Shown piece after piece: positions 1 to 64,000 of a stretch of DNA of 64,000 nucleotides (the first letter of the stretch is position 1; every line of letters starts with the position of its first letter). Under the pieces are notes generated by a model. It saw only the letters and a list, made by a program, of their open reading frames with translations. It did not search any database and was not told the DNA's origin. This DNA comes from Flavobacteriales bacterium (GTDB taxonomy: Bacteria > Bacteroidota > Bacteroidia > Flavobacteriales > Schleiferiaceae): NCBI GenBank assembly GCA_017795025.1, contig CP051243.1:1364001-1428000 (forward strand). The letters run 5' to 3'. Position numbers and translations under genes: made by a program.

Positions 1-9
1 ATTTGGAGA

Positions 10-41
10 TTGGTGAATTGGTGGATCGGTAGATTGGTGAA
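10..41. repeat. 8-bp short tandem repeat array
   Basis: Four imperfect copies of the octamer TTGGTGRA (third copy degenerate). The same octamer recurs at 157-180 and 57187-57242, and inverted at about 1491-1534. It lies between genes. The short open frames through it are low-complexity Trp-Ile-Gly-Gly translations and not genes. Confidence 0.75.
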
Positions 42-156
42 GCAGGGCTGGGCACAAAAAAAAACCGCAACTGACCAAAGGGAGGTTGAGGAGGTTTTTC
101 GTCGTAGACCCCAAAATGTTAGCGGCTTTGGGATCAATTATCCTGGGTTTGGGGGA

Positions 157-180
157 TTAGTGAATTGGTGGATTGGTGGA
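157..180. repeat. 8-bp short tandem repeat array, second block
   Basis: Three copies of the TTGGTGRA octamer (first with one substitution), about 115 bp after the first block. The rest of 1-286 shows no convincing gene; the bases before 287 are AT-rich leader of the next gene. Confidence 0.7.
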
Positions 181-286
181 TCAGGGCGAGGATAAAAACC
201 TACTTCCTAAAAAAAGAGGTTACTTAATAGCTTCAAACTAGCAATAAATCAGGCTTTTACCGTTAAAGCACAAATCAACAACCGCT

Positions 287-1060
287 ATGACCAAGAATTT
301 CGCTTTACTCCTCGCTTTACCTTTTCTGTTTGGAAAAAGCAGTGATCGCCCCAATTTTGACGACTATGAAATGTTTAGACCGAGAATTTATGTCGCTCAA
401 CATGAGGTTCGCAATGGAGAATACCGAAACTTCTTGAGGGGATTAAATAAGGAAGAATTGGCAGAATTTAGAGTTGACTCTAGCGCCTGGAACCAATCCA
501 TTAAATTCGCATACCATGACCCCATGGTTGAAAATTACCATAGTCACCCCGCCTATAATGATTACCCCGTTGTTAATATCAGCCAAAAGGCCGCCGAGGC
601 CTATTGTCAATGGCTAACTGAGCAATATAATATTCAAGAAAAACGTGAATTTCAGAAAGTACAATTCCGCTTGCCAAGTAGTGAAGAGTGGATGTCCTTC
701 GCTAGCCCTCTACCTAATAACCGATTACCCTGGTATGGCAACTTACCCTATACCCCTGAAAAGGATGGGCAAGTCAGCGATATCATTTGCAATATTAAGC
801 TCTATGACTATCGCAGTGGCAAGCACAATTATATTGCTGATGGTGGATTTTATCCGGTTAAAGTAGGGTCCTACCCCGCTAACCAAAATGGACTTTTTGA
901 TATCATTGGTAATGTGGCAGAAATGACCTCCGACTCCCTTATAAAAGGTGGTAGCTGGGATAATACCATCGAAGAATCATTTATCGATTTGGAGCAAAAC
1001 TTCTCCCTACCCGACCCTAGGGTGGGTTTTAGAATTGTGATGGAAGTACTGGAGCCTTAA
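287..1060 (+). CDS. Secreted FGE-sulfatase (SUMF1)-fold protein
   Basis: 257 aa with an N-terminal hydrophobic signal (about residues 4-18) followed by a formylglycine-generating-enzyme-type fold. Family signatures are visible: RLPSSEEW at 128-135, GNVAEM at 208-213, GGSW at 221-224 and GFRIV at 247-251. The cysteines that true FGE uses after the GGSW and GNV motifs are absent, so it is probably not a sulfatase-activating enzyme. Many Bacteroidota use this fold as a non-catalytic binding module, as in the gliding lipoproteins GldJ and GldK, but this protein is shorter than those. It stands alone between repeat-rich stretches; partner unknown. Confidence 0.8.
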   Translation: MTKNFALLLALPFLFGKSSDRPNFDDYEMFRPRIYVAQHEVRNGEYRNFLRGLNKEELAEFRVDSSAWNQSIKFAYHDPMVENYHSHPAYNDYPVVNISQKAAEAYCQWLTEQYNIQEKREFQKVQFRLPSSEEWMSFASPLPNNRLPWYGNLPYTPEKDGQVSDIICNIKLYDYRSGKHNYIADGGFYPVKVGSYPANQNGLFDIIGNVAEMTSDSLIKGGSWDNTIEESFIDLEQNFSLPDPRVGFRIVMEVLEP

Positions 1061-1331
1061 AATGCAGCAGAGTCCTGCCTGGAATGCTTACTCGAAAACT
1101 AGCTCGAAGAATTCTAAGCAATAGAGCTATTGTATGCGCCTTTAAATGAAGCCTCAAAAAAGGATTGGATTCGGGAGAATACTTGCGGGCAATGCCTCGC
1201 ACTCTTTCCTGGTCAGTAAGGAACAATAGACGCAACTACCCCGTTTCACAGCCCGTAAACCCTTGAAGGGGACGTCACCCAAAGCTGATTTTGTGCCCAA
1301 AAGGAACATCCACTACAAACTCCTTAAACTC

Positions 1332-1467
1332 GCCTGCCAAGACCTAGTGCGGCGAGCAAGGCATCGCCTGCCAAAGTCTTGTAGGGCGAGCGAGGCATCG
1401 CCTTCCAAAATCTTGTACGGCGAGCGAGGCATCACCTACCAAAGTCTTGTACGGCGGGCAAGGCTCT
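1332..1467. repeat. Tandem repeat, 4 x 34 bp
   Basis: Four head-to-tail copies with boundaries 1332, 1366, 1400 and 1434. Each unit has the form GCCTNCCAAARTCTTGTA followed by CGGCGAGCGAGGCATC. The copies differ at a few positions, so the array is not a very recent duplication. 34 is not a multiple of three, which argues against coding. Confidence 0.85.
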
Positions 1468-1490
1468 GAGAACTGTGTATTGAAGCAATC

Positions 1491-1534
1491 CCAATCCACC
1501 AATCAACCACTTCCCCTCTCCACCAATCCACCAC
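1491..1534. repeat. 8-bp repeat array, inverted orientation
   Basis: Degenerate copies of the octamer complement (TCCACCAA) in two short blocks separated by a pyrimidine-rich linker. It belongs to the family at 10-41, 157-180 and 57187-57242, but on the opposite strand. Confidence 0.6.
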
Positions 1535-1583
1535 TCCCCATCCTCGAACTCTTCGTACCTTTAAGCTCCTTAAAAAATCCGAT

Positions 1584-2345
1584 TTGAAGCCTTTTAAGAA
1601 AATGGTCATGGGTATTGGCCTCAGTCCCAGCTTAAGTGCCAATATTGCCGAGGCGGGTCGATTAGCCGCTTCCCTCGCCGAAGAACTAATTTTTGTGCAT
1701 GTCGAAGACGGCCCTGCTTATTCCCGCCAAGAAATTGAAATGGAGCTTGCTGCGGTAAAGGACCGCTTCCCCCATCGTTTCTTGGGTCGACAAGGAGACA
1801 TTTCAGAAGGAATTCTGGATGCTTGTGAAGAGGAAAATGCCGACCTCTTACTTATTGGCGCTTTACCCAAAGAAGGCTTGTTACGCTATTATTCGGGTTC
1901 CATTGCCCGTCAATTAATTCGCAAATCGAATTGCAGTCTAATGCTATTGAGTCAGCCCGAATCCTTTCCAAAAGCGTATTCGAAGTTGGCCGTTTTTGCT
2001 GACCATCATCCTAAAACAAAAGACACTTTAATAATGTCGATTGCCCTTGCCCAAGCCTTGCAAGCCCAAAATCTTGATGTTTTAGCTGAAAGCTTTGGTA
2101 CCTCCAATAGCCTCGACTTCGCAAATTTTACCCCTATAAAAATTGAGCGTCATAGGATCGATGGTGCAGCGGGTTACCGGCTCGATCAGTTTAGTAAAGA
2201 TCATGGCACGCAAATATTAATACTAAATTCGCTTGATACCAAATTGGGCTATCGAGACCGCGTGTTCACCCATGAAATAGACTATCTCTTATCCGAGCTG
2301 CCCTGTGCTATTTTATTGGTGCATAGCAGCGAAGAAGCTTCTTAG
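1584..2345 (+). CDS. Universal stress protein (UspA family), tandem domain
   Basis: 253 aa, about twice a single Usp domain, so probably two fused domains (about 1-128 and 130-253). The first domain has the alternating beta-alpha pattern (GIGLSPS at the start, ending with a conserved hydrophobic strand near SLMLL) and a GSIARQL segment resembling the end of the G-x2-G-x9-G-S/T nucleotide-binding loop. The second domain is more degenerate. Cytoplasmic; role probably stress or energy-state response. It lies 67 bp before miaE on the same strand, but a promoter-like element in the gap suggests separate expression. Confidence 0.75.
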   Translation: MKPFKKMVMGIGLSPSLSANIAEAGRLAASLAEELIFVHVEDGPAYSRQEIEMELAAVKDRFPHRFLGRQGDISEGILDACEEENADLLLIGALPKEGLLRYYSGSIARQLIRKSNCSLMLLSQPESFPKAYSKLAVFADHHPKTKDTLIMSIALAQALQAQNLDVLAESFGTSNSLDFANFTPIKIERHRIDGAAGYRLDQFSKDHGTQILILNSLDTKLGYRDRVFTHEIDYLLSELPCAILLVHSSEEAS

Positions 2346-2376
2346 TGAGAATACCCTTAAACAAGGTTCAATTACC

Positions 2377-2384
2377 TAATTTTG
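2377..2384 (+). promoter_or_regulatory. Candidate -7 promoter element for miaE
   Basis: TAATTTTG matches the Bacteroidota -7 consensus TAnnTTTG and ends 28 bp before the miaE start. No clear TTTG -33 box is visible at the usual spacing. Confidence 0.4.
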
Positions 2385-2412
2385 CCGCGGATAAAATCTA
2401 GCGACCAGCGAT

Positions 2413-3000
2413 ATGAGTATTTTACGATTGAAACTGCCCACCGATCCCCGTTGGGCCAATATTGCCGAAAAAAACATTGAAGAGATTTTAACCGATCACG
2501 CTTTCTGTGAGCAAAAGGCGGCCTCAACGGCCATTTCCCTCTTGGTAACCTACCCCGAGCACAGTGAATTGGTAGATGCGATGGCGGCGCTAGCCCGTGA
2601 GGAAATGAGTCACTTCGAAATGGTGCATAAACGCATTCAACAACGCGGACTAAAACTGGGTCGGGAGCGCAAAGACGAATATGTTGCGCGCATTAATACC
2701 TTTTTCCCTAAAACCGGAGATCGCAATATGCGCTTGGTTCACCGTCTTTTAATTGCCGCTTTAATTGAAGCCCGCAGTTGTGAGCGCTTTAAGGTGCTTT
2801 CCGACAATATTGAAGATCAGGAACTGGCCGACTTTTATCGCAAGTTGATGGTAAGTGAGGCCAATCATTACACCATGTTTTTAAAATTTGCCCGTGAATT
2901 TGGCGAGCGCGAAAAGGTAGACCAAATGTGGGACGAGCTTTTAAGCTTCGAAGCGGAGGTCATGAAAGACTTTGGCACCAAAGAACATATTCACGGTTAA
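2413..3000 (+). CDS. miaE: tRNA-(ms2io6A37) hydroxylase MiaE
   Basis: 195 aa, normal length for MiaE, the diiron monooxygenase that hydroxylates the isopentenyl side chain of ms2i6A at tRNA position 37. The four-helix ferritin-like pattern of iron ligands is visible: E33, the ExxH at 64-67 (EMSH), E119, and the second ExxH at 149-152 (EANH). Cytoplasmic. It is followed 34 bp later by gcvT on the same strand, possibly co-transcribed. Confidence 0.9.
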   Translation: MSILRLKLPTDPRWANIAEKNIEEILTDHAFCEQKAASTAISLLVTYPEHSELVDAMAALAREEMSHFEMVHKRIQQRGLKLGRERKDEYVARINTFFPKTGDRNMRLVHRLLIAALIEARSCERFKVLSDNIEDQELADFYRKLMVSEANHYTMFLKFAREFGEREKVDQMWDELLSFEAEVMKDFGTKEHIHG

Positions 3001-3034
3001 TTTATCGGCGCAAGCCAATTTATAATCCCTCTCC

Positions 3035-4111
3035 ATGAAAAAGCTAATACTCGATCAAATCCACCAGGACCTTGGTGGTAAAATGGTAGATTTTGCCGGT
3101 TTTCACATGCCGGTACAATACGAAGGTCTAAAAGTAGAACACCTGCATGTACGCGAAAAAGTGGGCGTTTTTGATGTAAGCCATATGGGCGAATTTTTCA
3201 TCAAGGGTGAAGGTGCCTTAGACTTCTTACAAAAAACCACTTCGAATGATGTTTCGAAATTGGTACCTGGGAAAATTCAATACAGCTGTTTACCTAATGA
3301 TAAGGGCGGTATTGTAGACGACCTTTTAGTTTACTGCCTAGCAGAGAATGAATACCTTTTGGTGGTAAACGCCTCTAATATTGAAAAGGATTACGCCTGG
3401 TTGGCCTCTCATCTGCCGGAAGGCTTGGAGATAGACAACCAAAGTGATGATTGGTCCTTATTTGCCGTACAAGGCCCAAAGGCAGCCGAAGCTTTACAAA
3501 GCTTAACCGAGACCGACCTGGCCGGCATGAAGTATTACACCTTTGCACAAGGCAAGATTGCCGGAGCGGAGGCCCTTATTTCGGCCACAGGATATACTGG
3601 CGCGGGAGGTTTTGAATTGTACGTGAAAAACGAGGATGCGATTGCCGTTTGGGAAGCCATTTTTAAAGCTGGGGCTGAACAGGACATCAAGCCGATTGGC
3701 TTAGGCGCCCGCGATACCTTGCGCATGGAAATGGGCTTTTGCTTGTATGGCAATGATATTGATGACCAAACCTCTCCGCTGGAAGCAGGCTTAGGCTGGA
3801 TTACCAAGTTTAGCAAGGACTTTATTAATTCGGAAGCATTATTAGCGCAAAAAGAAGCGGGGATTAGCCGTCGCTTAAATGGCTTTGTGATGGAAGAGCG
3901 TGGTATTCCCCGTAAAGGTTACCGCATCTTAAACGCGGAGGGAGAAGCCATTGGCGAGGTCACTTCCGGTACCCAGTCCCCTAGTCTGGACCAAGCGATT
4001 GGTTTGGGTTATTTGGATAAACCCTACCATACGGCCGACACCGAAATTTACATTGAAGTGCGTAATAAAAAACTAAAGGCCAAGGTGCAAAAGCCTCCTT
4101 TTGTGAAATAA
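3035..4111 (+). CDS. gcvT: Glycine cleavage system T protein (aminomethyltransferase)
   Basis: 358 aa, full length. GcvT transfers the aminomethyl carbon from lipoylated H protein to tetrahydrofolate, releasing ammonia. Family features: N-terminal MVDFAGFHMPVQY, VFDVSHMGEF, the GYTGAGGFELY segment, GLGARDTLRMEMGFCLYG and a C-terminal barrel with EVTSGTQSPSL. No gcvH or gcvP lies beside it, which is common in Bacteroidota. A hairpin with a T-run follows the stop codon. Confidence 0.95.
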   Translation: MKKLILDQIHQDLGGKMVDFAGFHMPVQYEGLKVEHLHVREKVGVFDVSHMGEFFIKGEGALDFLQKTTSNDVSKLVPGKIQYSCLPNDKGGIVDDLLVYCLAENEYLLVVNASNIEKDYAWLASHLPEGLEIDNQSDDWSLFAVQGPKAAEALQSLTETDLAGMKYYTFAQGKIAGAEALISATGYTGAGGFELYVKNEDAIAVWEAIFKAGAEQDIKPIGLGARDTLRMEMGFCLYGNDIDDQTSPLEAGLGWITKFSKDFINSEALLAQKEAGISRRLNGFVMEERGIPRKGYRILNAEGEAIGEVTSGTQSPSLDQAIGLGYLDKPYHTADTEIYIEVRNKKLKAKVQKPPFVK

Positions 4112-4147
4112 GCCCAGCGACCGTAAAGCCGAATTGGCTGTGCAATT

Positions 4148-4191
4148 AAAAAACCTTCGCGAACTCGAATATAGAGTGGCGGAGGTTTTTT
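4148..4191 (+). terminator. Rho-independent terminator after gcvT
   Basis: Arms AAAAAACCTTCGC (4148-4160) and GCGGAGGTTTTTT (4179-4191) pair with one G-U, followed by T-rich sequence. It sits 37 bp after the gcvT stop. Confidence 0.75.
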
Positions 4192-4220
4192 CGTTTTGAG
4201 TGGAGTCTAAAGAAGCGCTC

Positions 4221-4397
4221 TTATAAGCTCCAAGAATAGGAAAGCGCATTTTTAAGACCCTGAACCTCAGCCAAGCTGTTTAAATATTCCTTAAATTGCT
4301 GCAAACCTTGCGACGCTTCTATCTTAACCTGAGTTCCGATTCTATATCGTCTTTGGAGAGTTATGTTGAAGTTTATTGGGGTGTAAGCAAGTTTTGT
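4221..4397 (-). pseudogene. Possible C-terminal remnant of a lost gene
   Basis: A 58-codon frame open on the minus strand, ending in TAA, with protein-like composition (contains TPINFNITLQRRYRIGTQ and QGLQQFKEYLNSLAE). There is no start codon and a stop lies just upstream, so this can only be a fragment. Family not recognised. It could also be chance. Confidence 0.3.
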
Positions 4398-4410
4398 CTA
4401 CTAAAGTGTA

Positions 4411-4869
4411 ATGGGACTTTTTGACTTTTTATTTGGGAAGAAACATAGAATTGAGGACGAATTCTTTGGTAGCATGTTACACGTGACCTCGAAGGATGCT
4501 TCTAAAAACTATTATGAATGTAACAGACAATTTCTCCCAAAGGGTTCTGCTATAGAGTTGGGAGTTGAAGGAGACGAAAAAGGTCCGCAACAAATTCAAA
4601 AGGAGTTCTTTTTATCAATTGAAAAGAACTACGACGAAATAGCAATTTCCATTGCTCCTATCATTGAGAACGAATTCAAAAACTGGAAGGAAGATTTTAG
4701 AATTCAAGATTTTAAGAATGAATTCAAACCAGTGTATATGTTCCTCCCCCATTGTGTAACAAAACCAGTCACTTGGGAAATTGCTTTCGAATCAGATTAT
4801 GATTTAAACCATCATATCTCAGTTACAATGCAAGATATGAAAGCAGTTGAAGTATTAATTGATGGATAA
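4411..4869 (+). CDS. Hypothetical cytoplasmic protein
   Basis: 152 aa, acidic, beginning MGLFDFLFGKKHRIEDEFFG. No signal peptide or membrane segment. The charged hydrophobic start and mixed alpha/beta pattern recall small conserved proteins often found in toxin-immunity or polymorphic-toxin neighbourhoods, but I cannot assign a family. It is followed by a broken gene and an HExxH-motif protein, and the local base composition is more AT-rich than the neighbours, so this small block may have been acquired together. Confidence 0.65.
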   Translation: MGLFDFLFGKKHRIEDEFFGSMLHVTSKDASKNYYECNRQFLPKGSAIELGVEGDEKGPQQIQKEFFLSIEKNYDEIAISIAPIIENEFKNWKEDFRIQDFKNEFKPVYMFLPHCVTKPVTWEIAFESDYDLNHHISVTMQDMKAVEVLIDG

Positions 4870-4943
4870 AGTACACATCAAAACCAAAACCACCTTAGAA
4901 CGTAGTTGAGCCAAACCCTTATCCACTTAAAAAAAACCGATTA

Positions 4944-5188
4944 ATGAAAGTTTCAATACTCCTTACGATACTATTACTAGTTCACTTCAGCTTTGGACAA
5001 GAAAGGAGGAAAGAACTGGCTCAATTAAAAATCTATCTTCGAGCGAGCAGCTTGGACTAGCGGAGACTTGCCTCTTATGCCGCATTCCCTAGCTAAACCG
5101 CGGTACACCATTTAAAACAGTAGAAAGCGAAATAAAACATCTCTTCCCGGAAGTGAAGGAAAAAAAATATGAACAGAGAGAAAACTGA
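4944..5188 (+). pseudogene. Disrupted small secreted-protein gene
   Basis: From 4944 there is an ATG frame with a clear signal peptide (MKVSILLTILLLVHFSFGQ) that runs into a stop at 5058-5060 after 38 codons. A second, shifted frame (5105-5188, TPFKTVESEIKH to a TGA) has protein-like composition and ends 2 bp before the start of the next gene. The GC-richer stretch between them (about 5035-5104) interrupts the frame. The simplest reading is a secreted-protein gene broken by an indel or replacement. Confidence 0.45.
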
Positions 5189-5190
5189 CC

Positions 5191-5964
5191 ATGTTTAACT
5201 TTCGGAAGTCCAAAAAAAAATACGAGCCACTCGATCTAGAACTAAGAAAGTACTTCGAGAACAATTTTTTATGGTTAATTCAAGAGTTTCCTGAACCTAC
5301 AATAGAATCTCGTAGGATTCTGACCCCTTCAACATCAGACTTTCCCATAAAATGGAATAAGAGTCGAGAAAATGCGAACGAAGCGCTGCAAGTTATTTGC
5401 GACCAAATGCAAGTGGATCCAAAAGTTATTGAGCTCGACTTTCACGAAAATAATCCCAAAGAAATTGACATGGGGACTTCTGTGATTTTCTTAGAATCTG
5501 ACCCCGATAATACTGAAGCGGTAGGCCTTTATCATAAAGATCCAGCTAGTGGAATATACATCATTTCACTCGACGAATCCTTATTAGAAAGACCTGATTG
5601 CTTAATTGCAACCATAGCCCACGAATTATCCCATGTAAAGCTGCTTGGTGAAAAGAACTTAGAGCAAAATGATGAAATGCTCACGGACCTTACAACCGTA
5701 GTCTTTGGACTAGGGATTTTCAATGCAAATTGTGCTTTTCAGTTTTATAATCAGATCGACCGTTGGGGACACAGTAATCTAGGCTATTTAAAAATTGAGG
5801 AATGGGCCTATGCCCTGGCCCTTTTAGCATTTATCAGGCATGAGGATGAACCACCATGGAAACAATTTTTAAGCAAGACCATTAAAAGCGATTTCGAGAA
5901 ATGCCTGAGGTATATGATTGAAAATGAGGGAGAAATATTTGAATTTGATGAGGAAGAGGAATAA
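5191..5964 (+). CDS. Putative zinc-dependent protein with HELSH motif
   Basis: 257 aa, no signal peptide. Residues 144-148 are HELSH, a textbook HExxH zinc-binding site within ATIAHELSHVKLLG, with acidic candidates for the third ligand downstream (DEMLTDL, 161-167). The highly acidic tail (FEFDEEEE) suggests a soluble cytoplasmic protein. Family not recognised; it may be a minimal gluzincin-like peptidase or a non-peptidase relative. It starts 2 bp after the stop of the disrupted upstream frame, implying a former operon. Confidence 0.65.
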   Translation: MFNFRKSKKKYEPLDLELRKYFENNFLWLIQEFPEPTIESRRILTPSTSDFPIKWNKSRENANEALQVICDQMQVDPKVIELDFHENNPKEIDMGTSVIFLESDPDNTEAVGLYHKDPASGIYIISLDESLLERPDCLIATIAHELSHVKLLGEKNLEQNDEMLTDLTTVVFGLGIFNANCAFQFYNQIDRWGHSNLGYLKIEEWAYALALLAFIRHEDEPPWKQFLSKTIKSDFEKCLRYMIENEGEIFEFDEEEE

Positions 5965-6133
5965 ACTGTTACCAACAAGGCCCTTGCCCCTTGCATCATT
6001 GGTCCAGATATTAAAAAATCTTAAGTAAATTAAATTGCCGTCTAAGCTAATGTCGGCTTCGTTTTCTAATTAGTGTCATTACTGCGCTCCTAAAGGGCAT
6101 TTGATAGGTCTCCAAAAGCAAATAGGTTAAAAA

Positions 6134-6727
6134 ATGTTCAAGAAGATTTTATTTCCATTGATATCGATATTCTTAGCCTTCAGGTCTTATGAAATACTAA
6201 GAACCCTTTGGTTGCTGGAGCCGGCTAAACTCAATATCTGGATGGTGCTATTACTTTCCTTGCTGCTGAATTTATTTATCACCGGGATTTTCGCCTTTAT
6301 TGGTTTTGCCTACCCTACAAACCAATTGCTTCCTGATAACTATTACCGCATCCGCAATAGAAGCTCGATTGCAACATTATCCAGGGTCCTGAAAATTGAA
6401 TACTTTAAAAAGTTTCTCCTATGGCTGTTCTGGGGCAAGGAGAAAAACCGAACTAAGTATTTCGACGGTACCAAACAGGGTTTGGAAAACTTTGATTACC
6501 AAACCCGACAGTCTGAATTTGGACACCTGGCGGCCCTACTGCTTATTCAAGGTGCCGTTATGGTTATGCTGGTGCACGGACATTTCCTTATGGCCGTAAT
6601 AACAACCTCCCTAAATTTCCTCTCCAATTTTTATCCTGTGGTACTGCAAAGAAATCACAGAGCACGAATTGAGCGCATGAAAAGCATTCAAAATGCTAAG
6701 CACACAAAAAATACTGCCGCAGATTAG
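6134..6727 (+). CDS. Membrane protein, CrtO-like acyltransferase family
   Basis: 197 aa with hydrophobic segments at about 5-22, 35-58 and 130-165. The C-terminal half has FDGTKQGLENF, then RQSEFGHLAALL, then a hydrophobic stretch ending NFYPVVLQRNHRARIERM. The arrangement (E/H in a helix, then N-x-YP-x-x-LQR-x-x-R) is what I recall of glycosyl-4,4'-diaponeurosporenoate acyltransferase (CrtO) family proteins, which acylate glycosylated carotenoids. No carotenoid genes lie nearby, so the substrate is open. Assignment from motif memory only. Confidence 0.5.
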   Translation: MFKKILFPLISIFLAFRSYEILRTLWLLEPAKLNIWMVLLLSLLLNLFITGIFAFIGFAYPTNQLLPDNYYRIRNRSSIATLSRVLKIEYFKKFLLWLFWGKEKNRTKYFDGTKQGLENFDYQTRQSEFGHLAALLLIQGAVMVMLVHGHFLMAVITTSLNFLSNFYPVVLQRNHRARIERMKSIQNAKHTKNTAAD

Positions 6728-6879
6728 AATTAATTTCCCTGTGATGGATCTACCTCCAAGCTTCAGTCCTCGCTCCTCCTCTTTTCAGCATGCTTCTTTC
6801 TTGCAATTTTGACTTAACTTACCCCCAGAGGCTTTCATTAAGCTCCATGCACTTTGCCCCTTTACCCTACTAGCCCATT

Positions 6880-7719
6880 ATGACTAAACTAGCCCTCCAC
6901 CTGCTCCTATTCCTCCCCTTGCTTCTGGGAAGCCGCAGCGATAACAGAGCATCTAATCCATCTTTCCTCACATCCGCAAAACCGGAACAGAAAGAAACTG
7001 CAGCCCTGCATTGTGTGATAAAAGGCAGCGGCAGTCCTACCGTAATTTTTGAATCGGGCTTAGGAACGCCCTTATATAATTGGAATCAGGTTCAAACCGC
7101 CCTTTCGGAGCACTACCAAACCCTATCTTACGATCGAAGAGGAATCGGTCAATCGCCCAGCACAGATCTTCCACGGACCTTAGAGAATTTAGTAAACGAT
7201 CTTGACCTGCTCATCAAGCAAAATAAAATTGAGGGTCCCATAGTATTGGTAGGGCATTCGCTTGGCGGCTATATCGTGCGCAAGTATCAAGAGCAATTCC
7301 CTGCCCAAGTAGTTGGCTTGTTTTTAATCGACCCGAGTATTGAAAAATTATATGAGGAAGTGTTTAAGCAAATGAGTCCCCAAGCCGCCGATTCCATGAG
7401 AACTGCCTGGGATGCTAACTTCAAAAATCAAGCTATGGGCGTATACCAAGAGTGGCAAGAAGTATATACCATTGAGCAGCAAATGCGCAGTTGCCCCTTG
7501 CCCGCTGATATCCCTGTTACCATTCTTGCCTCCTACAAGGAAAACGCCTTTCTTACCAAAAAGAACGCGCAAATTAAGGCAGAACTATTCGCGGATTGGA
7601 AGGGGGACAAAACCAATGTCGAAATTTTAAACACCACCAATAGTGGTCACTATATTCACCTTGCTGAGCCCGATTGGGTAATCACGGAATTAGAAGCCTT
7701 TCTTAAAAACCTGAAGTAA
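6880..7719 (+). CDS. Secreted alpha/beta hydrolase
   Basis: 279 aa with an N-terminal signal (about 1-19). Alpha/beta hydrolase hallmarks: FESGLGTPLYNW (oxyanion region), SYDRRGIGQS, nucleophile elbow GHSLGG at 125-130 with S127, DPS as acid candidate and SGHYIHL carrying the catalytic His near the C terminus. Probably periplasmic; substrate unknown. It stands alone between a membrane protein and a secreted hypothetical. Confidence 0.85.
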   Translation: MTKLALHLLLFLPLLLGSRSDNRASNPSFLTSAKPEQKETAALHCVIKGSGSPTVIFESGLGTPLYNWNQVQTALSEHYQTLSYDRRGIGQSPSTDLPRTLENLVNDLDLLIKQNKIEGPIVLVGHSLGGYIVRKYQEQFPAQVVGLFLIDPSIEKLYEEVFKQMSPQAADSMRTAWDANFKNQAMGVYQEWQEVYTIEQQMRSCPLPADIPVTILASYKENAFLTKKNAQIKAELFADWKGDKTNVEILNTTNSGHYIHLAEPDWVITELEAFLKNLK

Positions 7720-7816
7720 GGGGCCTTTGGTGAAGAAGGTAATTCAGAACCGCAGCGCATCGAAAAGGAATCTACCACCTTATTTATTCTTAAATTTCTG
7801 ACAAACTTCTCCGCCC

Positions 7817-8545
7817 ATGCAAGCGATTCGACCTTTGCTCCTTTTTGTTCTGATGGCCTTTTTCCCTTTTAGGGGGCTGGCAGAATATAATGCTTGGTAT
7901 ACTGAATTCGAGGCTAGAGCGGAAAACGGGACTATCCATAGAGGCTTTATTTACCTAGTTGCTGCTTACGCAAAGGAAGATTCTCTGCAGGATGAGGCCT
8001 ATTTGGCAAGACTATTTGATCGCATGGATGGAAAGGCCAATGATAGTATTAGCTACGCAACCGACCTCATTAGCTATCCCGTGTATGCGGAAGATTTTAG
8101 CGATACCATTTTCAGCTACACCACCCGGGGAAAAGCTTCGCTGCCTGTAAAAGGTTTGAAATCCCTTAAAATCACCAATAGGATTGCCTACAGTTATATC
8201 AATACTATGCGCATCCTCGACCATGGTCCTAATCTCGACTGGCTTAATGAAAAGCCTCTCCGAAAGGTATGGTTTAGTGGCTATTTATGTGAAAGAACCT
8301 TTTTCATTCATAAGGAGAGTGAGCGCACCCGGCAGTTTACCGCAGCGCTTTTAAAGTATGAAGAAACCTTTGAAAAGCAGAAGCAGGAAATGGAGGCCAG
8401 CGCGCAAAATGGTGATGCCAAAACACGTGAAGCGGTCGAGGAGCAGTTAGAGCAACTAAAAGAACGACGCGATAAGAAAATCCAGTTCTGGGAGGAGATG
8501 CTAAAAGGAGAGAAAGTGGTTTCTTTAGGAAGCTGTTCTTGTTAA
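7817..8545 (+). CDS. Hypothetical secreted protein
   Basis: 242 aa with a signal peptide (about 1-22, ending before EYNAWY). The body has no motif I recognise. Residues about 170-230 are rich in Glu, Lys and Gln and probably form a coiled coil, and the tail ends GSCSC. Role unknown. Confidence 0.65.
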   Translation: MQAIRPLLLFVLMAFFPFRGLAEYNAWYTEFEARAENGTIHRGFIYLVAAYAKEDSLQDEAYLARLFDRMDGKANDSISYATDLISYPVYAEDFSDTIFSYTTRGKASLPVKGLKSLKITNRIAYSYINTMRILDHGPNLDWLNEKPLRKVWFSGYLCERTFFIHKESERTRQFTAALLKYEETFEKQKQEMEASAQNGDAKTREAVEEQLEQLKERRDKKIQFWEEMLKGEKVVSLGSCSC

Positions 8546-8578
8546 GCCTAAAGCTTAAAATCGATTTACACAGATGCA

Positions 8579-9157
8579 ATGGTAAAAACTGAGTCCTTTG
8601 AAAAAGTAGAAATTAGTTCAGTCGAGGACTTGAGGAATTGGTTAAGTAGTCATTATGCGCAAAAAGAAAGCGTTTGGTTGGTTACTTATAAAAAGTCTAG
8701 TCCTAGCAAGTATGTTTCCCGCGAAGAAGTTTTAGACCAATTGCTTTGCTTCGGTTGGATTGATGGGATTCGCAGAAAACTAGACGACGAAAAAACCATG
8801 CAATTAATAGCTCCGCGTAAAGCCGAACATTGGGCCAAGAGCTATAAAGATCGAGCGTCTCGCTTGATAAAAGAGGGAAAAATGCACGCCGCTGGACTTC
8901 AAAGCATTGCGCATTCCAAATCCAAAGGCTTATGGGATTTTATGGATGATGTGGATCAATTAATTATCCCTCCCGATTTAGCGCAAGCGCTGGAAAAAAA
9001 AGCGGGGGCCAAAGACTTTTTCAACGCTCTAAATCCTTCAAGTAAAAGGTTCGCTTTACGCTGGTTAAAGTTGGCTAAAACTGAAAAGACCCGTCAAGCT
9101 AGACTGCTAAAATTAAGCGAACTCTCGGCTAAGGCTGAGAAACTACCCGGTAGTTAA
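8579..9157 (+). CDS. YdeI/OmpD-associated family protein
   Basis: 192 aa. The family layout is clear: an N-terminal block (SVEDLRNWLSSHYAQKES, then VWLVTYKK), the central FGWIDGIRRKLD signature, APRKAEHWAKS, and a C-terminal helical block. Cytoplasmic. Family members are annotated as bacteriocin-protection proteins, but the biochemical function is not established. A paralog lies 1 kb downstream (10193-10810). Confidence 0.85.
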   Translation: MVKTESFEKVEISSVEDLRNWLSSHYAQKESVWLVTYKKSSPSKYVSREEVLDQLLCFGWIDGIRRKLDDEKTMQLIAPRKAEHWAKSYKDRASRLIKEGKMHAAGLQSIAHSKSKGLWDFMDDVDQLIIPPDLAQALEKKAGAKDFFNALNPSSKRFALRWLKLAKTEKTRQARLLKLSELSAKAEKLPGS

Positions 9158-9166
9158 TTATAAAAT

Positions 9167-9499
9167 ATGAAAGTCACCATAACCTCAATCGAATTAAAAG
9201 GCCCTTTTAAGTTCTTTGCTTTATCGGCAAAAGCCATGGGAATACTTAAACAATTGAAATCCTCGGAATGCTTGGACTATAAAAAGCAGGGAATCTGGAC
9301 GACCCATTATACCATGAGCCTATGGAAAAATGAGCAGGATTTGCAGCTTTTCGCGAGGAGTGGCGCGCATTTAAAGGCCATGAAAGAAAGCCAGTCTTTG
9401 GCCAAACGCATTATCACCCGCACCATAGACCGAGAGCAGCTTCCAACTTGGAAGGAGGCTAAACTGCTTTTAAAGGAGGGTAAGTGTATTAATTACTAA
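9167..9499 (+). CDS. DUF3291/monooxygenase-like small protein
   Basis: 110 aa, starting 9 bp after the YdeI-family stop, so probably co-transcribed. The pattern (beta strand, helix with SAKAMGILKQ, HYTMSLWKNEQDLQLFARSGAHLKAMK) fits a dimeric ferredoxin-like fold of the DUF3291 or antibiotic-biosynthesis monooxygenase type, where the W...H segment lines the active cleft. Function unknown. Confidence 0.6.
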   Translation: MKVTITSIELKGPFKFFALSAKAMGILKQLKSSECLDYKKQGIWTTHYTMSLWKNEQDLQLFARSGAHLKAMKESQSLAKRIITRTIDREQLPTWKEAKLLLKEGKCINY

Positions 9500-9516
9500 T
9501 CAAATCTTGAGAACAT

Positions 9517-9948
9517 ATGATAAGCTTAAATACTGTCGGAAAAATTAAAATCTTCCTTTTGGTTCTGTGCTCTATTCCCAATTTAGTTTACCCTGCTTCC
9601 AGTGCACCGGAAACAAGTCCACTTATGTTTATTATCCCCTTTGTTTTTGGGGCATTGGGTATCCCCTTCCTATCCAATGCCAACTCTTTTCTGTTTCAAC
9701 AACATATTGAAACACCACATTGGAACGACAATCCTCTTCAGCTTAAATGGCCCATGCGCCTTTTTCAATTTGCCGCTGCCTTCTTTATGGTTACGGGAAG
9801 TAGCATGATTATCGGGAGTGCCCTTCACCATCAAGTTTTTAACGCCTTTGGTTTAATGGCCCTAATTTTTGGCATAGGTATTTACCTTGGGATTCAGCTA
9901 GCGGTCCGCTGGTTTGGGAAGGAAAAAGCAAAGGGCAACAATGTCTAA
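9517..9948 (+). CDS. Hypothetical membrane protein
   Basis: 143 aa with four hydrophobic segments (about 10-28, 36-55, 82-105 and 109-130) and a basic C-terminus (FGKEKAKGNN). Not recognised. Its stop overlaps the ATG of a frameshifted small frame (9941), as in a degraded operon. Confidence 0.65.
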   Translation: MISLNTVGKIKIFLLVLCSIPNLVYPASSAPETSPLMFIIPFVFGALGIPFLSNANSFLFQQHIETPHWNDNPLQLKWPMRLFQFAAAFFMVTGSSMIIGSALHHQVFNAFGLMALIFGIGIYLGIQLAVRWFGKEKAKGNNV

Positions 9949-10080
9949 GCATTTAGCCTTATTTGCCTTGGGTTTCTAGCACTTAGCCTGATTGGTGACA
10001 CACGATTCTGTAGCGCGACCCAAGCTCAAGGAACTTTAGTTTTAATACCAATCCAAAACACTAGCCATCCAATTAAGTGA
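9941..10080 (+). pseudogene. Frameshifted small secreted-protein remnant
   Basis: ATG at 9941 overlaps the previous stop by 8 bp. Its frame encodes the start of a signal peptide (MSKHLALFALGF) and then meets TAG at 9977. Shifting frame at about 9973 gives LALSLIGDTRFCSATQAQGT to a TGA at 10078-10080, completing a plausible signal sequence. A single lost base (or a sequencing error) would explain it. Too short to assign. Confidence 0.4.
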
Positions 10081-10082
10081 AA

Positions 10083-10196
10083 ATGCGCTTCTTCTACACC
10101 CTCTTTTCAGAACTATTGAAGCAATTAACTTTAGAAGGCTATAGCATATTGAGCGATAGTAACCGATTGGGGTTTAATATTGATTTGGGAGCATGA
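10083..10196 (+). CDS. Possible 37-residue small protein
   Basis: ATG at 10083 opens a 37-codon frame (beginning MRFFYTLFSELLKQ) whose TGA overlaps the next gene's ATG in an ATGA arrangement at 10193-10196. That overlap is the only positive evidence. It could equally be the tail of a decayed gene. Confidence 0.3.
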   Translation: MRFFYTLFSELLKQLTLEGYSILSDSNRLGFNIDLGA

Positions 10197-10810
10197 GTGA
10201 TCTTCAACAGGTTTTATTCGAAAGCACACAGGAATTGCGCGATTGGTTAAAAGCGCATCATCAACAAAAGGAAAGCCTGTGGTTAGTGAAATGGAAAAAA
10301 GGTCACAGCAAAAACTACTTAAGCTACGACGACATTGTAGATGAGCTCATTTGCTTTGGTTGGGTCGACAGTCTGCCCCGGAAACTGGATGCCCAAAAAA
10401 CGATGCTGCGCATTTCCCCTCGAAAACCGCAGAGCAACTGGTCGAGCGTAAACAAGGAACGGGCGAAACGTCAAATAGAAGCGGGAAAGATGGAAGCCCC
10501 CGGTTTGGCAATGGTAGAAATCGCCAAGCAAAATGGAAGCTGGGATTTTCTTAATGATGTGGAGAATCTCATTCTGCCAGAAGACCTAAAACAAGCTTTG
10601 CGTAAAAATGCTAAGGCCGAAGGGTATTTCCAAAATTTCCCTCCCGCCTCCAAACGCGGAATCTTGGAATGGATTAAAAATGCTAAACAAGCGGATACCC
10701 GCAAAAAACGCATCGAGGAAACCGTTCGCAAAGCAAGCCTTAATCGCAAAGCCAATCATCCGAAAGGCAGGGATGCAGGACCGGTTTTTAATAAGAAAGA
10801 GCTAGATTAG
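10193..10810 (+). CDS. YdeI/OmpD-associated family protein, paralog
   Basis: 205 aa, clearly homologous to the protein at 8579-9157: same ELRDWLKAHHQQKES start, FGWVDSLPRKLD signature, SPRKPQSNWSS, and a GSWDFLNDVENLILP segment where the paralog has GLWDFMDDVDQLIIP. The C-terminus is longer and strongly basic. Cytoplasmic; function not established. Confidence 0.85.
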   Translation: MSDLQQVLFESTQELRDWLKAHHQQKESLWLVKWKKGHSKNYLSYDDIVDELICFGWVDSLPRKLDAQKTMLRISPRKPQSNWSSVNKERAKRQIEAGKMEAPGLAMVEIAKQNGSWDFLNDVENLILPEDLKQALRKNAKAEGYFQNFPPASKRGILEWIKNAKQADTRKKRIEETVRKASLNRKANHPKGRDAGPVFNKKELD

Positions 10811-10840
10811 AGCAGTACAAAGGATAAGCTTTCCACAAAA

Positions 10841-11836
10841 ATGAATACGGCAAAATCGGATAGTTCTACCCTTCGTTGGGGCATCATTGGATGTGGTAAT
10901 GTTACGGAACAAAAAAGTGGGCCGGCCTATCAGATATGTGAAGGCTTCCAATTAAGAGCTGTGATGCGTCGCGACCCGATTAAATTGGAAGATTACGCCC
11001 GTCGGCATCAAATACAAAAGTTTACCACCGACGCTGATGCATTAATTCAAGACCCCGAGATTGATGCCGTTTACATTGCCACTCCTCCTGATAGTCATCT
11101 CTTTTACGGCTTAAAAGTTGCGGCTGCCGGAAAAATTTGCTGTGTAGAAAAACCTATGACCAATAGCTATGCTGATAGTTTAATCCTTCAGAAAGCCTTC
11201 TCCGAAAAGAACCTCCCCCTTTTTGTAGCCTACTACCGAAGGTCCTTACCACGCTTTAAGCAGATAAAAAGCTGGATAGCAGAAGGAGCCATTGGCAAGC
11301 CACGTCATATAAGCTGGCATTTAAGTAAGCCTCCCAATAAATGGGATCTATCAGGGGAGTACAACTGGCGAACCGATCCTAAGGTTGCTCCAGGAGGTTA
11401 CTTTGATGACCTTGGCAGTCACGGCCTTGATTTATTTGCCTTCCTTTTAGGAGACTATCAAAATGTATTCGGTTTGAATATAAATCAACAGAAATTGTAT
11501 AAAACCCCTGATGCTATTACCGCTTGCTGGACCCATAAAAATGGGACCACGGGTACTGGCTTCTGGAATTTTGGCACTGATAAAAGAGTGGATCAAGTGG
11601 AAATTTTCGGCAGCAAAGGACAAATAAAGTTTTCTGTGTTTCACGAAAATCCGGTAGAGTTAATTAACGAAGAGACTAAGCAAGTGCTTGTAATTGAGCA
11701 CCCTGAGCACGTGCAGCTCCCATTTGTTGAAGATATGGCTAAGGCGCTTTTGGGGAGTAAAGGCTTTTTTCATCCCAGCACTGCTGAAAAAGCCATTCAA
11801 AGTAATTGGGTAATGGATAAAATATTGGGAGCGTAG
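10841..11836 (+). CDS. Gfo/Idh/MocA family NAD(P)-dependent oxidoreductase
   Basis: 331 aa. N-terminal Rossmann fold with WGIIGCGNVTEQ, then AVYIATPPDSH and the family's EKPM lysine motif (CVEKPMTNS), followed by the C-terminal alpha/beta domain (APGGYFDDLGSHGLDLF). Members oxidise or reduce sugars and polyols; substrate here unknown. The frame continues open for 26 codons after the TAG stop. Confidence 0.9.
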   Translation: MNTAKSDSSTLRWGIIGCGNVTEQKSGPAYQICEGFQLRAVMRRDPIKLEDYARRHQIQKFTTDADALIQDPEIDAVYIATPPDSHLFYGLKVAAAGKICCVEKPMTNSYADSLILQKAFSEKNLPLFVAYYRRSLPRFKQIKSWIAEGAIGKPRHISWHLSKPPNKWDLSGEYNWRTDPKVAPGGYFDDLGSHGLDLFAFLLGDYQNVFGLNINQQKLYKTPDAITACWTHKNGTTGTGFWNFGTDKRVDQVEIFGSKGQIKFSVFHENPVELINEETKQVLVIEHPEHVQLPFVEDMAKALLGSKGFFHPSTAEKAIQSNWVMDKILGA

Positions 11837-11975
11837 CCTTTCGAAAGCCTCAATTCGGAAGATGAAGCCAAAGAACGCCACTTTAAAAAGCAAAAAGAAT
11901 TCCGATTTACTAACTAGGAAAGATGGATTACGAACCGCCTAGCGCAGCCCGCATATTTTAACTAAATTCGGAAGC

Positions 11976-12344
11976 ATGCACGAAAATAGAGTTAGTCACT
12001 TTGAAATCCCTTGCGATGAACCCCAAAAAACAATGCGTTTTTTTGAAGAGGTCTTTAAGTGGGAATTTCAACAAATGGGAGATCAGGAATATTGGTTTGC
12101 CAAAACCGGCGAAAACCAGCCCGGCATTAATGGCGCCATCATGAAAAAGCGCGATCCTCAGCAACCCATCGCTAATTCCATCTCGGTAGCGGATATTGAC
12201 CAAACCATCCAACAAATTGAAAATTCTCAAGGAAGCATAGTAGTTCCAAAAATGCCTATTCCTAGCATGGGCTGGCTAGCCTTTTTTAAAGATCCGGATG
12301 GAAATATCCACGGTATTTGGCAAGATGATGCCGAGGCGAAGTAG
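11976..12344 (+). CDS. VOC (glyoxalase/bleomycin resistance) family protein
   Basis: 122 aa, the length of a single VOC unit with two beta-alpha-beta-beta-beta modules. The start (RVSHFEIPCDEPQKTMRFF) and end (MGWLAFFKDPDGNIHGIW) are typical; H5-like, E- and H-containing positions could bind a metal. Similar proteins are common as uncharacterised extradiol-fold enzymes. Its stop overlaps a possible GTG for the next frame, but the next gene more likely starts at 12392. Confidence 0.85.
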   Translation: MHENRVSHFEIPCDEPQKTMRFFEEVFKWEFQQMGDQEYWFAKTGENQPGINGAIMKKRDPQQPIANSISVADIDQTIQQIENSQGSIVVPKMPIPSMGWLAFFKDPDGNIHGIWQDDAEAK

Positions 12345-12391
12345 TGCACGAAAACCAGGATAAACCAGCTCCAATTGCTTACTTTCCAGCC

Positions 12392-13372
12392 ATGAAAAAC
12401 CAGAAGCTCGCGCTCCTTATCCTCCTTTTCTCGGTTTGCTTTAATGGATCGCTTTGGGCTTGTGAATCCTCACTTTATTCGGAAAGCCCTAGAGAAACCC
12501 TGAATGATACCTTATTTAAAAAGATTCATTTTTACCGCGATCGCGCTGCAATCAGCCGCAGGGTATCCGATTCCTTAAGCCCCTATTACTTCGAAAAACT
12601 ATTGCGCCGCTTTTTATCGGAGAAGCCTAACTTTAGTCGAGCGGAAGGCCTTGCCCTCTTGTATGGAGGATTAGAACATGAAGGGTACCAAGACCCCAAA
12701 TTAGCTCAACTGGAACTAGCCATGGACTCCCTTAATAGTGAGGAATTGGCCCCGGCCCTTAAACTGGTGGCGGAGGAATGCCTAGCCTTATTTCCGCTGC
12801 ACCTGCGCTCCTTGATGGAGTTATGGCAGATCAGCTATAACCAATCGGATACGGTGCTAAACAACATTATTGGTCAGCGATTAAACTGTCTGTTTAGCGC
12901 CATGCAAAGGAGTGGCAATGGCGAAAAACAAGCTCGACCCCAATTGGCTTTAAGTAAAACTGCGGTTGAATACTACATTGACTATCACGCCGCGGGAGCG
13001 GGACTAAAATTTGTGAAGGAAACTTTTGATGATCAGGGCAATACCCTTTTGCTTTATCAAAATGGCTCCATCTTTACCGAACGCTTTGTAGTTCCTAAAC
13101 CAAGCCTCCGAGATAGCTTAAGCTTTTCCGTTTACGTTTCCTTTACCGTAGCGAAAGATGGAGAAATTAAAGAAGTGAGATGGGAGAAAACCGAATGCTT
13201 GGAATATCCGCTGGAGCGTTTAAATTCCAGAGAGCTAAAAAAATTGGAGGAAGAAGCAGTGCGGGTGGTTCGCTCCATGGATAAATTGGAAGCCCCCCAA
13301 CAGAAAACCCGTTTTACGCAAGCGATTAAGTCGCGACTACCGGCCGATTGGTTTATATTAGCTCGCCCATGA
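12392..13372 (+). CDS. Secreted protein with TonB-C-like C-terminus
   Basis: 326 aa from the ATG at 12392, chosen because it begins a signal peptide (MKNQKLALLILLFSVCFNGS). A GTG at 12344 in the same frame would hide that signal. The middle is helical. The C-terminal part (VYVSFTVAKDGEIKEVRWEK to AVRVVRSMDKL) has the strand-helix pattern of a TonB C-terminal-type domain, which occurs in many stand-alone Bacteroidota proteins. The stop overlaps the ktrB start (ATGA), so the two are probably co-translated. Confidence 0.7.
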   Translation: MKNQKLALLILLFSVCFNGSLWACESSLYSESPRETLNDTLFKKIHFYRDRAAISRRVSDSLSPYYFEKLLRRFLSEKPNFSRAEGLALLYGGLEHEGYQDPKLAQLELAMDSLNSEELAPALKLVAEECLALFPLHLRSLMELWQISYNQSDTVLNNIIGQRLNCLFSAMQRSGNGEKQARPQLALSKTAVEYYIDYHAAGAGLKFVKETFDDQGNTLLLYQNGSIFTERFVVPKPSLRDSLSFSVYVSFTVAKDGEIKEVRWEKTECLEYPLERLNSRELKKLEEEAVRVVRSMDKLEAPQQKTRFTQAIKSRLPADWFILARP

Positions 13373-14724
13373 AAAACGCTATGAACCTAGCTGGAAAAGT
13401 CCTGCGTCGCTATAAAAAATTTCAAGTTAGCAAGTCTCCCCAATTGAATCTAGTCTGGGGTTTCTTCCTTTACACCTTACTCGGCTTTGCATTATTAAGT
13501 ATTCCTCTCTTTCACAAAACGGATATTTACTGGCTGGATAACTTGTTTATTTCAACCTCTGCCATTTCAACCACGGGCCTGGTGACCATAAGTGTATTCG
13601 ATTCCTATAATTTCTTTGGACAATTTATAGTTATGGTGCTCTTCCAAATAGGTGGGATTGGATACATGACCCTCACTACCTATTATCTTTTATTCACAAC
13701 AAAGCGCATTACAGCCTGGCACAATCGAATTATGGGTGCCGAATTTACCCTCCCCGAATCCATTAAAATTGGAGACTTTATAAAGAGCGTTGTGGTTTTT
13801 ACTCTAATTATGGAAAGCTTAGGAGCAATAGGCTTTTTCGTCGCCTTTAAGCAAGCTTCGATGGAAACTGGTCAAGCGGTTTGGTTCGCGATTTTTCATA
13901 GTGTATCCGCTTTTTGTACCGCAGGCTTTGGACTTTTCAATGATAGCTTTGAATCTTTCCGTAACGACGGATTTATAAACACCGTTATTTCGGTTCTTGC
14001 TATAGCAGGTTCACTTGGCTTTATTGTGATTACTGATTTTTGGTATCGACTGCGAGGAAAATCCAGCCGCCTTAGTTTTACCACGAAAATTGTAGGGTAT
14101 GGATTTATACTCCTGCTCAGCTTGGGCACTATTTTGGTGTATTTCAATGAGCCTTTAGTAAAAGAAACCGAAAGCCCTTTGTTGGTTTCCTTTTTTCAAT
14201 CAATGACGGCCATGACTACCGTAGGTTTTAATACCCTTCCTACGGGTGCATTAAGTTTACCTATACTCTTAGCAGTTACTTTCCTGATGTATATTGGTGC
14301 ATCTCCTTCTGGAACAGCGGGTGGTATGAAAATCACCACGCTCACCGCCATGCTTTCCGTGCTAAAAAGTCGCCTATTTGGGCAAAAGCAGATTTCCTTT
14401 CTAGGTCGGATCATTCCCTTCGAAAGACTTTATGTAGCCACTGCAACCTTCATGCTCTACACCAGCATCATTTTCTTATTCACCTTCTTGCTCAGTTTCA
14501 GCGAAGGCTTTGAATTTCAGGAAATTCTTTTTGAGGTGGCCTCTTCTCTTGGTACGGTTGGATTAAGCACCGGAATTACGGGGAATCTTTCTGAGGTCGG
14601 TAAAGTTTTGATCATAGTTCTTATGTTCATCGGCCGCGTGGGGGTACTTACCTTCGGATTTGCCCTTCTTCAGCGAAAGGCAAATATTGAGCAAAAGCCT
14701 AAGGAGGAAGACCTCGCTGTTTAA
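13369..14724 (+). CDS. TrkH/KtrB family potassium uptake protein
   Basis: About 451 aa from the ATG at 13369 (ATGA overlap with the previous stop). Four M1-P-M2 repeats with filter-like sequences: STTGLVTIS, CTAGFGLF, MTTVGFNTL and LGTVGLSTG. Inner-membrane K+ (or Na+/K+) translocating subunit. No RCK regulatory subunit (KtrA/TrkA) is visible beside it, so its gating partner must be encoded elsewhere. Followed by two membrane hypotheticals. Confidence 0.9.
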   Translation: MKNAMNLAGKVLRRYKKFQVSKSPQLNLVWGFFLYTLLGFALLSIPLFHKTDIYWLDNLFISTSAISTTGLVTISVFDSYNFFGQFIVMVLFQIGGIGYMTLTTYYLLFTTKRITAWHNRIMGAEFTLPESIKIGDFIKSVVVFTLIMESLGAIGFFVAFKQASMETGQAVWFAIFHSVSAFCTAGFGLFNDSFESFRNDGFINTVISVLAIAGSLGFIVITDFWYRLRGKSSRLSFTTKIVGYGFILLLSLGTILVYFNEPLVKETESPLLVSFFQSMTAMTTVGFNTLPTGALSLPILLAVTFLMYIGASPSGTAGGMKITTLTAMLSVLKSRLFGQKQISFLGRIIPFERLYVATATFMLYTSIIFLFTFLLSFSEGFEFQEILFEVASSLGTVGLSTGITGNLSEVGKVLIIVLMFIGRVGVLTFGFALLQRKANIEQKPKEEDLAV

Positions 14725-14727
14725 GCT

Positions 14728-15273
14728 ATGGCACCGAAAAGACTGATTCACCTCCACTTTAGCTTGGTCATCTTAAAGATCCTTACTTGGGTTTTAGTCC
14801 TACTTTCTGATTTAAGGCTCAACTTCCTGCTTGAGGCGAGTTTGGAGTTTTTAATCCTATTAAGTGGATGCCTAATCTGCTTTTTTCGCCCTCCGCTCTT
14901 AAAGAGCTTTAATCTCTACTACTATTTTTATCCGCTTTGGTTAGTGCTTATTAGCCTGGCCAGCCTTTTTAAAAGCTCCTTCAGTGCTTTTATTCTCTTC
15001 TTTTTCCTCTACCCCATCTGGCCCGACCGCCTCGAAGCAGAGCGAGATGGCTATCGCATTTACGACGATGCCCATGGCTTTATGACTCGCTGTTGTCCTT
15101 ACCTGATTAGCCAAAATCATTACTTCCTTTTCGAAAAAGAACTGGCGCGATTTGAACTAAACGAAACTTTTAACCCTGAGGATTTCAAGGTTATCCGCAG
15201 CCAACAAAACCTGATAATCGAATTCCGTAATCGGCAGGGAGAAAAGAAAATCGTTGAGCTAAATTTGGATTAA
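14728..15273 (+). CDS. Hypothetical membrane protein
   Basis: 181 aa starting 3 bp after the KtrB stop. Four hydrophobic segments in the first 95 residues (about 8-27, 36-53, 62-77 and 80-97), then a soluble tail with DRLEAERDGYRIYDD and a terminal strand-rich part. No family recognised. The tight spacing suggests the same operon as the K+ channel. Confidence 0.65.
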   Translation: MAPKRLIHLHFSLVILKILTWVLVLLSDLRLNFLLEASLEFLILLSGCLICFFRPPLLKSFNLYYYFYPLWLVLISLASLFKSSFSAFILFFFLYPIWPDRLEAERDGYRIYDDAHGFMTRCCPYLISQNHYFLFEKELARFELNETFNPEDFKVIRSQQNLIIEFRNRQGEKKIVELNLD

Positions 15274-15282
15274 GACCTTAGC

Positions 15283-15834
15283 ATGAAAACCTTCTTTAAA
15301 AGCCTTCTCGGTCTGATGGCCATAGTACTAGGAGAACTCCTCGCCTATTATGTTTTTACCAGCATAAAGCAAGGCGGCTTTCTTATGGGGCTATTGGGTG
15401 TTCTTGCCTTTATTTCCATTTTGGGAGGATGTTTGCTATTGATCGCCCCTTTATTAGATTATGCTGCGCCGCTGGAAGCTTGGCGTAAAAAGCAAAGCAG
15501 GCTCCTACGAACTAGCCTCAGTCTACTCTTCTTTAGCTTAGCCATGAGTCCTTTTGTTGCATCGGTGGTTATCTTCTATCATTTTAGCGGTAGATATCAC
15601 GATGAGCAAATTGCGCAATTCGGAACCCTAACCACCGTATACATCGAAGGCGAAATTAAAAGCGAAAACAGTCGACACGACCTCTATTTCAGCTTTGAGC
15701 ATGAAGGTAAAATATGGGAGGGTATGTTAGATGCATGGCATTACCAGGTGGGCGATTCGGCGCAAATCATCTACTCCAGTAACAATCCCAATGAAGTAGA
15801 ATGGTACCAAAAATACCTCGAGGAACAACCTTAG
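15283..15834 (+). CDS. Membrane protein with DUF3592-like extracytoplasmic domain
   Basis: 183 aa, 9 bp after the preceding gene. Three hydrophobic segments (about 5-25, 33-60 and 78-103) precede a small beta domain in which YFSFEHEGKIWEG and YQVGDSAQIIYSSNNPNEVEW match the pattern of DUF3592-type domains (strand, GK-x-W/Y, then VGD-x-v-x-i-x-Y-x-p-x-NP). Function unknown. Confidence 0.6.
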   Translation: MKTFFKSLLGLMAIVLGELLAYYVFTSIKQGGFLMGLLGVLAFISILGGCLLLIAPLLDYAAPLEAWRKKQSRLLRTSLSLLFFSLAMSPFVASVVIFYHFSGRYHDEQIAQFGTLTTVYIEGEIKSENSRHDLYFSFEHEGKIWEGMLDAWHYQVGDSAQIIYSSNNPNEVEWYQKYLEEQP

Positions 15835-15850
15835 CCTCGCAGCTCTAACC

Positions 15851-16447
15851 TCACCTCTTCACCCCTCTTAAACGTACCACTTCGGCTAAGCCCTGATGGC
15901 CAGGTCCTTCGTCGAGGGTGTAACGCTTAATCTCCGCCTGCCGAATTTGCAAGTCTTTAAAATCATCTTGCAGGAGCTCTGGGGTATAAAGCATCGATTC
16001 CATTTTTGGTCCGCCCGAATGCAGTTCCAATTGTCCGGGAGCAAAGGCCTCTAACCACAATTCCCCTACCGGCTTTAAATACTGTACCAAATGTTGGTGT
16101 ACGCTTTTCCGTATGCCTTCCGGCAGATGGGCATAAATCAAGGCAATCGCATCAAAGCGTAAGTCACTGCTAAATTCAAGGGCATCGGCAATGTCGTATT
16201 GGATATTTACTCCTTCTTGCTCCGCTAATTGCAGGGCTTTTTCGCGGGCCCGCTCCGATTGATCGAAGGCATGAACCTCCCAACCCAATTTAGCGGCATA
16301 AACGGCATTGCGTCCTTCCCCTTCCGCCACAAATAAAAGTCGCCCCGGAGGACGACTTTCAAGCATTAGTTCCAGAAAACGATTGGGCTTTAAGCCGTAG
16401 TGATAGTCGTTCTCTTGGTATTTTTCATTCCAAAAAGCTGGATTCAT
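15851..16447 (-). CDS. Class I SAM-dependent methyltransferase
   Basis: 198 aa. N-terminal FWNEKYQENDYHYGLKPN is typical of the TehB/TPMT-like group, followed by motif I (LLFVAEGEGRNAVYAA), an acidic end of beta 2 (HAFDQSE) and DALEF. It starts directly after the stop of the persulfide dioxygenase gene (adjacent at 16447/16448) and is the last gene of the sulfide cluster. Thiol or sulfide methylation is a reasonable guess from context, but the sequence does not show it. Confidence 0.8.
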   Translation of the reverse strand: MNPAFWNEKYQENDYHYGLKPNRFLELMLESRPPGRLLFVAEGEGRNAVYAAKLGWEVHAFDQSERAREKALQLAEQEGVNIQYDIADALEFSSDLRFDAIALIYAHLPEGIRKSVHQHLVQYLKPVGELWLEAFAPGQLELHSGGPKMESMLYTPELLQDDFKDLQIRQAEIKRYTLDEGPGHQGLAEVVRLRGVKR

Positions 16448-17860
16448 TTATTTCAATGTTGATGGACAAACATAGTCGGTAACAATGAAACCGGCATTTT
16501 TGATCGCATGGAAGCCACCTTTTATATCAATAAGGTTATGGTAACCCCGTGCTTTTAAAATCGATGCGGCAATAACCGAACGGTAGCCTCCGGCACAGTG
16601 TACGTAGAAGGTTTCCTCTTTCGGGAATTCCGCCATTTTATCGTTGATGTAATCCAGGGGAATATTCTTGGCATCCTCTACATGCTCTGCCTCATACTCA
16701 CTGTATTTACGCACATCCACTACGGGCAGCTTTTGCTCATTTAAACGCTGATGGGCCTCGGTAGCGGGAATAGATTCGATGGCATCTACCTCCTTACCAG
16801 CCGATTTCCAAGCTTCTATACCCCCTTTAAGGTAACCTAGGGTTTTATCAAAGCCTACGCGCGCTAAGCGAGTTACGGTTTCTTCTTCCCGTCCTTCAGG
16901 GCAAACCAACAGTAAAGGTTGATTTACATCGCCAATTACCGAACCTACCCAAGGCGCGAAATTATCGTCGATGCCAATAAAAATGGAAGATGGAATAAAG
17001 CCCTGCACGAAATCATTCTGATGACGCACATCTAAAACTACCGCACCGGTCTCTTCGGCGGCTACTTCAAATTCCTCCGGACTTAAAGCACGAGTGCCTT
17101 GCGACAATACCTCGTCAATATGGCTATAGCCTTCCTTGTTCATTTTCACATTAGCGGGGAAATAGCTGGGAGGTGGTAATAAACCATCCGTTACTTCCTT
17201 GATAAACTCTTCCTTAGTCATATCCGCCCGTAAGGCATAATTTACCTTTTTCTGGTTGCCAAGGCTGTCTACCGTTTCCTTCATCATATTTTTACCACAA
17301 GCCGAACCTGCGCCATGACCAGGATACACAATTACCTCATCCCCTAAAGGCATAATTTTTTCGCGCAAGCTATCGTATAGCAAACCAGCAAGTTCTTCTT
17401 GCGTAAGGTTGGCGGCTTTTTGCGCTAAATCCGGACGACCTACATCACCCAGGAATAAGGTATCACCCGAATAAATAGAGTGGTCTTTACCCTCGGCATC
17501 CTTTAATAAGTAGGTAGTACTTTCCATGGTATGACCAGGGGTATGCAGCACCTTAATGCTCAAGTCGCCCACTTTTAGTACTTCGCCGTCCTCAGCAACA
17601 TGGGCATCAAAGCTTGGCTTGGCAGTAGGACCATAAACAATAGTAGCACCGGTTTTTTCGGCCAATGTGAGGTGACCACTTACAAAGTCGGCATGAAAGT
17701 GGGTTTCTAAAATGTATTTGATTTTGGCACCATCCTTCGCCGCCCGGTCAATGTAAGGCTGTACTTCACGCAAAGGATCCACAATTACTGCTTCTCCATT
17801 GCTTTCGATATAATAGGCACCTTGGGCTAAACAACCCGTATATATTTGATCTATGTTCAT
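16448..17860 (-). CDS. Persulfide dioxygenase-rhodanese fusion (CstB-like)
   Basis: 470 aa from the ATG at 17860 (an ATG 9 codons earlier is possible). N-terminal metallo-beta-lactamase fold of the ETHE1 type: HFHADF, HTPGHT, GDTLFLGDVGRPD and PGHGAGSACG. Two rhodanese domains follow, each with a catalytic-loop Cys (VCPEGREE near residue 310 and HCAGGYRS near 430). This architecture matches S. aureus CstB, which oxidises glutathione or coenzyme A persulfide to sulfite and transfers sulfur to give thiosulfate. Cytoplasmic; acts on persulfide made by SQR. Confidence 0.9.
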   Translation of the reverse strand: MNIDQIYTGCLAQGAYYIESNGEAVIVDPLREVQPYIDRAAKDGAKIKYILETHFHADFVSGHLTLAEKTGATIVYGPTAKPSFDAHVAEDGEVLKVGDLSIKVLHTPGHTMESTTYLLKDAEGKDHSIYSGDTLFLGDVGRPDLAQKAANLTQEELAGLLYDSLREKIMPLGDEVIVYPGHGAGSACGKNMMKETVDSLGNQKKVNYALRADMTKEEFIKEVTDGLLPPPSYFPANVKMNKEGYSHIDEVLSQGTRALSPEEFEVAAEETGAVVLDVRHQNDFVQGFIPSSIFIGIDDNFAPWVGSVIGDVNQPLLLVCPEGREEETVTRLARVGFDKTLGYLKGGIEAWKSAGKEVDAIESIPATEAHQRLNEQKLPVVDVRKYSEYEAEHVEDAKNIPLDYINDKMAEFPKEETFYVHCAGGYRSVIAASILKARGYHNLIDIKGGFHAIKNAGFIVTDYVCPSTLK

Positions 17861-17928
17861 ATTTAGATATTTAAAATTTAAGTCCATTCATTCTTTCAAA
17901 CTAGTTCCTATTTTCCCAGAACTAGCTT

Positions 17929-18723
17929 CTAATTTAATACCGTTTCCTTTAATAAAATAAAGATTCCCATCGCTAAAACAAACCAACCGAAACCCTTTTT
18001 CAAGGCGGCAGGCTTTACAAACTTGGTAGTGTAAATTCCGAGGAACATACCTACTATAGAGAAGGCGGTGAAAATGCTCAAGAAGGACCAGTCAATGGCT
18101 TGCCCACTGCCTAAGTCTCCCAAGAACCCAATTAAGCTTTTAATCGCAATTATAATTAATGAAGTGCCCACCGCTACTTTCATTCGCAATCCAACCAACA
18201 ACACGAGGGCGGGCACTATCAAAAATCCTCCACCGGCACCAACTAGGCCCGTTACCACACCCACAATAAGTCCTTCCAAACCTACCAGGGCAATATTTAA
18301 TTCTTTCTTTTCGGTGTCTTCTTTTTCCTTACGACCTTTAATCATCGAATAGGCGGCCAAGAGCATTACAATGGCAAAGAACACCATTATACCTACCTGC
18401 TTGGTAAAGAGGAAATCGCCCAGTCTAAACAAGTCTTCCGGGATGGCCGGCACCAAAGTGTAGCGCGTAAAAAACACCGCTATCAAAGAAGGTACGGCGA
18501 AGATTAAACCCGTTTTCCAATCCACTAATCCCTCTCTACTTTTCTTAATCGCTCCTACCACCGAGGTGGAGCCTACCACAAAAAGCGAATAGGCTGTGGC
18601 TAGCACTGGTTCAATGGCTAGTACATAAACCAAAATGGGCACGGTTAAAATAGAACCTCCTCCTCCGAGCAGTCCTAAGGTGAATCCCATTACAATGGCT
18701 AATGCGTATCCTAAAATTTCCAT
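17929..18723 (-). CDS. TauE/SafE family sulfite/anion exporter
   Basis: 264 aa from the ATG at 18723, chosen because it begins the first membrane helix (MEILGYALAIVMGFTLGLLG). About 8 hydrophobic segments in two repeats, each opening with the GGGGS/GAGGGF signature (LGLLGGGGSI and GLVGAGGGFLIVPAL). The family exports sulfite or related anions. Its place between SQR and the persulfide dioxygenase suggests it removes the oxidised sulfur products. Confidence 0.9.
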   Translation of the reverse strand: MEILGYALAIVMGFTLGLLGGGGSILTVPILVYVLAIEPVLATAYSLFVVGSTSVVGAIKKSREGLVDWKTGLIFAVPSLIAVFFTRYTLVPAIPEDLFRLGDFLFTKQVGIMVFFAIVMLLAAYSMIKGRKEKEDTEKKELNIALVGLEGLIVGVVTGLVGAGGGFLIVPALVLLVGLRMKVAVGTSLIIIAIKSLIGFLGDLGSGQAIDWSFLSIFTAFSIVGMFLGIYTTKFVKPAALKKGFGWFVLAMGIFILLKETVLN

Positions 18724-18821
18724 GGGGCAAAGGTGCAGGATAGTCGGACTTTGCGAAGTAACATTTCTCACCCAGCAAAGGCTGGCCTATACTTTTATAA
18801 AGTCTAACTATCCCTATAAAA

Positions 18822-20084
18822 TTAAACTGCTTGGCCTTTCAGCATCTTGTTCCAATACAAATACGGTAAGCCATACTTTTTAAGCATGTACAAACGCCAA
18901 TGCTCCTTAGAAGAGTCTTTAATGAGCATCTGCTTTAGTTTTGGATCGGGCGTAAAGTTACCCTCGTAATCAAATTCGGCTAAGGTCATTTTTCCATACC
19001 CTGTAACTAAGGGACAACTGGAGTAACCCTGATAATCTTTATTATCGGCCGGTTTGCTCTCCATTAAGGAGAGTAGGTTACCAACCACCACCGGTACTTG
19101 CTTGCGAATCGCCGCTCCCGTTTTAGCAGTGGGTAAAGCCGCTACATCCCCTAAGCCAAATACATTCGAATAGTTTTTGTGTTGAAGGGAATTAATATCC
19201 ACATTTAACCAGCCTGCTTCGTTTACCAAATCCGACTCCCGAATAAACTGCGGAGCTTGTTGCGGTGGGGCAATGTGTAACATGTCGTAGGGTATCTTAA
19301 TCGTCATATCCCCGTGCATCTCCTCACCAATCTCGTTTCCTTCGTTTACCACACACTGGTTATCTTCGGGATGCACACTTTTAAAGGTGACCACTTGGTT
19401 TTCGGCATCAATAGATTGTGGCGCATAAAATGGCTTAAAGTGCATTCCGTAACGATCAATCACATGCATTAAAGTGCGTCGAATTTCTGGAACGCCAAAG
19501 ATTACCGATCCCGGGGTAGCAAATATCACTTCCGACTTTTCCAATAAGCCGCGCTTGCGCAGATGGTCGGCCGCCAAATAGGCTATTTTTTGGGGAGCAC
19601 CCCCGCATTTAATCGGTGTGGTTGGTTGGGTAAAGAGCGCATTTCCCCCTTTAAAATTTTGCAAGACCTCCCAAGTATGCTTTGGATCGGTGTAATTGCT
19701 GCACACCACCCCTTTCCCTAAGGATTCCTTTAAACCGGGAATGAGTTCGGGAGCAATTACCAAACCTGGGGCAACCACCAGATAGTCATACGTAAGGGAA
19801 CCATTTCCTTCGGTGACAAGGGAATTATCGGAGGCCTTGATTTCGGTGGCTTTATCCTTTATCCAACTTACCCCTTTGGGCATTACCGAAGCCATGGGCT
19901 TGGCTGTTTTACTAAAGCTAAAGTCTCCGGCACCCACGAGGGTCCAAGCGGGCTGATAGTAGTGCGTGTCGGCCGGGTCGATAATAGCAATGTCTAATTT
20001 CGAATTGGCCTTAAGCAATTGGGCAGCGGTCATAATTCCTGCTGTTCCGCCACCAATAATTAAGATTTGGTAATGACTTTTCAT
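18822..20084 (-). CDS. sqr: Sulfide:quinone oxidoreductase
   Basis: 420 aa FAD-dependent pyridine-nucleotide-disulfide-fold protein. It has the dinucleotide motif IIGGGTAGIMTAAQ, YDYLVVAPGL, and the SQR cysteines: TPIKCGGAPQKI, a Cys in GVVCSNY and one in SSCPLVTGYGK. It oxidises sulfide to sulfane sulfur and reduces quinone at the membrane. First gene of the minus-strand sulfide cluster; candidate operators lie 25-65 bp upstream. Confidence 0.92.
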   Translation of the reverse strand: MKSHYQILIIGGGTAGIMTAAQLLKANSKLDIAIIDPADTHYYQPAWTLVGAGDFSFSKTAKPMASVMPKGVSWIKDKATEIKASDNSLVTEGNGSLTYDYLVVAPGLVIAPELIPGLKESLGKGVVCSNYTDPKHTWEVLQNFKGGNALFTQPTTPIKCGGAPQKIAYLAADHLRKRGLLEKSEVIFATPGSVIFGVPEIRRTLMHVIDRYGMHFKPFYAPQSIDAENQVVTFKSVHPEDNQCVVNEGNEIGEEMHGDMTIKIPYDMLHIAPPQQAPQFIRESDLVNEAGWLNVDINSLQHKNYSNVFGLGDVAALPTAKTGAAIRKQVPVVVGNLLSLMESKPADNKDYQGYSSCPLVTGYGKMTLAEFDYEGNFTPDPKLKQMLIKDSSKEHWRLYMLKKYGLPYLYWNKMLKGQAV

Positions 20085-20108
20085 GGGTTTCGATTTGATT
20101 AATAGACG

Positions 20109-20121
20109 GTGATATTATCAC
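20109..20121. promoter_or_regulatory. 13-bp palindrome upstream of sqr
   Basis: GTGATATTATCAC is a perfect inverted repeat (arms GTGATA/TATCAC around one base), 25 bp from the sqr start codon. It resembles a CRP/FNR- or ArsR-type half-site pair with tight spacing. Regulator unknown. Confidence 0.5.
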
Positions 20122-20133
20122 AATGCTTCGTTT

Positions 20134-20149
20134 TACTTGGTGACAAGTA
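20134..20149. promoter_or_regulatory. Second inverted repeat upstream of sqr
   Basis: TACTTG-GTGA-CAAGTA: perfect 6-bp arms around 4 bases, 13 bp from the first palindrome. A second operator or a weak hairpin. Confidence 0.35.
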
Positions 20150-20201
20150 GCACAAGCGCCTATAAATCAGTAAGAAATGAGAGAATGGAATTCTCCCTTT
20201 T

Positions 20202-21368
20202 TCACTCCTCCTCGGCCCGAAAATGCTGGATTTTTTTGATTTCTGATATCCGCTCAGCACTATACTCTCGATATTCGAAATAATCGCTTCCGGCTTCCTC
20301 AATAAAGCGGAGATAGTATTCCAAGGCCTGACTTTTATCGCGATAAGCCTCATCATAATCGCGCGCCAAGTAATACAAAATCACCGCCTGCTTGGTTAAT
20401 CGATAGGCGGCCTGATAATGTGGAATAGCCTCACTGAACTTCGATTGATCATCCAAACTAAAACCCAAATGCAATTCATAGACCCCTAAGGCTTCGGAGG
20501 TACCTGCCTGGATAGCCTGCGTAAAATAAGCCTCGGCGCGGGCGGCCTCCTCTTGCTCGGCGGCAATTTGCCCGAGATAGAAGAATATCTTTTCCGACTC
20601 GTCGCCCGAAAGTAAAGCTCTCACCAGAAGTAAATGGGCTTTTTCCAATTGCATGGTGTGGTAAGCGGTCATGCCCATGATGCGCAACATGGTAGAGGAA
20701 CTATCCGCTCCCTGCTTAAAGGCTAAATCGCCGCAAGCCCAGGCCAAATTGTAGTCCTTCTGCCGAAAGGCGCTTAAGCAGGCGAGCTGCCAAAATTGAT
20801 GCTGAGTAGAATCGATCGCTAAGGCCTCTCGACATAATTGATTGGCCAAGGTATAAGCTTGTTGATCGATGTATATCTTGGCCAAGCGAATTTTCGATTC
20901 CGTATCATTAGCCTGCAGGGCAATGGCTTTTTGATAGCTGGAAATTGCGGATACGGACTGATTAATTTGCCAGTAGAGATCGGCAAGCTGACGGTAGATG
21001 AAGGCATTGCCCGTATCGCGTTTTAAACCCAAGCGAAACACCTCAATCGCTTTTTGGGGCGCTTGTTGCGATTTTTCCAATAAGGCCCACTGCACTAAAG
21101 GTGCCAAGGCCTGCGTATCTAGGGCGGCGGCCCGCTGGAAATTTACTCGGGCGGAGTCTTTAAGGAGATTGGCACGGTAGACTTTAGCTGCCAACATATA
21201 GTAGTCAAAATCAGCTTCCTTTGGGGACATGCTCTGCAGGGCTTCCAAGGCTTTTCCATAGCGGTAGTCATTGTAGTAATGCAGCACTTCCCCTAAGGAA
21301 ACCTGCCCCTGCCCTAATTTTGCTAAGCAAAAAAGGAAAAAGAAAATGGAGGCCTTAAATAAATTCAT
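20202..21368 (-). CDS. Secreted TPR-repeat protein
   Basis: 388 aa with a signal peptide (about 1-21, ending LGQG). The rest is tetratricopeptide repeats: alternating helices with the A-x3-Y/F and small-residue pattern, e.g. YYMLAAKVYRANLLKDSARV, IYRQLADLYWQINQS, AISSYQKAIALQ and AYFTQAIQAG. About 9 or 10 repeats. Probably a periplasmic or outer-membrane scaffold. It is last in a minus-strand run with the GyrI-like, PH-like and small secreted genes, separated by a 26-bp palindrome. Confidence 0.8.
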   Translation of the reverse strand: MNLFKASIFFFLFCLAKLGQGQVSLGEVLHYYNDYRYGKALEALQSMSPKEADFDYYMLAAKVYRANLLKDSARVNFQRAAALDTQALAPLVQWALLEKSQQAPQKAIEVFRLGLKRDTGNAFIYRQLADLYWQINQSVSAISSYQKAIALQANDTESKIRLAKIYIDQQAYTLANQLCREALAIDSTQHQFWQLACLSAFRQKDYNLAWACGDLAFKQGADSSSTMLRIMGMTAYHTMQLEKAHLLLVRALLSGDESEKIFFYLGQIAAEQEEAARAEAYFTQAIQAGTSEALGVYELHLGFSLDDQSKFSEAIPHYQAAYRLTKQAVILYYLARDYDEAYRDKSQALEYYLRFIEEAGSDYFEYREYSAERISEIKKIQHFRAEEE

Positions 21369-21391
21369 GCCTCAAATTAAAGGAAAAATCC

Positions 21392-21417
21392 AATTCAACT
21401 AAAATTTTAGTTGAATT
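21392..21417. promoter_or_regulatory. 26-bp perfect palindrome between genes
   Basis: Arms AATTCAACTAAAA and TTTTAGTTGAATT are perfectly complementary with no spacer. It overlaps the stop codon of the 21416-21799 gene and lies 24 bp before the TPR gene start. It may act as an AT-rich intrinsic terminator or attenuator in the minus-strand transcript, or as a dyad operator. Confidence 0.55.
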
Positions 21418-21799
21418 AACTTCGCTCTCGAAAATAGAGATAGGCGCCATTACTATGCAGGAGGTTGCCATTCTCCTGAACGAAGTAGGCTTCTCTCCGT
21501 TCCCCTAAGTAGAGTATCACCGAATCACCTTCTAAATCCCAGCGTCCTTTAAAAGGCGGATGCTCCACTACATCCATCCCTTTCATCTGCTCTTCAAAAC
21601 GGCCCCAGCGCTTTAAGGTTAAGGTGGAACTTTGGTAAGTGATGGGCATGATATGCGTTTCCGAACCATCTTCATTCTTGATTACCCGGCCCGGCTCTCC
21701 TACGGAGTGCCTGTAAATGCCATACAAATCGCTTTTCTTGATATCCCGATCGACTGGGATTAGCAGGAGGAGGCTTAAAAGACTAAAGGCTATTTTCAT
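21416..21799 (-). CDS. Hypothetical secreted protein
   Basis: 127 aa with a signal peptide (MKIAFSLLSLLLLIPVDR). The body is beta-rich: DLYGIYRHSVGEPGR, STLTLKRWGRFEE, FKGRWDLEGDSVILYLG, and a terminal YLYFRER. The repeated G-x-W/Y...L-x-L pattern recalls small lipocalin-like or META-type domains. Its start overlaps the previous stop (ATGA), so it is translationally coupled to the membrane PH-like protein. Confidence 0.65.
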   Translation of the reverse strand: MKIAFSLLSLLLLIPVDRDIKKSDLYGIYRHSVGEPGRVIKNEDGSETHIMPITYQSSTLTLKRWGRFEEQMKGMDVVEHPPFKGRWDLEGDSVILYLGERREAYFVQENGNLLHSNGAYLYFRERS

Positions 21800-22221
21800 A
21801 ATTCGTGTTTCTGCGCAAATGCGGATTCTTCCTTCGATTCGCGAGCCCGTAAGACTTCATAAATTCGTTCCATGTCCTTCTGACTAATCATGGCCGGAAT
21901 AATCTTTACGCGCTTCTTAGCCCCGGCGAGGTATAAAATCCCACTTTGGTTTTGCCACTCCTCAATCGCCTCCAGGGCAATGCTCTGTTTCCGAAACAAA
22001 CCGCGCCTAAAGACACCATCCTTAATGGTGATATAGGGTCTTTTCCATTCCACATAAAACCAAAAAGAAAAGCTCATTCCGGCCAGTAAGGCTAAAGCAT
22101 CCATGCTGCCCAGCGGAATACCTAAATACAGGCGATAGCCAATAATTCCATACCATAATAGCGCTAAGGCTAAATGACGATATATTCTCGATTTGCGAAT
22201 GTAGATTTCCATTGTTTCCAT
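21796..22221 (-). CDS. Membrane protein with PH-like domain
   Basis: 141 aa. Two hydrophobic segments (about 14-32 and 38-55) are followed by a small beta domain with YITIKDGVFRRGLFRKQSIA and IEEWQNQSGILYLA, the pattern of bacterial PH-domain (bPH2) membrane proteins. It overlaps both neighbours by 1-4 bp. Confidence 0.6.
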   Translation of the reverse strand: METMEIYIRKSRIYRHLALALLWYGIIGYRLYLGIPLGSMDALALLAGMSFSFWFYVEWKRPYITIKDGVFRRGLFRKQSIALEAIEEWQNQSGILYLAGAKKRVKIIPAMISQKDMERIYEVLRARESKEESAFAQKHEL

Positions 22222-22691
22222 TACCGGTTATAGTGTATTGGTAAGTATACCCACTCCCCTAAGTTTTGGTTTTCTAACCAGTTGCGGGCCAATACTTCAA
22301 AATGAGGGGCTTGGCGTAAATGTAAACCCGCGGCCGGTAAATATTCGCTAAACACCCGACTAAAAAACAGGCCTCCACTGCGTCGATCTTCCAAGAAAAA
22401 CCGGGCATAACGACCCGCGGGAATCTCAAACTCCTTAAAGCCTTCGGGCTTATATTTAAAGCACTTGGCCTCAACCAAAGCCCATTTTCGAAACTCCTTA
22501 TTAGGGTCGTAAGCCTGAAAAAAATCGGCGGGATATTCTTGTAAAGAGTAGGCCTCCTTAAAATCGGCCGCATTAAGCATGACCGACATCGCCTCCACCC
22601 ACAAACTGCGAGTTTGGTCCTCCTTTAAGGACATCGATTTAAAAATCCCATAGCATTTTAGGGAATCGAACTCAACAATTTCGGGCTGCAT
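22221..22691 (-). CDS. GyrI-like/AraC effector-binding domain protein
   Basis: 156 aa, stand-alone GyrI-like small-molecule-binding fold, with FDSLKCYGIFKSMSL, FKYKPEGFKEFEIPAGRYARFF and a C-terminal FEVLARNW...WVYLPI ending. These domains bind cationic or hydrophobic ligands or protein partners. No DNA-binding domain. First gene of a four-gene minus-strand run. Confidence 0.75.
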   Translation of the reverse strand: MQPEIVEFDSLKCYGIFKSMSLKEDQTRSLWVEAMSVMLNAADFKEAYSLQEYPADFFQAYDPNKEFRKWALVEAKCFKYKPEGFKEFEIPAGRYARFFLEDRRSGGLFFSRVFSEYLPAAGLHLRQAPHFEVLARNWLENQNLGEWVYLPIHYNR

Positions 22692-22728
22692 GCCTTAAAA
22701 TTACTAAAAATGCCCACGTGCAGAATAC

Positions 22729-22736
22729 TACTTTTG
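22729..22736 (+). promoter_or_regulatory. Candidate -7 element abutting the start codon
   Basis: TACTTTTG fits TAnnTTTG and ends 4 bp before the ATG at 22741, so transcription would begin at or within the start codon. Confidence 0.45.
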
Positions 22737-22740
22737 TAAG

Positions 22741-23283
22741 ATGAAAATTCGAATTGTTTCCGCCAGTACCCGAATCAACCGACTTAGCCATCGCATTGCT
22801 TTAGCTTTAAAGGAAGAACTCCTTCAGCGTAAATTTGATGCCGATATTATCGATCTTAAAACCTTAGCGCTGCCCCCCTTTGAGGAACGCATCGATCGCC
22901 TGGAAAGTCCTGATCCTAGACTTCTAGAGCTCAAGCAAGAACTGCTTTCGACCCAAGCTTTTATTTTCCTTACACCGGAGTATAATGGGGCGATTGCCTC
23001 AGGTTTAAAAAACTTTATGGATGTTTTCGCCAAGGAACCTTTTATGCATAAACCCATTGGAGTGGCCACCGGATCTACCGGGGCAATGGGAGGAATTCGA
23101 GCGGCTTATCAATTGCAACAAAACATCCTTACCATTCACGGTTTACCACACCCCCAAATGCTTACAGTGGGCAAGATGGATCAGGTGATCAACGAAGAAG
23201 GGCAAATTGTAGATGAAGCCTACGCCAAGAAGCAAATCCGCTTTTTGGATCTCTTCCTCGACTTTGCTCAGCGTTTGGTGTAA
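22741..23283 (+). CDS. NADPH-dependent FMN reductase family protein
   Basis: 180 aa flavodoxin-like fold. The start MKIRIVSASTRINRLSHRIA carries the phosphate-binding loop (SASTRxNR-S), TPEYNGAIASGLKNFMD is the conserved mid-protein motif, and GSTGAMGGIRAAYQL follows. Members are NAD(P)H:quinone or azo/FMN reductases. The start codon is fixed by the family N-terminus. Monocistronic; the promoter-like element lies unusually close to the ATG. Confidence 0.9.
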   Translation: MKIRIVSASTRINRLSHRIALALKEELLQRKFDADIIDLKTLALPPFEERIDRLESPDPRLLELKQELLSTQAFIFLTPEYNGAIASGLKNFMDVFAKEPFMHKPIGVATGSTGAMGGIRAAYQLQQNILTIHGLPHPQMLTVGKMDQVINEEGQIVDEAYAKKQIRFLDLFLDFAQRLV

Positions 23284-23316
23284 AAAAAGAAAGGCCATCT
23301 GCCGCAGCAGATGGCC
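23282..23316 (-). terminator. Terminator for the CMD-family gene
   Basis: Perfect 10-bp stem GGCCATCTGC/GCAGATGGCC (23293-23302 and 23307-23316) with a 4-base loop. On the minus strand it is followed by a T-rich tract, so it serves the gene at 23344-23892. No T-run follows on the plus strand. Confidence 0.8.
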
Positions 23317-23343
23317 AAAACCAAACAATCCAACCAAACTATT

Positions 23344-23892
23344 TTATAAGGCCGAAGCTTCTAACTCTGGTGCTAGCGGAAAGTCAACCGGAATTTGAGT
23401 GATATTATGGAGGTAATTCATCACCACCTTATCAGCAATGGCAATCACTAAATCCACTAAATGTCCTTTGGTATAACCTTCTTGGTAAAAGCTCTCCAAT
23501 TCAGTTTCCACATTTTGACCTTTAGAAGCTACTATCGCCAAGCTTAAGCGGGCAAGGGCAGCGTATTTAGGATTCCAATCAATTTGTGCGGCCCGAAGGT
23601 CAAGGATTTGGTCCTCCGAAAAACCATTCATCTTCGCAATGGCGGTATGGGCCGCCCGACAATAGTCACAATTATTAAACTCGCTAACCACGAGGTTAAT
23701 CAGCTCTTTCTCTTTATTCGAGAAACTGGTTTTACCGGCTTGAAGCTGTAGGTAATTTCCCAATCCAGTATCGGAATGGGCCATGGTGGCATATAAATTG
23801 GGAACAAAGCCCAATTTAGACTGGAGCTTATCGAAAATACTCTGATTCGCAGGGTTTACTTCTTCTCGACTAGGAACATTAAAGTGTATCAT
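23344..23892 (-). CDS. Carboxymuconolactone decarboxylase (AhpD-like) family protein
   Basis: 182 aa from the ATG at 23892; an upstream ATG at 23931 gives an unlikely Cys/Lys-rich extension. Alpha-helical AhpD-like fold with the redox motif CDYC followed by AAHT (NNCDYCRAAHTAIA), where the family uses C-x-x-C-x-x-x-H. Likely a peroxidase-related or alkylhydroperoxidase-like enzyme. It lies beside an AraC regulator on the same strand, which may control it. Confidence 0.88.
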   Translation of the reverse strand: MIHFNVPSREEVNPANQSIFDKLQSKLGFVPNLYATMAHSDTGLGNYLQLQAGKTSFSNKEKELINLVVSEFNNCDYCRAAHTAIAKMNGFSEDQILDLRAAQIDWNPKYAALARLSLAIVASKGQNVETELESFYQEGYTKGHLVDLVIAIADKVVMNYLHNITQIPVDFPLAPELEASAL

Positions 23893-23972
23893 TTTGCAAT
23901 CTTTATACATTATTGTTTTTGAACAGTACAAAGATGCGTCGCCGAATAGGCCTGGGCTTAGGCTAAAGTTCC

Positions 23973-24812
23973 CTAAGAATTAGCATTTATTCCTCGCTGC
24001 TTTTTAAAGGCTACCGGACTTAAACCCTCCTCTCGTTTAAAGAAGCGACTAAAGCTCTGCACGTCTTCGAACCTTAAATCGTAAGCCACCTCCTTTACAC
24101 TAAGTTGATCTTCTAAAAGCAGACGTCGTGCTTCTAACATGCGTCTGTTCTTTATAAACTCTAAGGGCGTTTTAGCACTTAATTTCTTAAAGTAGTTCGC
24201 CAGAGTTTTGGGCGACTTATGAAGCATTTCTGCATAATCAGCCACATTGTGCAGCTCCTTATAATGTTGCTCCACCAGGTAATTGTACTCGCGGATCAGG
24301 TCTAGTTGCTCCTGATCGAGATCAATCTTGTTTTGCTTCTTATACAAACGAGCGCATAAAATTAAAAAGCGTTTGAGCATCATTTGCAGCATCTCTAGTT
24401 GGAGATGGTCTTGCTGCTCCAACTCTAAATTGAACATCCGATAAACGGTTTGAAATACCTCTACCTCCTGCTTCGGTAAATGCATACGCGGTACATTATG
24501 AGCGCCAAAAAACAAAAGTCCCTTACAACCTACTTCACTATCGTGATTGTAGATACAGTAAAAAGCACGATTAAACTTGATTAGCCTTGCACTCTTAATA
24601 TTCACCTCCTCGAGTTTATGAAACTCGGTAAGACAAATAATTTCATCCTTGGCAAAGGAATAAGGCTGTCCATCGATAGTAATGGAATTCGAATCCTCCT
24701 GAAACCACAGTACGAGTAAGGCGCTCTTTACCGGCTCTAATAGGGCTTCAAGGTTTTGGTCATTTATATTTTCAATAGCTAGGTACTCCTGACTAGGTCC
24801 TTTGTAAATCAT
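23973..24812 (-). CDS. AraC family transcriptional regulator
   Basis: 279 aa. N-terminal cupin-like ligand-binding region (about 1-150), then a C-terminal AraC double helix-turn-helix (about 185-275) with ADYAEMLHKSPKTLANYFKK and the second-HTH signature VKEVAYDLRFEDVQSFSRFF followed by LSPVAFKK. It probably regulates the adjacent CMD-family gene and perhaps the divergent lipoprotein gene at 24969; inverted repeats lie in the intergenic DNA. Confidence 0.9.
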   Translation of the reverse strand: MIYKGPSQEYLAIENINDQNLEALLEPVKSALLVLWFQEDSNSITIDGQPYSFAKDEIICLTEFHKLEEVNIKSARLIKFNRAFYCIYNHDSEVGCKGLLFFGAHNVPRMHLPKQEVEVFQTVYRMFNLELEQQDHLQLEMLQMMLKRFLILCARLYKKQNKIDLDQEQLDLIREYNYLVEQHYKELHNVADYAEMLHKSPKTLANYFKKLSAKTPLEFIKNRRMLEARRLLLEDQLSVKEVAYDLRFEDVQSFSRFFKREEGLSPVAFKKQRGINANS

Positions 24813-24869
24813 TCGTCGTCCTTTGGTTCTGAAGCATAGACGAGAGGCAAGGGAAAAAATGACAAGAAA

Positions 24870-24967
24870 GGGGGAATTTAGGCTAAGGCCAGATGACTAG
24901 TGGCCTGTCATCTTTGTAATCGATAACAAAGGCAGTTCCATTTATGGCTGCCCCCTAAATTTTCCCC
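24870..24967. promoter_or_regulatory. Nested inverted repeats in a divergent promoter region
   Basis: Between the AraC gene and the lipoprotein gene: an outer pair GGGGGAATTTAGG (24870-24882) and CCTAAATTTTCCCC (24954-24967); AGATGAC (24891-24897) with GTCATCT (24907-24913); and CTTTGT (24912-24917) with ACAAAG (24926-24931). Plausible regulator sites or hairpins; not tested. Confidence 0.4.
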
Positions 24968-24968
24968 A

Positions 24969-25871
24969 ATGAAGTTTTCTTTAAAACCCAGTTTATTCAT
25001 CGCGGCAAGCTTACTCTTTGCAGTTGCTTGCTCTGAAGACGACAACGACAACGACACCAACAATTCAAACACCGCACCTTTATCGCTCAATATTAGCGGC
25101 TTAGAAGATCTAGGTCCTAACTTCCGCTATGAAGGTTGGATTATCGTTGATGGTCAACCCGTATCAGCCGGTTGGTTTGATGTAGATGCCAACGGTAATT
25201 TAAGTGCGAACTCCTTCGACCTCAACCAGGAGGACCTCAACAAGGCCACTACCTATGTACTTACCATCGAACCCAGTCCAGATCCTGATCCTGCCCCGAG
25301 CTCGGTGCATATTCTGGCCGGCGATTTTAACAATGCCAATGCGAGCTTAAGTACCGCTCATGGTGCCGCTATTGGAACCGATTTTACAATGGCGACCGGG
25401 AATTACATCTTGGCTACGCCTACCGATGGTGGAAGCATGACCGACGAGAACAGCGGTTTATGGTGGCTCGATCCTGCGGCCGGTCCTGGTCCGGGTTTAA
25501 GCTTGCCTACTTTGGCTGATGGTTGGATTTATGAAGGCTGGGTAGTACTTAATGGCCAGGCCCTTTCAACCGGTACCTTCCTAGACGCTAGTGGCACTGA
25601 TGGAGCCGCTCCTTACTCGGGAACGATGGCCGGTCCTCCCTTCCCCGGTGAAGACTTTTTACTTAATGCCCCCACTGGTTTAAGTTTCCCAACCGATTTA
25701 AGTGAAGCGACGGTAGTTGTTTCGGTAGAGCCGGTTCCGGATAATAGTAGTGCTCCATTCCTATTAAAGCCTTTAGCCGGGCAAGTGCCTGCTAATGCCC
25801 TCGATCATACCCTCTACTCGATGAATAACAATGCCACGAATACAAACCCTAGTGGATCAGTAAGCCGATAG
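24969..25871 (+). CDS. Lipoprotein with two copies of an anti-sigma-K-like domain
   Basis: 300 aa lipoprotein (signal ending FAVAC, Cys21) with an Asp/Asn-rich linker. Two homologous halves: about 40-145 and 175-285. The best match is FRYEGWIIVDGQPVSAGWF (52-70) with WIYEGWVVLNGQALSTGTF (186-204), each followed by an LxxATxxVxxVEPxPD segment. The YEGWxxxxGxPxSxGxF pattern resembles the extracytoplasmic part of RskA-type proteins, but there is no membrane helix or cytoplasmic anti-sigma domain. Surface or periplasmic; function unknown. Confidence 0.75.
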   Translation: MKFSLKPSLFIAASLLFAVACSEDDNDNDTNNSNTAPLSLNISGLEDLGPNFRYEGWIIVDGQPVSAGWFDVDANGNLSANSFDLNQEDLNKATTYVLTIEPSPDPDPAPSSVHILAGDFNNANASLSTAHGAAIGTDFTMATGNYILATPTDGGSMTDENSGLWWLDPAAGPGPGLSLPTLADGWIYEGWVVLNGQALSTGTFLDASGTDGAAPYSGTMAGPPFPGEDFLLNAPTGLSFPTDLSEATVVVSVEPVPDNSSAPFLLKPLAGQVPANALDHTLYSMNNNATNTNPSGSVSR

Positions 25872-25939
25872 TTTTCGGCAAAAAAAATGGGGTCCCCAAT
25901 CCTTTCGATTGAGCCCCCTTAGATTTGGCTTGTTATATA

Positions 25940-25975
25940 AAAAGGGCGTCCTGATTAAAACCGGGACGCCCTTTT
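25940..25975. terminator. Bidirectional terminator
   Basis: AAAAGGGCGTCC (25940-25951) pairs perfectly with GGACGCCCTTTT (25964-25975). T-runs form in both directions, and it sits between two convergent genes. A weaker GC hairpin precedes it at about 25888-25917. Confidence 0.85.
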
Positions 25976-25978
25976 ACT

Positions 25979-28393
25979 TTAACTCGCTACGCGCATTCGA
26001 CCACTGAGGTCTAGAATCCATTTTACCAATTGCTCTTTGCGCACGGGCTTGGTTAGGTAGGCATCCATACCAATACTATACACGCGTTGTTCTGTTTCTT
26101 GGGTCGCATCTGCGGTAACCGCAATAATGGGAATTTGCTGATATACCTCTCCAACCTTTCCGGCCCGGATTGCTTCACAAGCTTCATAGCCATCCATATT
26201 CGGCATCTGCAAATCCATTAAAATAAGGTCAAAGCTCTGCTCGGCCATTTTCTCTAAAGCTTGCAAGCCATCATCGGCAATCTCCAATTCTAAGTCGGGT
26301 ACCCCAGCCAATAAACGCTTCATAATCATCTGATTCATCACATTGTCTTCGGCCATTAAAACCCGAATTTTAGTGCTTTCTTCATAAGCTTCGGTTGGCA
26401 TTTTCTTTAAGGCTGATTCGGTAGACTCTTCCTGGGCAGTGGCTTCCACTTCAGGATGATTGTTGTTTGGCATGCGCTCTTTCTCGGAGTGCGCAATCGG
26501 CATTTCAAAATCTAAATCTACACGAGTACCCATACCCGCTTCGCTTTTCACTTTTACCTTGGCACCAAATAAATGCATAAGGTGTTTTACAATGGTGAGG
26601 CCTAATCCTAAACCTCCATAACGGCGTTTGTTGTTTAATTTCATCTGATTAAAACTTTCAAAAATTCGACTTAATTCATCCGGCTCCATCCCAATGCCGG
26701 TATCGCTAACGCTTATCTGTAAGCCTAGCATATCATTTTCTAAGGTTTGGGTTTTCACTTGCATGCGGATAGAACCTTGGGAGGTAAACTTCACCGCATT
26801 GCTAAGAATATTGTTTAAGATCTGACGCAGGCGTTTTTCATCACCCTGCAATTTGGGGGGCATTTCACCAATGAGTTCGCAATCGAAGTTCAAACGCTTC
26901 CGACGCGCTTCGAAGGACCAAGAAGACTTTAACTCGTCTAAGACTTCTTCTAAGTCAATGGTCTGACGATTATCAAGCTGCAAACTCCCTTTTTCAATTT
27001 GTTCAAAATCGAGGATGTCGTTCACATTGCTGAGCAGACTTAATGAAGCACTCTTTACAATCTTATAATTCTCAATATCATCGGCAGAGATATTATTCTC
27101 CAATTGCTCGGTGGCAATTCCTAAAATGGCATTAATAGGAGTACGTAACTCATGCGAGATATTCGACATGAAATAGGTCTTCATTGAAGAGATATCCTCA
27201 GATTTACGCAGGGCTTCCAATTGTGATCTTTCCTTTTCCATCCGTAACTGACCGATTAGATTGGTCATGGATAAGGAAAGGAAAACCACTTCCAAGGCGA
27301 TGCCAAATTTGGCACTGTTTAAAATCCAAAAGTTATTGGGCAGTAAACTGAGATTATTCATTACGAAGGCCAATAAGCCCATCACTAAAAAGAAGATACC
27401 GGTGCGGAAGAAAACATCCACTTTCTCCACCTTAAAGTGGGTGTAGGTTAAGGTGACTAAAATCAAGATTAAGCTGAAAAGCCCGTTAATATTACTCAGA
27501 GGATAAGCCCAGGCCATGGTAGTTTCGTTGATGAACAGTAAAACGGCCACCGCAGGAATTAAGAAGTAAAACAAGCGGTAAAAGTTGTACAAACGAGGCA
27601 TCCGGCTCGCCACCTTTAAAAAACTGGCGCCATACTTTAATAGGAAGTAATTGGAAAAAGCGGCGGTAAGCAATACCATTTTAGCGCCAATATTGGAACC
27701 TTCTGGAAAAAGAAACTGGTAAGTAAAGCCATCTAAGGAGCCCTGTAATAAGGCAATGGATATTACGTAAAAACCATAGTGCAAAAAACTTAGTTCCCGT
27801 AAACCGGTATAAAAGAACAGGTAAATTAAGGCACTAAGAAAGAGCATCCCATAAAAGGCCCCTAAGAATAATTGCTGACTGTATTGGTTTTGATTAAACT
27901 GCTTTTCGCTAATTAGCCGCGGGAAGATATCCAGCGTTTCACCGTCACTCTTTAGATAGATTAGCAAATTTTGACTTTCCCCCGAAGCTAAATTTACTTC
28001 TAGTAAATGCTGACGATGTGCTATCTCCCGTTCCTTAAAATCCACCCGATCGCCGGAGTAAATAGGTTCATCAAGTTGAGATTCGCGGTAAAAAATGACG
28101 CTATCAGTGATAGGTCGACCAATTTTTAAATAGCCATTAAAATCCTCCGAATTGGAATTGGTCATTTGAACCCGGACCCAATAATTTTCTTTGGTAAAGC
28201 CTTGCTCCCCCTTAGAAGCTTCTACCTTTTCGAAATGCGTGGAATCCAGTGTAAAAATTTGAGCAGCATCCAATTGCTCCTCTTGTTCTGCCAAACGGCT
28301 AACCTCCACCCTTAAGTCCGTCGTTTGGGCCATTAGCGCTCCACCGAAGCAAAGCCCTATCAGTAAAATTAATTTGGTTTTCATCATGCTCAT
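25979..28393 (-). CDS. 7TMR-DISM hybrid sensor histidine kinase
   Basis: 804 aa. Signal peptide (1-22), periplasmic 7TMR-DISMED2-type beta domain (about 25-160, with ENYWVRVQMTN), seven membrane segments (about 175-385), coiled coil, HisKA (FMSNISHELRTPINAILG, His near residue 410), HATPase (NILSNAVKFT, SVSDTGIGM, GGLGLGLTIVKHL), and a receiver domain (about 675-795; phosphoacceptor in LILMDLQMPNMDG, Lys in YLTKPV). Inner membrane. An added sugar or carboxylate sensor is likely but unknown. The nearest response element is its own receiver domain; no DNA-binding partner is adjacent. Confidence 0.93.
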   Translation of the reverse strand: MSMMKTKLILLIGLCFGGALMAQTTDLRVEVSRLAEQEEQLDAAQIFTLDSTHFEKVEASKGEQGFTKENYWVRVQMTNSNSEDFNGYLKIGRPITDSVIFYRESQLDEPIYSGDRVDFKEREIAHRQHLLEVNLASGESQNLLIYLKSDGETLDIFPRLISEKQFNQNQYSQQLFLGAFYGMLFLSALIYLFFYTGLRELSFLHYGFYVISIALLQGSLDGFTYQFLFPEGSNIGAKMVLLTAAFSNYFLLKYGASFLKVASRMPRLYNFYRLFYFLIPAVAVLLFINETTMAWAYPLSNINGLFSLILILVTLTYTHFKVEKVDVFFRTGIFFLVMGLLAFVMNNLSLLPNNFWILNSAKFGIALEVVFLSLSMTNLIGQLRMEKERSQLEALRKSEDISSMKTYFMSNISHELRTPINAILGIATEQLENNISADDIENYKIVKSASLSLLSNVNDILDFEQIEKGSLQLDNRQTIDLEEVLDELKSSWSFEARRKRLNFDCELIGEMPPKLQGDEKRLRQILNNILSNAVKFTSQGSIRMQVKTQTLENDMLGLQISVSDTGIGMEPDELSRIFESFNQMKLNNKRRYGGLGLGLTIVKHLMHLFGAKVKVKSEAGMGTRVDLDFEMPIAHSEKERMPNNNHPEVEATAQEESTESALKKMPTEAYEESTKIRVLMAEDNVMNQMIMKRLLAGVPDLELEIADDGLQALEKMAEQSFDLILMDLQMPNMDGYEACEAIRAGKVGEVYQQIPIIAVTADATQETEQRVYSIGMDAYLTKPVRKEQLVKWILDLSGRMRVAS

Positions 28394-28587
28394 CTTTTCA
28401 GATTTGTATTATATACGTGAGTTTTGATACTATGGATTTCTACACTTAAAAAAATAGTCATCATCCCCTCAGGGATTTAGAACAAAATATTTCGATAAAA
28501 GGCCAATTAGCTGGGGGAAACATCTCTAGAATTAGACTTATATTTAGGGCGTTCTTAAACCCTAATAATCTTTGCTCAGGTCCGATT

Positions 28588-29028
28588 ATGAACCCATTAA
28601 TGCGCAGCTTTTTTATCCTCTGTCTTGGATTTTTACCCCTGCTCAGTAATGCTCAAGCGGCGGAATACATTTTTTGTATCGAAAGCGAGAGCTACGAAAC
28701 CTTTACCGCAAGAGTGGTTTTTAAAGGATTGGATTTTGGCGCCAACTCGGCTAAGCAAATGGTTTTAAATGATTTGAACCAGGTTTTAGAAGGCGATTTC
28801 AAGCTTACCACTTATAGCGAAGCTTGTCCTTGTAATGGTGAATGTCCACGCATTGAAGTAAGCTCCGATAATTGGCGTGAAAATTTTAAGAATGGAGATG
28901 CCAAAATCGAAAACTTGTGGGGCTCAGCCGTTGAAGTAGGCGATGCGGTAATCTCGGAAGGCAAGGCTCTATGGGATAATCCAGGGGAATTTTTAATGAC
29001 CCGAATTTTTGGTCAAAGCAAGGGCTAA
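28588..29028 (+). CDS. Hypothetical secreted protein
   Basis: 146 aa with a signal peptide (about 1-24, ending SNAQ). The mature part has cysteines in SEACPCNGECPR, which could form disulfides or bind metal. No family recognised. The next gene's ATG lies 4 bp after the stop, suggesting co-transcription. Confidence 0.6.
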   Translation: MNPLMRSFFILCLGFLPLLSNAQAAEYIFCIESESYETFTARVVFKGLDFGANSAKQMVLNDLNQVLEGDFKLTTYSEACPCNGECPRIEVSSDNWRENFKNGDAKIENLWGSAVEVGDAVISEGKALWDNPGEFLMTRIFGQSKG

Positions 29029-29032
29029 GGCC

Positions 29033-29500
29033 ATGGACCTGCATTTTCGAAAAACCCAAAGCCTGAATCCCGCCATTATAGATTCTCTATTCCAATTATG
29101 GAATGCCGAATACCCTGAAATCATTGCGCATCAAAATACTTCCGAATTAGAAGAATACCTGTTGACCTTTAAAAATGCGGTGCATCGGTTGGCCTTTAAT
29201 TCGGATGCCGAATTGGTTGCTTGGTGCTGCGGATTTGAACGGGAGGATTTACCTTGGTTCGCGATGATTATTGATCGACAATACCAAGGCCTAGGCTTAG
29301 GCAGTAAGTTTCTCTCGGAGCTTAAAAAAGACTACGCCATTCTCAATGGCTGGGCGATTGATCAAGATTCTTACCTACGAGCCGACGGAAGTGTATATCC
29401 CTCACCCCTAGCTTTTTACCAGAAAAATGATTTTCGGATCAGCCAAAGAAGAGGACCTAAAGAAAGTCCTATCTCCATTGTGCACATTTTATGGCCTTAG
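29033..29500 (+). CDS. GNAT family N-acetyltransferase
   Basis: 155 aa from the ATG at 29033; an earlier in-frame start would overlap the preceding gene. The acetyl-CoA-binding motif A is IIDRQYQGLGLGSKFLSELK (the Q/R-x-x-G-x-G/A loop). Cytoplasmic, substrate unknown. The C-terminus (DSYLRADGSVYPSPLAFYQK, then NDFRIS) matches the usual GNAT motif B region. Confidence 0.8.
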   Translation: MDLHFRKTQSLNPAIIDSLFQLWNAEYPEIIAHQNTSELEEYLLTFKNAVHRLAFNSDAELVAWCCGFEREDLPWFAMIIDRQYQGLGLGSKFLSELKKDYAILNGWAIDQDSYLRADGSVYPSPLAFYQKNDFRISQRRGPKESPISIVHILWP

Positions 29501-30841
29501 TTAAAAACGGTAGTGACTGCCAAGATAAAAGGCCCAACTCCTGTACCAGGTGCGATCAAAAGCGGCGGGTATATCCTTATGCCCGAGATACAGATTATTA
29601 AAATTGAAATCGGTCCGAATTCCATACGATAAAACCAAGGGGCCATTACGCCATTCTTGCCCTAAGTTTAATTGCATACCCCAGGCATCGCCATAACGTG
29701 ATTTCAAATTTTGAGACTCGTCACTAGCCTCTCTTAACAGGCCATAGTAAGCTTGTCCGCCCAATACCAGGTTAAAGGCCCTTCTGCCGAAAGGCAAGGG
29801 CAAATGATGCTCAAGTCCGAAGCCAAGATTGGTATACTGCAGTTGCAATTGTTTTGACTGGTATTGCCCTTCTGCATAAGTATTGTAGTAAAGGGATAAA
29901 TCGTTTTGCGGCTGCCATTGTGCTTTTAGGGACCAGCGCGGATTAAGGCGATAGCGCAAATCCAAACTGAAATTATGACTGTAAGCTGGGGAGCTCGCCA
30001 CCAGACTGCGGGGATTTAAACTCTCGCGATACTGATTATTACTTAAGAAATCGCGACTGTAGGCATAGGTTAAACCAAGTTCCCAGTGCTTAAATCGCGA
30101 AGTAGGCCGCTTCGGCTTAATGGTCATTGGGCCTTTTCGAGCGGCTCTCAAAACACCTAATTCGGGAGCTATATTAAATGCTAACCAAGATTTTAAATCG
30201 ACCGATATCTTGGAACTATTCGAATCCATTTGGCCCGACCACGCAGTTTGCGGGGAAGGCCTTGGAACTCCTCCTGCTGCTGCTATGGGAGGCGCCTCAG
30301 TGGTGTTGCCCCCAGCTCTTGACGCCACTTCCCTAGAAGTGTCTCCTGTGTTTCCAGAACCTGTACCCGAGGTTGCCCGTGGGGCTAAAGATTCTTTTTC
30401 CTCCAAACGAGCCGCTCCCTCAGTGGGATTGCTACTCAAAGGTTTTTCCAAGTCTTCGATTGGATTGTCCTTTAATGAGTTTTGCTTGGGAAGACCGGTC
30501 TCCCTTTGATTAAGTTCTAAGCCCCAGTAAGTTAGACCAAACAGTAAAATAAGTAGGGCGGCTATACGGGCCGACCAACGGTAGAAGATACGGCGATTGA
30601 GGTATGCGTTGATTCCCTTCCAAGCCGCGTCGATGGTAAGTTGACGGTTAATACCCGCCCAAATAGCTTCGGGGGCGTTTTCGGCCTGCGCTTCGAAGGA
30701 AGCTTTAACCTCTTGATCCAAACGCGATTCTTCGGCAGCCATTTTTTGATCCATAGCTGCCCATAGCCCTTCGGGAGCTTTTTGCTCCGAAGCGGCAAAG
30801 CTTTCGCGTATTTTGGCGTCTATGTCCTTATTCCGGTCCAT
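29501..30841 (-). CDS. Dual-membrane anti-sigma factor with outer-membrane barrel (Dma-like)
   Basis: 446 aa. Residues 1-89 are cytoplasmic and hold two tandem copies of a motif SFxAxxxxAPExxWxxIxxxL (about 14-33 and 48-67). Residues 90-109 form one membrane helix (ARIAALLILLFGLTYWGLEL). A Ser/Thr/Gly/Pro-rich linker (110-245) follows, then a beta-barrel-like region from about 250 with alternating aromatic strands, ending in Phe (GSHYRF), as outer-membrane barrels do. This is the layout reported for dual membrane-spanning anti-sigma proteins of Bacteroidota. It overlaps the ECF sigma gene by 14 bp, so it is most likely its inhibitor. Confidence 0.75.
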   Translation of the reverse strand: MDRNKDIDAKIRESFAASEQKAPEGLWAAMDQKMAAEESRLDQEVKASFEAQAENAPEAIWAGINRQLTIDAAWKGINAYLNRRIFYRWSARIAALLILLFGLTYWGLELNQRETGLPKQNSLKDNPIEDLEKPLSSNPTEGAARLEEKESLAPRATSGTGSGNTGDTSREVASRAGGNTTEAPPIAAAGGVPRPSPQTAWSGQMDSNSSKISVDLKSWLAFNIAPELGVLRAARKGPMTIKPKRPTSRFKHWELGLTYAYSRDFLSNNQYRESLNPRSLVASSPAYSHNFSLDLRYRLNPRWSLKAQWQPQNDLSLYYNTYAEGQYQSKQLQLQYTNLGFGLEHHLPLPFGRRAFNLVLGGQAYYGLLREASDESQNLKSRYGDAWGMQLNLGQEWRNGPLVLSYGIRTDFNFNNLYLGHKDIPAAFDRTWYRSWAFYLGSHYRF

Positions 30842-31388
30842 TCAACTTTTCCAGTCTTTCGCGCAACAATCCCCGGGCGCGGTTCAATTGCGATTTAGAG
30901 GTGCCTTCACTAATTCCCATCAGGTCGGCAATTTCCTTATGGGCGTAGCCTTCAATGGCGTATAATTTTAAAACCATTCCCGCCTTGTCGGGCAGGTGGT
31001 TAACTAGGTTTACAATTTCTTTGGCTTGTATGCTCGCTAAAAGCTCATCACTCACCAAGTTCTGCTGCTCGTGGAATTCGCGAATCACCTCTTCTTTGCG
31101 GCGCTTGGCGCGATAATGTTCAAGGGCTTTATTAACAATGATTCGACGAATCCAACCTTCGAAAGAGCCTTGAAATTTGTAGCGATCTAGCTTGCGAAAC
31201 ACATTGATAAAGCCATCTTGGAGGATATCGGCCGCCTCATCTTCATCCTTACTATAGGTGATTGCCACCCGATACATTTGGTCGGCAAATTTGCGGTAAA
31301 GGGCTTCTTGGTAACGACGGTCATTCTTCAAACAGGCCTCAATCAAGGCCTCATCCGAAAGGGTATGTATGTCGTTTACTTTGCTCAC
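30828..31388 (-). CDS. ECF-type RNA polymerase sigma factor
   Basis: 186 aa. Region 2 (about 25-90: FADQMYRVAITYSKDEDEAA then DILQDGFINVFRKLDRY and GSFEGWIRRIIVNKALEHYR) and region 4 (about 125-180: LPDKAGMVLKLYAIEGYAHKE, EIADLMGISEGTSKSQLNRA). Start is GTG, in a GTGA overlap with the stop of the preceding lipoprotein gene, and it overlaps the anti-sigma gene by 14 bp. This is the usual layout for an ECF sigma that is held inactive by the adjacent membrane protein. Confidence 0.93.
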   Translation of the reverse strand: MSKVNDIHTLSDEALIEACLKNDRRYQEALYRKFADQMYRVAITYSKDEDEAADILQDGFINVFRKLDRYKFQGSFEGWIRRIIVNKALEHYRAKRRKEEVIREFHEQQNLVSDELLASIQAKEIVNLVNHLPDKAGMVLKLYAIEGYAHKEIADLMGISEGTSKSQLNRARGLLRERLEKLNGPE

Positions 31389-32071
31389 TGAATGGTTAAT
31401 TGATTCAGTTCATCCAGTCGGTTATCGATTTCGGTATAAAAATCGGAATTCACCTGTCGGTTAATGAGTAAGATGGAGTCTCCATTGTGAAGGCTACGAG
31501 GGGCCGCTTCTAATTGCTCAATGCTGATCCCTGAAAACCAATGACCGGGATTAAACTCAATTTTCCCTATCCGTACATTTCCTTCCTGAAAAACCAATTC
31601 TTGTCCCCCATTCGCATTTCGCGCCAGGAAGGAGAAGTTTTCAAAACTGTCGACTTCCAACATCAAGGGTAACCAATCGCCATTCGCCTTTTTCAATCGG
31701 CCCACCACGATTAGGGTCGGAATATTCGCTGAGGGTATCTCGAAGTTTAATTGCAGGGTATTGTAAATGCCTTGGGGCAGATCAAATTGAAGGGCCGCAG
31801 CAATTTGCAGGGAATCAAATAAAATTTCTAGTGGGGGTTGATAGCCATTTTTAAAGAAATAATCTTCGGCCTCTACCCGATCGCCATCTAGTTGAAAGCT
31901 GGAAATCCGGATTAGCCCGCCATCAAACTCAAGACGCCCTAATTTGGTGGGTACGCGATTTATATCCACCTGAAAGAGCAAGGCTCCCGGTGCTTTAAAA
32001 TCTGCTGATTCATCGGCGGCACAGCCGGCCAAGATCAATAAGCTTAAAAGGAATAATTGTATCCGTTTCAT
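31385..32071 (-). CDS. Hypothetical lipoprotein upstream of sigma factor
   Basis: 228 aa lipoprotein (LILAGCAAD, Cys17). The mature part is beta-rich with repeated FEFDG..., LQLNFEIPSANIP, FQEGNVRIGKIEFNPGHWFSG. No family recognised. Its stop overlaps the GTG start of the ECF sigma, so it is probably the first gene of the sigma operon and may be the envelope-side input or target. Confidence 0.65.
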   Translation of the reverse strand: MKRIQLFLLSLLILAGCAADESADFKAPGALLFQVDINRVPTKLGRLEFDGGLIRISSFQLDGDRVEAEDYFFKNGYQPPLEILFDSLQIAAALQFDLPQGIYNTLQLNFEIPSANIPTLIVVGRLKKANGDWLPLMLEVDSFENFSFLARNANGGQELVFQEGNVRIGKIEFNPGHWFSGISIEQLEAAPRSLHNGDSILLINRQVNSDFYTEIDNRLDELNQLTIQ

Positions 32072-32195
32072 TTCTGCTTCTTAGACGGCTCTACTTCCAT
32101 AGAGGTTGGAAAGGCCTTCAAAGAATTTTAAATCCTTGCAAATATCAATAAAGCTACTGATTATCAAATCAGTATGACAAATGAGCTGGATTCTT

Positions 32196-34079
32196 TTAAT
32201 CGCGCTCAATCACTTGAGAGATATAATGCTCTACGCTGCCATCCGAATTTCGAACCACAGCCGCAGCCAATAAGGCCTTAAGAATGCTACCGTCTTTGCG
32301 GAAATAGCGCTTTTCCATCTGATAATGGGAAATTTTACCGGTGCTTAGATCGGCCAGCAAAGCGAGGTCTTTTTCTAAGTCTTCGGGATGCGTTAGGTCT
32401 TGAAAGGTTTTGGAATTTAACTCTTCTTCGTTATAGCCAAGCATGGAGCATAGCTTTTCATTAACCTGCTTCCAGCTACCATCGGGACCAATAATGGCCA
32501 TGCCAATGGCCCCATTTTTAAAATTCGCTTCAAAGGCCCTTTGGGTTCGGGCCAAGGTTTCCTGATCCTTCTTGTGCTGGGTGATATCTTCCGTATACAT
32601 GATAATGCCACCGGTATCGCCATTACCATCATACCAAGGGCGAATTTCCCAGCGAATCCATTGCTTCCGTCCATCAGCCCTAAGGAAAAGGTCTTCCTCC
32701 TTACGAAGCACTTCGCCCGCTAAACAGCGTTGGTGCAGCTCTTTCCATTCTTGCGAAATTTCAGGGAAGATTTCGTAATGACTCATCCCAATTATGGCTT
32801 GCTCCTCTAAACCATAATCGGTGCGCCATTTATGAGAGCAATTGATGTAACGCATTTTAGTATCCATCATGGCAATAGCCAAGGGAGCTTCCTGTATAAA
32901 GGTAGAATGGTAGGAAAGCTTTTCTTTTTCGTAGTGAATATCGCGCCAAATCCCCACGATTCGGGGACGTTCGAAATGTAAGTCGGGCTGAAACAATTTA
33001 CCATTGATGGCTAACCAACGATAGTTGCCCTCCGCTCCGCGCAAACGGGCTTCCGTATTAAACTCATCTCGAGCACCTACTAAGTACTCTTTAAGCTCTC
33101 GCCAAACTCTTTCGTAATCGTTGGGATGCAACAAATCGAACCAATAGACTTGACCTTCGCGACGCATTACTTCCAGATCATAACCCAAAAGTTCAGCGGC
33201 CTTCCGATTGAGGGTCATCCGATCCGAATCTACATCCCAGTCCCAGGCGCCCACATTTGCTCCTTGTAAAACCTGTCGATAGAGTTCCCTTTCGGATCGA
33301 ATCGCCTTCTCGGTTCGGACCTTTAAATCTATATCCTGAAAGAGGCCGTAAATGCGGATGGCCCGTCCGTCTTGCAGTTCGGGAATACCAATTACCCGCA
33401 CCCAGCATTCTTGTCCATCGGAGTTTACAATTTGGAGTTCCTCATCATAAGGCTCCCCATAATGCAGGGCCCGATCCACCAGTTCCGTTATTTTTTGTTG
33501 AGAGCGACCTTCTTTATAAAACTTAATCGCATTGCGGTAATCAGGTTGATAGCTGGCCTCCACACCATGGATTTCGCGGGTGACCGGACTCCAGTAGAGG
33601 GATTTCCCCTTGATATCCCAATCGTAAAAACCAATGCGTGCCATTTCGGAAGAATGCTGTAGAAATTCTTCTTTATGCTTGAGGTCTGTGATCTCGGTAA
33701 AGGCAATTAAAACCCGGGGATTCGGTTCCTCTAAAAATACACCCTGTAGGCGCATCCATACCCAGGCACCATTGCGTTTTTGCAATCGTAATACCGGATC
33801 GTACTTAGCGCCCGACTCCCGATAAACAAGGCTTCGATAAGCCTGCATTTCCATATGGCGATCGTCGGGGTGAATGAGCTCCTTCCACGATTTCGCCTCC
33901 TTAGCGGCTTGCTTCTCCGTATAGTTTAATCGAGACCAAAAATTGGCATTGGCCCAAAAGTCTTGTTTACCACCAACTTCTAAAATGGCCAAACCATCGT
34001 TGGCAATATTTTTAATGAACTCACAAAGGGGATTGGGATTACTAAAGAACGCTTCAAATTCCTTTTGTAATGGACTCAT
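32196..34079 (-). CDS. Multi-PAS protein without output domain
   Basis: 627 aa with about five PAS/PAC units (approximately 15-125, 145-265, 270-390, 395-510 and 515-627), each with the FxxLIHPDD or DxxxLxHPxD turn and a W-x-W/R-x-x-G strand. It ends with the last PAC (HYISQVIERD). No histidine kinase, GGDEF, HTH or phosphatase follows, and the sequence after the stop shows no kinase remnant. No signal peptide or membrane segment. It could act as a soluble sensor platform for a partner kinase. Confidence 0.85.
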   Translation of the reverse strand: MSPLQKEFEAFFSNPNPLCEFIKNIANDGLAILEVGGKQDFWANANFWSRLNYTEKQAAKEAKSWKELIHPDDRHMEMQAYRSLVYRESGAKYDPVLRLQKRNGAWVWMRLQGVFLEEPNPRVLIAFTEITDLKHKEEFLQHSSEMARIGFYDWDIKGKSLYWSPVTREIHGVEASYQPDYRNAIKFYKEGRSQQKITELVDRALHYGEPYDEELQIVNSDGQECWVRVIGIPELQDGRAIRIYGLFQDIDLKVRTEKAIRSERELYRQVLQGANVGAWDWDVDSDRMTLNRKAAELLGYDLEVMRREGQVYWFDLLHPNDYERVWRELKEYLVGARDEFNTEARLRGAEGNYRWLAINGKLFQPDLHFERPRIVGIWRDIHYEKEKLSYHSTFIQEAPLAIAMMDTKMRYINCSHKWRTDYGLEEQAIIGMSHYEIFPEISQEWKELHQRCLAGEVLRKEEDLFLRADGRKQWIRWEIRPWYDGNGDTGGIIMYTEDITQHKKDQETLARTQRAFEANFKNGAIGMAIIGPDGSWKQVNEKLCSMLGYNEEELNSKTFQDLTHPEDLEKDLALLADLSTGKISHYQMEKRYFRKDGSILKALLAAAVVRNSDGSVEHYISQVIERD

Positions 34080-34119
34080 AAGGGGGCTACTAATTAAAAT
34101 CGAAGATAAGAGATTCGCC

Positions 34120-34500
34120 TTATTTGGCGGGACTTTCCGCCGCGCTTTCTACTGCCAAAAGCTTAAGTATGGAGAGCATTCCAATCGCTAAAACCATAAG
34201 CGAACTTGCAAAACTCATAGCCTCAGGATAATAGATGAGCCAATAGGCCGAAATGCTGAACATGAAAACAATCGGAGGCAATAAAAGAAAAAGAAGCATT
34301 TTACGAATTCGGGCTTCCAATGGTTTTTTCATTTCCACCAAGGAAACAAAGCTCAAGGCCAAACCGGTAAAAAGTAAGCCCTTATTCACCGATTCCAAGG
34401 GATGATCGGGCATCCATAGGGGCTGTAAATAGTAAAAGAGGGCAATCGCAAAGCTTGGAATTTGCAAAAAGGAGAGGTAGTGAAATAGCTTTTTCATCAT
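34120..34500 (-). CDS. Hypothetical membrane protein
   Basis: 126 aa with four hydrophobic segments (about 10-26, 41-58, 68-88 and 95-113), a basic cytoplasmic turn (MKKPLEARIRKM) and a small tail. Not recognised. It starts at the base before the stop of the bestrophin gene (same strand) and is probably co-transcribed with it. Confidence 0.65.
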   Translation of the reverse strand: MMKKLFHYLSFLQIPSFAIALFYYLQPLWMPDHPLESVNKGLLFTGLALSFVSLVEMKKPLEARIRKMLLFLLLPPIVFMFSISAYWLIYYPEAMSFASSLMVLAIGMLSILKLLAVESAAESPAK

Positions 34501-35535
34501 TTACATTAAGATACCTTTTTTAGCTTCTATAGCCGGAGGCAAATCTGTTTCGCCTAACATCTCCAGCAGGTCAATTTCGATGGTTCGACATAAAGATAAC
34601 ATCGGAATATCATTGGCCATCCCTTGAAAGGGATTTTCAGAGTAGTCGCCCACAATTTCCATCACCACGTAAAGCCATCCTACCAAAACTAAAAAGGGTA
34701 TCGACATCCAGGCGCCATAGCTTCCAAATTTGGCAAACTCAGGCACTAAACCAAAAGGCATTAAAAAAACAAAGATGCCCACAAAGATGAAACTCATATT
34801 GGCATACTGACGGGGTAATGGGAATTTCTTAATCCGCTCACATTTCCCTTGTTGAATGTAAAAGTCGTTAAGCATTTTTTGCAATTCCATATGGCGGAAA
34901 TCATCAATAGCCAATTTAGTCCGCAGTTTACTAAGGTCTTTCCCTTGCTCGTGAATGATTTGGCTGGCCGTGTTTTGAACGGCAATCAAGCGCGCATGCT
35001 CTTCAGGTTTTAAAAGCTGCTCCAGTTCCACGCGAGTCACCTCATCATCAACCAAACCAACCCCAAACCGTTTTTGATAGCGTCGAGCGTAAATTCCTAC
35101 CATGCCCCTTTGCACGGAATGCTCCCAGGGAGTGGCTACTAAGAGTTGACTGCGTAGGGCGTATAACCAGGCGATGTGACGACGAATTAAAGTGGTTTGC
35201 TCTTCCTCAATTTCGGCTTTTGATAGCTGGCCATTAAACTGCGTACCAGTAAAATTAAGCACCATGCTGCCCCAGGCCCGACTGCTGTTCACAATGGCCC
35301 CCCAAATTTTTCGAGCTTCCCACATGCGGTCATAAGCACTGTTGTTTTTAAAGCCCACATAAAAGGCTACCGCAGTACCAATGATGGAGACAGGCAGCCA
35401 GGGAATGAACATCCAATGATCTTGATGATACTGGTATAGAAGTACGACACTGCTCATCCAAATGCTGAGCCAGGGAATGTGATGACCCGAGAATTGCAGC
35501 ACGCGCCACAGCGAAAAGTTTTTGGTGATAATCAT
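34501..35535 (-). CDS. Bestrophin/UPF0187 family membrane channel
   Basis: 344 aa. Typical start IITKNFSLWRVLQFSGHHIPWL, FYVGFKNNSAYDRMWEARK (conserved after the first helix), helical cytoplasmic middle and the late GDYSENPFQGMANDIPMLSLCRTIEIDL signature in two parts. Prokaryotic relatives are pentameric cation-selective channels. A membrane hypothetical follows directly. Confidence 0.9.
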   Translation of the reverse strand: MIITKNFSLWRVLQFSGHHIPWLSIWMSSVVLLYQYHQDHWMFIPWLPVSIIGTAVAFYVGFKNNSAYDRMWEARKIWGAIVNSSRAWGSMVLNFTGTQFNGQLSKAEIEEEQTTLIRRHIAWLYALRSQLLVATPWEHSVQRGMVGIYARRYQKRFGVGLVDDEVTRVELEQLLKPEEHARLIAVQNTASQIIHEQGKDLSKLRTKLAIDDFRHMELQKMLNDFYIQQGKCERIKKFPLPRQYANMSFIFVGIFVFLMPFGLVPEFAKFGSYGAWMSIPFLVLVGWLYVVMEIVGDYSENPFQGMANDIPMLSLCRTIEIDLLEMLGETDLPPAIEAKKGILM

Positions 35536-35682
35536 AATGGAATTGCTTGCACCAAGTTGGCAAATAATATTGAAAATACAGGCCTTCTAGGAAATTCTGG
35601 CAGAATATTCCGAAAGGGAATTTCTTGGCCTGCCAGCCCTAAGCAGTTCGATTATTCCTTAAATTGCTGTAAATAGTTAGCG

Positions 35683-36213
35683 ATGAAGGGTATTGTTTTT
35701 TCAGAGTTTTTAGACTTGGTAGAGGAAAAGTTTGGGCTGGAGCTTGTAGACGAGCTGATTGAGAGTACCGAATTACCTTCGGGCGGAAGTTATACCGCGG
35801 TAGGCACCTATCCACATAGTGAGATGGTGTCGATGGTGGTTCGCCTGAGTGAGCTCACCAAGGTTCCTGTTTCAGACCTACTTAATGTTTTTGGTCGCCA
35901 TTTGTTTCAAACCTTTCACAAGAACTATCCTGGCTTTTTTGCCGAAGTTAAACATCCCTTTGACCTACTGGAGCAAATTGATAATCACATTCATGTGGAG
36001 GTAAAAAAGCTTTACCCCGATGCCGAACTACCGCGCTTTGAAGCCGAGCGTTCCGATGCTGAGATGACCTTAATATATCGCTCCGAACGCAAGATGTCGG
36101 ACCTAGCGCTAGGTTTAATTGAGGCGGCGGCGGAGCACTATGAGACGGATTTAAAGGTGGAAAAGGAATTGCTTAAAGCGGATGGCTCAGCGGTAAAATT
36201 TAAGCTTTCGTAA
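35683..36213 (+). CDS. H-NOX heme nitric-oxide-binding protein
   Basis: 176 aa, single-domain H-NOX. The proximal heme ligand is H104 in NHIHVEVKKLYPDAELPRF (family pattern H-x7-YPDA-x-LP) and the heme propionate motif YxSxR is at 132-136 (YRSER). It binds NO (and perhaps other diatomics) and modulates a partner. Its stop is followed immediately by a hybrid histidine kinase, the classical H-NOX partner. Cytoplasmic; it probably couples NO to a behavioural or redox response. Confidence 0.93.
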   Translation: MKGIVFSEFLDLVEEKFGLELVDELIESTELPSGGSYTAVGTYPHSEMVSMVVRLSELTKVPVSDLLNVFGRHLFQTFHKNYPGFFAEVKHPFDLLEQIDNHIHVEVKKLYPDAELPRFEAERSDAEMTLIYRSERKMSDLALGLIEAAAEHYETDLKVEKELLKADGSAVKFKLS

Positions 36214-37944
36214 GTGGAAGAGCTGGAAAATAAAATTCGAATCTTAGAACGAGCCTTGCAACGGGAAAAGCAGGCACGCAAGGAGGCCGAGCGGCTTTTG
36301 GAAGACCGTGCCCTGGAATTATATCAAACCAATATTGAGTTGCAGGAGCTCAACCGAAGTTTAGAGCAAAAAGTATCGCGCCGAGCTAAGGAGATTCAGC
36401 AGCAGCGAAACTTTTACGAATCAATCCTCAATCAGGTTCCGGCCGAAATTGTGGTGGCCGATCGCAATCAGAAATACCTTTTTATTAGTGAGAATGCCAT
36501 TAAGGATCCCGAGCTCCGCGAGTGGCTTATTGGTAAAAATGACTTTGATTACTGTGAGTATCGCAATATCTCAATGGACCTGGCCCGACAGCGTTTTTCG
36601 AAATACCAGGAGGTTCGTAATACCCTTAAAGTTTCGGAATGGACCGAGAAGTTTAGTAAGAACGGCAAGGATATTTATTTGCTGAGGCGCCTGGTGCCGC
36701 TCTTTAACGACCAGGATGAAATCGAGATGTTTATTGGCTATTCCCTCGATATTACCAATAGCGAAGAGTATCGCTTGGAGCTGATTGAAGCGCGGGATAT
36801 TGCCCAAAAGGCCACCTCGGCTAAATCGGAATTTTTATCGAAAATCAGTCATGAAATTCGCACCCCCCTAAACGCCATCATTGGGCTTACCAATATCCTG
36901 ATGAACGAGGACCACAACCGTTCCCAAGGTCACTATTTGCAAAGTATGAAGTACTCGGCCGATAGTTTATTGGGCATTATTAATGAAGTTTTGGACTTCT
37001 CGAAGATTGAAGCCGGAAAGATCACCTTCGAGTCAATTCCCTTCAACTTCCGTCACTTGGTTAATGGCATTCAGCAAACCTTTGAATTTAGAGCTAACGA
37101 AATTGGCCTTGATTTTAAGGTTTATTTAGATGAGGCCATTCCTCGAATTGTAGAGGGTGATCGGGTTAAATTGAACCAGATACTCCTCAACCTGGTGGGC
37201 AATGCGATGAAATTTACCACTGCTGGGTATATCCATGTGCACAGTAAACTTTTGCAAAAATCGGAAGGTCAGTTAAGAGTCGGATTTAGTGTAGAAGACA
37301 GTGGCATTGGCATAGCAGCCCATAAAATTGATAAGGTGTTTGAAAGTTTCTCCCAAGAGGGTGATGATACCACTCGGAGGTTCGGTGGCACCGGTTTGGG
37401 GCTTACCATCACCAAAAAGTTTATTGAAGGTCAAGGCGGAAAAATTTGGGTAGAGAGCGAACCGGGAAAGGGAAGCAAGTTCCAATTCGAACTGGACTTT
37501 AATTATGACCCAAATCATAAAGAGAATGCCCCGATTGATAAGGCCTGGTCGCGAGACCTTTCCATGGTTGAAGGCAAGCGCATCTTAGTGGCCGAGGACA
37601 ATCTGATGAACCAGTTGGTGCTGCAAAAAATGCTAGAGAAATGGTCACCGAAATTGGAGATGGTAAATAATGGTCAGCTCGCTTTAGAAAAGTTGGAAAA
37701 GGCCGAATACGATCTGGTTTTTTTGGATGTTCAGATGCCGATAAAGGATGGTATTAGCACCATTAAGGATTGGCGTAATTACGAAGCCCATCATTTAAAG
37801 AACCGACTTCCCGTGGTGGCCCTTACGGCAGATGCTTTTTCCGAATCCAAACAAAAGGTAATCGAAGCTGGTATGGATGACTTCCTTTCTAAACCAATCG
37901 AAATCTCCGAGTTAAGAAGGGTTTTACATCAGTACCTAAGCTAG
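36214..37944 (+). CDS. H-NOX-associated hybrid histidine kinase
   Basis: 576 aa from GTG at 36214, directly after the H-NOX stop. Coiled coil (about 1-75, Glu/Arg-rich), a PAS-like domain (about 75-190), HisKA (FLSKISHEIRTPLNAIIG, His near 211), HATPase (NQILLNLVGNAMKFT, DSGIGIA, FGGTGLGLTITKKF) and a C-terminal receiver (ILVAEDNLMNQ, VFLDVQMPIKDG, TADAF, LSKPI). Soluble. In characterised H-NOX systems NO-bound H-NOX inhibits such a kinase. No output response regulator is next to it. Confidence 0.92.
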   Translation: MEELENKIRILERALQREKQARKEAERLLEDRALELYQTNIELQELNRSLEQKVSRRAKEIQQQRNFYESILNQVPAEIVVADRNQKYLFISENAIKDPELREWLIGKNDFDYCEYRNISMDLARQRFSKYQEVRNTLKVSEWTEKFSKNGKDIYLLRRLVPLFNDQDEIEMFIGYSLDITNSEEYRLELIEARDIAQKATSAKSEFLSKISHEIRTPLNAIIGLTNILMNEDHNRSQGHYLQSMKYSADSLLGIINEVLDFSKIEAGKITFESIPFNFRHLVNGIQQTFEFRANEIGLDFKVYLDEAIPRIVEGDRVKLNQILLNLVGNAMKFTTAGYIHVHSKLLQKSEGQLRVGFSVEDSGIGIAAHKIDKVFESFSQEGDDTTRRFGGTGLGLTITKKFIEGQGGKIWVESEPGKGSKFQFELDFNYDPNHKENAPIDKAWSRDLSMVEGKRILVAEDNLMNQLVLQKMLEKWSPKLEMVNNGQLALEKLEKAEYDLVFLDVQMPIKDGISTIKDWRNYEAHHLKNRLPVVALTADAFSESKQKVIEAGMDDFLSKPIEISELRRVLHQYLS

Positions 37945-38375
37945 GCGGTTTGCCAAAAGCCATAAGGTCGGGAGGCAATGTACTCCTGCACCGCCGATAG
38001 AGGCTTGGTAAGGGCAATGGAGTTCATAAAGGTGGACGACCAGGCTATATTGATTTTCTCCGCTTCGTAATTCCCTTGGGGGATTAAAAAAATGATGCGT
38101 GCCTCGAGCAAGCGTTTATCTTCCGCGATTTCCTCATCGTAAAATTGTTTAAACCAAAGGTACAGTTGGGTGATATCAAAATTTAAATGCGCTTGATAGC
38201 AGTCCATCACCAAGACATAGCCTTTTTCCAAAGCCAGCTTGCGGTATTTCCGTTCGAGGTCTGCCAAATCATAAGAAGCTACCAATCCTCTCACCCTTAC
38301 AATAATGGCTTCTTGGTCGTGATCAATCGCGCTAAAATAATCGAGGCTTCGCCCCTTTGGTAGTCCGTCACGCAT
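37941..38375 (-). CDS. Hypothetical STAS-like cytoplasmic protein
   Basis: 144 aa, no signal. The pattern (AIIVRVRGLVASYDLADLER, a helix, YVLVMDCYQAHL, then ARIIFLIPQG) resembles small STAS/SpoIIAA-fold proteins. It converges on the hybrid kinase gene and their ends overlap by 4 bp. A functional link to the H-NOX pathway is possible but only positional. Confidence 0.55.
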   Translation of the reverse strand: MRDGLPKGRSLDYFSAIDHDQEAIIVRVRGLVASYDLADLERKYRKLALEKGYVLVMDCYQAHLNFDITQLYLWFKQFYDEEIAEDKRLLEARIIFLIPQGNYEAEKINIAWSSTFMNSIALTKPLSAVQEYIASRPYGFWQTA

Positions 38376-38427
38376 CTCTATAATCTTTAATTATAGTTAT
38401 GTACGAGGGGATTGGACTTTTGGATTT

Positions 38428-38805
38428 CTAAGTTTGCTTTTTTCGCTTTATCAGCCACCAAGAACTAAGGAAAACAAAGGGTAAAGCAAAGAGAATCATT
38501 TTAGTATTGCCTCCCGAAACACCTGCGAGCAAGACAAAAAACACCAAGATTCCGAATAAGCTAAGGGCCAAGATGGGCAGGATACGTCGTGCTTGAGGAT
38601 AGATTGCGATATACACCAGAAGTAGCTGTCCAATTAAGGGAAAAATAATGAGCGGATGTAGTACACTCTTTGGTTGTTCGAAAGATTTCAGGAGGACCTC
38701 TCCTTCCATTTCAATTAGAAATTCTTGCTGATCAGTCCCCCATTCGAAATAGATAATAAAGGTGCTGAAGAGACAAAGGAGGGCAAAAAGGCGGTTGGTT
38801 GGCAT
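38428..38805 (-). CDS. Hypothetical membrane protein
   Basis: 125 aa with four hydrophobic stretches (about 5-20, 50-68, 76-93 and 98-115) and a basic C-terminal tail (WWLIKRKKQT). No family recognised. Monocistronic, minus strand. Confidence 0.6.
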   Translation of the reverse strand: MPTNRLFALLCLFSTFIIYFEWGTDQQEFLIEMEGEVLLKSFEQPKSVLHPLIIFPLIGQLLLVYIAIYPQARRILPILALSLFGILVFFVLLAGVSGGNTKMILFALPFVFLSSWWLIKRKKQT

Positions 38806-38906
38806 GGTGGAATGTTATAATGCTTGGAGCCTGCAATTTAAGGCCTGTATGGAAACCAAGAAAGATTGATCCTGCTTTTAGTAAGGCCCCTAACCTCAAT
38901 AAAGAC

Positions 38907-39476
38907 CTAAAACAAATACTCCAACCTAATAAAGCCCCTTAAGCTCATCCGACCAATATTTATAAAATCCTTTTTATCCGAAAAGGCGTAGATATATCCC
39001 AAGCGAGCACCAAACTCCACATTGAAATGGGTGCTTACTCTTCTACGCATTCCCCAAGTAGGAAAAACGTAGGTAGCATAGGGAACGATAACGGAGTCTT
39101 CGGAAGTTACATTGCCAAGTACCATAAAGTCGGGCTGAAAACCCATTTGGAGACTAAAGTAATTCGCGTAATTGTTAGCGATACTCTTCCCTTTGGCCGT
39201 CCGTTTCTGGAGGTTATAGTACCAGCGCGGTTCGAGGTTAACCGCCGAGGTAACCATGTAGGTTAAAGGGCGTAAACGACTAAAAGTCCAAACCCCTCCG
39301 GTTAAAGCCAATTCGCTGCGGAGGCTTGTACTTGGACTAAGCTTCACTTCGTAATAGGCATAATTGCCTAAGAAATTGCTTTGAACCCCGAACATTGAAG
39401 ATTCTACACTGAGGTCCTGAGCTTGAAGCAGGCCACTACTTAGGGTGAGCCATGCTAGGAGAAATGTTTGTTTCAA
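38907..39476 (-). CDS. Hypothetical outer-membrane protein
   Basis: 189 aa with a signal peptide (about 1-19) and a strand-rich body of alternating aromatic residues, ending RLEYLF with a terminal Phe. It fits an 8-strand outer-membrane barrel. Ligand unknown. Confidence 0.65.
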   Translation of the reverse strand: MKQTFLLAWLTLSSGLLQAQDLSVESSMFGVQSNFLGNYAYYEVKLSPSTSLRSELALTGGVWTFSRLRPLTYMVTSAVNLEPRWYYNLQKRTAKGKSIANNYANYFSLQMGFQPDFMVLGNVTSEDSVIVPYATYVFPTWGMRRRVSTHFNVEFGARLGYIYAFSDKKDFINIGRMSLRGFIRLEYLF

Positions 39477-39660
39477 TTTTTCGGGAAAGGTAGTCTATGC
39501 CTTAAAGCAATGCTCCGCCACTTAGTAAAGACTGGCACTTGACTTAGTCATCGTATCGCAAAGGGTCAAAAAAGAATTCCAACCTAGGATTAAATCAAGC
39601 TTATGGATTTACAGCCCGGTACCAATACCTTCCATTTATCCCTTACCTTTCGCACTTTAT

Positions 39661-41076
39661 ATGGCCATGTTAAAACGTATTCTGCTTCTTACGCTGATCA
39701 GTCAGTACGCTCTTGCCCAAACCTTTGCTGGTTTCGTAAACAACACTCAAAACGCAGCCCCTCCATTGCGGCAGGCGATGGTGGATAGCTTTATGCTCGC
39801 GAATCCGCAATTACCCTTATTGGAAAACGACACCCTCGCTCATTTTATCATTACAGGGAATTTCAATTCGGTTGAGGTGGCAGGAGATATGAATGGATGG
39901 TCTGCGGGCCAGATTGTTTTACAGAATATTAGCTCTACCAACTTTTGGTTTGCTAGTGAGGTCTATGAGGCCAATGCTCGTTTGGACTATAAATTTATTA
40001 CCAATGGCTCTAATTGGATTTTAGACCCAAATAATCCCGCCCAAGTAAGTGGTGGCTTTGGACCTAATTCCGAGCTGGCCATGCCTCAGTATGTGCAGCC
40101 TTGGGAAATTGAAGACTATCCCGGAGTGCCTAAAGGGAGCTTATCCGCCTATTCCGTTGCAAGTAGCCATTTAAATGCGAGTCATCAAGTATGGGTATAC
40201 CTTCCTCCAAATTACGACAGTACTCAATCCTACCCCAGCGCTTATTTCCACGATGGTTCCGAGTATTTAAACTTGGCTGATGGCTTTAACATCCTCAACA
40301 ACCTAATTGACAGTAATTTAATTGAACCCCTAATTGCCGTGTTCGTTAAACCGAATAACCGCAATGAGGAGTATGCACAAGGCAAGCGCTGGCTATATCG
40401 CGATTTCTTTGTGTACGAACTCGTACCTTGGGTAGATGCACGCTTTTCGACCATTGATGATAGCAGTCAGCGGGCGAGCATTGGAGCCAGCTTTGGCGGC
40501 AATATTTCCGCTTTGATAGCCTACAGTCGACCGGATGTGTTTTTCAAGGCTGGACTTCATTCCGGGGCCTTTTGGCCTAATAATTATGAAGCGCTTTGGA
40601 TGCTCGATACCGCTCAGCATTCGGATTTAGCTTTCGCCAGTGTTTGGGGAACTTATGAAGGAAGCTTGCCCATTGTATGGAACCGTATAAGAGATACTTT
40701 ACAATCCCGACAAATTCCTTATAAATACTTTAATGAGTATTCAGAAGGTCATAGCTGGGGCTTATGGCGAGCGACTTTAGACGAATTGCTCATCCAACTA
40801 TTCCCTGCTACAGGGGCAATTGGCATTGCAGATATAGAAAGCCCTATACGGCATTGGCAGATTTACCCCAATCCTAGCAAGAGCTATTTGAAAATAAGCG
40901 GATTAGAAGGTGAAGGAGGGCAGTATTCGATTCGAAGTTTGGATGGTCGCATGCTAAGCCAAGGAACCTTAAAGTCCCAAACCGAAATTGATGTGCAGTT
41001 CCTCCCTAGTGGACTTTATTTACTGGAATTAGAAGGCATGAAGGTAAAGGGAAGCCGCTTGTTTAAGAAATTGTAA
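39661..41076 (+). CDS. T9SS-secreted esterase with CBM48-like N-domain
   Basis: 471 aa. Signal peptide (about 1-20), an early-set/CBM48-like domain (about 59-130, VEVAGDMNGWSAGQIVLQN) and an esterase D/enterochelin-esterase-like alpha/beta hydrolase (about 160-385; nucleophile elbow GASFGG 275-280, Ser277; His in SEGHSWGLW). A type-A T9SS sorting domain closes it (about 398-471: WQIYPNPSKSYLKI, then LPSGLYLLEL). Exported by T9SS, probably cell-surface or secreted; it may release acyl groups or process a siderophore-like ester. Confidence 0.88.
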   Translation: MAMLKRILLLTLISQYALAQTFAGFVNNTQNAAPPLRQAMVDSFMLANPQLPLLENDTLAHFIITGNFNSVEVAGDMNGWSAGQIVLQNISSTNFWFASEVYEANARLDYKFITNGSNWILDPNNPAQVSGGFGPNSELAMPQYVQPWEIEDYPGVPKGSLSAYSVASSHLNASHQVWVYLPPNYDSTQSYPSAYFHDGSEYLNLADGFNILNNLIDSNLIEPLIAVFVKPNNRNEEYAQGKRWLYRDFFVYELVPWVDARFSTIDDSSQRASIGASFGGNISALIAYSRPDVFFKAGLHSGAFWPNNYEALWMLDTAQHSDLAFASVWGTYEGSLPIVWNRIRDTLQSRQIPYKYFNEYSEGHSWGLWRATLDELLIQLFPATGAIGIADIESPIRHWQIYPNPSKSYLKISGLEGEGGQYSIRSLDGRMLSQGTLKSQTEIDVQFLPSGLYLLELEGMKVKGSRLFKKL

Positions 41077-41188
41077 GGGAGACCACGTCTCACTAGCAGC
41101 CCCTCTACTTTAGATCAAAAATTTTAGCCTAGGCCAGGAGTCCTAAAAAACTTGGCAGATTCGCCAAATTAGGAGAATTAAGGTGGGT

Positions 41189-43306
41189 TTAAAGCAAACC
41201 TTTACTTTGAAGGTCTTCTTCTAAGCGCTTTTGGTTTTCCCAAAATCTTCGCACAATTAAATCCCGTACTTCTTGATATTCCTGATCAGCCTGGTACTCC
41301 TTTAGAATCGGATCAGCTTTGAGAAAAACAATAATCCAGTATTGGTAATTTTCTTTTGCGGCAAAAGCTCTTAAATCCTTTAAACCTTCTTCTTTTTCTT
41401 TTTTCCGAAAGTGATCCAAGGCCTCATAAAAGTGCTGGTAAACAGTTTCATCCTCCTGGTAAAAATTGGCATAAGCTCGAAAAAGTTTCTGTGCTTGTTC
41501 CTGTTCTCCAAGCCGCTCATAAACCACCGCAATTTTTAAGTTCTCCGCCTTAAAGAGGTCTAAGTTTAAGGCTTCGCGCTGATTGACCACCTTCCTAAAA
41601 TAGTAAAAGGCACTATCATAGTCTTCCCTATAATAGTATTGGGTTCCTAACTCCTGCAGTACTTCTATGCGATTGGTATCCTTGGCCAACTCCTGCTTTA
41701 GGAGGCGCCGCGATCGATTGGAATTCCCGTCGATAGCTTGGGTAACAAAGGTCTTGAGGAGCGGCCCATAAGGATTCTCAGGATAAAGAGCAATTGCCTT
41801 ATCGATATGCTTAAGCGATTGATCCATAAAACCCGCTTGAAGGAAAGCATTGCTTAGATGCACCAATAAATAGCTTCTTTGGATTGAGTCTTGTAATGAC
41901 TTATTTAGTTGCAAACCTTTTAAAGCATACTGTAGATATTTTGCCGTGTTAGGTATATTAAAAGCATAAAGAGTCGATAATATCTGTACGACCGAAAAGG
42001 AGTTGGGATTGTATTCTAAAGCTTTCTCAAGATGTGGCAAGGCCAATCTAAAGTCCTCAACCTGAATGTAGTAAAGTGCTTTAGCAACCAAGCTTTCGGT
42101 AAGCTTAGGGTCATACAAGAGGGCTTTATCAGCATAATTGTTTAATTCATCAATATGCTTTTTGTCTCTTTGATATAAATCGAGATAATAATATGCGATG
42201 GCAGTATTGGCGTGAGCTAAAGCAAATTCGGGATCCTTTTCAATCGCTTTTTTAAAGAGTGGAATGGCTTTTAATAATCCCTCTTTCGTTTGCCAATTAA
42301 AAGGCTCCAAGGCTTGCAAGTAAAAATCATAAGCTTCCAGATTCTCGGTGGGTTGTTTATCAATCTGAATTTGCTCCTTCGGACTTATGGTTACTTCAAT
42401 CGCCTTGGCAATTTCTGCGGCCACTTCGTTTTGCAGCGTAAATACATCTTCTAAATTTCGCGTATACTGCTCCGACCACACCGGTTTATCATTTGCGGCA
42501 TCAATAAGCTGAACGGTAAGACGAACCTTGGAGCCAACTCTTTGCCCACTTCCTTCCACTAAATAACTCACTCCCAAGGTCTCCCCGATTGCGGCGGCTC
42601 CCAACTTCGAGTTTCGAAACTGTTCGGTAGAAGTTCGACTTACAACCCTAAATGCCGCGATTTTTTGAAGCTTATTTAAGGTCGATTCCATCAAACCATT
42701 CACAAAATAAGCATTAGAAGAATCGGTGCTTTCATTGCTGAAGGGAAGTACGGCAATCGACTTTTCTAAGTCTTCGTGTGGTTTTTGCACCAGGCCAAAA
42801 AAGACATAAGAAAGCAAAGCTACTATGAACAATGTACCTAAGACTAGCAGACTAGGTTTAGAAAGTCCTTTTCCTGCTTTACGGCTCTTCTCCCGAGGGT
42901 CATTTTCAGCAAAGGACTCTGGTATCTCGGTGGTATCTAAATTTTGATTGGACTCTTGGTTCTGAATCTCAATTTTACTTAACTCCCCCGGCGGATGTCC
43001 GTATTCTTCCCGAAAACATCGAATAAAATAAGAAGGGCTATTAAAGCCAACCTGATAGGAAACTTCAGAAACGGTGAGGGAGCTTTCCTTCAGCAGTTTT
43101 GCCGCCTCTTCTAATCGAATGCTTCGAATAAATTGGCTTGCCGATTGACCAGTTTCCTTTTTAATGTTGCGAAGTAAGCTGGAACGACTCATATGCAATT
43201 GCTCCGCTAATTCGGATACCCCAAAATTCTCGTTGGAAAGATGCTCCAATACAAGACCTCTCGCTCTTAGGGCAAAACTATCCGAATAATGGGCATCTTG
43301 AGACAT
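41189..43306 (-). CDS. AraC-HTH/transmembrane/TPR one-component regulator
   Basis: 705 aa. AraC-type double HTH at the N-terminus (about 17-108: VSELAEQLHMSRSSLLRNIK, then VSEVSYQVGFNSPSYFIRCF), linker, one membrane helix (152-172), then a FlgO/adenylate-cyclase-like TolB domain (182-300: KSIAVLPFSNESTDSS, VWSEQYTRNLEDVF) and about 9 TPRs to the end. The DNA-binding end is cytoplasmic and the TPR part periplasmic, so it could carry an envelope signal to the promoter in one protein. It is transcribed divergently from the operon at 43532. Confidence 0.9.
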   Translation of the reverse strand: MSQDAHYSDSFALRARGLVLEHLSNENFGVSELAEQLHMSRSSLLRNIKKETGQSASQFIRSIRLEEAAKLLKESSLTVSEVSYQVGFNSPSYFIRCFREEYGHPPGELSKIEIQNQESNQNLDTTEIPESFAENDPREKSRKAGKGLSKPSLLVLGTLFIVALLSYVFFGLVQKPHEDLEKSIAVLPFSNESTDSSNAYFVNGLMESTLNKLQKIAAFRVVSRTSTEQFRNSKLGAAAIGETLGVSYLVEGSGQRVGSKVRLTVQLIDAANDKPVWSEQYTRNLEDVFTLQNEVAAEIAKAIEVTISPKEQIQIDKQPTENLEAYDFYLQALEPFNWQTKEGLLKAIPLFKKAIEKDPEFALAHANTAIAYYYLDLYQRDKKHIDELNNYADKALLYDPKLTESLVAKALYYIQVEDFRLALPHLEKALEYNPNSFSVVQILSTLYAFNIPNTAKYLQYALKGLQLNKSLQDSIQRSYLLVHLSNAFLQAGFMDQSLKHIDKAIALYPENPYGPLLKTFVTQAIDGNSNRSRRLLKQELAKDTNRIEVLQELGTQYYYREDYDSAFYYFRKVVNQREALNLDLFKAENLKIAVVYERLGEQEQAQKLFRAYANFYQEDETVYQHFYEALDHFRKKEKEEGLKDLRAFAAKENYQYWIIVFLKADPILKEYQADQEYQEVRDLIVRRFWENQKRLEEDLQSKGLL

Positions 43307-43329
43307 TGATTTCCTTGGTTTGGCTTGGG

Positions 43330-43337
43330 CAAATTTA
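43330..43337 (-). promoter_or_regulatory. Candidate -7 element for the AraC-TPR gene
   Basis: On the minus strand TAAATTTG fits TAnnTTTG, 23 bp before the start codon at 43306. Confidence 0.4.
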
Positions 43338-43390
43338 TTCTTTCTAAAGGTATCCCTTTAGGGCCAATTTCGTCGCTTGAACCTCTAAAT

Positions 43391-43430
43391 GCGTCATAAT
43401 TTATACTGCTGCATCATAATTAATAGCCTG
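43391..43430. promoter_or_regulatory. Tandem direct repeats in a divergent promoter region
   Basis: Two copies exactly 20 bp apart (43391 and 43411) that match at 13 of the first 15 positions: GCGTCATAATTTATA and GCATCATAATTAATA. The 20-bp period (two helical turns) is typical of AraC-family operators. It lies between the AraC-TPR gene and the divergent ankyrin operon. Confidence 0.55.
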
Positions 43431-43531
43431 CATCGAAAACTTTACACTCTTGGCTGCACCAGTGTTTATCGTGTATTCCACTTCTGATAGTTCTTTGTCC
43501 CAGTTAAAAATTACCAACAAATCTTAAAACT

Positions 43532-44089
43532 ATGAGAAAAGAGAAATTAATCAGTTTTGGCCTACTCATCTTTATGATGAGCCTATTCTTAACTGCCTGT
43601 GTAGAAAACGCAACAAGTGAGGAAAATAAAATACAACCAAAGGTTGATCTAGCCACGGCCGTAATTACCGATAATATTGAGGCCGTTCGAACCCATATAG
43701 ATTATGGTAGCGATTTAAACCAAAAGGACCCTTTTAGCGGTTCCACTCCATTAATTACTGCGGCAACATTTAATAAAATTAAAATTGCCGAGTTGCTTGT
43801 CGAGGCTGATGTACAATTAAACGCTACTAACAATGATGGGGCTACTGCCTTACATTCGGCTGCCTTCTTTGGTAGAATTGAAATAGTGCAGCTTCTCATC
43901 AATGCCAAGGTGGATAAAACCATCAAAAACAATTTTAACCAAACCGCTGCAGAGTCAATGCAAACTCCATTCGAGGATTTGAAGCCTGTATATATGATGC
44001 TTCAAGAACAGCTGGCCCCAATGGGTTTGGAGCTTGATCTGGCTGAGCTTGAGAAAACAAGGCCCGTAATCCGCATGATGCTGCAATAA
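43532..44089 (+). CDS. Ankyrin-repeat lipoprotein
   Basis: 185 aa lipoprotein (signal ending SLFLTAC, Cys22) with about three or four ankyrin repeats at 45-150: ITDNIEAVRTHIDYGSDLNQ, STPLITAATFNKIKIAELLV, ATALHSAAFFGRIEIVQLLI. Ankyrin repeats bind protein partners, here probably in the periplasm. First gene of a plus-strand run with an acyltransferase and two serine hydrolases. Confidence 0.85.
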   Translation: MRKEKLISFGLLIFMMSLFLTACVENATSEENKIQPKVDLATAVITDNIEAVRTHIDYGSDLNQKDPFSGSTPLITAATFNKIKIAELLVEADVQLNATNNDGATALHSAAFFGRIEIVQLLINAKVDKTIKNNFNQTAAESMQTPFEDLKPVYMMLQEQLAPMGLELDLAELEKTRPVIRMMLQ

Positions 44090-44130
44090 GCATCATGCCC
44101 TATCCCCAATTAAAAAGCAAAAGATTAATT

Positions 44131-45225
44131 ATGAATACGGAGAGACGATACGACATCGACTGGTTACGCGTAATTAGCATAGGATTACTGTTAATCTACC
44201 ATATAGCCATCATTTTTCAGCCTTGGGCCCTGTTTATTGGATTTATGCGCAGCGAGCAATTACATGAAGGACTGTGGCAACCTATGACCATGTTAAATGT
44301 GTGGCGCATTCCAATCTTATTCTACGTTTCGGGGATGGGTGTTTTTTTTGCCATACAAAGACGAAACATTAAGCAGCTTTTAATAGATCGGGGTTTAAGA
44401 ATTGGCTTGCCTTTCGTTTTTGGAATCCTTGCTATCGTGCCCTTGCATTGGTTATTCTTTCAAAATTTCTATCAGCTACCTTTAAATTACCAAGCGCAAC
44501 CCGCACACTTATGGTTTTTAGGGAATATCCTAATTTATATTTCCCTGCTCTTCCCCCTATTCTTTTACCTTATAAAAAATCCAAACAATCTCTTTCGCCG
44601 ATTATTAATTCGCTTAATGCATAAACCTTGGGGGCCCCTGCTAGTCCTTCCTTTCTTCGTACTGGAGGTCTTAATCGTTCAACCAGATATATTTTCACTT
44701 TATGCCCAAACCTTACATGGCTACGCTATTGGGTTCTTAGCCTTCCTTTTTGGTTTTATCCTAGTTTATACGGGTGATAGCTTTTGGAAAACAATTAGCA
44801 AGGGAAAGTACTACTACCTCGTGGTTGCGGGCTTGCTGTATTTCTTGCGCTTATACCTCTTTCCTTTTGCATGGCCGCAAGCTTTACTAGCGGTTGAATC
44901 CAATCTCTGGATATTTGGCATTTTCGGCTTAGCCCATCAATATTTAAATAAACCCAGCAAGGTTTTGAGCTACTTAAGCCAAGCTGCCTACCCGATTTAT
45001 ATCATTCACATGTTTGTGATGTACGGAGTTGCGACGGTGGTCCTACCCACTGCCTTGCCGGCCTTGGTTCAATTTGCATTAATCATCTTCCTAAGCTTTA
45101 CATTTTGTTTTGGCTTGTACGAGCTGATCATTAAGCGAATTACCTTCCTGGGTCCCTTGTTTGGATTAAAGTATAAAACTAAAGAACGGGCGACGAAAGG
45201 GCTTCAATCGACTAGCAGCTTATGA
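44131..45225 (+). CDS. Acyltransferase family 3 membrane protein
   Basis: 364 aa from the ATG at 44131 (the frame extends to 44095, but MNTERRYDIDWLRVISIGLL starts the family's first helix). About ten hydrophobic segments; RYDIDWLR near the N-terminus and the histidine HIA/VPLHW region are the expected acyltransferase-3 features. It would acylate a periplasmic glycan or lipid from the cytosol. The stop overlaps the following gene's ATG (ATGA). Confidence 0.85.
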   Translation: MNTERRYDIDWLRVISIGLLLIYHIAIIFQPWALFIGFMRSEQLHEGLWQPMTMLNVWRIPILFYVSGMGVFFAIQRRNIKQLLIDRGLRIGLPFVFGILAIVPLHWLFFQNFYQLPLNYQAQPAHLWFLGNILIYISLLFPLFFYLIKNPNNLFRRLLIRLMHKPWGPLLVLPFFVLEVLIVQPDIFSLYAQTLHGYAIGFLAFLFGFILVYTGDSFWKTISKGKYYYLVVAGLLYFLRLYLFPFAWPQALLAVESNLWIFGIFGLAHQYLNKPSKVLSYLSQAAYPIYIIHMFVMYGVATVVLPTALPALVQFALIIFLSFTFCFGLYELIIKRITFLGPLFGLKYKTKERATKGLQSTSSL

Positions 45226-46274
45226 AAACAAAGAAAAACCAAAACAAAGTCAAAAGAATTTTAGGAATCACCTTAATAATTGCCAGTATTGTGTCTATTC
45301 ATCAATTTGTCCCCTTCCTTTTACTGAAGCTATTTTTTACGCCAATCCCCGATACCGTTCCAGAGCAAATGGAACAGATGTTAGATTATAACATTGAGGG
45401 AGTGATTGTTCACATCGAAAAGCAAGGCGAAGAACCACGCAACTATGCCGTAGGATTAAAAAATCGGCAAACCAAGGAAAAAGCGGATGCCCAAAACTTA
45501 TTTAAGATTGCCAGCATCAGCAAACTATATATGGCCACAGCCTGTGCTAAGCTAATAGCCGCTGGTAAGCTTTCGCTTGATGATACCTTGGCCGAATTGC
45601 TTCCTTCTCTAAAGGAAAAGGTAAGCAATGCCGAAAAAATCACCCTTCGAATGATGATTGAGCACCGTAGTGGAATAGTTGATTATGTGTTTCATCCCGA
45701 TTATGCTAAGGATGGATTGTTCGACAATAATAAGCAAGCCATTGAACTACTCTACGGACTTGAGGCCGACTTTGAACCCAACGAAAAATACGCCTACAGC
45801 AATTCCAACTATCTTTTATTAGGCGCCATTATGGATAGCGTTTTAGGCTATTCTCATCACCGATACATCGATACTACTATCATCCAAGCCCTCGGTCTAA
45901 AACACACCTTTAATCAGCAATCCGAAGTAGATACGGCGAGTTTAATGAGTGGTTACTACGAAGGTTATCAAGCCGATTTAAAGGATCAAAATCATATCCA
46001 TCCAGGGGGATCTATGATTGCCACAGCAGAGGATGTCGCTATCTTCTTGCGGGCTTTAAATGATGGCTCTTTACTAAATGAAGCGGAGGAGAAAGTTTAT
46101 GTTTATCCTAAAGAGCATACTGGGCATTTACCAGGTTACATTAGTATGGCTAACTATGTGCCGGAAATGGATGCCGTAGTGGTCATCTTTATGAATAGCA
46201 GCGGACCTATTCATTGGTCTTATTTAAGGTCGGCCCGACGAAGAATCATGAAAATCCTGAAGCGAGAGCAGTAA
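45222..46274 (+). CDS. Serine hydrolase, beta-lactamase class C fold
   Basis: 350 aa. An N-terminal membrane helix (about 14-38) and a class-C/DD-peptidase-like fold: SxxK at 98-101 (SISK in KIASISKLY), the Tyr-x-Asn motif YSN, and a C-terminal HTG where the family has KTG. It is tethered or secreted. Paralog at 47976-48998 shares GVIVHIEKQG versus GIITYVNKTDG and many other blocks. Possible peptidoglycan or D-amino-acid peptide hydrolase. Confidence 0.88.
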   Translation: MKTKKNQNKVKRILGITLIIASIVSIHQFVPFLLLKLFFTPIPDTVPEQMEQMLDYNIEGVIVHIEKQGEEPRNYAVGLKNRQTKEKADAQNLFKIASISKLYMATACAKLIAAGKLSLDDTLAELLPSLKEKVSNAEKITLRMMIEHRSGIVDYVFHPDYAKDGLFDNNKQAIELLYGLEADFEPNEKYAYSNSNYLLLGAIMDSVLGYSHHRYIDTTIIQALGLKHTFNQQSEVDTASLMSGYYEGYQADLKDQNHIHPGGSMIATAEDVAIFLRALNDGSLLNEAEEKVYVYPKEHTGHLPGYISMANYVPEMDAVVVIFMNSSGPIHWSYLRSARRRIMKILKREQ

Positions 46275-46319
46275 GATTCTTTAATCTCATTTGTAAAACG
46301 AACAACTAAAGACCTAAAG

Positions 46320-47900
46320 ATGAAAAACATTCTAACTTTATTCCTGACCTTAAGTCTGAGCCCAATACTAAATGCACAAGAAGGCCTAAAATTTAGAGTC
46401 TATTTAAAAGACAAAGGTTCTAACGTTCAATTATTAAGCAACCCTCAAGCTTTCCTTTCCAAATCTGCTATTGAGCGAAGGGCCTTACAAGGAATTCCCA
46501 TCAACAAAACCGACCTGGCAATAGCGCCAGAGTACCGGAAGGCCCTGCAAGAATTGGGAGCACAATTTTTAGCCCAGTCCAAATGGCTAAACTATGTTTA
46601 TATCAGTCACCCCAATCCAGAGCTAATTAGAGCCCTACCTTTTGTGAAAAGAATTGAGTTTCCTAAAGCACATTCTGCTGGAATTGCTTCGATCGAACAG
46701 CAAGGAGATACATTAGAATACGGTTATGCCCGCGGCCAGCTGCAAATGTTAAACGGTCACCTGTTACACCAACGCGGCTGCACTGGAAAGGGGGTAAACA
46801 TTGCGATTATAGATGCCGGTTTCGAAGGGTTTATGCAGGCTACTATGTTTGATAGTTTACGAAACTCCGGCCGACTCTTAGGCGCTTATAATTTCATTAC
46901 TAAAAACAGTAATGTGTTTTCAGGCTGGGGAGATCATGGAACAGGAGTAATTTCCACTATGGCCGCGAATGTCCCCGACACTTTTGTGGGTGCCGCTCCT
47001 CATGCCAATTACTGGCTCTTTACTACCGAAAACATCCACCACGAAAGACCTATAGAAATGGATCATTGGGTAATGGCCGCAGAATTTGCCGATAGTGTTG
47101 GCGTACAGGTGATAAACTCTTCGGTTGCTTATAGGACTTTCGATGACGCTCAGTTCAATATCAGCTACAGCGATTTAGATGGAAATATCACCATTATTAC
47201 CAAAGCAGCCGATATAGCTGCGAACAAGGGTATTTTGGTTGTGGCCGCTGCGGGTAACACCGGCACCAGTGCAGATCCCTACATCCTCTCTCCAGGAGAT
47301 GGCGATTCGGTTTTAACCGTTGGTGGGGTAAATTGGCAAGGCCTATTTGATCAAGCTTCAAGCATTGGTCCAACGGCGGATGGAAGAATTAAACCAGATG
47401 TCTTAGCTCAATCGGCTCCAGCCACAATTGTAAATGGATTAGGCCAAGTAGACATTGAATTCGGAACCTCTTTTGCCGCTCCAGTGGTTGCGGGTTTAGG
47501 CGCTTGTTTAATCGAAGCCTACCCTAGTCGACATAGTGAAGAAATTGCTGGGTTTATTCGTCGATCTGCACACCTTTACACCTCTCCGAATGACTCCATG
47601 GGTTACGGGATTCCTAATTTTGATACCGCTTTTAGCCTTGCCACTCCGCAATATTTAGTGCAAAAAGATAGCTACCAAATTTATCCTAACCCTGTTGAGG
47701 ATTACCTAATACTTGACACCAAGGCTCGAAAGGATTGGAGATGTACGCTGCGTATTTACAATATGCAAGGCACACTCCTGCATACAATTAAGATTGAGGC
47801 TTTTAAGTCGAAAAGGATAGCATTAAATTTAAATCCGGGATTATACATCCTAGTACTCGATGGTGATCTAAACGGAACCCACCGCATCCAAAAACTGTAA
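46320..47900 (+). CDS. T9SS-secreted subtilisin-like S8 protease
   Basis: 526 aa. Signal peptide (1-19), propeptide region, S8 catalytic triad: D165 in IIDAGFEG, H206 in GDHGTG and S384 in FGTSFAAPVVAG. C-terminal type-A T9SS sorting domain (about 455-526: YQIYPNPVEDYLIL, LNPGLYILVLDG). Secreted or surface-attached. It lies between two beta-lactamase-fold hydrolases. Confidence 0.92.
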   Translation: MKNILTLFLTLSLSPILNAQEGLKFRVYLKDKGSNVQLLSNPQAFLSKSAIERRALQGIPINKTDLAIAPEYRKALQELGAQFLAQSKWLNYVYISHPNPELIRALPFVKRIEFPKAHSAGIASIEQQGDTLEYGYARGQLQMLNGHLLHQRGCTGKGVNIAIIDAGFEGFMQATMFDSLRNSGRLLGAYNFITKNSNVFSGWGDHGTGVISTMAANVPDTFVGAAPHANYWLFTTENIHHERPIEMDHWVMAAEFADSVGVQVINSSVAYRTFDDAQFNISYSDLDGNITIITKAADIAANKGILVVAAAGNTGTSADPYILSPGDGDSVLTVGGVNWQGLFDQASSIGPTADGRIKPDVLAQSAPATIVNGLGQVDIEFGTSFAAPVVAGLGACLIEAYPSRHSEEIAGFIRRSAHLYTSPNDSMGYGIPNFDTAFSLATPQYLVQKDSYQIYPNPVEDYLILDTKARKDWRCTLRIYNMQGTLLHTIKIEAFKSKRIALNLNPGLYILVLDGDLNGTHRIQKL

Positions 47901-47975
47901 ATCATTAAGCAAATAGTCCACTTTTTTTCGAGTTCAATCGAGCTCGAATAAGAACCTATTTGCCAATTCTAAGTA

Positions 47976-48998
47976 TTGATTATGAAACCGTATCGATTAG
48001 CATTCTTAGGCTTAGCCCTTTTCAGTTTAGCCTCCTGTTCGAAAGATCTGGTATATTTCCCCAACAGCACGCAGGATGAACTCCATCAGGCTGTTGAAAG
48101 AGGCATTGACGGGATCATCACCTATGTGAATAAAACGGATGGTTCTTTATTTTATGCTTCGGGCTTTAGCGATCGCGTGCTAAAAGTTGAAGCCCAGCCG
48201 CAGGACTTATTTAAGATTGCCAGTATAAGCAAGCTTTACATAGCTGCCGCAACGGCCAAATTAGTGGCAGCAGATAGCTTAGCGCTACATATGACTTTGG
48301 ACGAACTCATTCCCGAAGTAAAAGGACGTATTGCCAATGCTTCTAAAATCACCTTGGCCATGTTACTCAGGCATCGTAGTGGAATCCCCGACTATATTTT
48401 CGAGTCAGGTTTTAAAAGCGATACCAAGGACAGTTACCTGGAAGTGGCTTCTTTGATTTTCGATAAGGCCGCTGAATTTGAACCTGGAAAAGACTATGCT
48501 TATTCCAACACCAATTACCTCTTAATTGGCGAAATACTAGATCGAAGCTTGGGCTACTCACACCATGAGTATATACAGAAAGAAATTCTGGACTTTCTAG
48601 ACCTAAAAAATACTTATCACCTCTACCATCAGGCTGACACTAACCAGGTAATGCATGGCTATTTACTAGGTTGGGAGCCCGACCTAAAATCGCAGGACCA
48701 TGTGTTGCCCGGAGGTTCGATGGTGGCCAGTGCCGAAGATGTGGGTCTGTTTATTCGAGCCATGATTGACGGAAGCTTATTTACAAACAAAGAGCAAGCG
48801 ATTTACGGCTCGATATACGAATACGGCCATACGGGCTGGATACCGGGCTATACCAGTATTGCGCGCTATCATCCTGAAATTGATGCGGTGATTGTACAAT
48901 TTGTAAACACCAGCGGAAAAGAAATCTTTTGGCTCGAATTGGAAAGGACTTACAACCGAATTGTGCAAAGCGTAGAACATGAACTTCAATACTACTAA
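47976..48998 (+). CDS. Serine hydrolase lipoprotein, beta-lactamase class C fold
   Basis: 340 aa lipoprotein (LFSLASC, Cys19). SxxK motif S81/K84 (SISK), YSN, and HTGWIPG near the C-terminus. Clearly paralogous to the protein at 45222-46274, with shared DLFKIASISKLYIAAA, HRSGI and DAVIVQFVN. Anchored in the outer membrane or periplasm. The two paralogs flank the subtilase. Confidence 0.88.
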   Translation: MIMKPYRLAFLGLALFSLASCSKDLVYFPNSTQDELHQAVERGIDGIITYVNKTDGSLFYASGFSDRVLKVEAQPQDLFKIASISKLYIAAATAKLVAADSLALHMTLDELIPEVKGRIANASKITLAMLLRHRSGIPDYIFESGFKSDTKDSYLEVASLIFDKAAEFEPGKDYAYSNTNYLLIGEILDRSLGYSHHEYIQKEILDFLDLKNTYHLYHQADTNQVMHGYLLGWEPDLKSQDHVLPGGSMVASAEDVGLFIRAMIDGSLFTNKEQAIYGSIYEYGHTGWIPGYTSIARYHPEIDAVIVQFVNTSGKEIFWLELERTYNRIVQSVEHELQYY

Positions 48999-49000
48999 AG

Positions 49001-49543
49001 ATGAAAATTAAAACACTTATTCTAGCCTTGCTTTTAGTTTCTGCTTTCGGGAAGGCCCAATCAATCACTAAAAATCAAGGATTTGGTGTGTTAACCGGTA
49101 GCACCTACTCCACTGAGTTTCCCTTTTTGCTCAGCCCGGGGGTTCTTTATTATTTTGGAAGCCATCAGCTCGAACTAGGACTGACTTTTAACCCCTTTAA
49201 TAGGTATTATCAGCGCAGCATTGGATCTAGCCTCAGCTACAAATACTATCCCAACCAGCGTAGCACCAAGTTTAGCCTCTACTTTTTAACTCAAGTAGGG
49301 TACCAACAAAATGATATCTATAATTACTACCAAACCACTAAGCAATATCTACATGGAAATGCTGGTTATGGCTTTGAAGTTCAAGGTTATGCTGGGCTTT
49401 TTATGGGGACCCATTTAAGCTTTGGACTCTATAGCGATCGGATGGTTTCGGAACTTCCCACCGATGCCTTCCATGATTGTGGATTTTTCACAGATTGGGA
49501 TTACGGTGTTTCCTTTCAATTCATGCTTGGCTACCGATGGTAA
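49001..49543 (+). CDS. Hypothetical outer-membrane protein
   Basis: 180 aa starting 2 bp after the lipoprotein stop. Signal peptide (about 1-19, ending FGKAQ), strand-rich body with many Tyr/Phe residues, ending FMLGYRW. Consistent with a small outer-membrane barrel. Probably co-transcribed with the serine hydrolase. Confidence 0.65.
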   Translation: MKIKTLILALLLVSAFGKAQSITKNQGFGVLTGSTYSTEFPFLLSPGVLYYFGSHQLELGLTFNPFNRYYQRSIGSSLSYKYYPNQRSTKFSLYFLTQVGYQQNDIYNYYQTTKQYLHGNAGYGFEVQGYAGLFMGTHLSFGLYSDRMVSELPTDAFHDCGFFTDWDYGVSFQFMLGYRW

Positions 49544-49619
49544 AAAGGTGGTGCAATCGAAAGTACTCACTTGAACTAAAAGCTTGGTTTCTGTCCTTTT
49601 TGATAGTAGGAGTTACTTA

Positions 49620-49638
49620 AAAGAGTGCTCCACTCTTT
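49620..49638 (-). terminator. Terminator for the 31-residue gene
   Basis: AAAGAGTG-GAG-CACTCTTT on the minus strand (8-bp stem, 3-base loop) begins 2 bp after the small gene's stop. Confidence 0.55.
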
Positions 49639-49639
49639 A

Positions 49640-49735
49640 TTACCTCTTTCTTTTCCAGGTCCACCTGATGGCGATAATAGAGAGGATTAAAGCGAGTATT
49701 GAAAGTCCTAAGCCAAGATAATTATTAAAGTCCAT
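49640..49735 (-). CDS. 31-residue single-pass membrane protein
   Basis: M-D-F-N-N then a hydrophobic helix (about residues 6-23, LGLGLSILALILSIIAI) and a basic tail RWTWKRKR. The charge distribution (acidic/neutral start, basic C-terminal end) fits one membrane helix. Too short for routine gene calling, but a TTTC-N19-TATCTTTG promoter ends 3 bp before the ATG and an 8-bp hairpin follows the stop. Function unknown; it lies after, and on the same strand as, the 49819-50334 gene. Confidence 0.7.
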   Translation of the reverse strand: MDFNNYLGLGLSILALILSIIAIRWTWKRKR

Positions 49736-49738
49736 ATT

Positions 49739-49769
49739 CAAAGATAAACCGCTTGCGGCACTTTTGAAA
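49739..49769 (-). promoter_or_regulatory. Promoter of the 31-residue gene
   Basis: Minus strand TTTC, 19 bases, TATCTTTG, matching TTTG-N19-TAnnTTTG apart from one base. The -7 box ends 3 bp before the ATG, so the transcript is probably leaderless. Confidence 0.55.
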
Positions 49770-49818
49770 CGGCTACCTAAAAGAAGGAAGAATCAAACTT
49801 ATTGGATACCAAGGAGGG

Positions 49819-50334
49819 TTAGTTCATTGATTTCATCATCGACTCTACACCAGCCTCTGTGGCCTCATATTCCTTAAGGGCGGTGATTTTTCGATTTTTC
49901 AGGCTTACGGACAACAGCTTCTCGGGATTTACCTCCATCCGGAAAGGAGCCGCTTCCGCCTCATCTCTAAAGATGAGAACGGGGTATTCAAAGTCCTTAA
50001 GTCCGGGTAAGATGAACATCTTTTGAATAATTCCCGGGGCGGCGCTCACGTCGACAATGAGGTGCATATGATGCTCTGCTAAATAGCTAGGGTCTTGCTT
50101 GGCCAAAAAATCGTTCACCGCATGGGCGGCCTCTTTGTCGAGCGCTACAATCAGATGCTCGGTCTGGGCATCCATGGTATGCGATTCCCCAAATTGATCC
50201 GTGAAAGTGTAATTGGGCATTTGTTGGTTGAGCACAAAAACAGGGCCTTCTATGGGAGCTTTGGGGATGGCTGCACTAAAGAGAAAAATAAGGAGAAAGG
50301 AAAAGGGGGAGTAAAGCACCTTCTGCATAATCAA
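49819..50334 (-). CDS. Hypothetical secreted thioredoxin-fold-like protein
   Basis: 171 aa with a signal peptide (about 1-22). The order MPNYTFTDQFGESHTM, HLIVALDKEAAHA, HLIVDVSAAPGIIQKMFILPG and FEYPVLIF reads like a thioredoxin-like fold lacking a CxxC. Known homologs are uncharacterised. Likely periplasmic. Confidence 0.6.
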   Translation of the reverse strand: MIMQKVLYSPFSFLLIFLFSAAIPKAPIEGPVFVLNQQMPNYTFTDQFGESHTMDAQTEHLIVALDKEAAHAVNDFLAKQDPSYLAEHHMHLIVDVSAAPGIIQKMFILPGLKDFEYPVLIFRDEAEAAPFRMEVNPEKLLSVSLKNRKITALKEYEATEAGVESMMKSMN

Positions 50335-50592
50335 AGCAATTTTGGGATGCTGCGAAGGTACTAAGCATGCTTTACTAGGGATAGCGGTTTGGCTAATTAT
50401 CTGGATAATGGGGTGATCTTTGGCGGAAAGGGCTAGCTTGGGATTCGATAGTTGGCGGAAATCCTATTAGTGTAGGTTTCACTTTTTAGCTGTTCATGTT
50501 TGTCAAAAAGCTTCACTAATATTTGAAAAAGAAATGAAAGACAAGGATTTCGGAAATTTACGGTGCCTTCCAATATAACTGAGATCAAAGAG

Positions 50593-51114
50593 ATGAGTAG
50601 AGTATTTATTGCTGTTCTTTTAGTTGCAATCTTAGGCTTCAACAGTGCCGAAGCTCAAGACTTCGCAAATAAAAATTGGAGATTAGGAATAACAATCCCC
50701 GTCGTAAATGTTGATTCCTATCAAAAAGAAATGTGGACCGGGTTATCTGCATCCTACAAAGGATTCACCTTAAACTATTATGCTGTCCTAACAAGTGAAT
50801 TTCTTGCTGAAGGGAGCGGAGAATTTCAAAGACGCGTATCCCAACCATGGGAATATACCGCTCGAATGTCTTTCGGGTACAGCTATATGTTTGGAAAAAA
50901 TGAAGAATCAAATTTTAACCCCATTGTAGGCCTTTACTTACTTACAATGCAAGGCGCAGAACCCGATATCGACCTTGGATTTAGATACAAAAGAATGGTA
51001 TTTCTCCTCTCCCCTCATCTTGAAAGTCGGTCAAATGCAAGGTGGTTTCCAAGCTTCGGACGGGCTAGCAGTAGAAACATGATTTTAAAATTTAAAGTTC
51101 AAGTGTTGCTGTAG
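50593..51114 (+). CDS. Hypothetical outer-membrane protein
   Basis: 173 aa from the ATG at 50593, which begins a signal peptide (MSRVFIAVLLVAILGFNSAEA). Strand-rich body with many aromatic residues, ending FKVQVLL. Probably a small outer-membrane barrel. Monocistronic. The region 51115-51328 carries no gene. Confidence 0.65.
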   Translation: MSRVFIAVLLVAILGFNSAEAQDFANKNWRLGITIPVVNVDSYQKEMWTGLSASYKGFTLNYYAVLTSEFLAEGSGEFQRRVSQPWEYTARMSFGYSYMFGKNEESNFNPIVGLYLLTMQGAEPDIDLGFRYKRMVFLLSPHLESRSNARWFPSFGRASSRNMILKFKVQVLL

Positions 51115-51328
51115 TTATACAATTTTAAGCCCTTAAATGCATTTGGGAACATTTTCATCAAAGAAGTAAAGGGATGGTTTTGGTTTTAGTGGACTGTAAC
51201 AGTTTTTACTCTTTAAGAGTGATGGGGTTTAGGGCGGCTTACATATACACTAACAACCAAAATGGAAAAAGAGCCCCAAAAAAAATCCCCACGAAATCAT
51301 GGGGATTTAGCTTTAACTACAACCTCTA

Positions 51329-53302
51329 TCAGTCTTGATAAATGTTATTGGTATTGCGATTGCCTGGCTGATCCTCAAACCAGTTGGTAAACTGCGCACC
51401 AGCACTGATGGCCCATTGAGCAAATCGTAAATAGGCGTCGGTTACTTGCACTTTTTCTTTCGGATAATCGAAGCTCTCGACAATGTTGATAGCCCAAGGA
51501 AGATTATTCTCATTTACATAGGTACTTCCTGAACCCAAATTGGAGTCATCATCTACTGTCCCAAAGAATGAATTGTTAGCAAGTGCGGTTGGTGCCATAT
51601 TAGCTAAATGCACTTCACGACCTCTATCTTGATTCACAATAATGAATGGATTGAAGTTAGCAATATTCAAATCGTTGTAAGAGAACACATTATTAGGGAA
51701 TTGAATATTGATTACAATGGTATCGGGCTGTACGAAGGGAGCTCCAACCGTAGTGTTCACACCAATTCCAGAACCTGGATGCTTCATCAATTTGTAAGTG
51801 TTATCGTAAACAATGATGGTAGGTTTATTTTGATTCGCCTCAAAACCATTAGCCTTAAGAGTTACCAAATTCTCAAATAGTTCAGACCCAGTAGCAGTCA
51901 GCTGCGCATCAGTCAACGTATTGCTATTGAACTGAAAACCAAAACCATTACTGTATCCTGCACCGAAAGCCCTCAGAATAAAAGTAGCTTGCACCTCCAT
52001 TACATTGTTCAAATTATTGGTCTTCACTAAAAACTGGTAGTCGATTACTGCATCATTGAAATCGTAATCGCCCTGGGCAGGCCAAAGATCCTCGTAAGCC
52101 AAAGTCCCAAAGCCAGTAGCAGGGTATAAATTCTCAATAGCAGGAATAATATCAACGGTGATAGTAGCGGTTGCACAAAGGCCATTCTGATCACAAACGC
52201 TATAGGATATAGTGCTTTGACCGGTGAAATTTAAAGCAGGAGTAAAGGTTACCACCCCATTATTTACACTAAATACGCCTTCACTTGCTGGAGGAGTTGT
52301 TGCTGATACAAAAGTGATTGATGATGGAACTAAAGGAGTGGAACCTGCTGCATCATTGATAAGCGGGTCAATATCCACAGGAGTATTTATGGTTGTTGTC
52401 GCTACATCATCGCTAGCGCTTGGAGGGAGACTAGAAGGATTAGGACCAGTACAAACATCTGAGGCTAACTGGCAATTGTTGGTCTTAGAACCAGAGAAAG
52501 CATTCAAACTACCATCTAAATCGTTTGTACAATAATAGCCCAAGCTTGCATTCCCCTGCATTCCTTGGATTTTAAGCTTCTGTTTGCCTCTTATTGAATA
52601 AATGGAACCTGTAATATTGGAAGATTCAAGCTCTAAGTTAGAGGTATTCGAATTAGCATTTAACTTTAAGTTACTGGCATTAATGAAACTTGAACCTTTG
52701 ATGGTAAGATTTCCGGTACCGGATAATCCTGAAACTTTAGAAACATCGGTCATTACTGCTCTATTGGAAGATGAAGCGATTCCATCGTAAAGAATATTCT
52801 GTGCCACTCGTAAGCACACATTATCCATAAGAATATCCTTTACGTCACTTTTAAAGTCATAGTTACCACTCACGTAAATTGTGGCATCTTGCCAATCAAT
52901 GGTACCTTTTTCAATAAGCATGTTGCCGCCATTGCCTGGATTTCGACTTTCATAGGTTCCATCATTAATGTGAAATTCACAATTCTGATCCTTCATAGTG
53001 AAAGTTGGTGCCGGATTACCACTGTTACCCATAACTAGCTTGCCTCCGTTTTGAATAAACAGCTTAGCTCTACCTTCAAGAATCAAATCCTGATTCATGG
53101 TTACGGTGTAGTTATCAGGGATAATTACTATGCTGGTTCCATTTACGGTCTTACTAGGTGCACCACTGGCCCCGCCAGAGGTTTGCCAAGTTGAAGATGA
53201 GGTCCAATTACCGTTTCGCTTAGCAATCCAAGTCTTCTGCGCAACAGCAGTGCTTAAAAAAAGCACTTGCATGAGGATTATATAAAATGTTCTTAGTTTC
53301 AT
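51329..53302 (-). CDS. LruC-domain secreted protein
   Basis: 657 aa with a signal peptide (about 1-22). N-terminal half carries right-handed-beta/pectate-like repetitive strands (about 30-270). An Ig-like/CshA-type module spans about 295-385 (ASDDVATTTINTPVDIDPLI, TFTPALNFTGQSTISYSV). The LruC domain starts near 395 (FGTLAYEDLWPAQGDYDFND, then AVIDYQFLV). LruC proteins are secreted surface proteins of Bacteroidota; function unclear. Its gene follows a small lipoprotein gene in the same direction. Confidence 0.88.
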   Translation of the reverse strand: MKLRTFYIILMQVLFLSTAVAQKTWIAKRNGNWTSSSTWQTSGGASGAPSKTVNGTSIVIIPDNYTVTMNQDLILEGRAKLFIQNGGKLVMGNSGNPAPTFTMKDQNCEFHINDGTYESRNPGNGGNMLIEKGTIDWQDATIYVSGNYDFKSDVKDILMDNVCLRVAQNILYDGIASSSNRAVMTDVSKVSGLSGTGNLTIKGSSFINASNLKLNANSNTSNLELESSNITGSIYSIRGKQKLKIQGMQGNASLGYYCTNDLDGSLNAFSGSKTNNCQLASDVCTGPNPSSLPPSASDDVATTTINTPVDIDPLINDAAGSTPLVPSSITFVSATTPPASEGVFSVNNGVVTFTPALNFTGQSTISYSVCDQNGLCATATITVDIIPAIENLYPATGFGTLAYEDLWPAQGDYDFNDAVIDYQFLVKTNNLNNVMEVQATFILRAFGAGYSNGFGFQFNSNTLTDAQLTATGSELFENLVTLKANGFEANQNKPTIIVYDNTYKLMKHPGSGIGVNTTVGAPFVQPDTIVINIQFPNNVFSYNDLNIANFNPFIIVNQDRGREVHLANMAPTALANNSFFGTVDDDSNLGSGSTYVNENNLPWAINIVESFDYPKEKVQVTDAYLRFAQWAISAGAQFTNWFEDQPGNRNTNNIYQD

Positions 53303-53327
53303 AGCTAAAGAAATATTTAAAGTTTGA

Positions 53328-53690
53328 TTAGAAATTGTGAACTACAGTACCTCCACGAACGGGCAACTCTAACTCTTCACCCATGAAGATAACCTTTACT
53401 TTTGAGTGTTTCGCCGCTAGACCTAGATCGATTTCCAACTTGGAATTGGAGCTCAAAAAAGCCTTATGTATGGAAACGCCTTCTCCATTTCTAATCTCTA
53501 AAAGACCTGATCGGGATGACTGAAACTCGAATTTAACGTCTTGATGGGTTTTCCAATCGAAACCTTCTGGCGCTACTAAAGTACTCATCTCTCCATCGAA
53601 TGAGGGTGAGAAATCTTGTTGTACGTCCTTTTCGCATGAGCTCAGGAACAATACCGCTCCGATAGCTACTAAAAATGATATATTCTTCAT
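53328..53690 (-). CDS. Small lipoprotein next to LruC protein
   Basis: 120 aa lipoprotein (signal ending VLFLSSC, Cys19). Beta-rich body: FDWKTHQDVKFEFQSSRSGL, GVSIHKAFLSSNSKLEIDL and a terminal LPVRGGTVVHNF. LruC proteins are often next to such lipoproteins, so this is probably a partner or attachment factor. Start at 53690; 25 bp to the LruC gene, so they form one operon. Confidence 0.7.
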   Translation of the reverse strand: MKNISFLVAIGAVLFLSSCEKDVQQDFSPSFDGEMSTLVAPEGFDWKTHQDVKFEFQSSRSGLLEIRNGEGVSIHKAFLSSNSKLEIDLGLAAKHSKVKVIFMGEELELPVRGGTVVHNF

Positions 53691-53711
53691 GGTTGTCTTT
53701 TTTAATATTTA

Positions 53712-53719
53712 CAAACATG
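53712..53719 (-). promoter_or_regulatory. Candidate -7 element for the LruC operon
   Basis: Minus strand CATGTTTG, one base from TAnnTTTG, with TTTTG about 16-17 bp upstream; it lies 22 bp before the lipoprotein start. Confidence 0.35.
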
Positions 53720-53800
53720 AGAGCCAATCTTATGCCAAAAGAAAGACTAAAACTTTAATGACTGATTTACAGATATTTATGTTTTTACAATTTTGGGATA

Positions 53801-53860
53801 ATTCCATTTATTGGAATATATGTGGGTTTAATTCCAATATAGAGAAAATACCCATATTGG
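53801..53860. promoter_or_regulatory. Inverted repeats upstream of the LruC operon
   Basis: ATTCCA-TTTAT-TGGAAT (53801-53817) and CCAATAT...ATATTGG (53834-53840 and 53854-53860) about 110-170 bp upstream of the lipoprotein start. Candidate regulator sites in an AT-rich stretch. Confidence 0.35.
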
Positions 53861-54099
53861 GATAAGCTATTTCAATGGTGTGATTTAAAGCTCAAATAAG
53901 GTAAGTAGAAAAGCCCTATTCCAGGAATTATCTTGCAAACTGCCCTTCATCTAAGAGATACCTATTTCCTTCTTAAAGACATAAAACCTCAAAGCAATTT
54001 TGGCAGCATTTGCAGGGTTGCTCCATAATCTTAATTTGGCTCAATAGATACACACCAAAGCGCTAAGGCCTTGGCCTTCGGCCAGCTTCTTATTTATTT

Positions 54100-54620
54100 C
54101 CCCCGCCTCTCAGCTGTAAGCAAGCTTTATTTCGCTGAAGCTTCGAGAAAGCGAGCTTTACTTCGCTGAAGCTTTGCGAAAGCAAGTGTATGGACAGGAT
54201 TACTCCTTGATCCTGATTCAGGTTTAAAGAGCTACATCAAGCCCTCTGGCCTTTCAGGCCCATTTTTATTGACCCCACCTTTCCGCTTCAAGCGAGCTTT
54301 GCTTCGCTGAAGCTTTGCGAAAGCAAGTTTTACTTTGCTGAAGCCTTGCGAAAGCAAGCTTGGCTGGATTGGGTACAGGATTACGCCGTGATCCTGATTC
54401 GGCTTTAAAGAGATACATCAAGCCTTCTGGCCTTTCAGGCCCATTTTTATTGACTCCACCTTTCCGCTTCAAGCGAGCTTTGCTTCGCTGAAGCTTTGCG
54501 AAAGCAAGCTTGGCAGGATTGGGTACAGGATTACTCCGTGATCCTGATTCGGCTTTAAAGAGCTACATCAAGCCTTCTGGCCTTTCAGGCCTTCTTTTTT
54601 ATTTCCCAACCCAGCCTTAA
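54100..54620. repeat. Long tandem repeat with nested GCTTCGCTGAAGC units
   Basis: Three imperfect copies of a block that starts with ACAGGATTAC (54194, 54375 and 54525; spacing 181 then 150 bp). Each contains GAGCTACATCAAGCC, a GGCCTTTCAGGCC hairpin and a GCTTCGCTGAAGCTTTGCGAAAGC palindrome. The 31-bp spacing difference equals an extra copy of the inner palindrome unit. The block continues upstream in degenerate form from 54100. The only open frame here is repeat-derived and is not a gene. Confidence 0.75.
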
Positions 54621-54643
54621 GCGAGCTTGGCTGGATTTGGGAA

Positions 54644-54670
54644 ATAAAAAAGGTCCCGCTGCGCGGGGCC
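54644..54670 (-). terminator. Terminator after tRNA-Arg
   Basis: Minus strand GGCCCCGC-GCA-GCGGGACC (54663-54670 with 54652-54659) followed by TTTTTTA. It lies 8 bp after the tRNA 3' end. Confidence 0.85.
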
Positions 54671-54678
54671 TGAAGGCT

Positions 54679-54755
54679 TGGTGATCGCGGCAGGATTCGA
54701 ACCTGCGACCGTCTGCTTAGAAGGCAGATGCTCTATCCAGCTGAGCTACGCGACC
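54679..54755 (-). tRNA. tRNA-Arg (UCU)
   Basis: Complete cloverleaf on the minus strand. Acceptor GGTCGCG pairs with CGCGATC (one G-U), D stem GCTC...GAGC, anticodon stem TCTGC/GCAGA with loop CTTCTAA (anticodon UCU, reading AGA/AGG), T arm GCAGG TTCGAAT CCTGC, and a genome-encoded CCA. It is followed by a strong terminator. The DNA beyond its 5' end carries copies of its first 12 bases. Confidence 0.95.
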
Positions 54756-54875
54756 TTTATGTTTTTAGTCGTGTAGCGAAGCTGCTTGTGCGCCTCTGGC
54801 GTAAGCTACGCGACCTTTATGTTTTTAGTCGTGTAGCGAAGCTGCTTGTGCGCCTCTGGCGAAAGCTACGCGACC
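54744..54875. repeat. 60-bp duplication carrying tRNA 5' end
   Basis: A 60-bp unit beginning AGCTACGCGACC (the first 12 bases of tRNA-Arg, minus sense) occurs at 54744, 54804 and, as a 12-bp partial, at 54864. Inside each unit GTCGTGTAGC (54768) and GCTACGCGAC (54805) form an inverted pair. The open frame across this region is repeat-derived. Confidence 0.85.
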
Positions 54876-55002
54876 ATATCCGTGAACATCCATTCACTTT
54901 TGGGAGTGCAAAACTAACACTTTACTAGCCCATTGAGCAAGGAGAAAATAAGATTTGTGGGACGCAGGCATTTTCTTAGCTTTAAAAACCAAATCTTATA
55001 CC

Positions 55003-56526
55003 ATGACCTTTCAATACCTCAAGGAAGATTTATCCGCTTCCTTGGTTGTTTTCTTAGTCGCCGTACCGCTGTGTTTAGGGATTGCCGTGGCCTCGGGAGC
55101 TTCTCCCCTAGCGGGCCTAATTTCTGGCTTAGTGGGTGGTATTGTGGTTGGCTTTATCAGTAAATCCTCCCTAAGTGTGAGTGGCCCGGCGGCGGGTCTA
55201 ACTGCCATCGTACTCGATGCTATCAACAGCTTACCCAATTACCAAACTTTTCTGCTGGCAGTAGTGCTTGCCGGAGTGATACAATTTCTACTGGGTACCT
55301 TTAAAGCTGGGGTAATTGGTTACTACTTCCCTACCGCCGTAATTAAGGGGATGCTCTCCGCCATCGGACTGATTCTTATCCTAAAACAAATTCCCCATGC
55401 CCTAGGCGATGATAAGGATTATGAAGGGGATACTTCCTTCTTCCAACCCGACCAAGAGAATACCTTTACCGAAATCATCATGGCGGTGCAAAACCCCTCT
55501 ACGGGAGCCGTTCTAATAACCATCGTCGCCCTCCTTATCCTGATTCTATTTGATCAGCAATTCTTTAAAAAGTTCAGTCTCTTTAAAATTGTACCGCCCG
55601 CCCTATTAGCGGTGCTTAGTGGGGTTGGCCTCAATTCGCTCTTCCAAAGCATGAAACCAGAATGGGCCCTAAGTGGTATGCACCTGGTTTCCATTCCGAG
55701 TAAGGATAGTCTTTCCGGACTTTGGGCCGAAATGAAATTCCCTGATTGGTCGGCCTTTAGTAACCAAGAGATTTACGTCATTGCCATAACCATTGCCTTG
55801 GTGGCCAGTATCGAAACCCTCCTTAGCGTGGAGGCTACCGATAAACTGGATCCCAAAAAACGGGTAACACCCACCAACCGTGAACTGCAAGCTCAGGGAG
55901 CGGGTAATTTTGTGAGCGGACTCTTAGGGGGACTGCCAGTGACCGCCGTTATTGTGCGCTCCTCTGCCAATGTGAATTCGGGCGGACAAACCAAGCTATC
56001 GGCTATCTTCCACGGGGTTTGGATTGTGTTGAGCATCATCTTCTTGGCAGATATCATGAACCTCATACCCCTTTCGGCGCTGGCCGCTGTACTCTTTGTG
56101 GTGGGCTATAAACTGGTGAAGCCTACCCTCATTAAATCGATGTACCAAAAGGGTTGGGATCAATTTATTCCCTTTGCCGTTACCATTGCCGCCATTTTAC
56201 TAACGGACCTGCTCATTGGCATTAGCATTGGTATGGCGGTAGGATTATTCTACGTAGTGAAATCAAACTTCCAGCGCTCAGTGCGTATGGTCCAAAAGGA
56301 TGGTACTCATTTTTTAATTCGTCTTAATAAAGATGTATCCTTCCTAAACAAAGCTTTAATCTTAGAGTACTTCGAACAAATCCCCGAAGGAGCTCAGGTA
56401 CTGATTGACGCCAAACGGGCCGAGTTTATCGACCACGATATTGAAGAGGTACTTAACGACTTTATGAATACCGCCGAAGACCGAAATATTCACCTCACTT
56501 ACCAAGGCTTCGACCGAAACATTTAA
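55003..56526 (+). CDS. SulP family anion transporter, probably bicarbonate
   Basis: 507 aa from the ATG at 55003; the frame extends upstream but MTFQYLKEDLSASLVVFLVA begins the family's N-terminus. About 11-12 membrane helices with VAVPLCLGIAVASGASPLAG, KSSLSVSGPAAGL and TNRELQAQGAGNFVSGL; a short STAS-like C-terminus (about 445-507, AQVLIDAKRAEFIDHDIEEV). A beta-carbonic anhydrase gene follows 9 bp later, so the substrate is probably bicarbonate, not sulfate. Confidence 0.9.
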   Translation: MTFQYLKEDLSASLVVFLVAVPLCLGIAVASGASPLAGLISGLVGGIVVGFISKSSLSVSGPAAGLTAIVLDAINSLPNYQTFLLAVVLAGVIQFLLGTFKAGVIGYYFPTAVIKGMLSAIGLILILKQIPHALGDDKDYEGDTSFFQPDQENTFTEIIMAVQNPSTGAVLITIVALLILILFDQQFFKKFSLFKIVPPALLAVLSGVGLNSLFQSMKPEWALSGMHLVSIPSKDSLSGLWAEMKFPDWSAFSNQEIYVIAITIALVASIETLLSVEATDKLDPKKRVTPTNRELQAQGAGNFVSGLLGGLPVTAVIVRSSANVNSGGQTKLSAIFHGVWIVLSIIFLADIMNLIPLSALAAVLFVVGYKLVKPTLIKSMYQKGWDQFIPFAVTIAAILLTDLLIGISIGMAVGLFYVVKSNFQRSVRMVQKDGTHFLIRLNKDVSFLNKALILEYFEQIPEGAQVLIDAKRAEFIDHDIEEVLNDFMNTAEDRNIHLTYQGFDRNI

Positions 56527-56535
56527 TTCAAACCT

Positions 56536-57183
56536 ATGGACTTACACAAAAGGCTTATCCTGCAAAATCAAGCTTGGGCTGAAGAGCAACAAGAGAAGAA
56601 CCCCGAACTTTTTAAAGAACTTGCATCGGGTCAACACCCTAAATTTCTTTGGATAGGCTGCTCCGATAGCCGGGTGCCGGTTAATGAGATTACCGATACC
56701 CACTCGGGCGATATGTTCGTTCATCGAAATATTGCCAATATGGTGGTGCACACCGACCTAAACCTCCTCAGCGTTTTGCAATATGCGGTGCAAGTACTCA
56801 AGGTGGAACACATCATCGTATGCGGTCATTACGGCTGCGGAGGGGTAAAAGCGGCTTTCGAACATGGAAACCTGGGCCTCCTCAATAAATGGCTGCGGAA
56901 TATCAAAGATGTATACCGTCTCCACGGTCCGGAGCTCGACGTTATTAGTAATGAAGAGGATAAAATCAATCGCTTTATCGAACTGAATGTCGAGGAGCAA
57001 GTACAAAACCTCGCTAAAACCAGTATCGTGCAACAGGCTTGGGCCGATGGTCAGAAGCTTCTCCTCCATGGCTGGGTCTTCGATATTGCTACCGGCTTGG
57101 TGCACGACCGCGAACTAATTGATAATGCCAATAACCTCGATGACATCTATAAATACGATATTGAAAGTGGGGTGAAGTATTGA
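56536..57183 (+). CDS. Beta-carbonic anhydrase
   Basis: 215 aa beta-class enzyme. Zinc ligands and partners are visible: C42 and D44/R46 in WIGCSDSRVP, H98 and C101 in CGHYGCGGV. It interconverts CO2 and bicarbonate in the cytosol and lies directly after the SulP transporter, so the two probably form an inorganic carbon uptake and use pair. Confidence 0.95.
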   Translation: MDLHKRLILQNQAWAEEQQEKNPELFKELASGQHPKFLWIGCSDSRVPVNEITDTHSGDMFVHRNIANMVVHTDLNLLSVLQYAVQVLKVEHIIVCGHYGCGGVKAAFEHGNLGLLNKWLRNIKDVYRLHGPELDVISNEEDKINRFIELNVEEQVQNLAKTSIVQQAWADGQKLLLHGWVFDIATGLVHDRELIDNANNLDDIYKYDIESGVKY

Positions 57184-57186
57184 GTC

Positions 57187-57242
57187 TTGGTGGATTGGTG
57201 GATTGGTGGATTGGTGAATTGGTGAATTGGTGGATTGGTGGA
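57187..57242. repeat. 8-bp short tandem repeat array (7 copies)
   Basis: Seven copies of TTGGTGRA without gaps, directly after the carbonic anhydrase stop. Related blocks are at 10-41, 157-180 and, inverted, near 1491-1534. Confidence 0.85.
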
Positions 57243-57810
57243 CGATGCACGATAGATGCACTAGAATTCCAAGGGATTTCATTTATATCCACAATTCTGT
57301 GAGGAGGTATACGGCATAGGAAGGGTAGCAGAGAAAATGGAAGTAGACGACTAGCTGAGTTTTTACTCCCTTTCGTCCGCAAAACTGTTCGGCCCTATTC
57401 GCTCCATGCTTCTTCCGCCCGAGGCGGACGCAATTCTCCTCCCGCGGCAGAGTCCTCATGATAACTGAGGAAAGCCTGGATGCTTCTATTGATGAGTTTG
57501 GAAATGGGAACAATGTTTTAATGACTAAAACCATGGGAAAAATTCTGCTAAGACAAAGTTTGAAGTTCGGAGCCCTCTTGAGCTGGGCAGCAATAACAGA
57601 TCGAAAGGCAGTTTCTAGAACCTAACTCTTATGTGGTCGAGATAAGAGAATTTAAATTAGGAATTTCCTCAGGCTGGTCTGGCCTGAGATTCTGTGGTAC
57701 CCTAAGGCATCAAGCCTTAGAGTAATTGCCTTCCAGCTCAATTGATTATTCTTGTCCGCCTCTGGCGGATGTTTCGTTTTTACGGATGTCACTTCAATTT
57801 TCAAAGGAAT

Positions 57811-58180
57811 CCGTGAGCTCGAGCAAAGCTCTCGGTTGATCAAGCAAAAATGAAAGAGAAGAACTGTTAAAGGGAACGGAGTTAGCTTACCAAAAAAGCA
57901 ATCCAACTTGTGCACCGAAACAGGAGACTACAAACATTTTAGAGGCGAACCTTCCAAGCCTTGATTTTCCTGCCCGCCATAGCTTTAGCGGCGGCGGGTA
58001 GTATTTGCCATAGCATTAGCATCGGTAGGATTAATTCGCCATAGCTTTGGCGAAGGCGAATTTCGTTGTTACGAACGCCTTATCTATATTCAATTGAGTT
58101 CGTGAGCTCGAGCAAAGCTCTCGGTTACGGATCTCGCTTTAATTTTCAATGGAATCCGTGAGCTCGAGCAGAGCTCTCGG
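57811..58180. repeat. Three-copy GTGAGCTCGAGC element
   Basis: Copies of CGTGAGCTCGAGCAAAGCTCTCGG at 57811-57835, 58101-58124 and 58156-58180. Copies 1 and 3 are also followed by TTGATCAAG and A-rich sequence with an ATGAAAG. Each copy contains the self-complementary GAGCTC core, so it can fold. Confidence 0.75.
57973..58060. repeat. Three REP-like palindromes
   Basis: CCCGCC-ATAGCTTTAGCGGC-GGCGGG (57973-57998), a degenerate copy (58004-58030) and TTCGCC-ATAGCTTTGGCGAA-GGCGAA (58035-58060). Outer arms are complementary and change together. Confidence 0.7.
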
Positions 58181-58794
58181 TTGATCAAGAAAAAATGAAA
58201 GGAGAGAGTTGTTGAGAATTTCATAATAAGGTTACCATATTCGAAAAACCAGATTGTCCTTGATATGGCAACTACCCCGGCTTCGCCACCCCTTCAACCC
58301 TTGAAGGGGACGGTCTCCCCAACAAAAGATTTTCCCATGGAAGTAAAACATTAGTATTCTAAAAAAGAATAGTCTAACAGGGAGCACCGCGACCGGTCTC
58401 AATTCTCACGTCTCTTTACTGCCGCAGGCTATCCTACCCCGTATTACATCCCGAAATGCAATGAAGGGACTGTCTTCCGACCTATGTCGGAATCCACCCC
58501 TTCGTCGCACGAAGGGGACTGTCCTCCGCAACAATAGTTTTTCCTTTGGAAGAAAATAGGCACAACTAGAGAAAATAAAGTCTAAAAGGGAGCACCGCGA
58601 CCGATCTCAGTTCTAACAAGGAGCATCGCGACTGGTCTTGATTCTGCCGAAGGCATAGCCGCAGGCTAAAACTACCCCGCTTTACACCACGAAGTACGCA
58701 AAGGCGACAGTTTCCGCAACACGCAATTGTCTCTTTGGAAGAAAAATAATAGTACCAAAAAGAATAATAGTCTAAAAGGGAGCAGCGCGACCGT

Positions 58795-58857
58795 CTCAAA
58801 TCTCACATCTCATATCTCACGTCTCACATCTTAAATCTCACGTCTCACGTCTCATCA
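58795..58857. repeat. 7-bp tandem repeat array (9 copies)
   Basis: Nine consecutive heptamers of the form CTCACRT (copies at 58795, 58802, 58809, 58816, 58823, 58830, 58837, 58844 and 58851). The last copy runs into the stop codon of the LytTR gene. Confidence 0.85.
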
Positions 58858-59562
58858 CTCTACTCCCCTCAAATACTCCTCCACCTGTTCTTTATAGCTT
58901 CGAGAGACCGGTAGTTCTTGTCCGCCGATTAAAACCTCTTGCTTGGAAATAGCCTGCGCTTTTAAGGGGTTTACTATATAGGAGCGGTGAATTCGCAAAT
59001 GACCTTCCGGTAGGCGGGCAGCTAACTGACTAATACGCTCGCGGGTGGGTAGCTGCTCCTCCTCCATTACCAGTAGGCAACGTTCGTTCTGACTTTCGAT
59101 ATACAGTAATTTCCGCAGGTCGATTTTTACTTGTTTTCGCTCCGAGGTTAAATCAAACCAAATGGGAGCTTCGCTCGCTTGCTCCACCACTTTCTTGCGA
59201 CCAAAGAGGCGATCGTGCACCAAGGCGAAAAAGAACATATAAAGTCCCAAGAAAAAGGGATTGACCAAAATCTTGGGTAACTTATCAAATTGCAATTCGA
59301 AGATGATCCAGTAAGCCCCGGTCATGCCCAACCACTCCAGGTAAAAAGCAAAGAGCAAAACATAAAAAAGATGCAACCAGGATAAAAAGCCCCTTTTCGC
59401 ACGACGCCATCTTTGCAAGCCAAAAACCATTACCGTGGCACCCGGTAATAATAAGGTGGCTAATAAAAAGGAGGCCCAAAAACCACCTAATAAGCTTTGA
59501 TACACGAAGCTCATCACAATTATGCTGAGCAACCAGAAACCGATTTGTTGTACTAACTTCAC
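58855..59562 (-). CDS. Membrane-bound LytTR-type regulator
   Basis: 235 aa from the GTG at 59562; a TTG at 59601 would place the operator repeat inside the gene, so the GTG is preferred. Four hydrophobic segments (about 4-25, 30-48, 58-75 and 88-108) precede a cytoplasmic LytTR DNA-binding domain (about 135-235: KVDLRKLLYIESQNERCLLV, LRIHRSYIVNPLKAQAISKQ, VSRSYKEQV). A one-component membrane regulator, divergent from the ExbB-like gene. A direct repeat in the gap is its likely site. Confidence 0.88.
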   Translation of the reverse strand: MKLVQQIGFWLLSIIVMSFVYQSLLGGFWASFLLATLLLPGATVMVFGLQRWRRAKRGFLSWLHLFYVLLFAFYLEWLGMTGAYWIIFELQFDKLPKILVNPFFLGLYMFFFALVHDRLFGRKKVVEQASEAPIWFDLTSERKQVKIDLRKLLYIESQNERCLLVMEEEQLPTRERISQLAARLPEGHLRIHRSYIVNPLKAQAISKQEVLIGGQELPVSRSYKEQVEEYLRGVE

Positions 59563-59599
59563 AGCGTAAATATGCAGCGAAATCGCAGTGTATACAAGC

Positions 59600-59629
59600 A
59601 ATTACGGGATTTAACCGCTTAATTACGGG
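59600..59629. promoter_or_regulatory. LytTR-type direct repeat operator
   Basis: AATTACGGG at 59600-59608 and 59621-59629, separated by 12 bp (21-bp period). 9-bp direct repeats with a 12-13 bp gap are the known architecture of LytTR sites. Confidence 0.65.
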
Positions 59630-59633
59630 TTTC

Positions 59634-59641
59634 TACTTTGC
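59634..59641 (+). promoter_or_regulatory. Candidate -7 element for the ExbB-like gene
   Basis: TACTTTGC, close to TAnnTTTG but one base short, 5 bp after the second direct repeat and about 50 bp before the start at 59692. An operator at this distance would place a bound regulator next to RNA polymerase. Confidence 0.35.
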
Positions 59642-59691
59642 ATCCAATACCTAAAAATGGGCAGGTTTGAGGAAACAAAAATTACACAGTT

Positions 59692-60015
59692 ATGATTGAG
59701 ATTTTTCAAATGGGAGGCCCCTTATTTATGAGCCTCATCAGCATCGCCCAAATTGTAATGTTCTTGGGTATTGTTTTAGACTTAAGCGCTAAGAAAGGCC
59801 GACATCTTATTAAAGAAGCAGGACTCTTAGCTTTGGCTCTTGGTGTGCTGGGTCAGCTTATTGGACTATTCGAAGCCTTTAAAGCCATCGAAGCGATGGG
59901 AGGCGTTTCGGCTGCCATGCTAGCCGGCGGATTAAAGGTTTCCTCGGTAACCACTATCTATGGCCTTATTGGCTATATTATTAGTAAGGTTTACTTATTA
60001 GCGCGCAAGGCCTAG
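59692..60015 (+). CDS. Small MotA/TolQ/ExbB-like membrane protein
   Basis: 107 aa, three hydrophobic segments (about 9-29, 42-62 and 78-102). The C-terminal part (LGVLGQLIGLFEAFKAIEA, AAMLAGGLKVSSVTTIYGLI) matches the conserved pore helices of ExbB/TolQ/MotA proton-channel proteins (LG-x-x-G-x-x-x-GL...LA-x-G-x-x-x-x-x-x-T). The usual large cytoplasmic loop is missing. No TonB or ExbD partner lies here. Its promoter carries a LytTR-type direct repeat. Confidence 0.7.
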   Translation: MIEIFQMGGPLFMSLISIAQIVMFLGIVLDLSAKKGRHLIKEAGLLALALGVLGQLIGLFEAFKAIEAMGGVSAAMLAGGLKVSSVTTIYGLIGYIISKVYLLARKA

Positions 60016-60017
60016 GC

Positions 60018-60052
60018 AAAAAAAAGAGCGGCTGATCAGCCGCTCTTTTTTT
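60018..60052. terminator. Bidirectional terminator
   Basis: GAGCGGCTGA/TCAGCCGCTC perfect palindrome flanked by A- and T-runs on both sides, between convergent genes. Confidence 0.92.
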
Positions 60053-60053
60053 A

Positions 60054-61364
60054 TTATCCACCAAAGTCGTCGAAACTCACATTCTCTGGAGGTACTCCCC
60101 AATCGTCTACCATTTTTAAAACGGCAGCGTTCATCATGGGTGGTCCACAGAAATAGAATTCAATTTCTTCGGGCTCAGGGTGCTTAGACAGGTGTTGGTC
60201 GATCACCGCTTGGTGAACGAAACCAGTAAAGCCATCCCCTTCTTTGTCATTAACATCTTTCTTTTCTACCCAGTTGTCTTCCGGTAAAGGTTCGGAAAGC
60301 ACTACATGGAATTGGAAGTTCGGGAATTCCTCCTCAATTTGCTGGAAATCATCGAGGTAGAACAACTCGCGTTTCGAACGTCCTCCGTACCAGTAGCTTA
60401 CTTTACGACCGGTTTTAAGGGTGTGGAATAAGTGGAACAAGTGCGAACGCATAGGCGCCATTCCTGCACCACCACCAATGTATACCATTTCGGCATCTGT
60501 ATCTTTAATAAAGAACTCTCCATAAGGACCCGAAATCGTTACTTTATCACCAGGCTTTTGATCAAACACATAGGAAGAACAAACTCCTGGATTTACATCC
60601 ATCCACTGGTTTTTAGCACGATCCCAAGGTGGAGTAGCGATACGAATATTAAGCATCACAATGTTTCCTTCCGCGGGGTGGTTAGCCATGGAGTACGCCC
60701 GGAATAAAGGCTCGTCGTTCTTCATCTTTAAATCCCAAAGACCAAACTTGTCCCATTCCGATTTAAAGTCCATTGGATCGCGACCTAAACGTGGATGCGA
60801 GGTAATATCAATATTCTTGAAGTCTACTTCACATTCAGGTACATCTACCTGAATGTAACCACCGGCTTCAAAGTCGAGGTTCTCCCCTTCGGGCAAACGA
60901 ACCACAAATTCTTTAATAAAGGAAGCTACGTTGTAGTTCGACACTACTTCACACTCCCATTTTTTGATACCAAAGATTTCTTCAGGAACGTGGATTTTCA
61001 TGTCGCCACGTACTTTAACCTGGCAACCTAAACGCCAGTCTTCCTGAACTTCTTTACGGGTGAAGTAACCTACCTCAGTAGGAAGAATTTCTCCGCCACC
61101 TTCAAGAACCTGACATTTACACATGGCGCAGGTACCACCTCCACCACAAGCAGAGGGTAAGAAGATTTTCTCGTTACCAAGGGTGGTTAACAGGGTATTC
61201 CCTGAATCTACCTGGCGGTCTTCGCCATTAATATTAAGGGTAACCGGTCCGCTAGGAGAAAGCTTAGCCTTCGCACCTAGAAGTACAGATACCAATAGGA
61301 TAATCAGTATGAAGAAAACAACGATACTGGAAATGATAACCGTACTGGTTGATAATAATACCAT
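60054..61364 (-). CDS. nqrF: Na+-translocating NADH:quinone reductase subunit F
   Basis: 436 aa. One N-terminal membrane helix (about 8-30), a [2Fe-2S] ferredoxin domain with C73, C79, C82 and C114 ([13 protein letters not shown]), an FAD-binding RAYSMAN motif and NADH-binding [12 protein letters not shown]. NqrF takes electrons from NADH into the complex. Last gene of the operon. Confidence 0.97.
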
Positions 61365-61382
61365 CAGAACTAGATTTCTTAA

Positions 61383-62000
61383 TTACAATTTAATTCCCAT
61401 AAAGGCCATAAAGGCGATACCCATTAAGCCGGTAACAATAAAGGTGATTCCTAATCCACGTAAAGGAGCGGGAATGTGAGAGTAGCGGATTTTCTCGCGA
61501 ATCGCAGCAATGGCCACAATCGCTAAAAACCAACCTACTCCGCTACCTAAACCAAATACTGTTGCTTCACCAATGGTATTGTAGTTACGCTCTTGCATAA
61601 ACAAAGCACCACCAAGGATTGAGCAGTTTACAGCGATAAGCGGTAAAAAAATACCCAAAGCACCATAAAGGGCGGGAGCGAATTTTTCTACTACCATTTC
61701 TACTAACTGTACCATCGAGGCAATTACTGCGATAAACATGATGAAGCTTAAGAAGCTAAGGTCTACCTCTGCAAATTGAGGTCCTAACCAGCTTAAAGCA
61801 CCTTCCTTTAAAACATAGTTTTCGAGGAGGTAGTTCACGGGAACGGTAATTCCGAGTACAAAAATTACGGCTGCACCTAAACCAACGCCAGTGCTCACCT
61901 TTTTAGATACCGCCAAATAAGAACACATGCCTAAGAAGTAGGCGAAAATCATGTTCTCAACAAAAACGGATTTTACGAATATGTTTACTAACTCTTGCAT
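61383..62000 (-). CDS. nqrE: Na+-translocating NADH:quinone reductase subunit E
   Basis: 205 aa with six hydrophobic helices. Starts with [21 protein letters not shown] and contains [14 protein letters not shown], typical of NqrE/RnfA. With NqrD it carries an internal [2Fe-2S] site. Operon gene, 7 bp after nqrD. Confidence 0.96.
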
Positions 62001-62007
62001 CGCTTAC

Positions 62008-62682
62008 TTAGTTTTCTTCAATCAATTCAGTGTTGCGAGAACGCTGTACCCAGATGATAATACCTACGGTAATCAAAGCCATGGGTGGTAATAACATCAA
62101 GCCATTATTGCTGTAAAAACCACCGTTGCTCATATACCAAGCTTCAGGAATAATTTGGAAACCGAATAATTGTCCAGAACCCAATAACTCCCGGAAGAAA
62201 GCTACCGCTAATAAGATCCAAGCGTAACCGAAGGCGTTTCCTAAACCATCGAGGAAGGATTTCCAAGGGGTATTACCTAAGGCGAAGGCCTCAAAACGTC
62301 CCATGATAATACAGTTGGTGATAATCAAACCTACGAATACGGAAAGCTCTTTACTCACGTCGTAAACAAAGGCCTTAAGAACTTGGTCAACCAAAATTAC
62401 CAAACTGGCAACCACCACCAATTGCACAATAATCCGAATTCGGTTAGGAATAAGGTTACGCATTAAGGAGATAACAACGTTACCCACGCCTAATACGAAG
62501 AGCACCGAAAGGGACATTACTAAAGCGGGATAAAGCTTTACGGTAATCGCCAAAGCGGAGCAGATACCCAATACCTGCACAGTAATAGGGTTACTGTCGT
62601 TAAGGGGATCGCTAATAAGCTTGCGATTCTTTTTACTAAAGAGCGCTTCCCGCTCCTTTTTTACTTCTTGTACTTCAGCCAT
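62008..62682 (-). CDS. nqrD: Na+-translocating NADH:quinone reductase subunit D
   Basis: 224 aa with six hydrophobic helices and the NqrD/RnfE signature LIITNCIIMGRFEAFALGN. A charged cytoplasmic N-terminus (AEVQEVKKEREALFSKKNRK). 5 bp after nqrC. Confidence 0.96.
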   Translation of the reverse strand: MAEVQEVKKEREALFSKKNRKLISDPLNDSNPITVQVLGICSALAITVKLYPALVMSLSVLFVLGVGNVVISLMRNLIPNRIRIIVQLVVVASLVILVDQVLKAFVYDVSKELSVFVGLIITNCIIMGRFEAFALGNTPWKSFLDGLGNAFGYAWILLAVAFFRELLGSGQLFGFQIIPEAWYMSNGGFYSNNGLMLLPPMALITVGIIIWVQRSRNTELIEEN

Positions 62683-62687
62683 GATTC

Positions 62688-63428
62688 TTATTGATCAATA
62701 GTTGCTACACGATTATCTTCTACATTGCCTTGAGTGGCAACGCTATTTTCCTTTAGGTAAGCGGTATAACTCTTCATGCAATTGGTGATCATATCTTGCA
62801 CACCAACCGAGGTAATGGTACCGCCGCTAATGCCATTTACTTGATGCTCACCGGAAGCATTACCCTTCATTACCATGATTCCTTTAAACTCATTCCCGTC
62901 AAAAATTTCTTTGCCCGGGAATAAATCGGTAAACATGGGGGTTTTGATTTCCGCTCCTAAACCAGGAGTTTCTGTTTTGTGATCGAAAGTAGCGCCGTAG
63001 ATGGTGCTACCGTTTTCCTCTAAGGAGATATAACCCCAAATGGGACCCCAAAGACCTTTACCACGCAAAGGGATAATGAAGTATTTCTCTCCTTTCTCGT
63101 TAGTGGATATGTAAAGCGGAGCATTGCGCTCTTCTGCGGGCTTTACTACCTCTTTCGACATCTCCACATCAAAGGCGGCTACGCCACTCACTTCCTTGGA
63201 TCCCTGAAGAACCAATTCCTCCGTGATGTACTTGGCGTAAGCTTCTTCTGCCTCTTCACGAGATACCTCGATATTGATAGAGGAAAGAATATTCTGCATT
63301 TTCTCCAAGCGGACATTATTATCCTGCATCGGCTTTAAGCTCGTTGCGGCAAAGGAGAGAATAGCGGCTACCACCACAACCATAATGGCTGCGAAGGTAA
63401 AGGTGTATGAATTTTTATTTACGTCCAT
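62688..63428 (-). CDS. nqrC: Na+-translocating NADH:quinone reductase subunit C
   Basis: 246 aa. One N-terminal helix (about 10-30) and a periplasmic FMN domain; the covalent FMN site is SGGTITS, with the Thr carrying phosphodiester-linked FMN. Starts directly after nqrB (1-bp gap at 63429). Confidence 0.95.
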   Translation of the reverse strand: MDVNKNSYTFTFAAIMVVVVAAILSFAATSLKPMQDNNVRLEKMQNILSSINIEVSREEAEEAYAKYITEELVLQGSKEVSGVAAFDVEMSKEVVKPAEERNAPLYISTNEKGEKYFIIPLRGKGLWGPIWGYISLEENGSTIYGATFDHKTETPGLGAEIKTPMFTDLFPGKEIFDGNEFKGIMVMKGNASGEHQVNGISGGTITSVGVQDMITNCMKSYTAYLKENSVATQGNVEDNRVATIDQ

Positions 63429-63429
63429 C

Positions 63430-64000
63430 TTAAGCTGCTTTTACGGTTGCCAAGCGCTTTTTACGCTTATTAATATTCGCCTGAACCACATAGTGGTCAA
63501 TTAGAGGCGCCATAACATTCATAAAGAGGATGGCCAACATAATTCCTTCGGGATAGGCGGGGTTAAACACCCGGATGGCAATGGCGAAGAATCCTACCAA
63601 GAATCCATAAATCCATTTACCACGCTCGGTTTGAGCGGCCGACACAGGATCAGTGGCCATAAATACAATACCAAAAGCAAAGCCACCCATAATGAGCTGC
63701 TGCCAGGCTGGTACCGCCATAAAGGCTTGCTGCTCAGGTGAAATGGCGTACTCGGCAAAGGTGTTAAAGATTAAGCCCATCGCTAAGGCACCAATCACCC
63801 CGCTAAACATAATCTTCCAGCTTCCAATACCGGTGTATAATAAAATAGCTGCACCAACAAGAACCATTAAGGTAGAAGTCTCACCGATAGAACCGGGAAT
63901 AAAGCCCAAGAACATATCCATAGTAGAGTATTGAACTTCACCACCAGTGGCGTAATCACCAAGTACCGTGGCGCCAGAAAATCCGTCTACAACGGATTGC
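63430..64000 (-). CDS. nqrB: Na+-translocating NADH:quinone reductase subunit B, partial
   Basis: Only the C-terminal 189 codons lie in the window; the 5' part continues beyond 64000. An ATG at 63921 is internal, because the frame continues upstream through DGFSGATVLGDYATGG. That segment holds the SGAT site whose Thr carries FMN. Several helices follow, with AVPAWQQLIMGG. First gene visible of the nqr operon. Confidence 0.95.
   Translation of the reverse strand, partial: QSVVDGFSGATVLGDYATGGEVQYSTMDMFLGFIPGSIGETSTLMVLVGAAILLYTGIGSWKIMFSGVIGALAMGLIFNTFAEYAISPEQQAFMAVPAWQQLIMGGFAFGIVFMATDPVSAAQTERGKWIYGFLVGFFAIAIRVFNPAYPEGIMLAILFMNVMAPLIDHYVVQANINKRKKRLATVKAA

Follow-up and report, generated by a model that had tools for sequence, protein, structure and literature searches.

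Introduction

Can a single protein chain hold a sigma factor in the cytoplasm and at the same time report on the state of the outer membrane? The question is raised by two overlapping genes within a stretch of 64,000 nucleotides from a Flavobacteriales bacterium (contig CP051243.1, positions 1,364,001 to 1,428,000; hereafter, the window), for which an earlier sequence-only reading had proposed an ECF sigma factor paired with a dual-membrane anti-sigma factor. The family that this reading named, dual membrane-spanning anti-sigma factors in Bacteroides, is indeed published for B. thetaiotaomicron, where the proteins are called Dma (PMC13088901, the accessible part of the text). We examined the locus and its relatives by profile searches, alignment, fold prediction and promoter reading, and conclude that it probably represents an autoregulated cell-surface signalling operon, comprising a lipoprotein, an ECF sigma factor and a Dma-like anti-sigma factor, together with a small regulon of exported proteins.

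Results

Organization of the locus

The gene for the Dma-like anti-sigma factor (446 aa; 29501..30841, minus strand; defined by open reading frame, alignment, hydropathy and an AlphaFold2 model) shares 14 bp with the gene for the ECF sigma factor (186 aa, GTG start; 30828..31388, minus strand; Pfam and NCBIfam matches). The sizes and positions of both products and their 14-bp overlap were exact in the sequence-only reading, and its naming of the sigma factor was in full agreement with the matches obtained to Sigma70_r2 (1.9e-15) and Sigma70_r4_2 (1.5e-13). Absent from that reading was the gene at 31385..32071 (minus strand), the first of the operon, which encodes a 228-aa lipoprotein (open reading frame, profile searches and fold model) and shares 4 bp with the start of the sigma gene. 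Because of this 4-bp overlap and that between the sigma and anti-sigma genes, the locus looks like a three-gene operon in the order lipoprotein, sigma, anti-sigma, an order that is also present beyond the genus. Convergent to the operon, at 28588-29500 on the plus strand, lie two genes, one encoding a 146-aa protein whose N-terminus is export-like and the other a GNAT acetyltransferase; counterparts of both were seen in the genus loci L002-L005, and L006 has a counterpart of the 146-aa gene alone.

Among the 25 NCBIfam models listed for the sigma factor, the general model TIGR02937 alone scored over its cut-off. Of at least 582 sigma relatives, the 80 nearest bear titles that we read as Bacteroidota taxa, save one titled only "bacterium" (L051), and no B. 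thetaiotaomicron title occurs among these 80. In the window's genome the Sigma70_r4_2 cut-off is exceeded at 15 places, of which about 11 are distinct and sigma-like. In the same assembly (G000:C1), like matches come in pairs separated each time by 3,383,583 bases (13941/3397524, 17883/3401466 and 35060/3418643); this suggests that roughly 55 kb of circular overlap were left untrimmed at the assembly ends.

Architecture of the anti-sigma factor

The 446-aa protein was divided into the tandem W-units (residues ~5-84), a membrane helix (residues ~85-111), a disordered linker (residues ~114-248) and a C-terminal eight-stranded outer-membrane barrel (residues 249-446; 29504..30097, minus strand; AlphaFold2 model and structure matches). 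Hydropathy windows exceeded 1.0 only at about residues 84-112, giving a single hydrophobic stretch where the sequence-only reading had placed one membrane helix; the chain ends in YRF, with the terminal Phe that was also noted there. The linker was as long as had been claimed, but it is not the Ser/Thr-rich segment described: its composition over 141 residues (S 16, A 15, P 14, G 13, L 11, T 11) makes it rich in S, A, P and G instead. It measures 146 residues in the window protein, the tether being given as about 135-146, and ranged from 110 to 286 residues (median 155) among the 29 proteins having both a barrel match and a membrane helix by hydropathy, in a survey where 24 of the 31 barrel matches were themselves the builders of the profile. 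Such lengths fit a chain that crosses the periplasm.

The AlphaFold2 model, built from 24 sequences, gave blocks of pLDDT 55-87 over residues 1-110 (55-76 ahead of the membrane helix) with no confident fold for the cytoplasmic part, values below 50 over most of residues 116-246, and an eight-stranded barrel at residues 252-445 with pLDDT mostly above 90. Structure matches to this model by Foldseek and VIA covered the barrel part only: OmpA (9fzc; Z 17.2, rmsd 2.8, 166 aligned), NspA (1p4t; Z 17.1, rmsd 3.2, 154 aligned), OprF (4rlc; Z 16.6, rmsd 2.0, 130 aligned) and OmpW (2f1v; Z 16.3, rmsd 2.5, 170 aligned). The C-terminal part is predicted from the model to be an OmpA/OmpW-like transmembrane barrel of OMP type and not a soluble domain, so that the barrel-like part of the sequence-only reading appears as an eight-stranded barrel, and not as a soluble periplasmic fold. 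The Pfam families OMP_b-brl_2 and OMP_b-brl each matched 5/24 homologues, with a best E of 1.7e-7, and neither matched the window protein itself; over its 446 aa, Pfam and NCBIfam yielded zero matches above cut-off, and a match to DUF6268 (E 0.18) was taken as noise. A search of PDB sequences with the anti-sigma profile likewise gave zero matches at E<=1. For residues 1-89 there was no Pfam or NCBIfam match at E<=1, the class I anti-sigma domain included, and neither the class I anti-sigma family nor NigD was among the Pfam and NCBIfam matches of the operon proteins and their homologues, which is an observation of absence only.

Regulated proteolysis would be one way to free the sigma factor: the barrel would act as the sensor, the linker would be cut, and a site-2-type protease would then release the sigma-bound N-terminus in an RseA-like manner. 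Such proteolysis has general precedent among membrane anti-sigma factors, and a linker with pLDDT values as low as those above would be easily cut. A weak argument against it is that no protease match was obtained for the three operon products and the two downstream genes; the flanking 804-aa and 627-aa open reading frames look by eye like signalling proteins. We give this route a substantial chance, somewhat short of even.

Tandem W-units in the cytoplasmic part

The cytoplasmic part (30590..30829, minus strand; assigned by alignment, shuffles and pattern) contains a first unit with APEGLW (residues 22-27), a second with APEAIW (residues 56-61), and a partial third element. The two N-terminal halves aligned with a score of 66 compared to a shuffled mean of 21, and 0/5000 shuffles scored as high; the APE..W duplication pointed out in the sequence-only reading exceeds chance in this test of the two halves. 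Residues P23, W27, P57 and W61 were invariant in 6/6 aligned genus sequences, the window's included. The partial third element, W..I...L at W74, goes beyond the two copies first noticed.

Copies of the W-unit were counted by pattern in 106 homologues or sigma neighbours: 68 had one, 23 had two, 1 had three and 11 had none, and in 3/106 a membrane helix was undetected. This set was made up of 73 proteins from sigma-homologue loci and 33 anti-sigma homologues, with redundancy kept in; it includes one lipoprotein (L052, no membrane helix), and L007 and L008 were counted as having no membrane helix, although the alignment shows two W-copies in both. The units are spaced by 30-39 residues, excluding the second copy position in the pattern listing for L065, which is an artefact. 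In the alignment of the 33 homologues the general copy was the one nearest the membrane, and the two-unit proteins carry differing C-terminal parts. The copy-number label required 9 changes on the sigma tree (a raw count with no shuffle baseline, on a quick tree of 103 rows with 47/100 inner branches open). By pattern and alignment, the W-motif is a repeat unit of varying number. Elsewhere in the window's genome, in the region of G000:C1:2718519 (L224), the gene behind another ECF sigma gene encodes 480 aa, with three tandem N..NW units, read by eye, ahead of the membrane helix.

The sequence-only reading had suggested that the two copies provide two sigma-binding sites, directed to regions 2 and 4. 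The duplication itself holds up, recurs among relatives and is conserved within the genus; the split between region 2 and region 4 is disfavoured by the 68/106 single-copy proteins. Because of these same proteins one W-unit would usually suffice, and a requirement for both copies, one per sigma region, was rejected, most relatives being single-copy by pattern. The two-helix anti-sigma domain of CnrY contacts both sigma2 and sigma4 (PMC7406223, the portion of the text cited here), so that a full minimal module per W-unit is the more economical reading; by this analogy, the two W-units are more likely two complete minimal sigma-binding units. A bolder version, which we regard as speculative and rather unlikely in its entirety, is that each W-unit is a complete module, that the number of units (1-3) sets how many sigma molecules are held per sensor, that threshold and burst size are tuned by the repeat count, and that the operon's lipoprotein, at the cell surface, feeds back on the sensor. 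The varying number of W-units in any case makes binding stoichiometry open to test.

The operon lipoprotein

The best fold match to the lipoprotein by VIA was a modest one, to MbnP (7l6g; Z 8.9, rmsd 4.3, 174 aligned), and the modelled fold bears a modest resemblance to MbnP and fimbrillin-like proteins; Foldseek returned no match at E<=0.001. Profile matches to the window lipoprotein were limited to LPAM_1, below cut-off. Among 28 aligned members, DUF4382 was touched by 4 (best E 0.009) and the MbnP profile by 1 (E 0.087), and the operon lipoprotein had no match to DUF4943 at E<=1. The single match from a search of PDB sequences with the lipoprotein profile (E 0.13) was taken as chance.

Lipoprotein matches were obtained in 13/295 genomes of the class. 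In 3 of these 13 no sigma or anti-sigma match adjoined, and in a fourth (L047) there was a weak sigma match only. In L052 (5621-7065) two tandem lipoprotein paralogues lie downstream of sigma and no anti-sigma gene is directly behind sigma. In L161 (1501-2207), from genome G004, the anti-sigma gene is directly followed by a lipoprotein gene whose product is DUF4382-like (E 2.3e-4, below cut-off) and which carries a promoter motif of its own.

A candidate promoter and the genes behind it

Motif reading of the upstream regions gave a predicted ECF promoter at 32083..32111 (minus strand), TTCCAACC-N16-CGTCT. There are 12 nt between the CGTC of this promoter and the lipoprotein ATG (window 32071-32087), and with so short a gap between the predicted -10 box and the ATG, the operon transcript would have almost no leader. 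The operon is predicted to start at a conserved ECF-type promoter of the form TTCCAAC[C/T]-N16-CGTC. With fixed spacing, this form occurred in 12/20 lipoprotein-upstream regions compared to a shuffled mean of 0.04 and maximum of 1 (300 rounds), the pattern having been written after reading those same 20 regions; the strict form was missing from 8/20.

In the wider sigma group the motif was found at 4/75 loci on the plus strand versus 2 on the minus strand, and so is not a general signal of that group. Looser patterns in 7 genus genomes were at or below their reversed controls (15 versus 31, and 34 versus 41), and the loose motif was rejected as a plain genome-wide signal. The motif is meaningful solely in its strict form, by gene context and orthology. 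Gene context did set the relaxed sites apart from their control: those of the genus lay outside open reading frames, at about -10 to 60 nt from an ATG, in 18/31 cases, 6 of them operon sites, compared to 0/30 for the control (18/31 was counted by eye; the examined sites leave out 3/34 relaxed and 11/41 control sites for which there was no locus).

The strict pattern TTCCAACY-N16-CGTCW had 16 sites in six genus genomes and 0 in the seventh (G006), with 3 in the control. Fifteen of the 16 were located 12-56 nt from the ATG of an open reading frame with an export-like or lipoprotein-signal N-terminus, as judged by eye. The genes behind them were the operon lipoprotein (5 sites, which are operon sites that helped define the motif), a TonB receptor (5), a protein with a T9SS tail (3) and a 179-aa lipoprotein (2, both sites sitting inside an opposite-strand open reading frame); the sixteenth site (L273) had no export-like open reading frame behind it. 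In the window's genome the candidate targets are the TonB receptor in the region of G000:C1:554315, the T9SS-tail gene at G000:C1:254239-255273 and a 167-aa lipoprotein behind G000:C1:1803879. The gene for the TonB receptor, which has Plug and barrel domains, had a site in 6/6 operon-bearing genomes when AAC[C/T] was allowed, the base having been widened once the sequences had been read (2/6 have AACC, and G001 and G005 are near-identical there), and none in G006. The T9SS-tail gene (Por_Secre_tail) had a site in 5/6 operon-bearing genomes; degenerate sites of this gene were read by eye as AACC-N16-CGTA in G004 and AACC-N16-CGTT in G006. One conserved site, seen in three genomes (L146, L153, L162), falls inside a coding sequence of 335 or 435 aa and was set aside as coding conservation. 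In 7 genomes of other families the relaxed pattern gave 19 sites versus 2 for the control, in 6/7 genomes; 5 of the 19 were at operons and 3 others directly after an anti-sigma gene, two of these being 34 and 38 nt before open reading frames with export-like N-termini. The motif could be read by another ECF sigma of the same genome.

The nature of these genes bears on a second possibility, that the barrel samples the insertion capacity of the outer membrane and that failed insertion leads to its degradation and so frees sigma. Outer-membrane and surface proteins among the predicted targets would suit such a sensor, as would a barrel in 24/24 of the homologues used for the fold (from which the profile was built); however, the genes behind the sites read are surface cargo, lipoproteins and a receptor, with no assembly factor recognised (by eye, and by Pfam for part of them), and we consider this explanation improbable.

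Spread and conservation

The anti-sigma profile search gave matches in 29/295 genomes of the class, and an ECF sigma match adjoined the best anti-sigma locus in 29/29 of these (weakly for L022 and L031; L032 is cut by a contig end). The barrel profile matched 17/33 aligned anti-sigma homologues, genus included, so the 29 matched genomes are not all of the barrel type. Four homologues (L015, L016, L021, L025) have the W-motif and a membrane stretch and no barrel match, with a C-terminal FTP[ND]GDG part instead, resembling a gliding-motility/T9SS-type domain.

A lipoprotein gene was found upstream of the sigma/anti-sigma pair in 15/34 anti-sigma loci (L001-L034; the weakest is L013 with E 7e-6, L017 was judged through L045, and short flanks may hide a lipoprotein in some loci) and in 8/80 sigma-homologue loci, redundancy being kept in for the homologue sets of both searches. 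On the sigma tree the lipoprotein label clusters, with 6 changes compared to a shuffled mean of 19.3 and 0/500 shuffles as low; the starred branches alone force 2 changes. The wider sigma group was mostly without the lipoprotein and without the promoter motif. Genome G006 gave no anti-sigma match, and its best sigma match was 37% identical compared to 73-80% for genus orthologues, which indicates that the operon is absent from this assembly (89% complete).

That the W-units do not bind sigma, and that the protein is an intermembrane tether merely co-transcribed with sigma, could be argued from an N-terminal part that is short and has no confident fold, but is made very improbable by the sigma adjacency in every matched genome, by the recurrence of the W-motif beside ECF sigma genes in proteins with quite different C-terminal parts and lengths, and by B. 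thetaiotaomicron Dma2, of like layout, whose mutant phenotype depends on the sigma gene das2 (PMC13088901, accessible part).

Discussion

From what was computed here, namely the gene order and its conservation, the barrel prediction, the linker length, the tandem units, the promoter motif and the genes behind it, we infer how such an autoregulated operon may work. The tandem W-units in the cytoplasm would keep sigma bound at the inner membrane, and the membrane helix and disordered tether would join them to the eight-stranded barrel, presumably inserted in the outer membrane. A change in the state of the barrel, brought about by a ligand, a partner lipoprotein or an outer-membrane condition, would free sigma. 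The freed sigma would then transcribe its own operon from TTCCAAC[C/T]-N16-CGTC, and would also drive the TonB-dependent receptor, the T9SS-tail protein and lipoproteins from like promoters. The promoter, the likely targets and the repeated binding unit tentatively look new, as a limited literature search gave no earlier account of them.

The control of Bacteroidota ECF sigma factors is an open question, since class I anti-sigma domains, which are four-helix domains of about 100 residues on average with helix 4 on sigma2, accompany only 6% of Bacteroidetes ECFs (PMC7406223, in the portion cited). The class II protein CnrY, having a short cytoplasmic anti-sigma part, is a possible model for one W-unit by analogy; unlike CnrY, the W-units vary from one to three in number and are joined in this protein to a predicted outer-membrane barrel. 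In the FecA/FecR/FecI system an ECF sigma factor is likewise under the control of an outer-membrane event, with receptor and anti-sigma factor on different proteins. The system proposed here resembles it in that an outer-membrane event would act on an ECF sigma and in having a TonB receptor among the predicted targets, whereas the barrel and the anti-sigma part are here one chain.

For the promoter, the closest likeness is to the SM6 promoters of Flavobacterium psychrophilum, where a -10 CGT box is attributed to ECF sigma factors and the targets include T9SS-related genes and an ECF/anti-sigma pair, the sigma behind SM6 being not settled (PMC9723704, as far as the accessible text goes). Both have a CGT -10 box and T9SS-related targets; they differ in that no "AACC" string stands at the start of a word in the accessible text of PMC9723704, where the logos are figures.

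The Dma proteins of B. thetaiotaomicron have a sigma-binding N-terminus, a membrane helix, a long disordered tether and a C-terminal barrel, and are encoded adjacent to an ECF sigma gene; Dma2 lies in a three-gene operon, where das2 and bt_1557, the latter annotated as a DUF4943 protein, rise upon deletion of dma2 (PMC13088901, accessible part). This rise of das2 and its neighbours is in line with the autoregulation proposed here. The window protein shares with Dma1 and Dma2, paired with Das1 and Das2, the membrane helix, the long tether, the C-terminal barrel and the adjoining ECF sigma gene, a likeness of layout and adjacency. In contrast to the Dma2 operon, the third gene is here a lipoprotein upstream of sigma, without a DUF4943 match; and in contrast to Dma1 and Dma2, a tandem-repeat cytoplasmic part is stated, and a promoter motif and a surface target set are predicted. 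The evidence supports the 446-aa protein as a Dma-like protein outside Bacteroides, of a layout already published and not itself new. The analysis proposes a promoter and target set for one Dma-type system, which can be tested with a simple reporter, and extends the Dma design beyond Bacteroides, to another genus and to other families.
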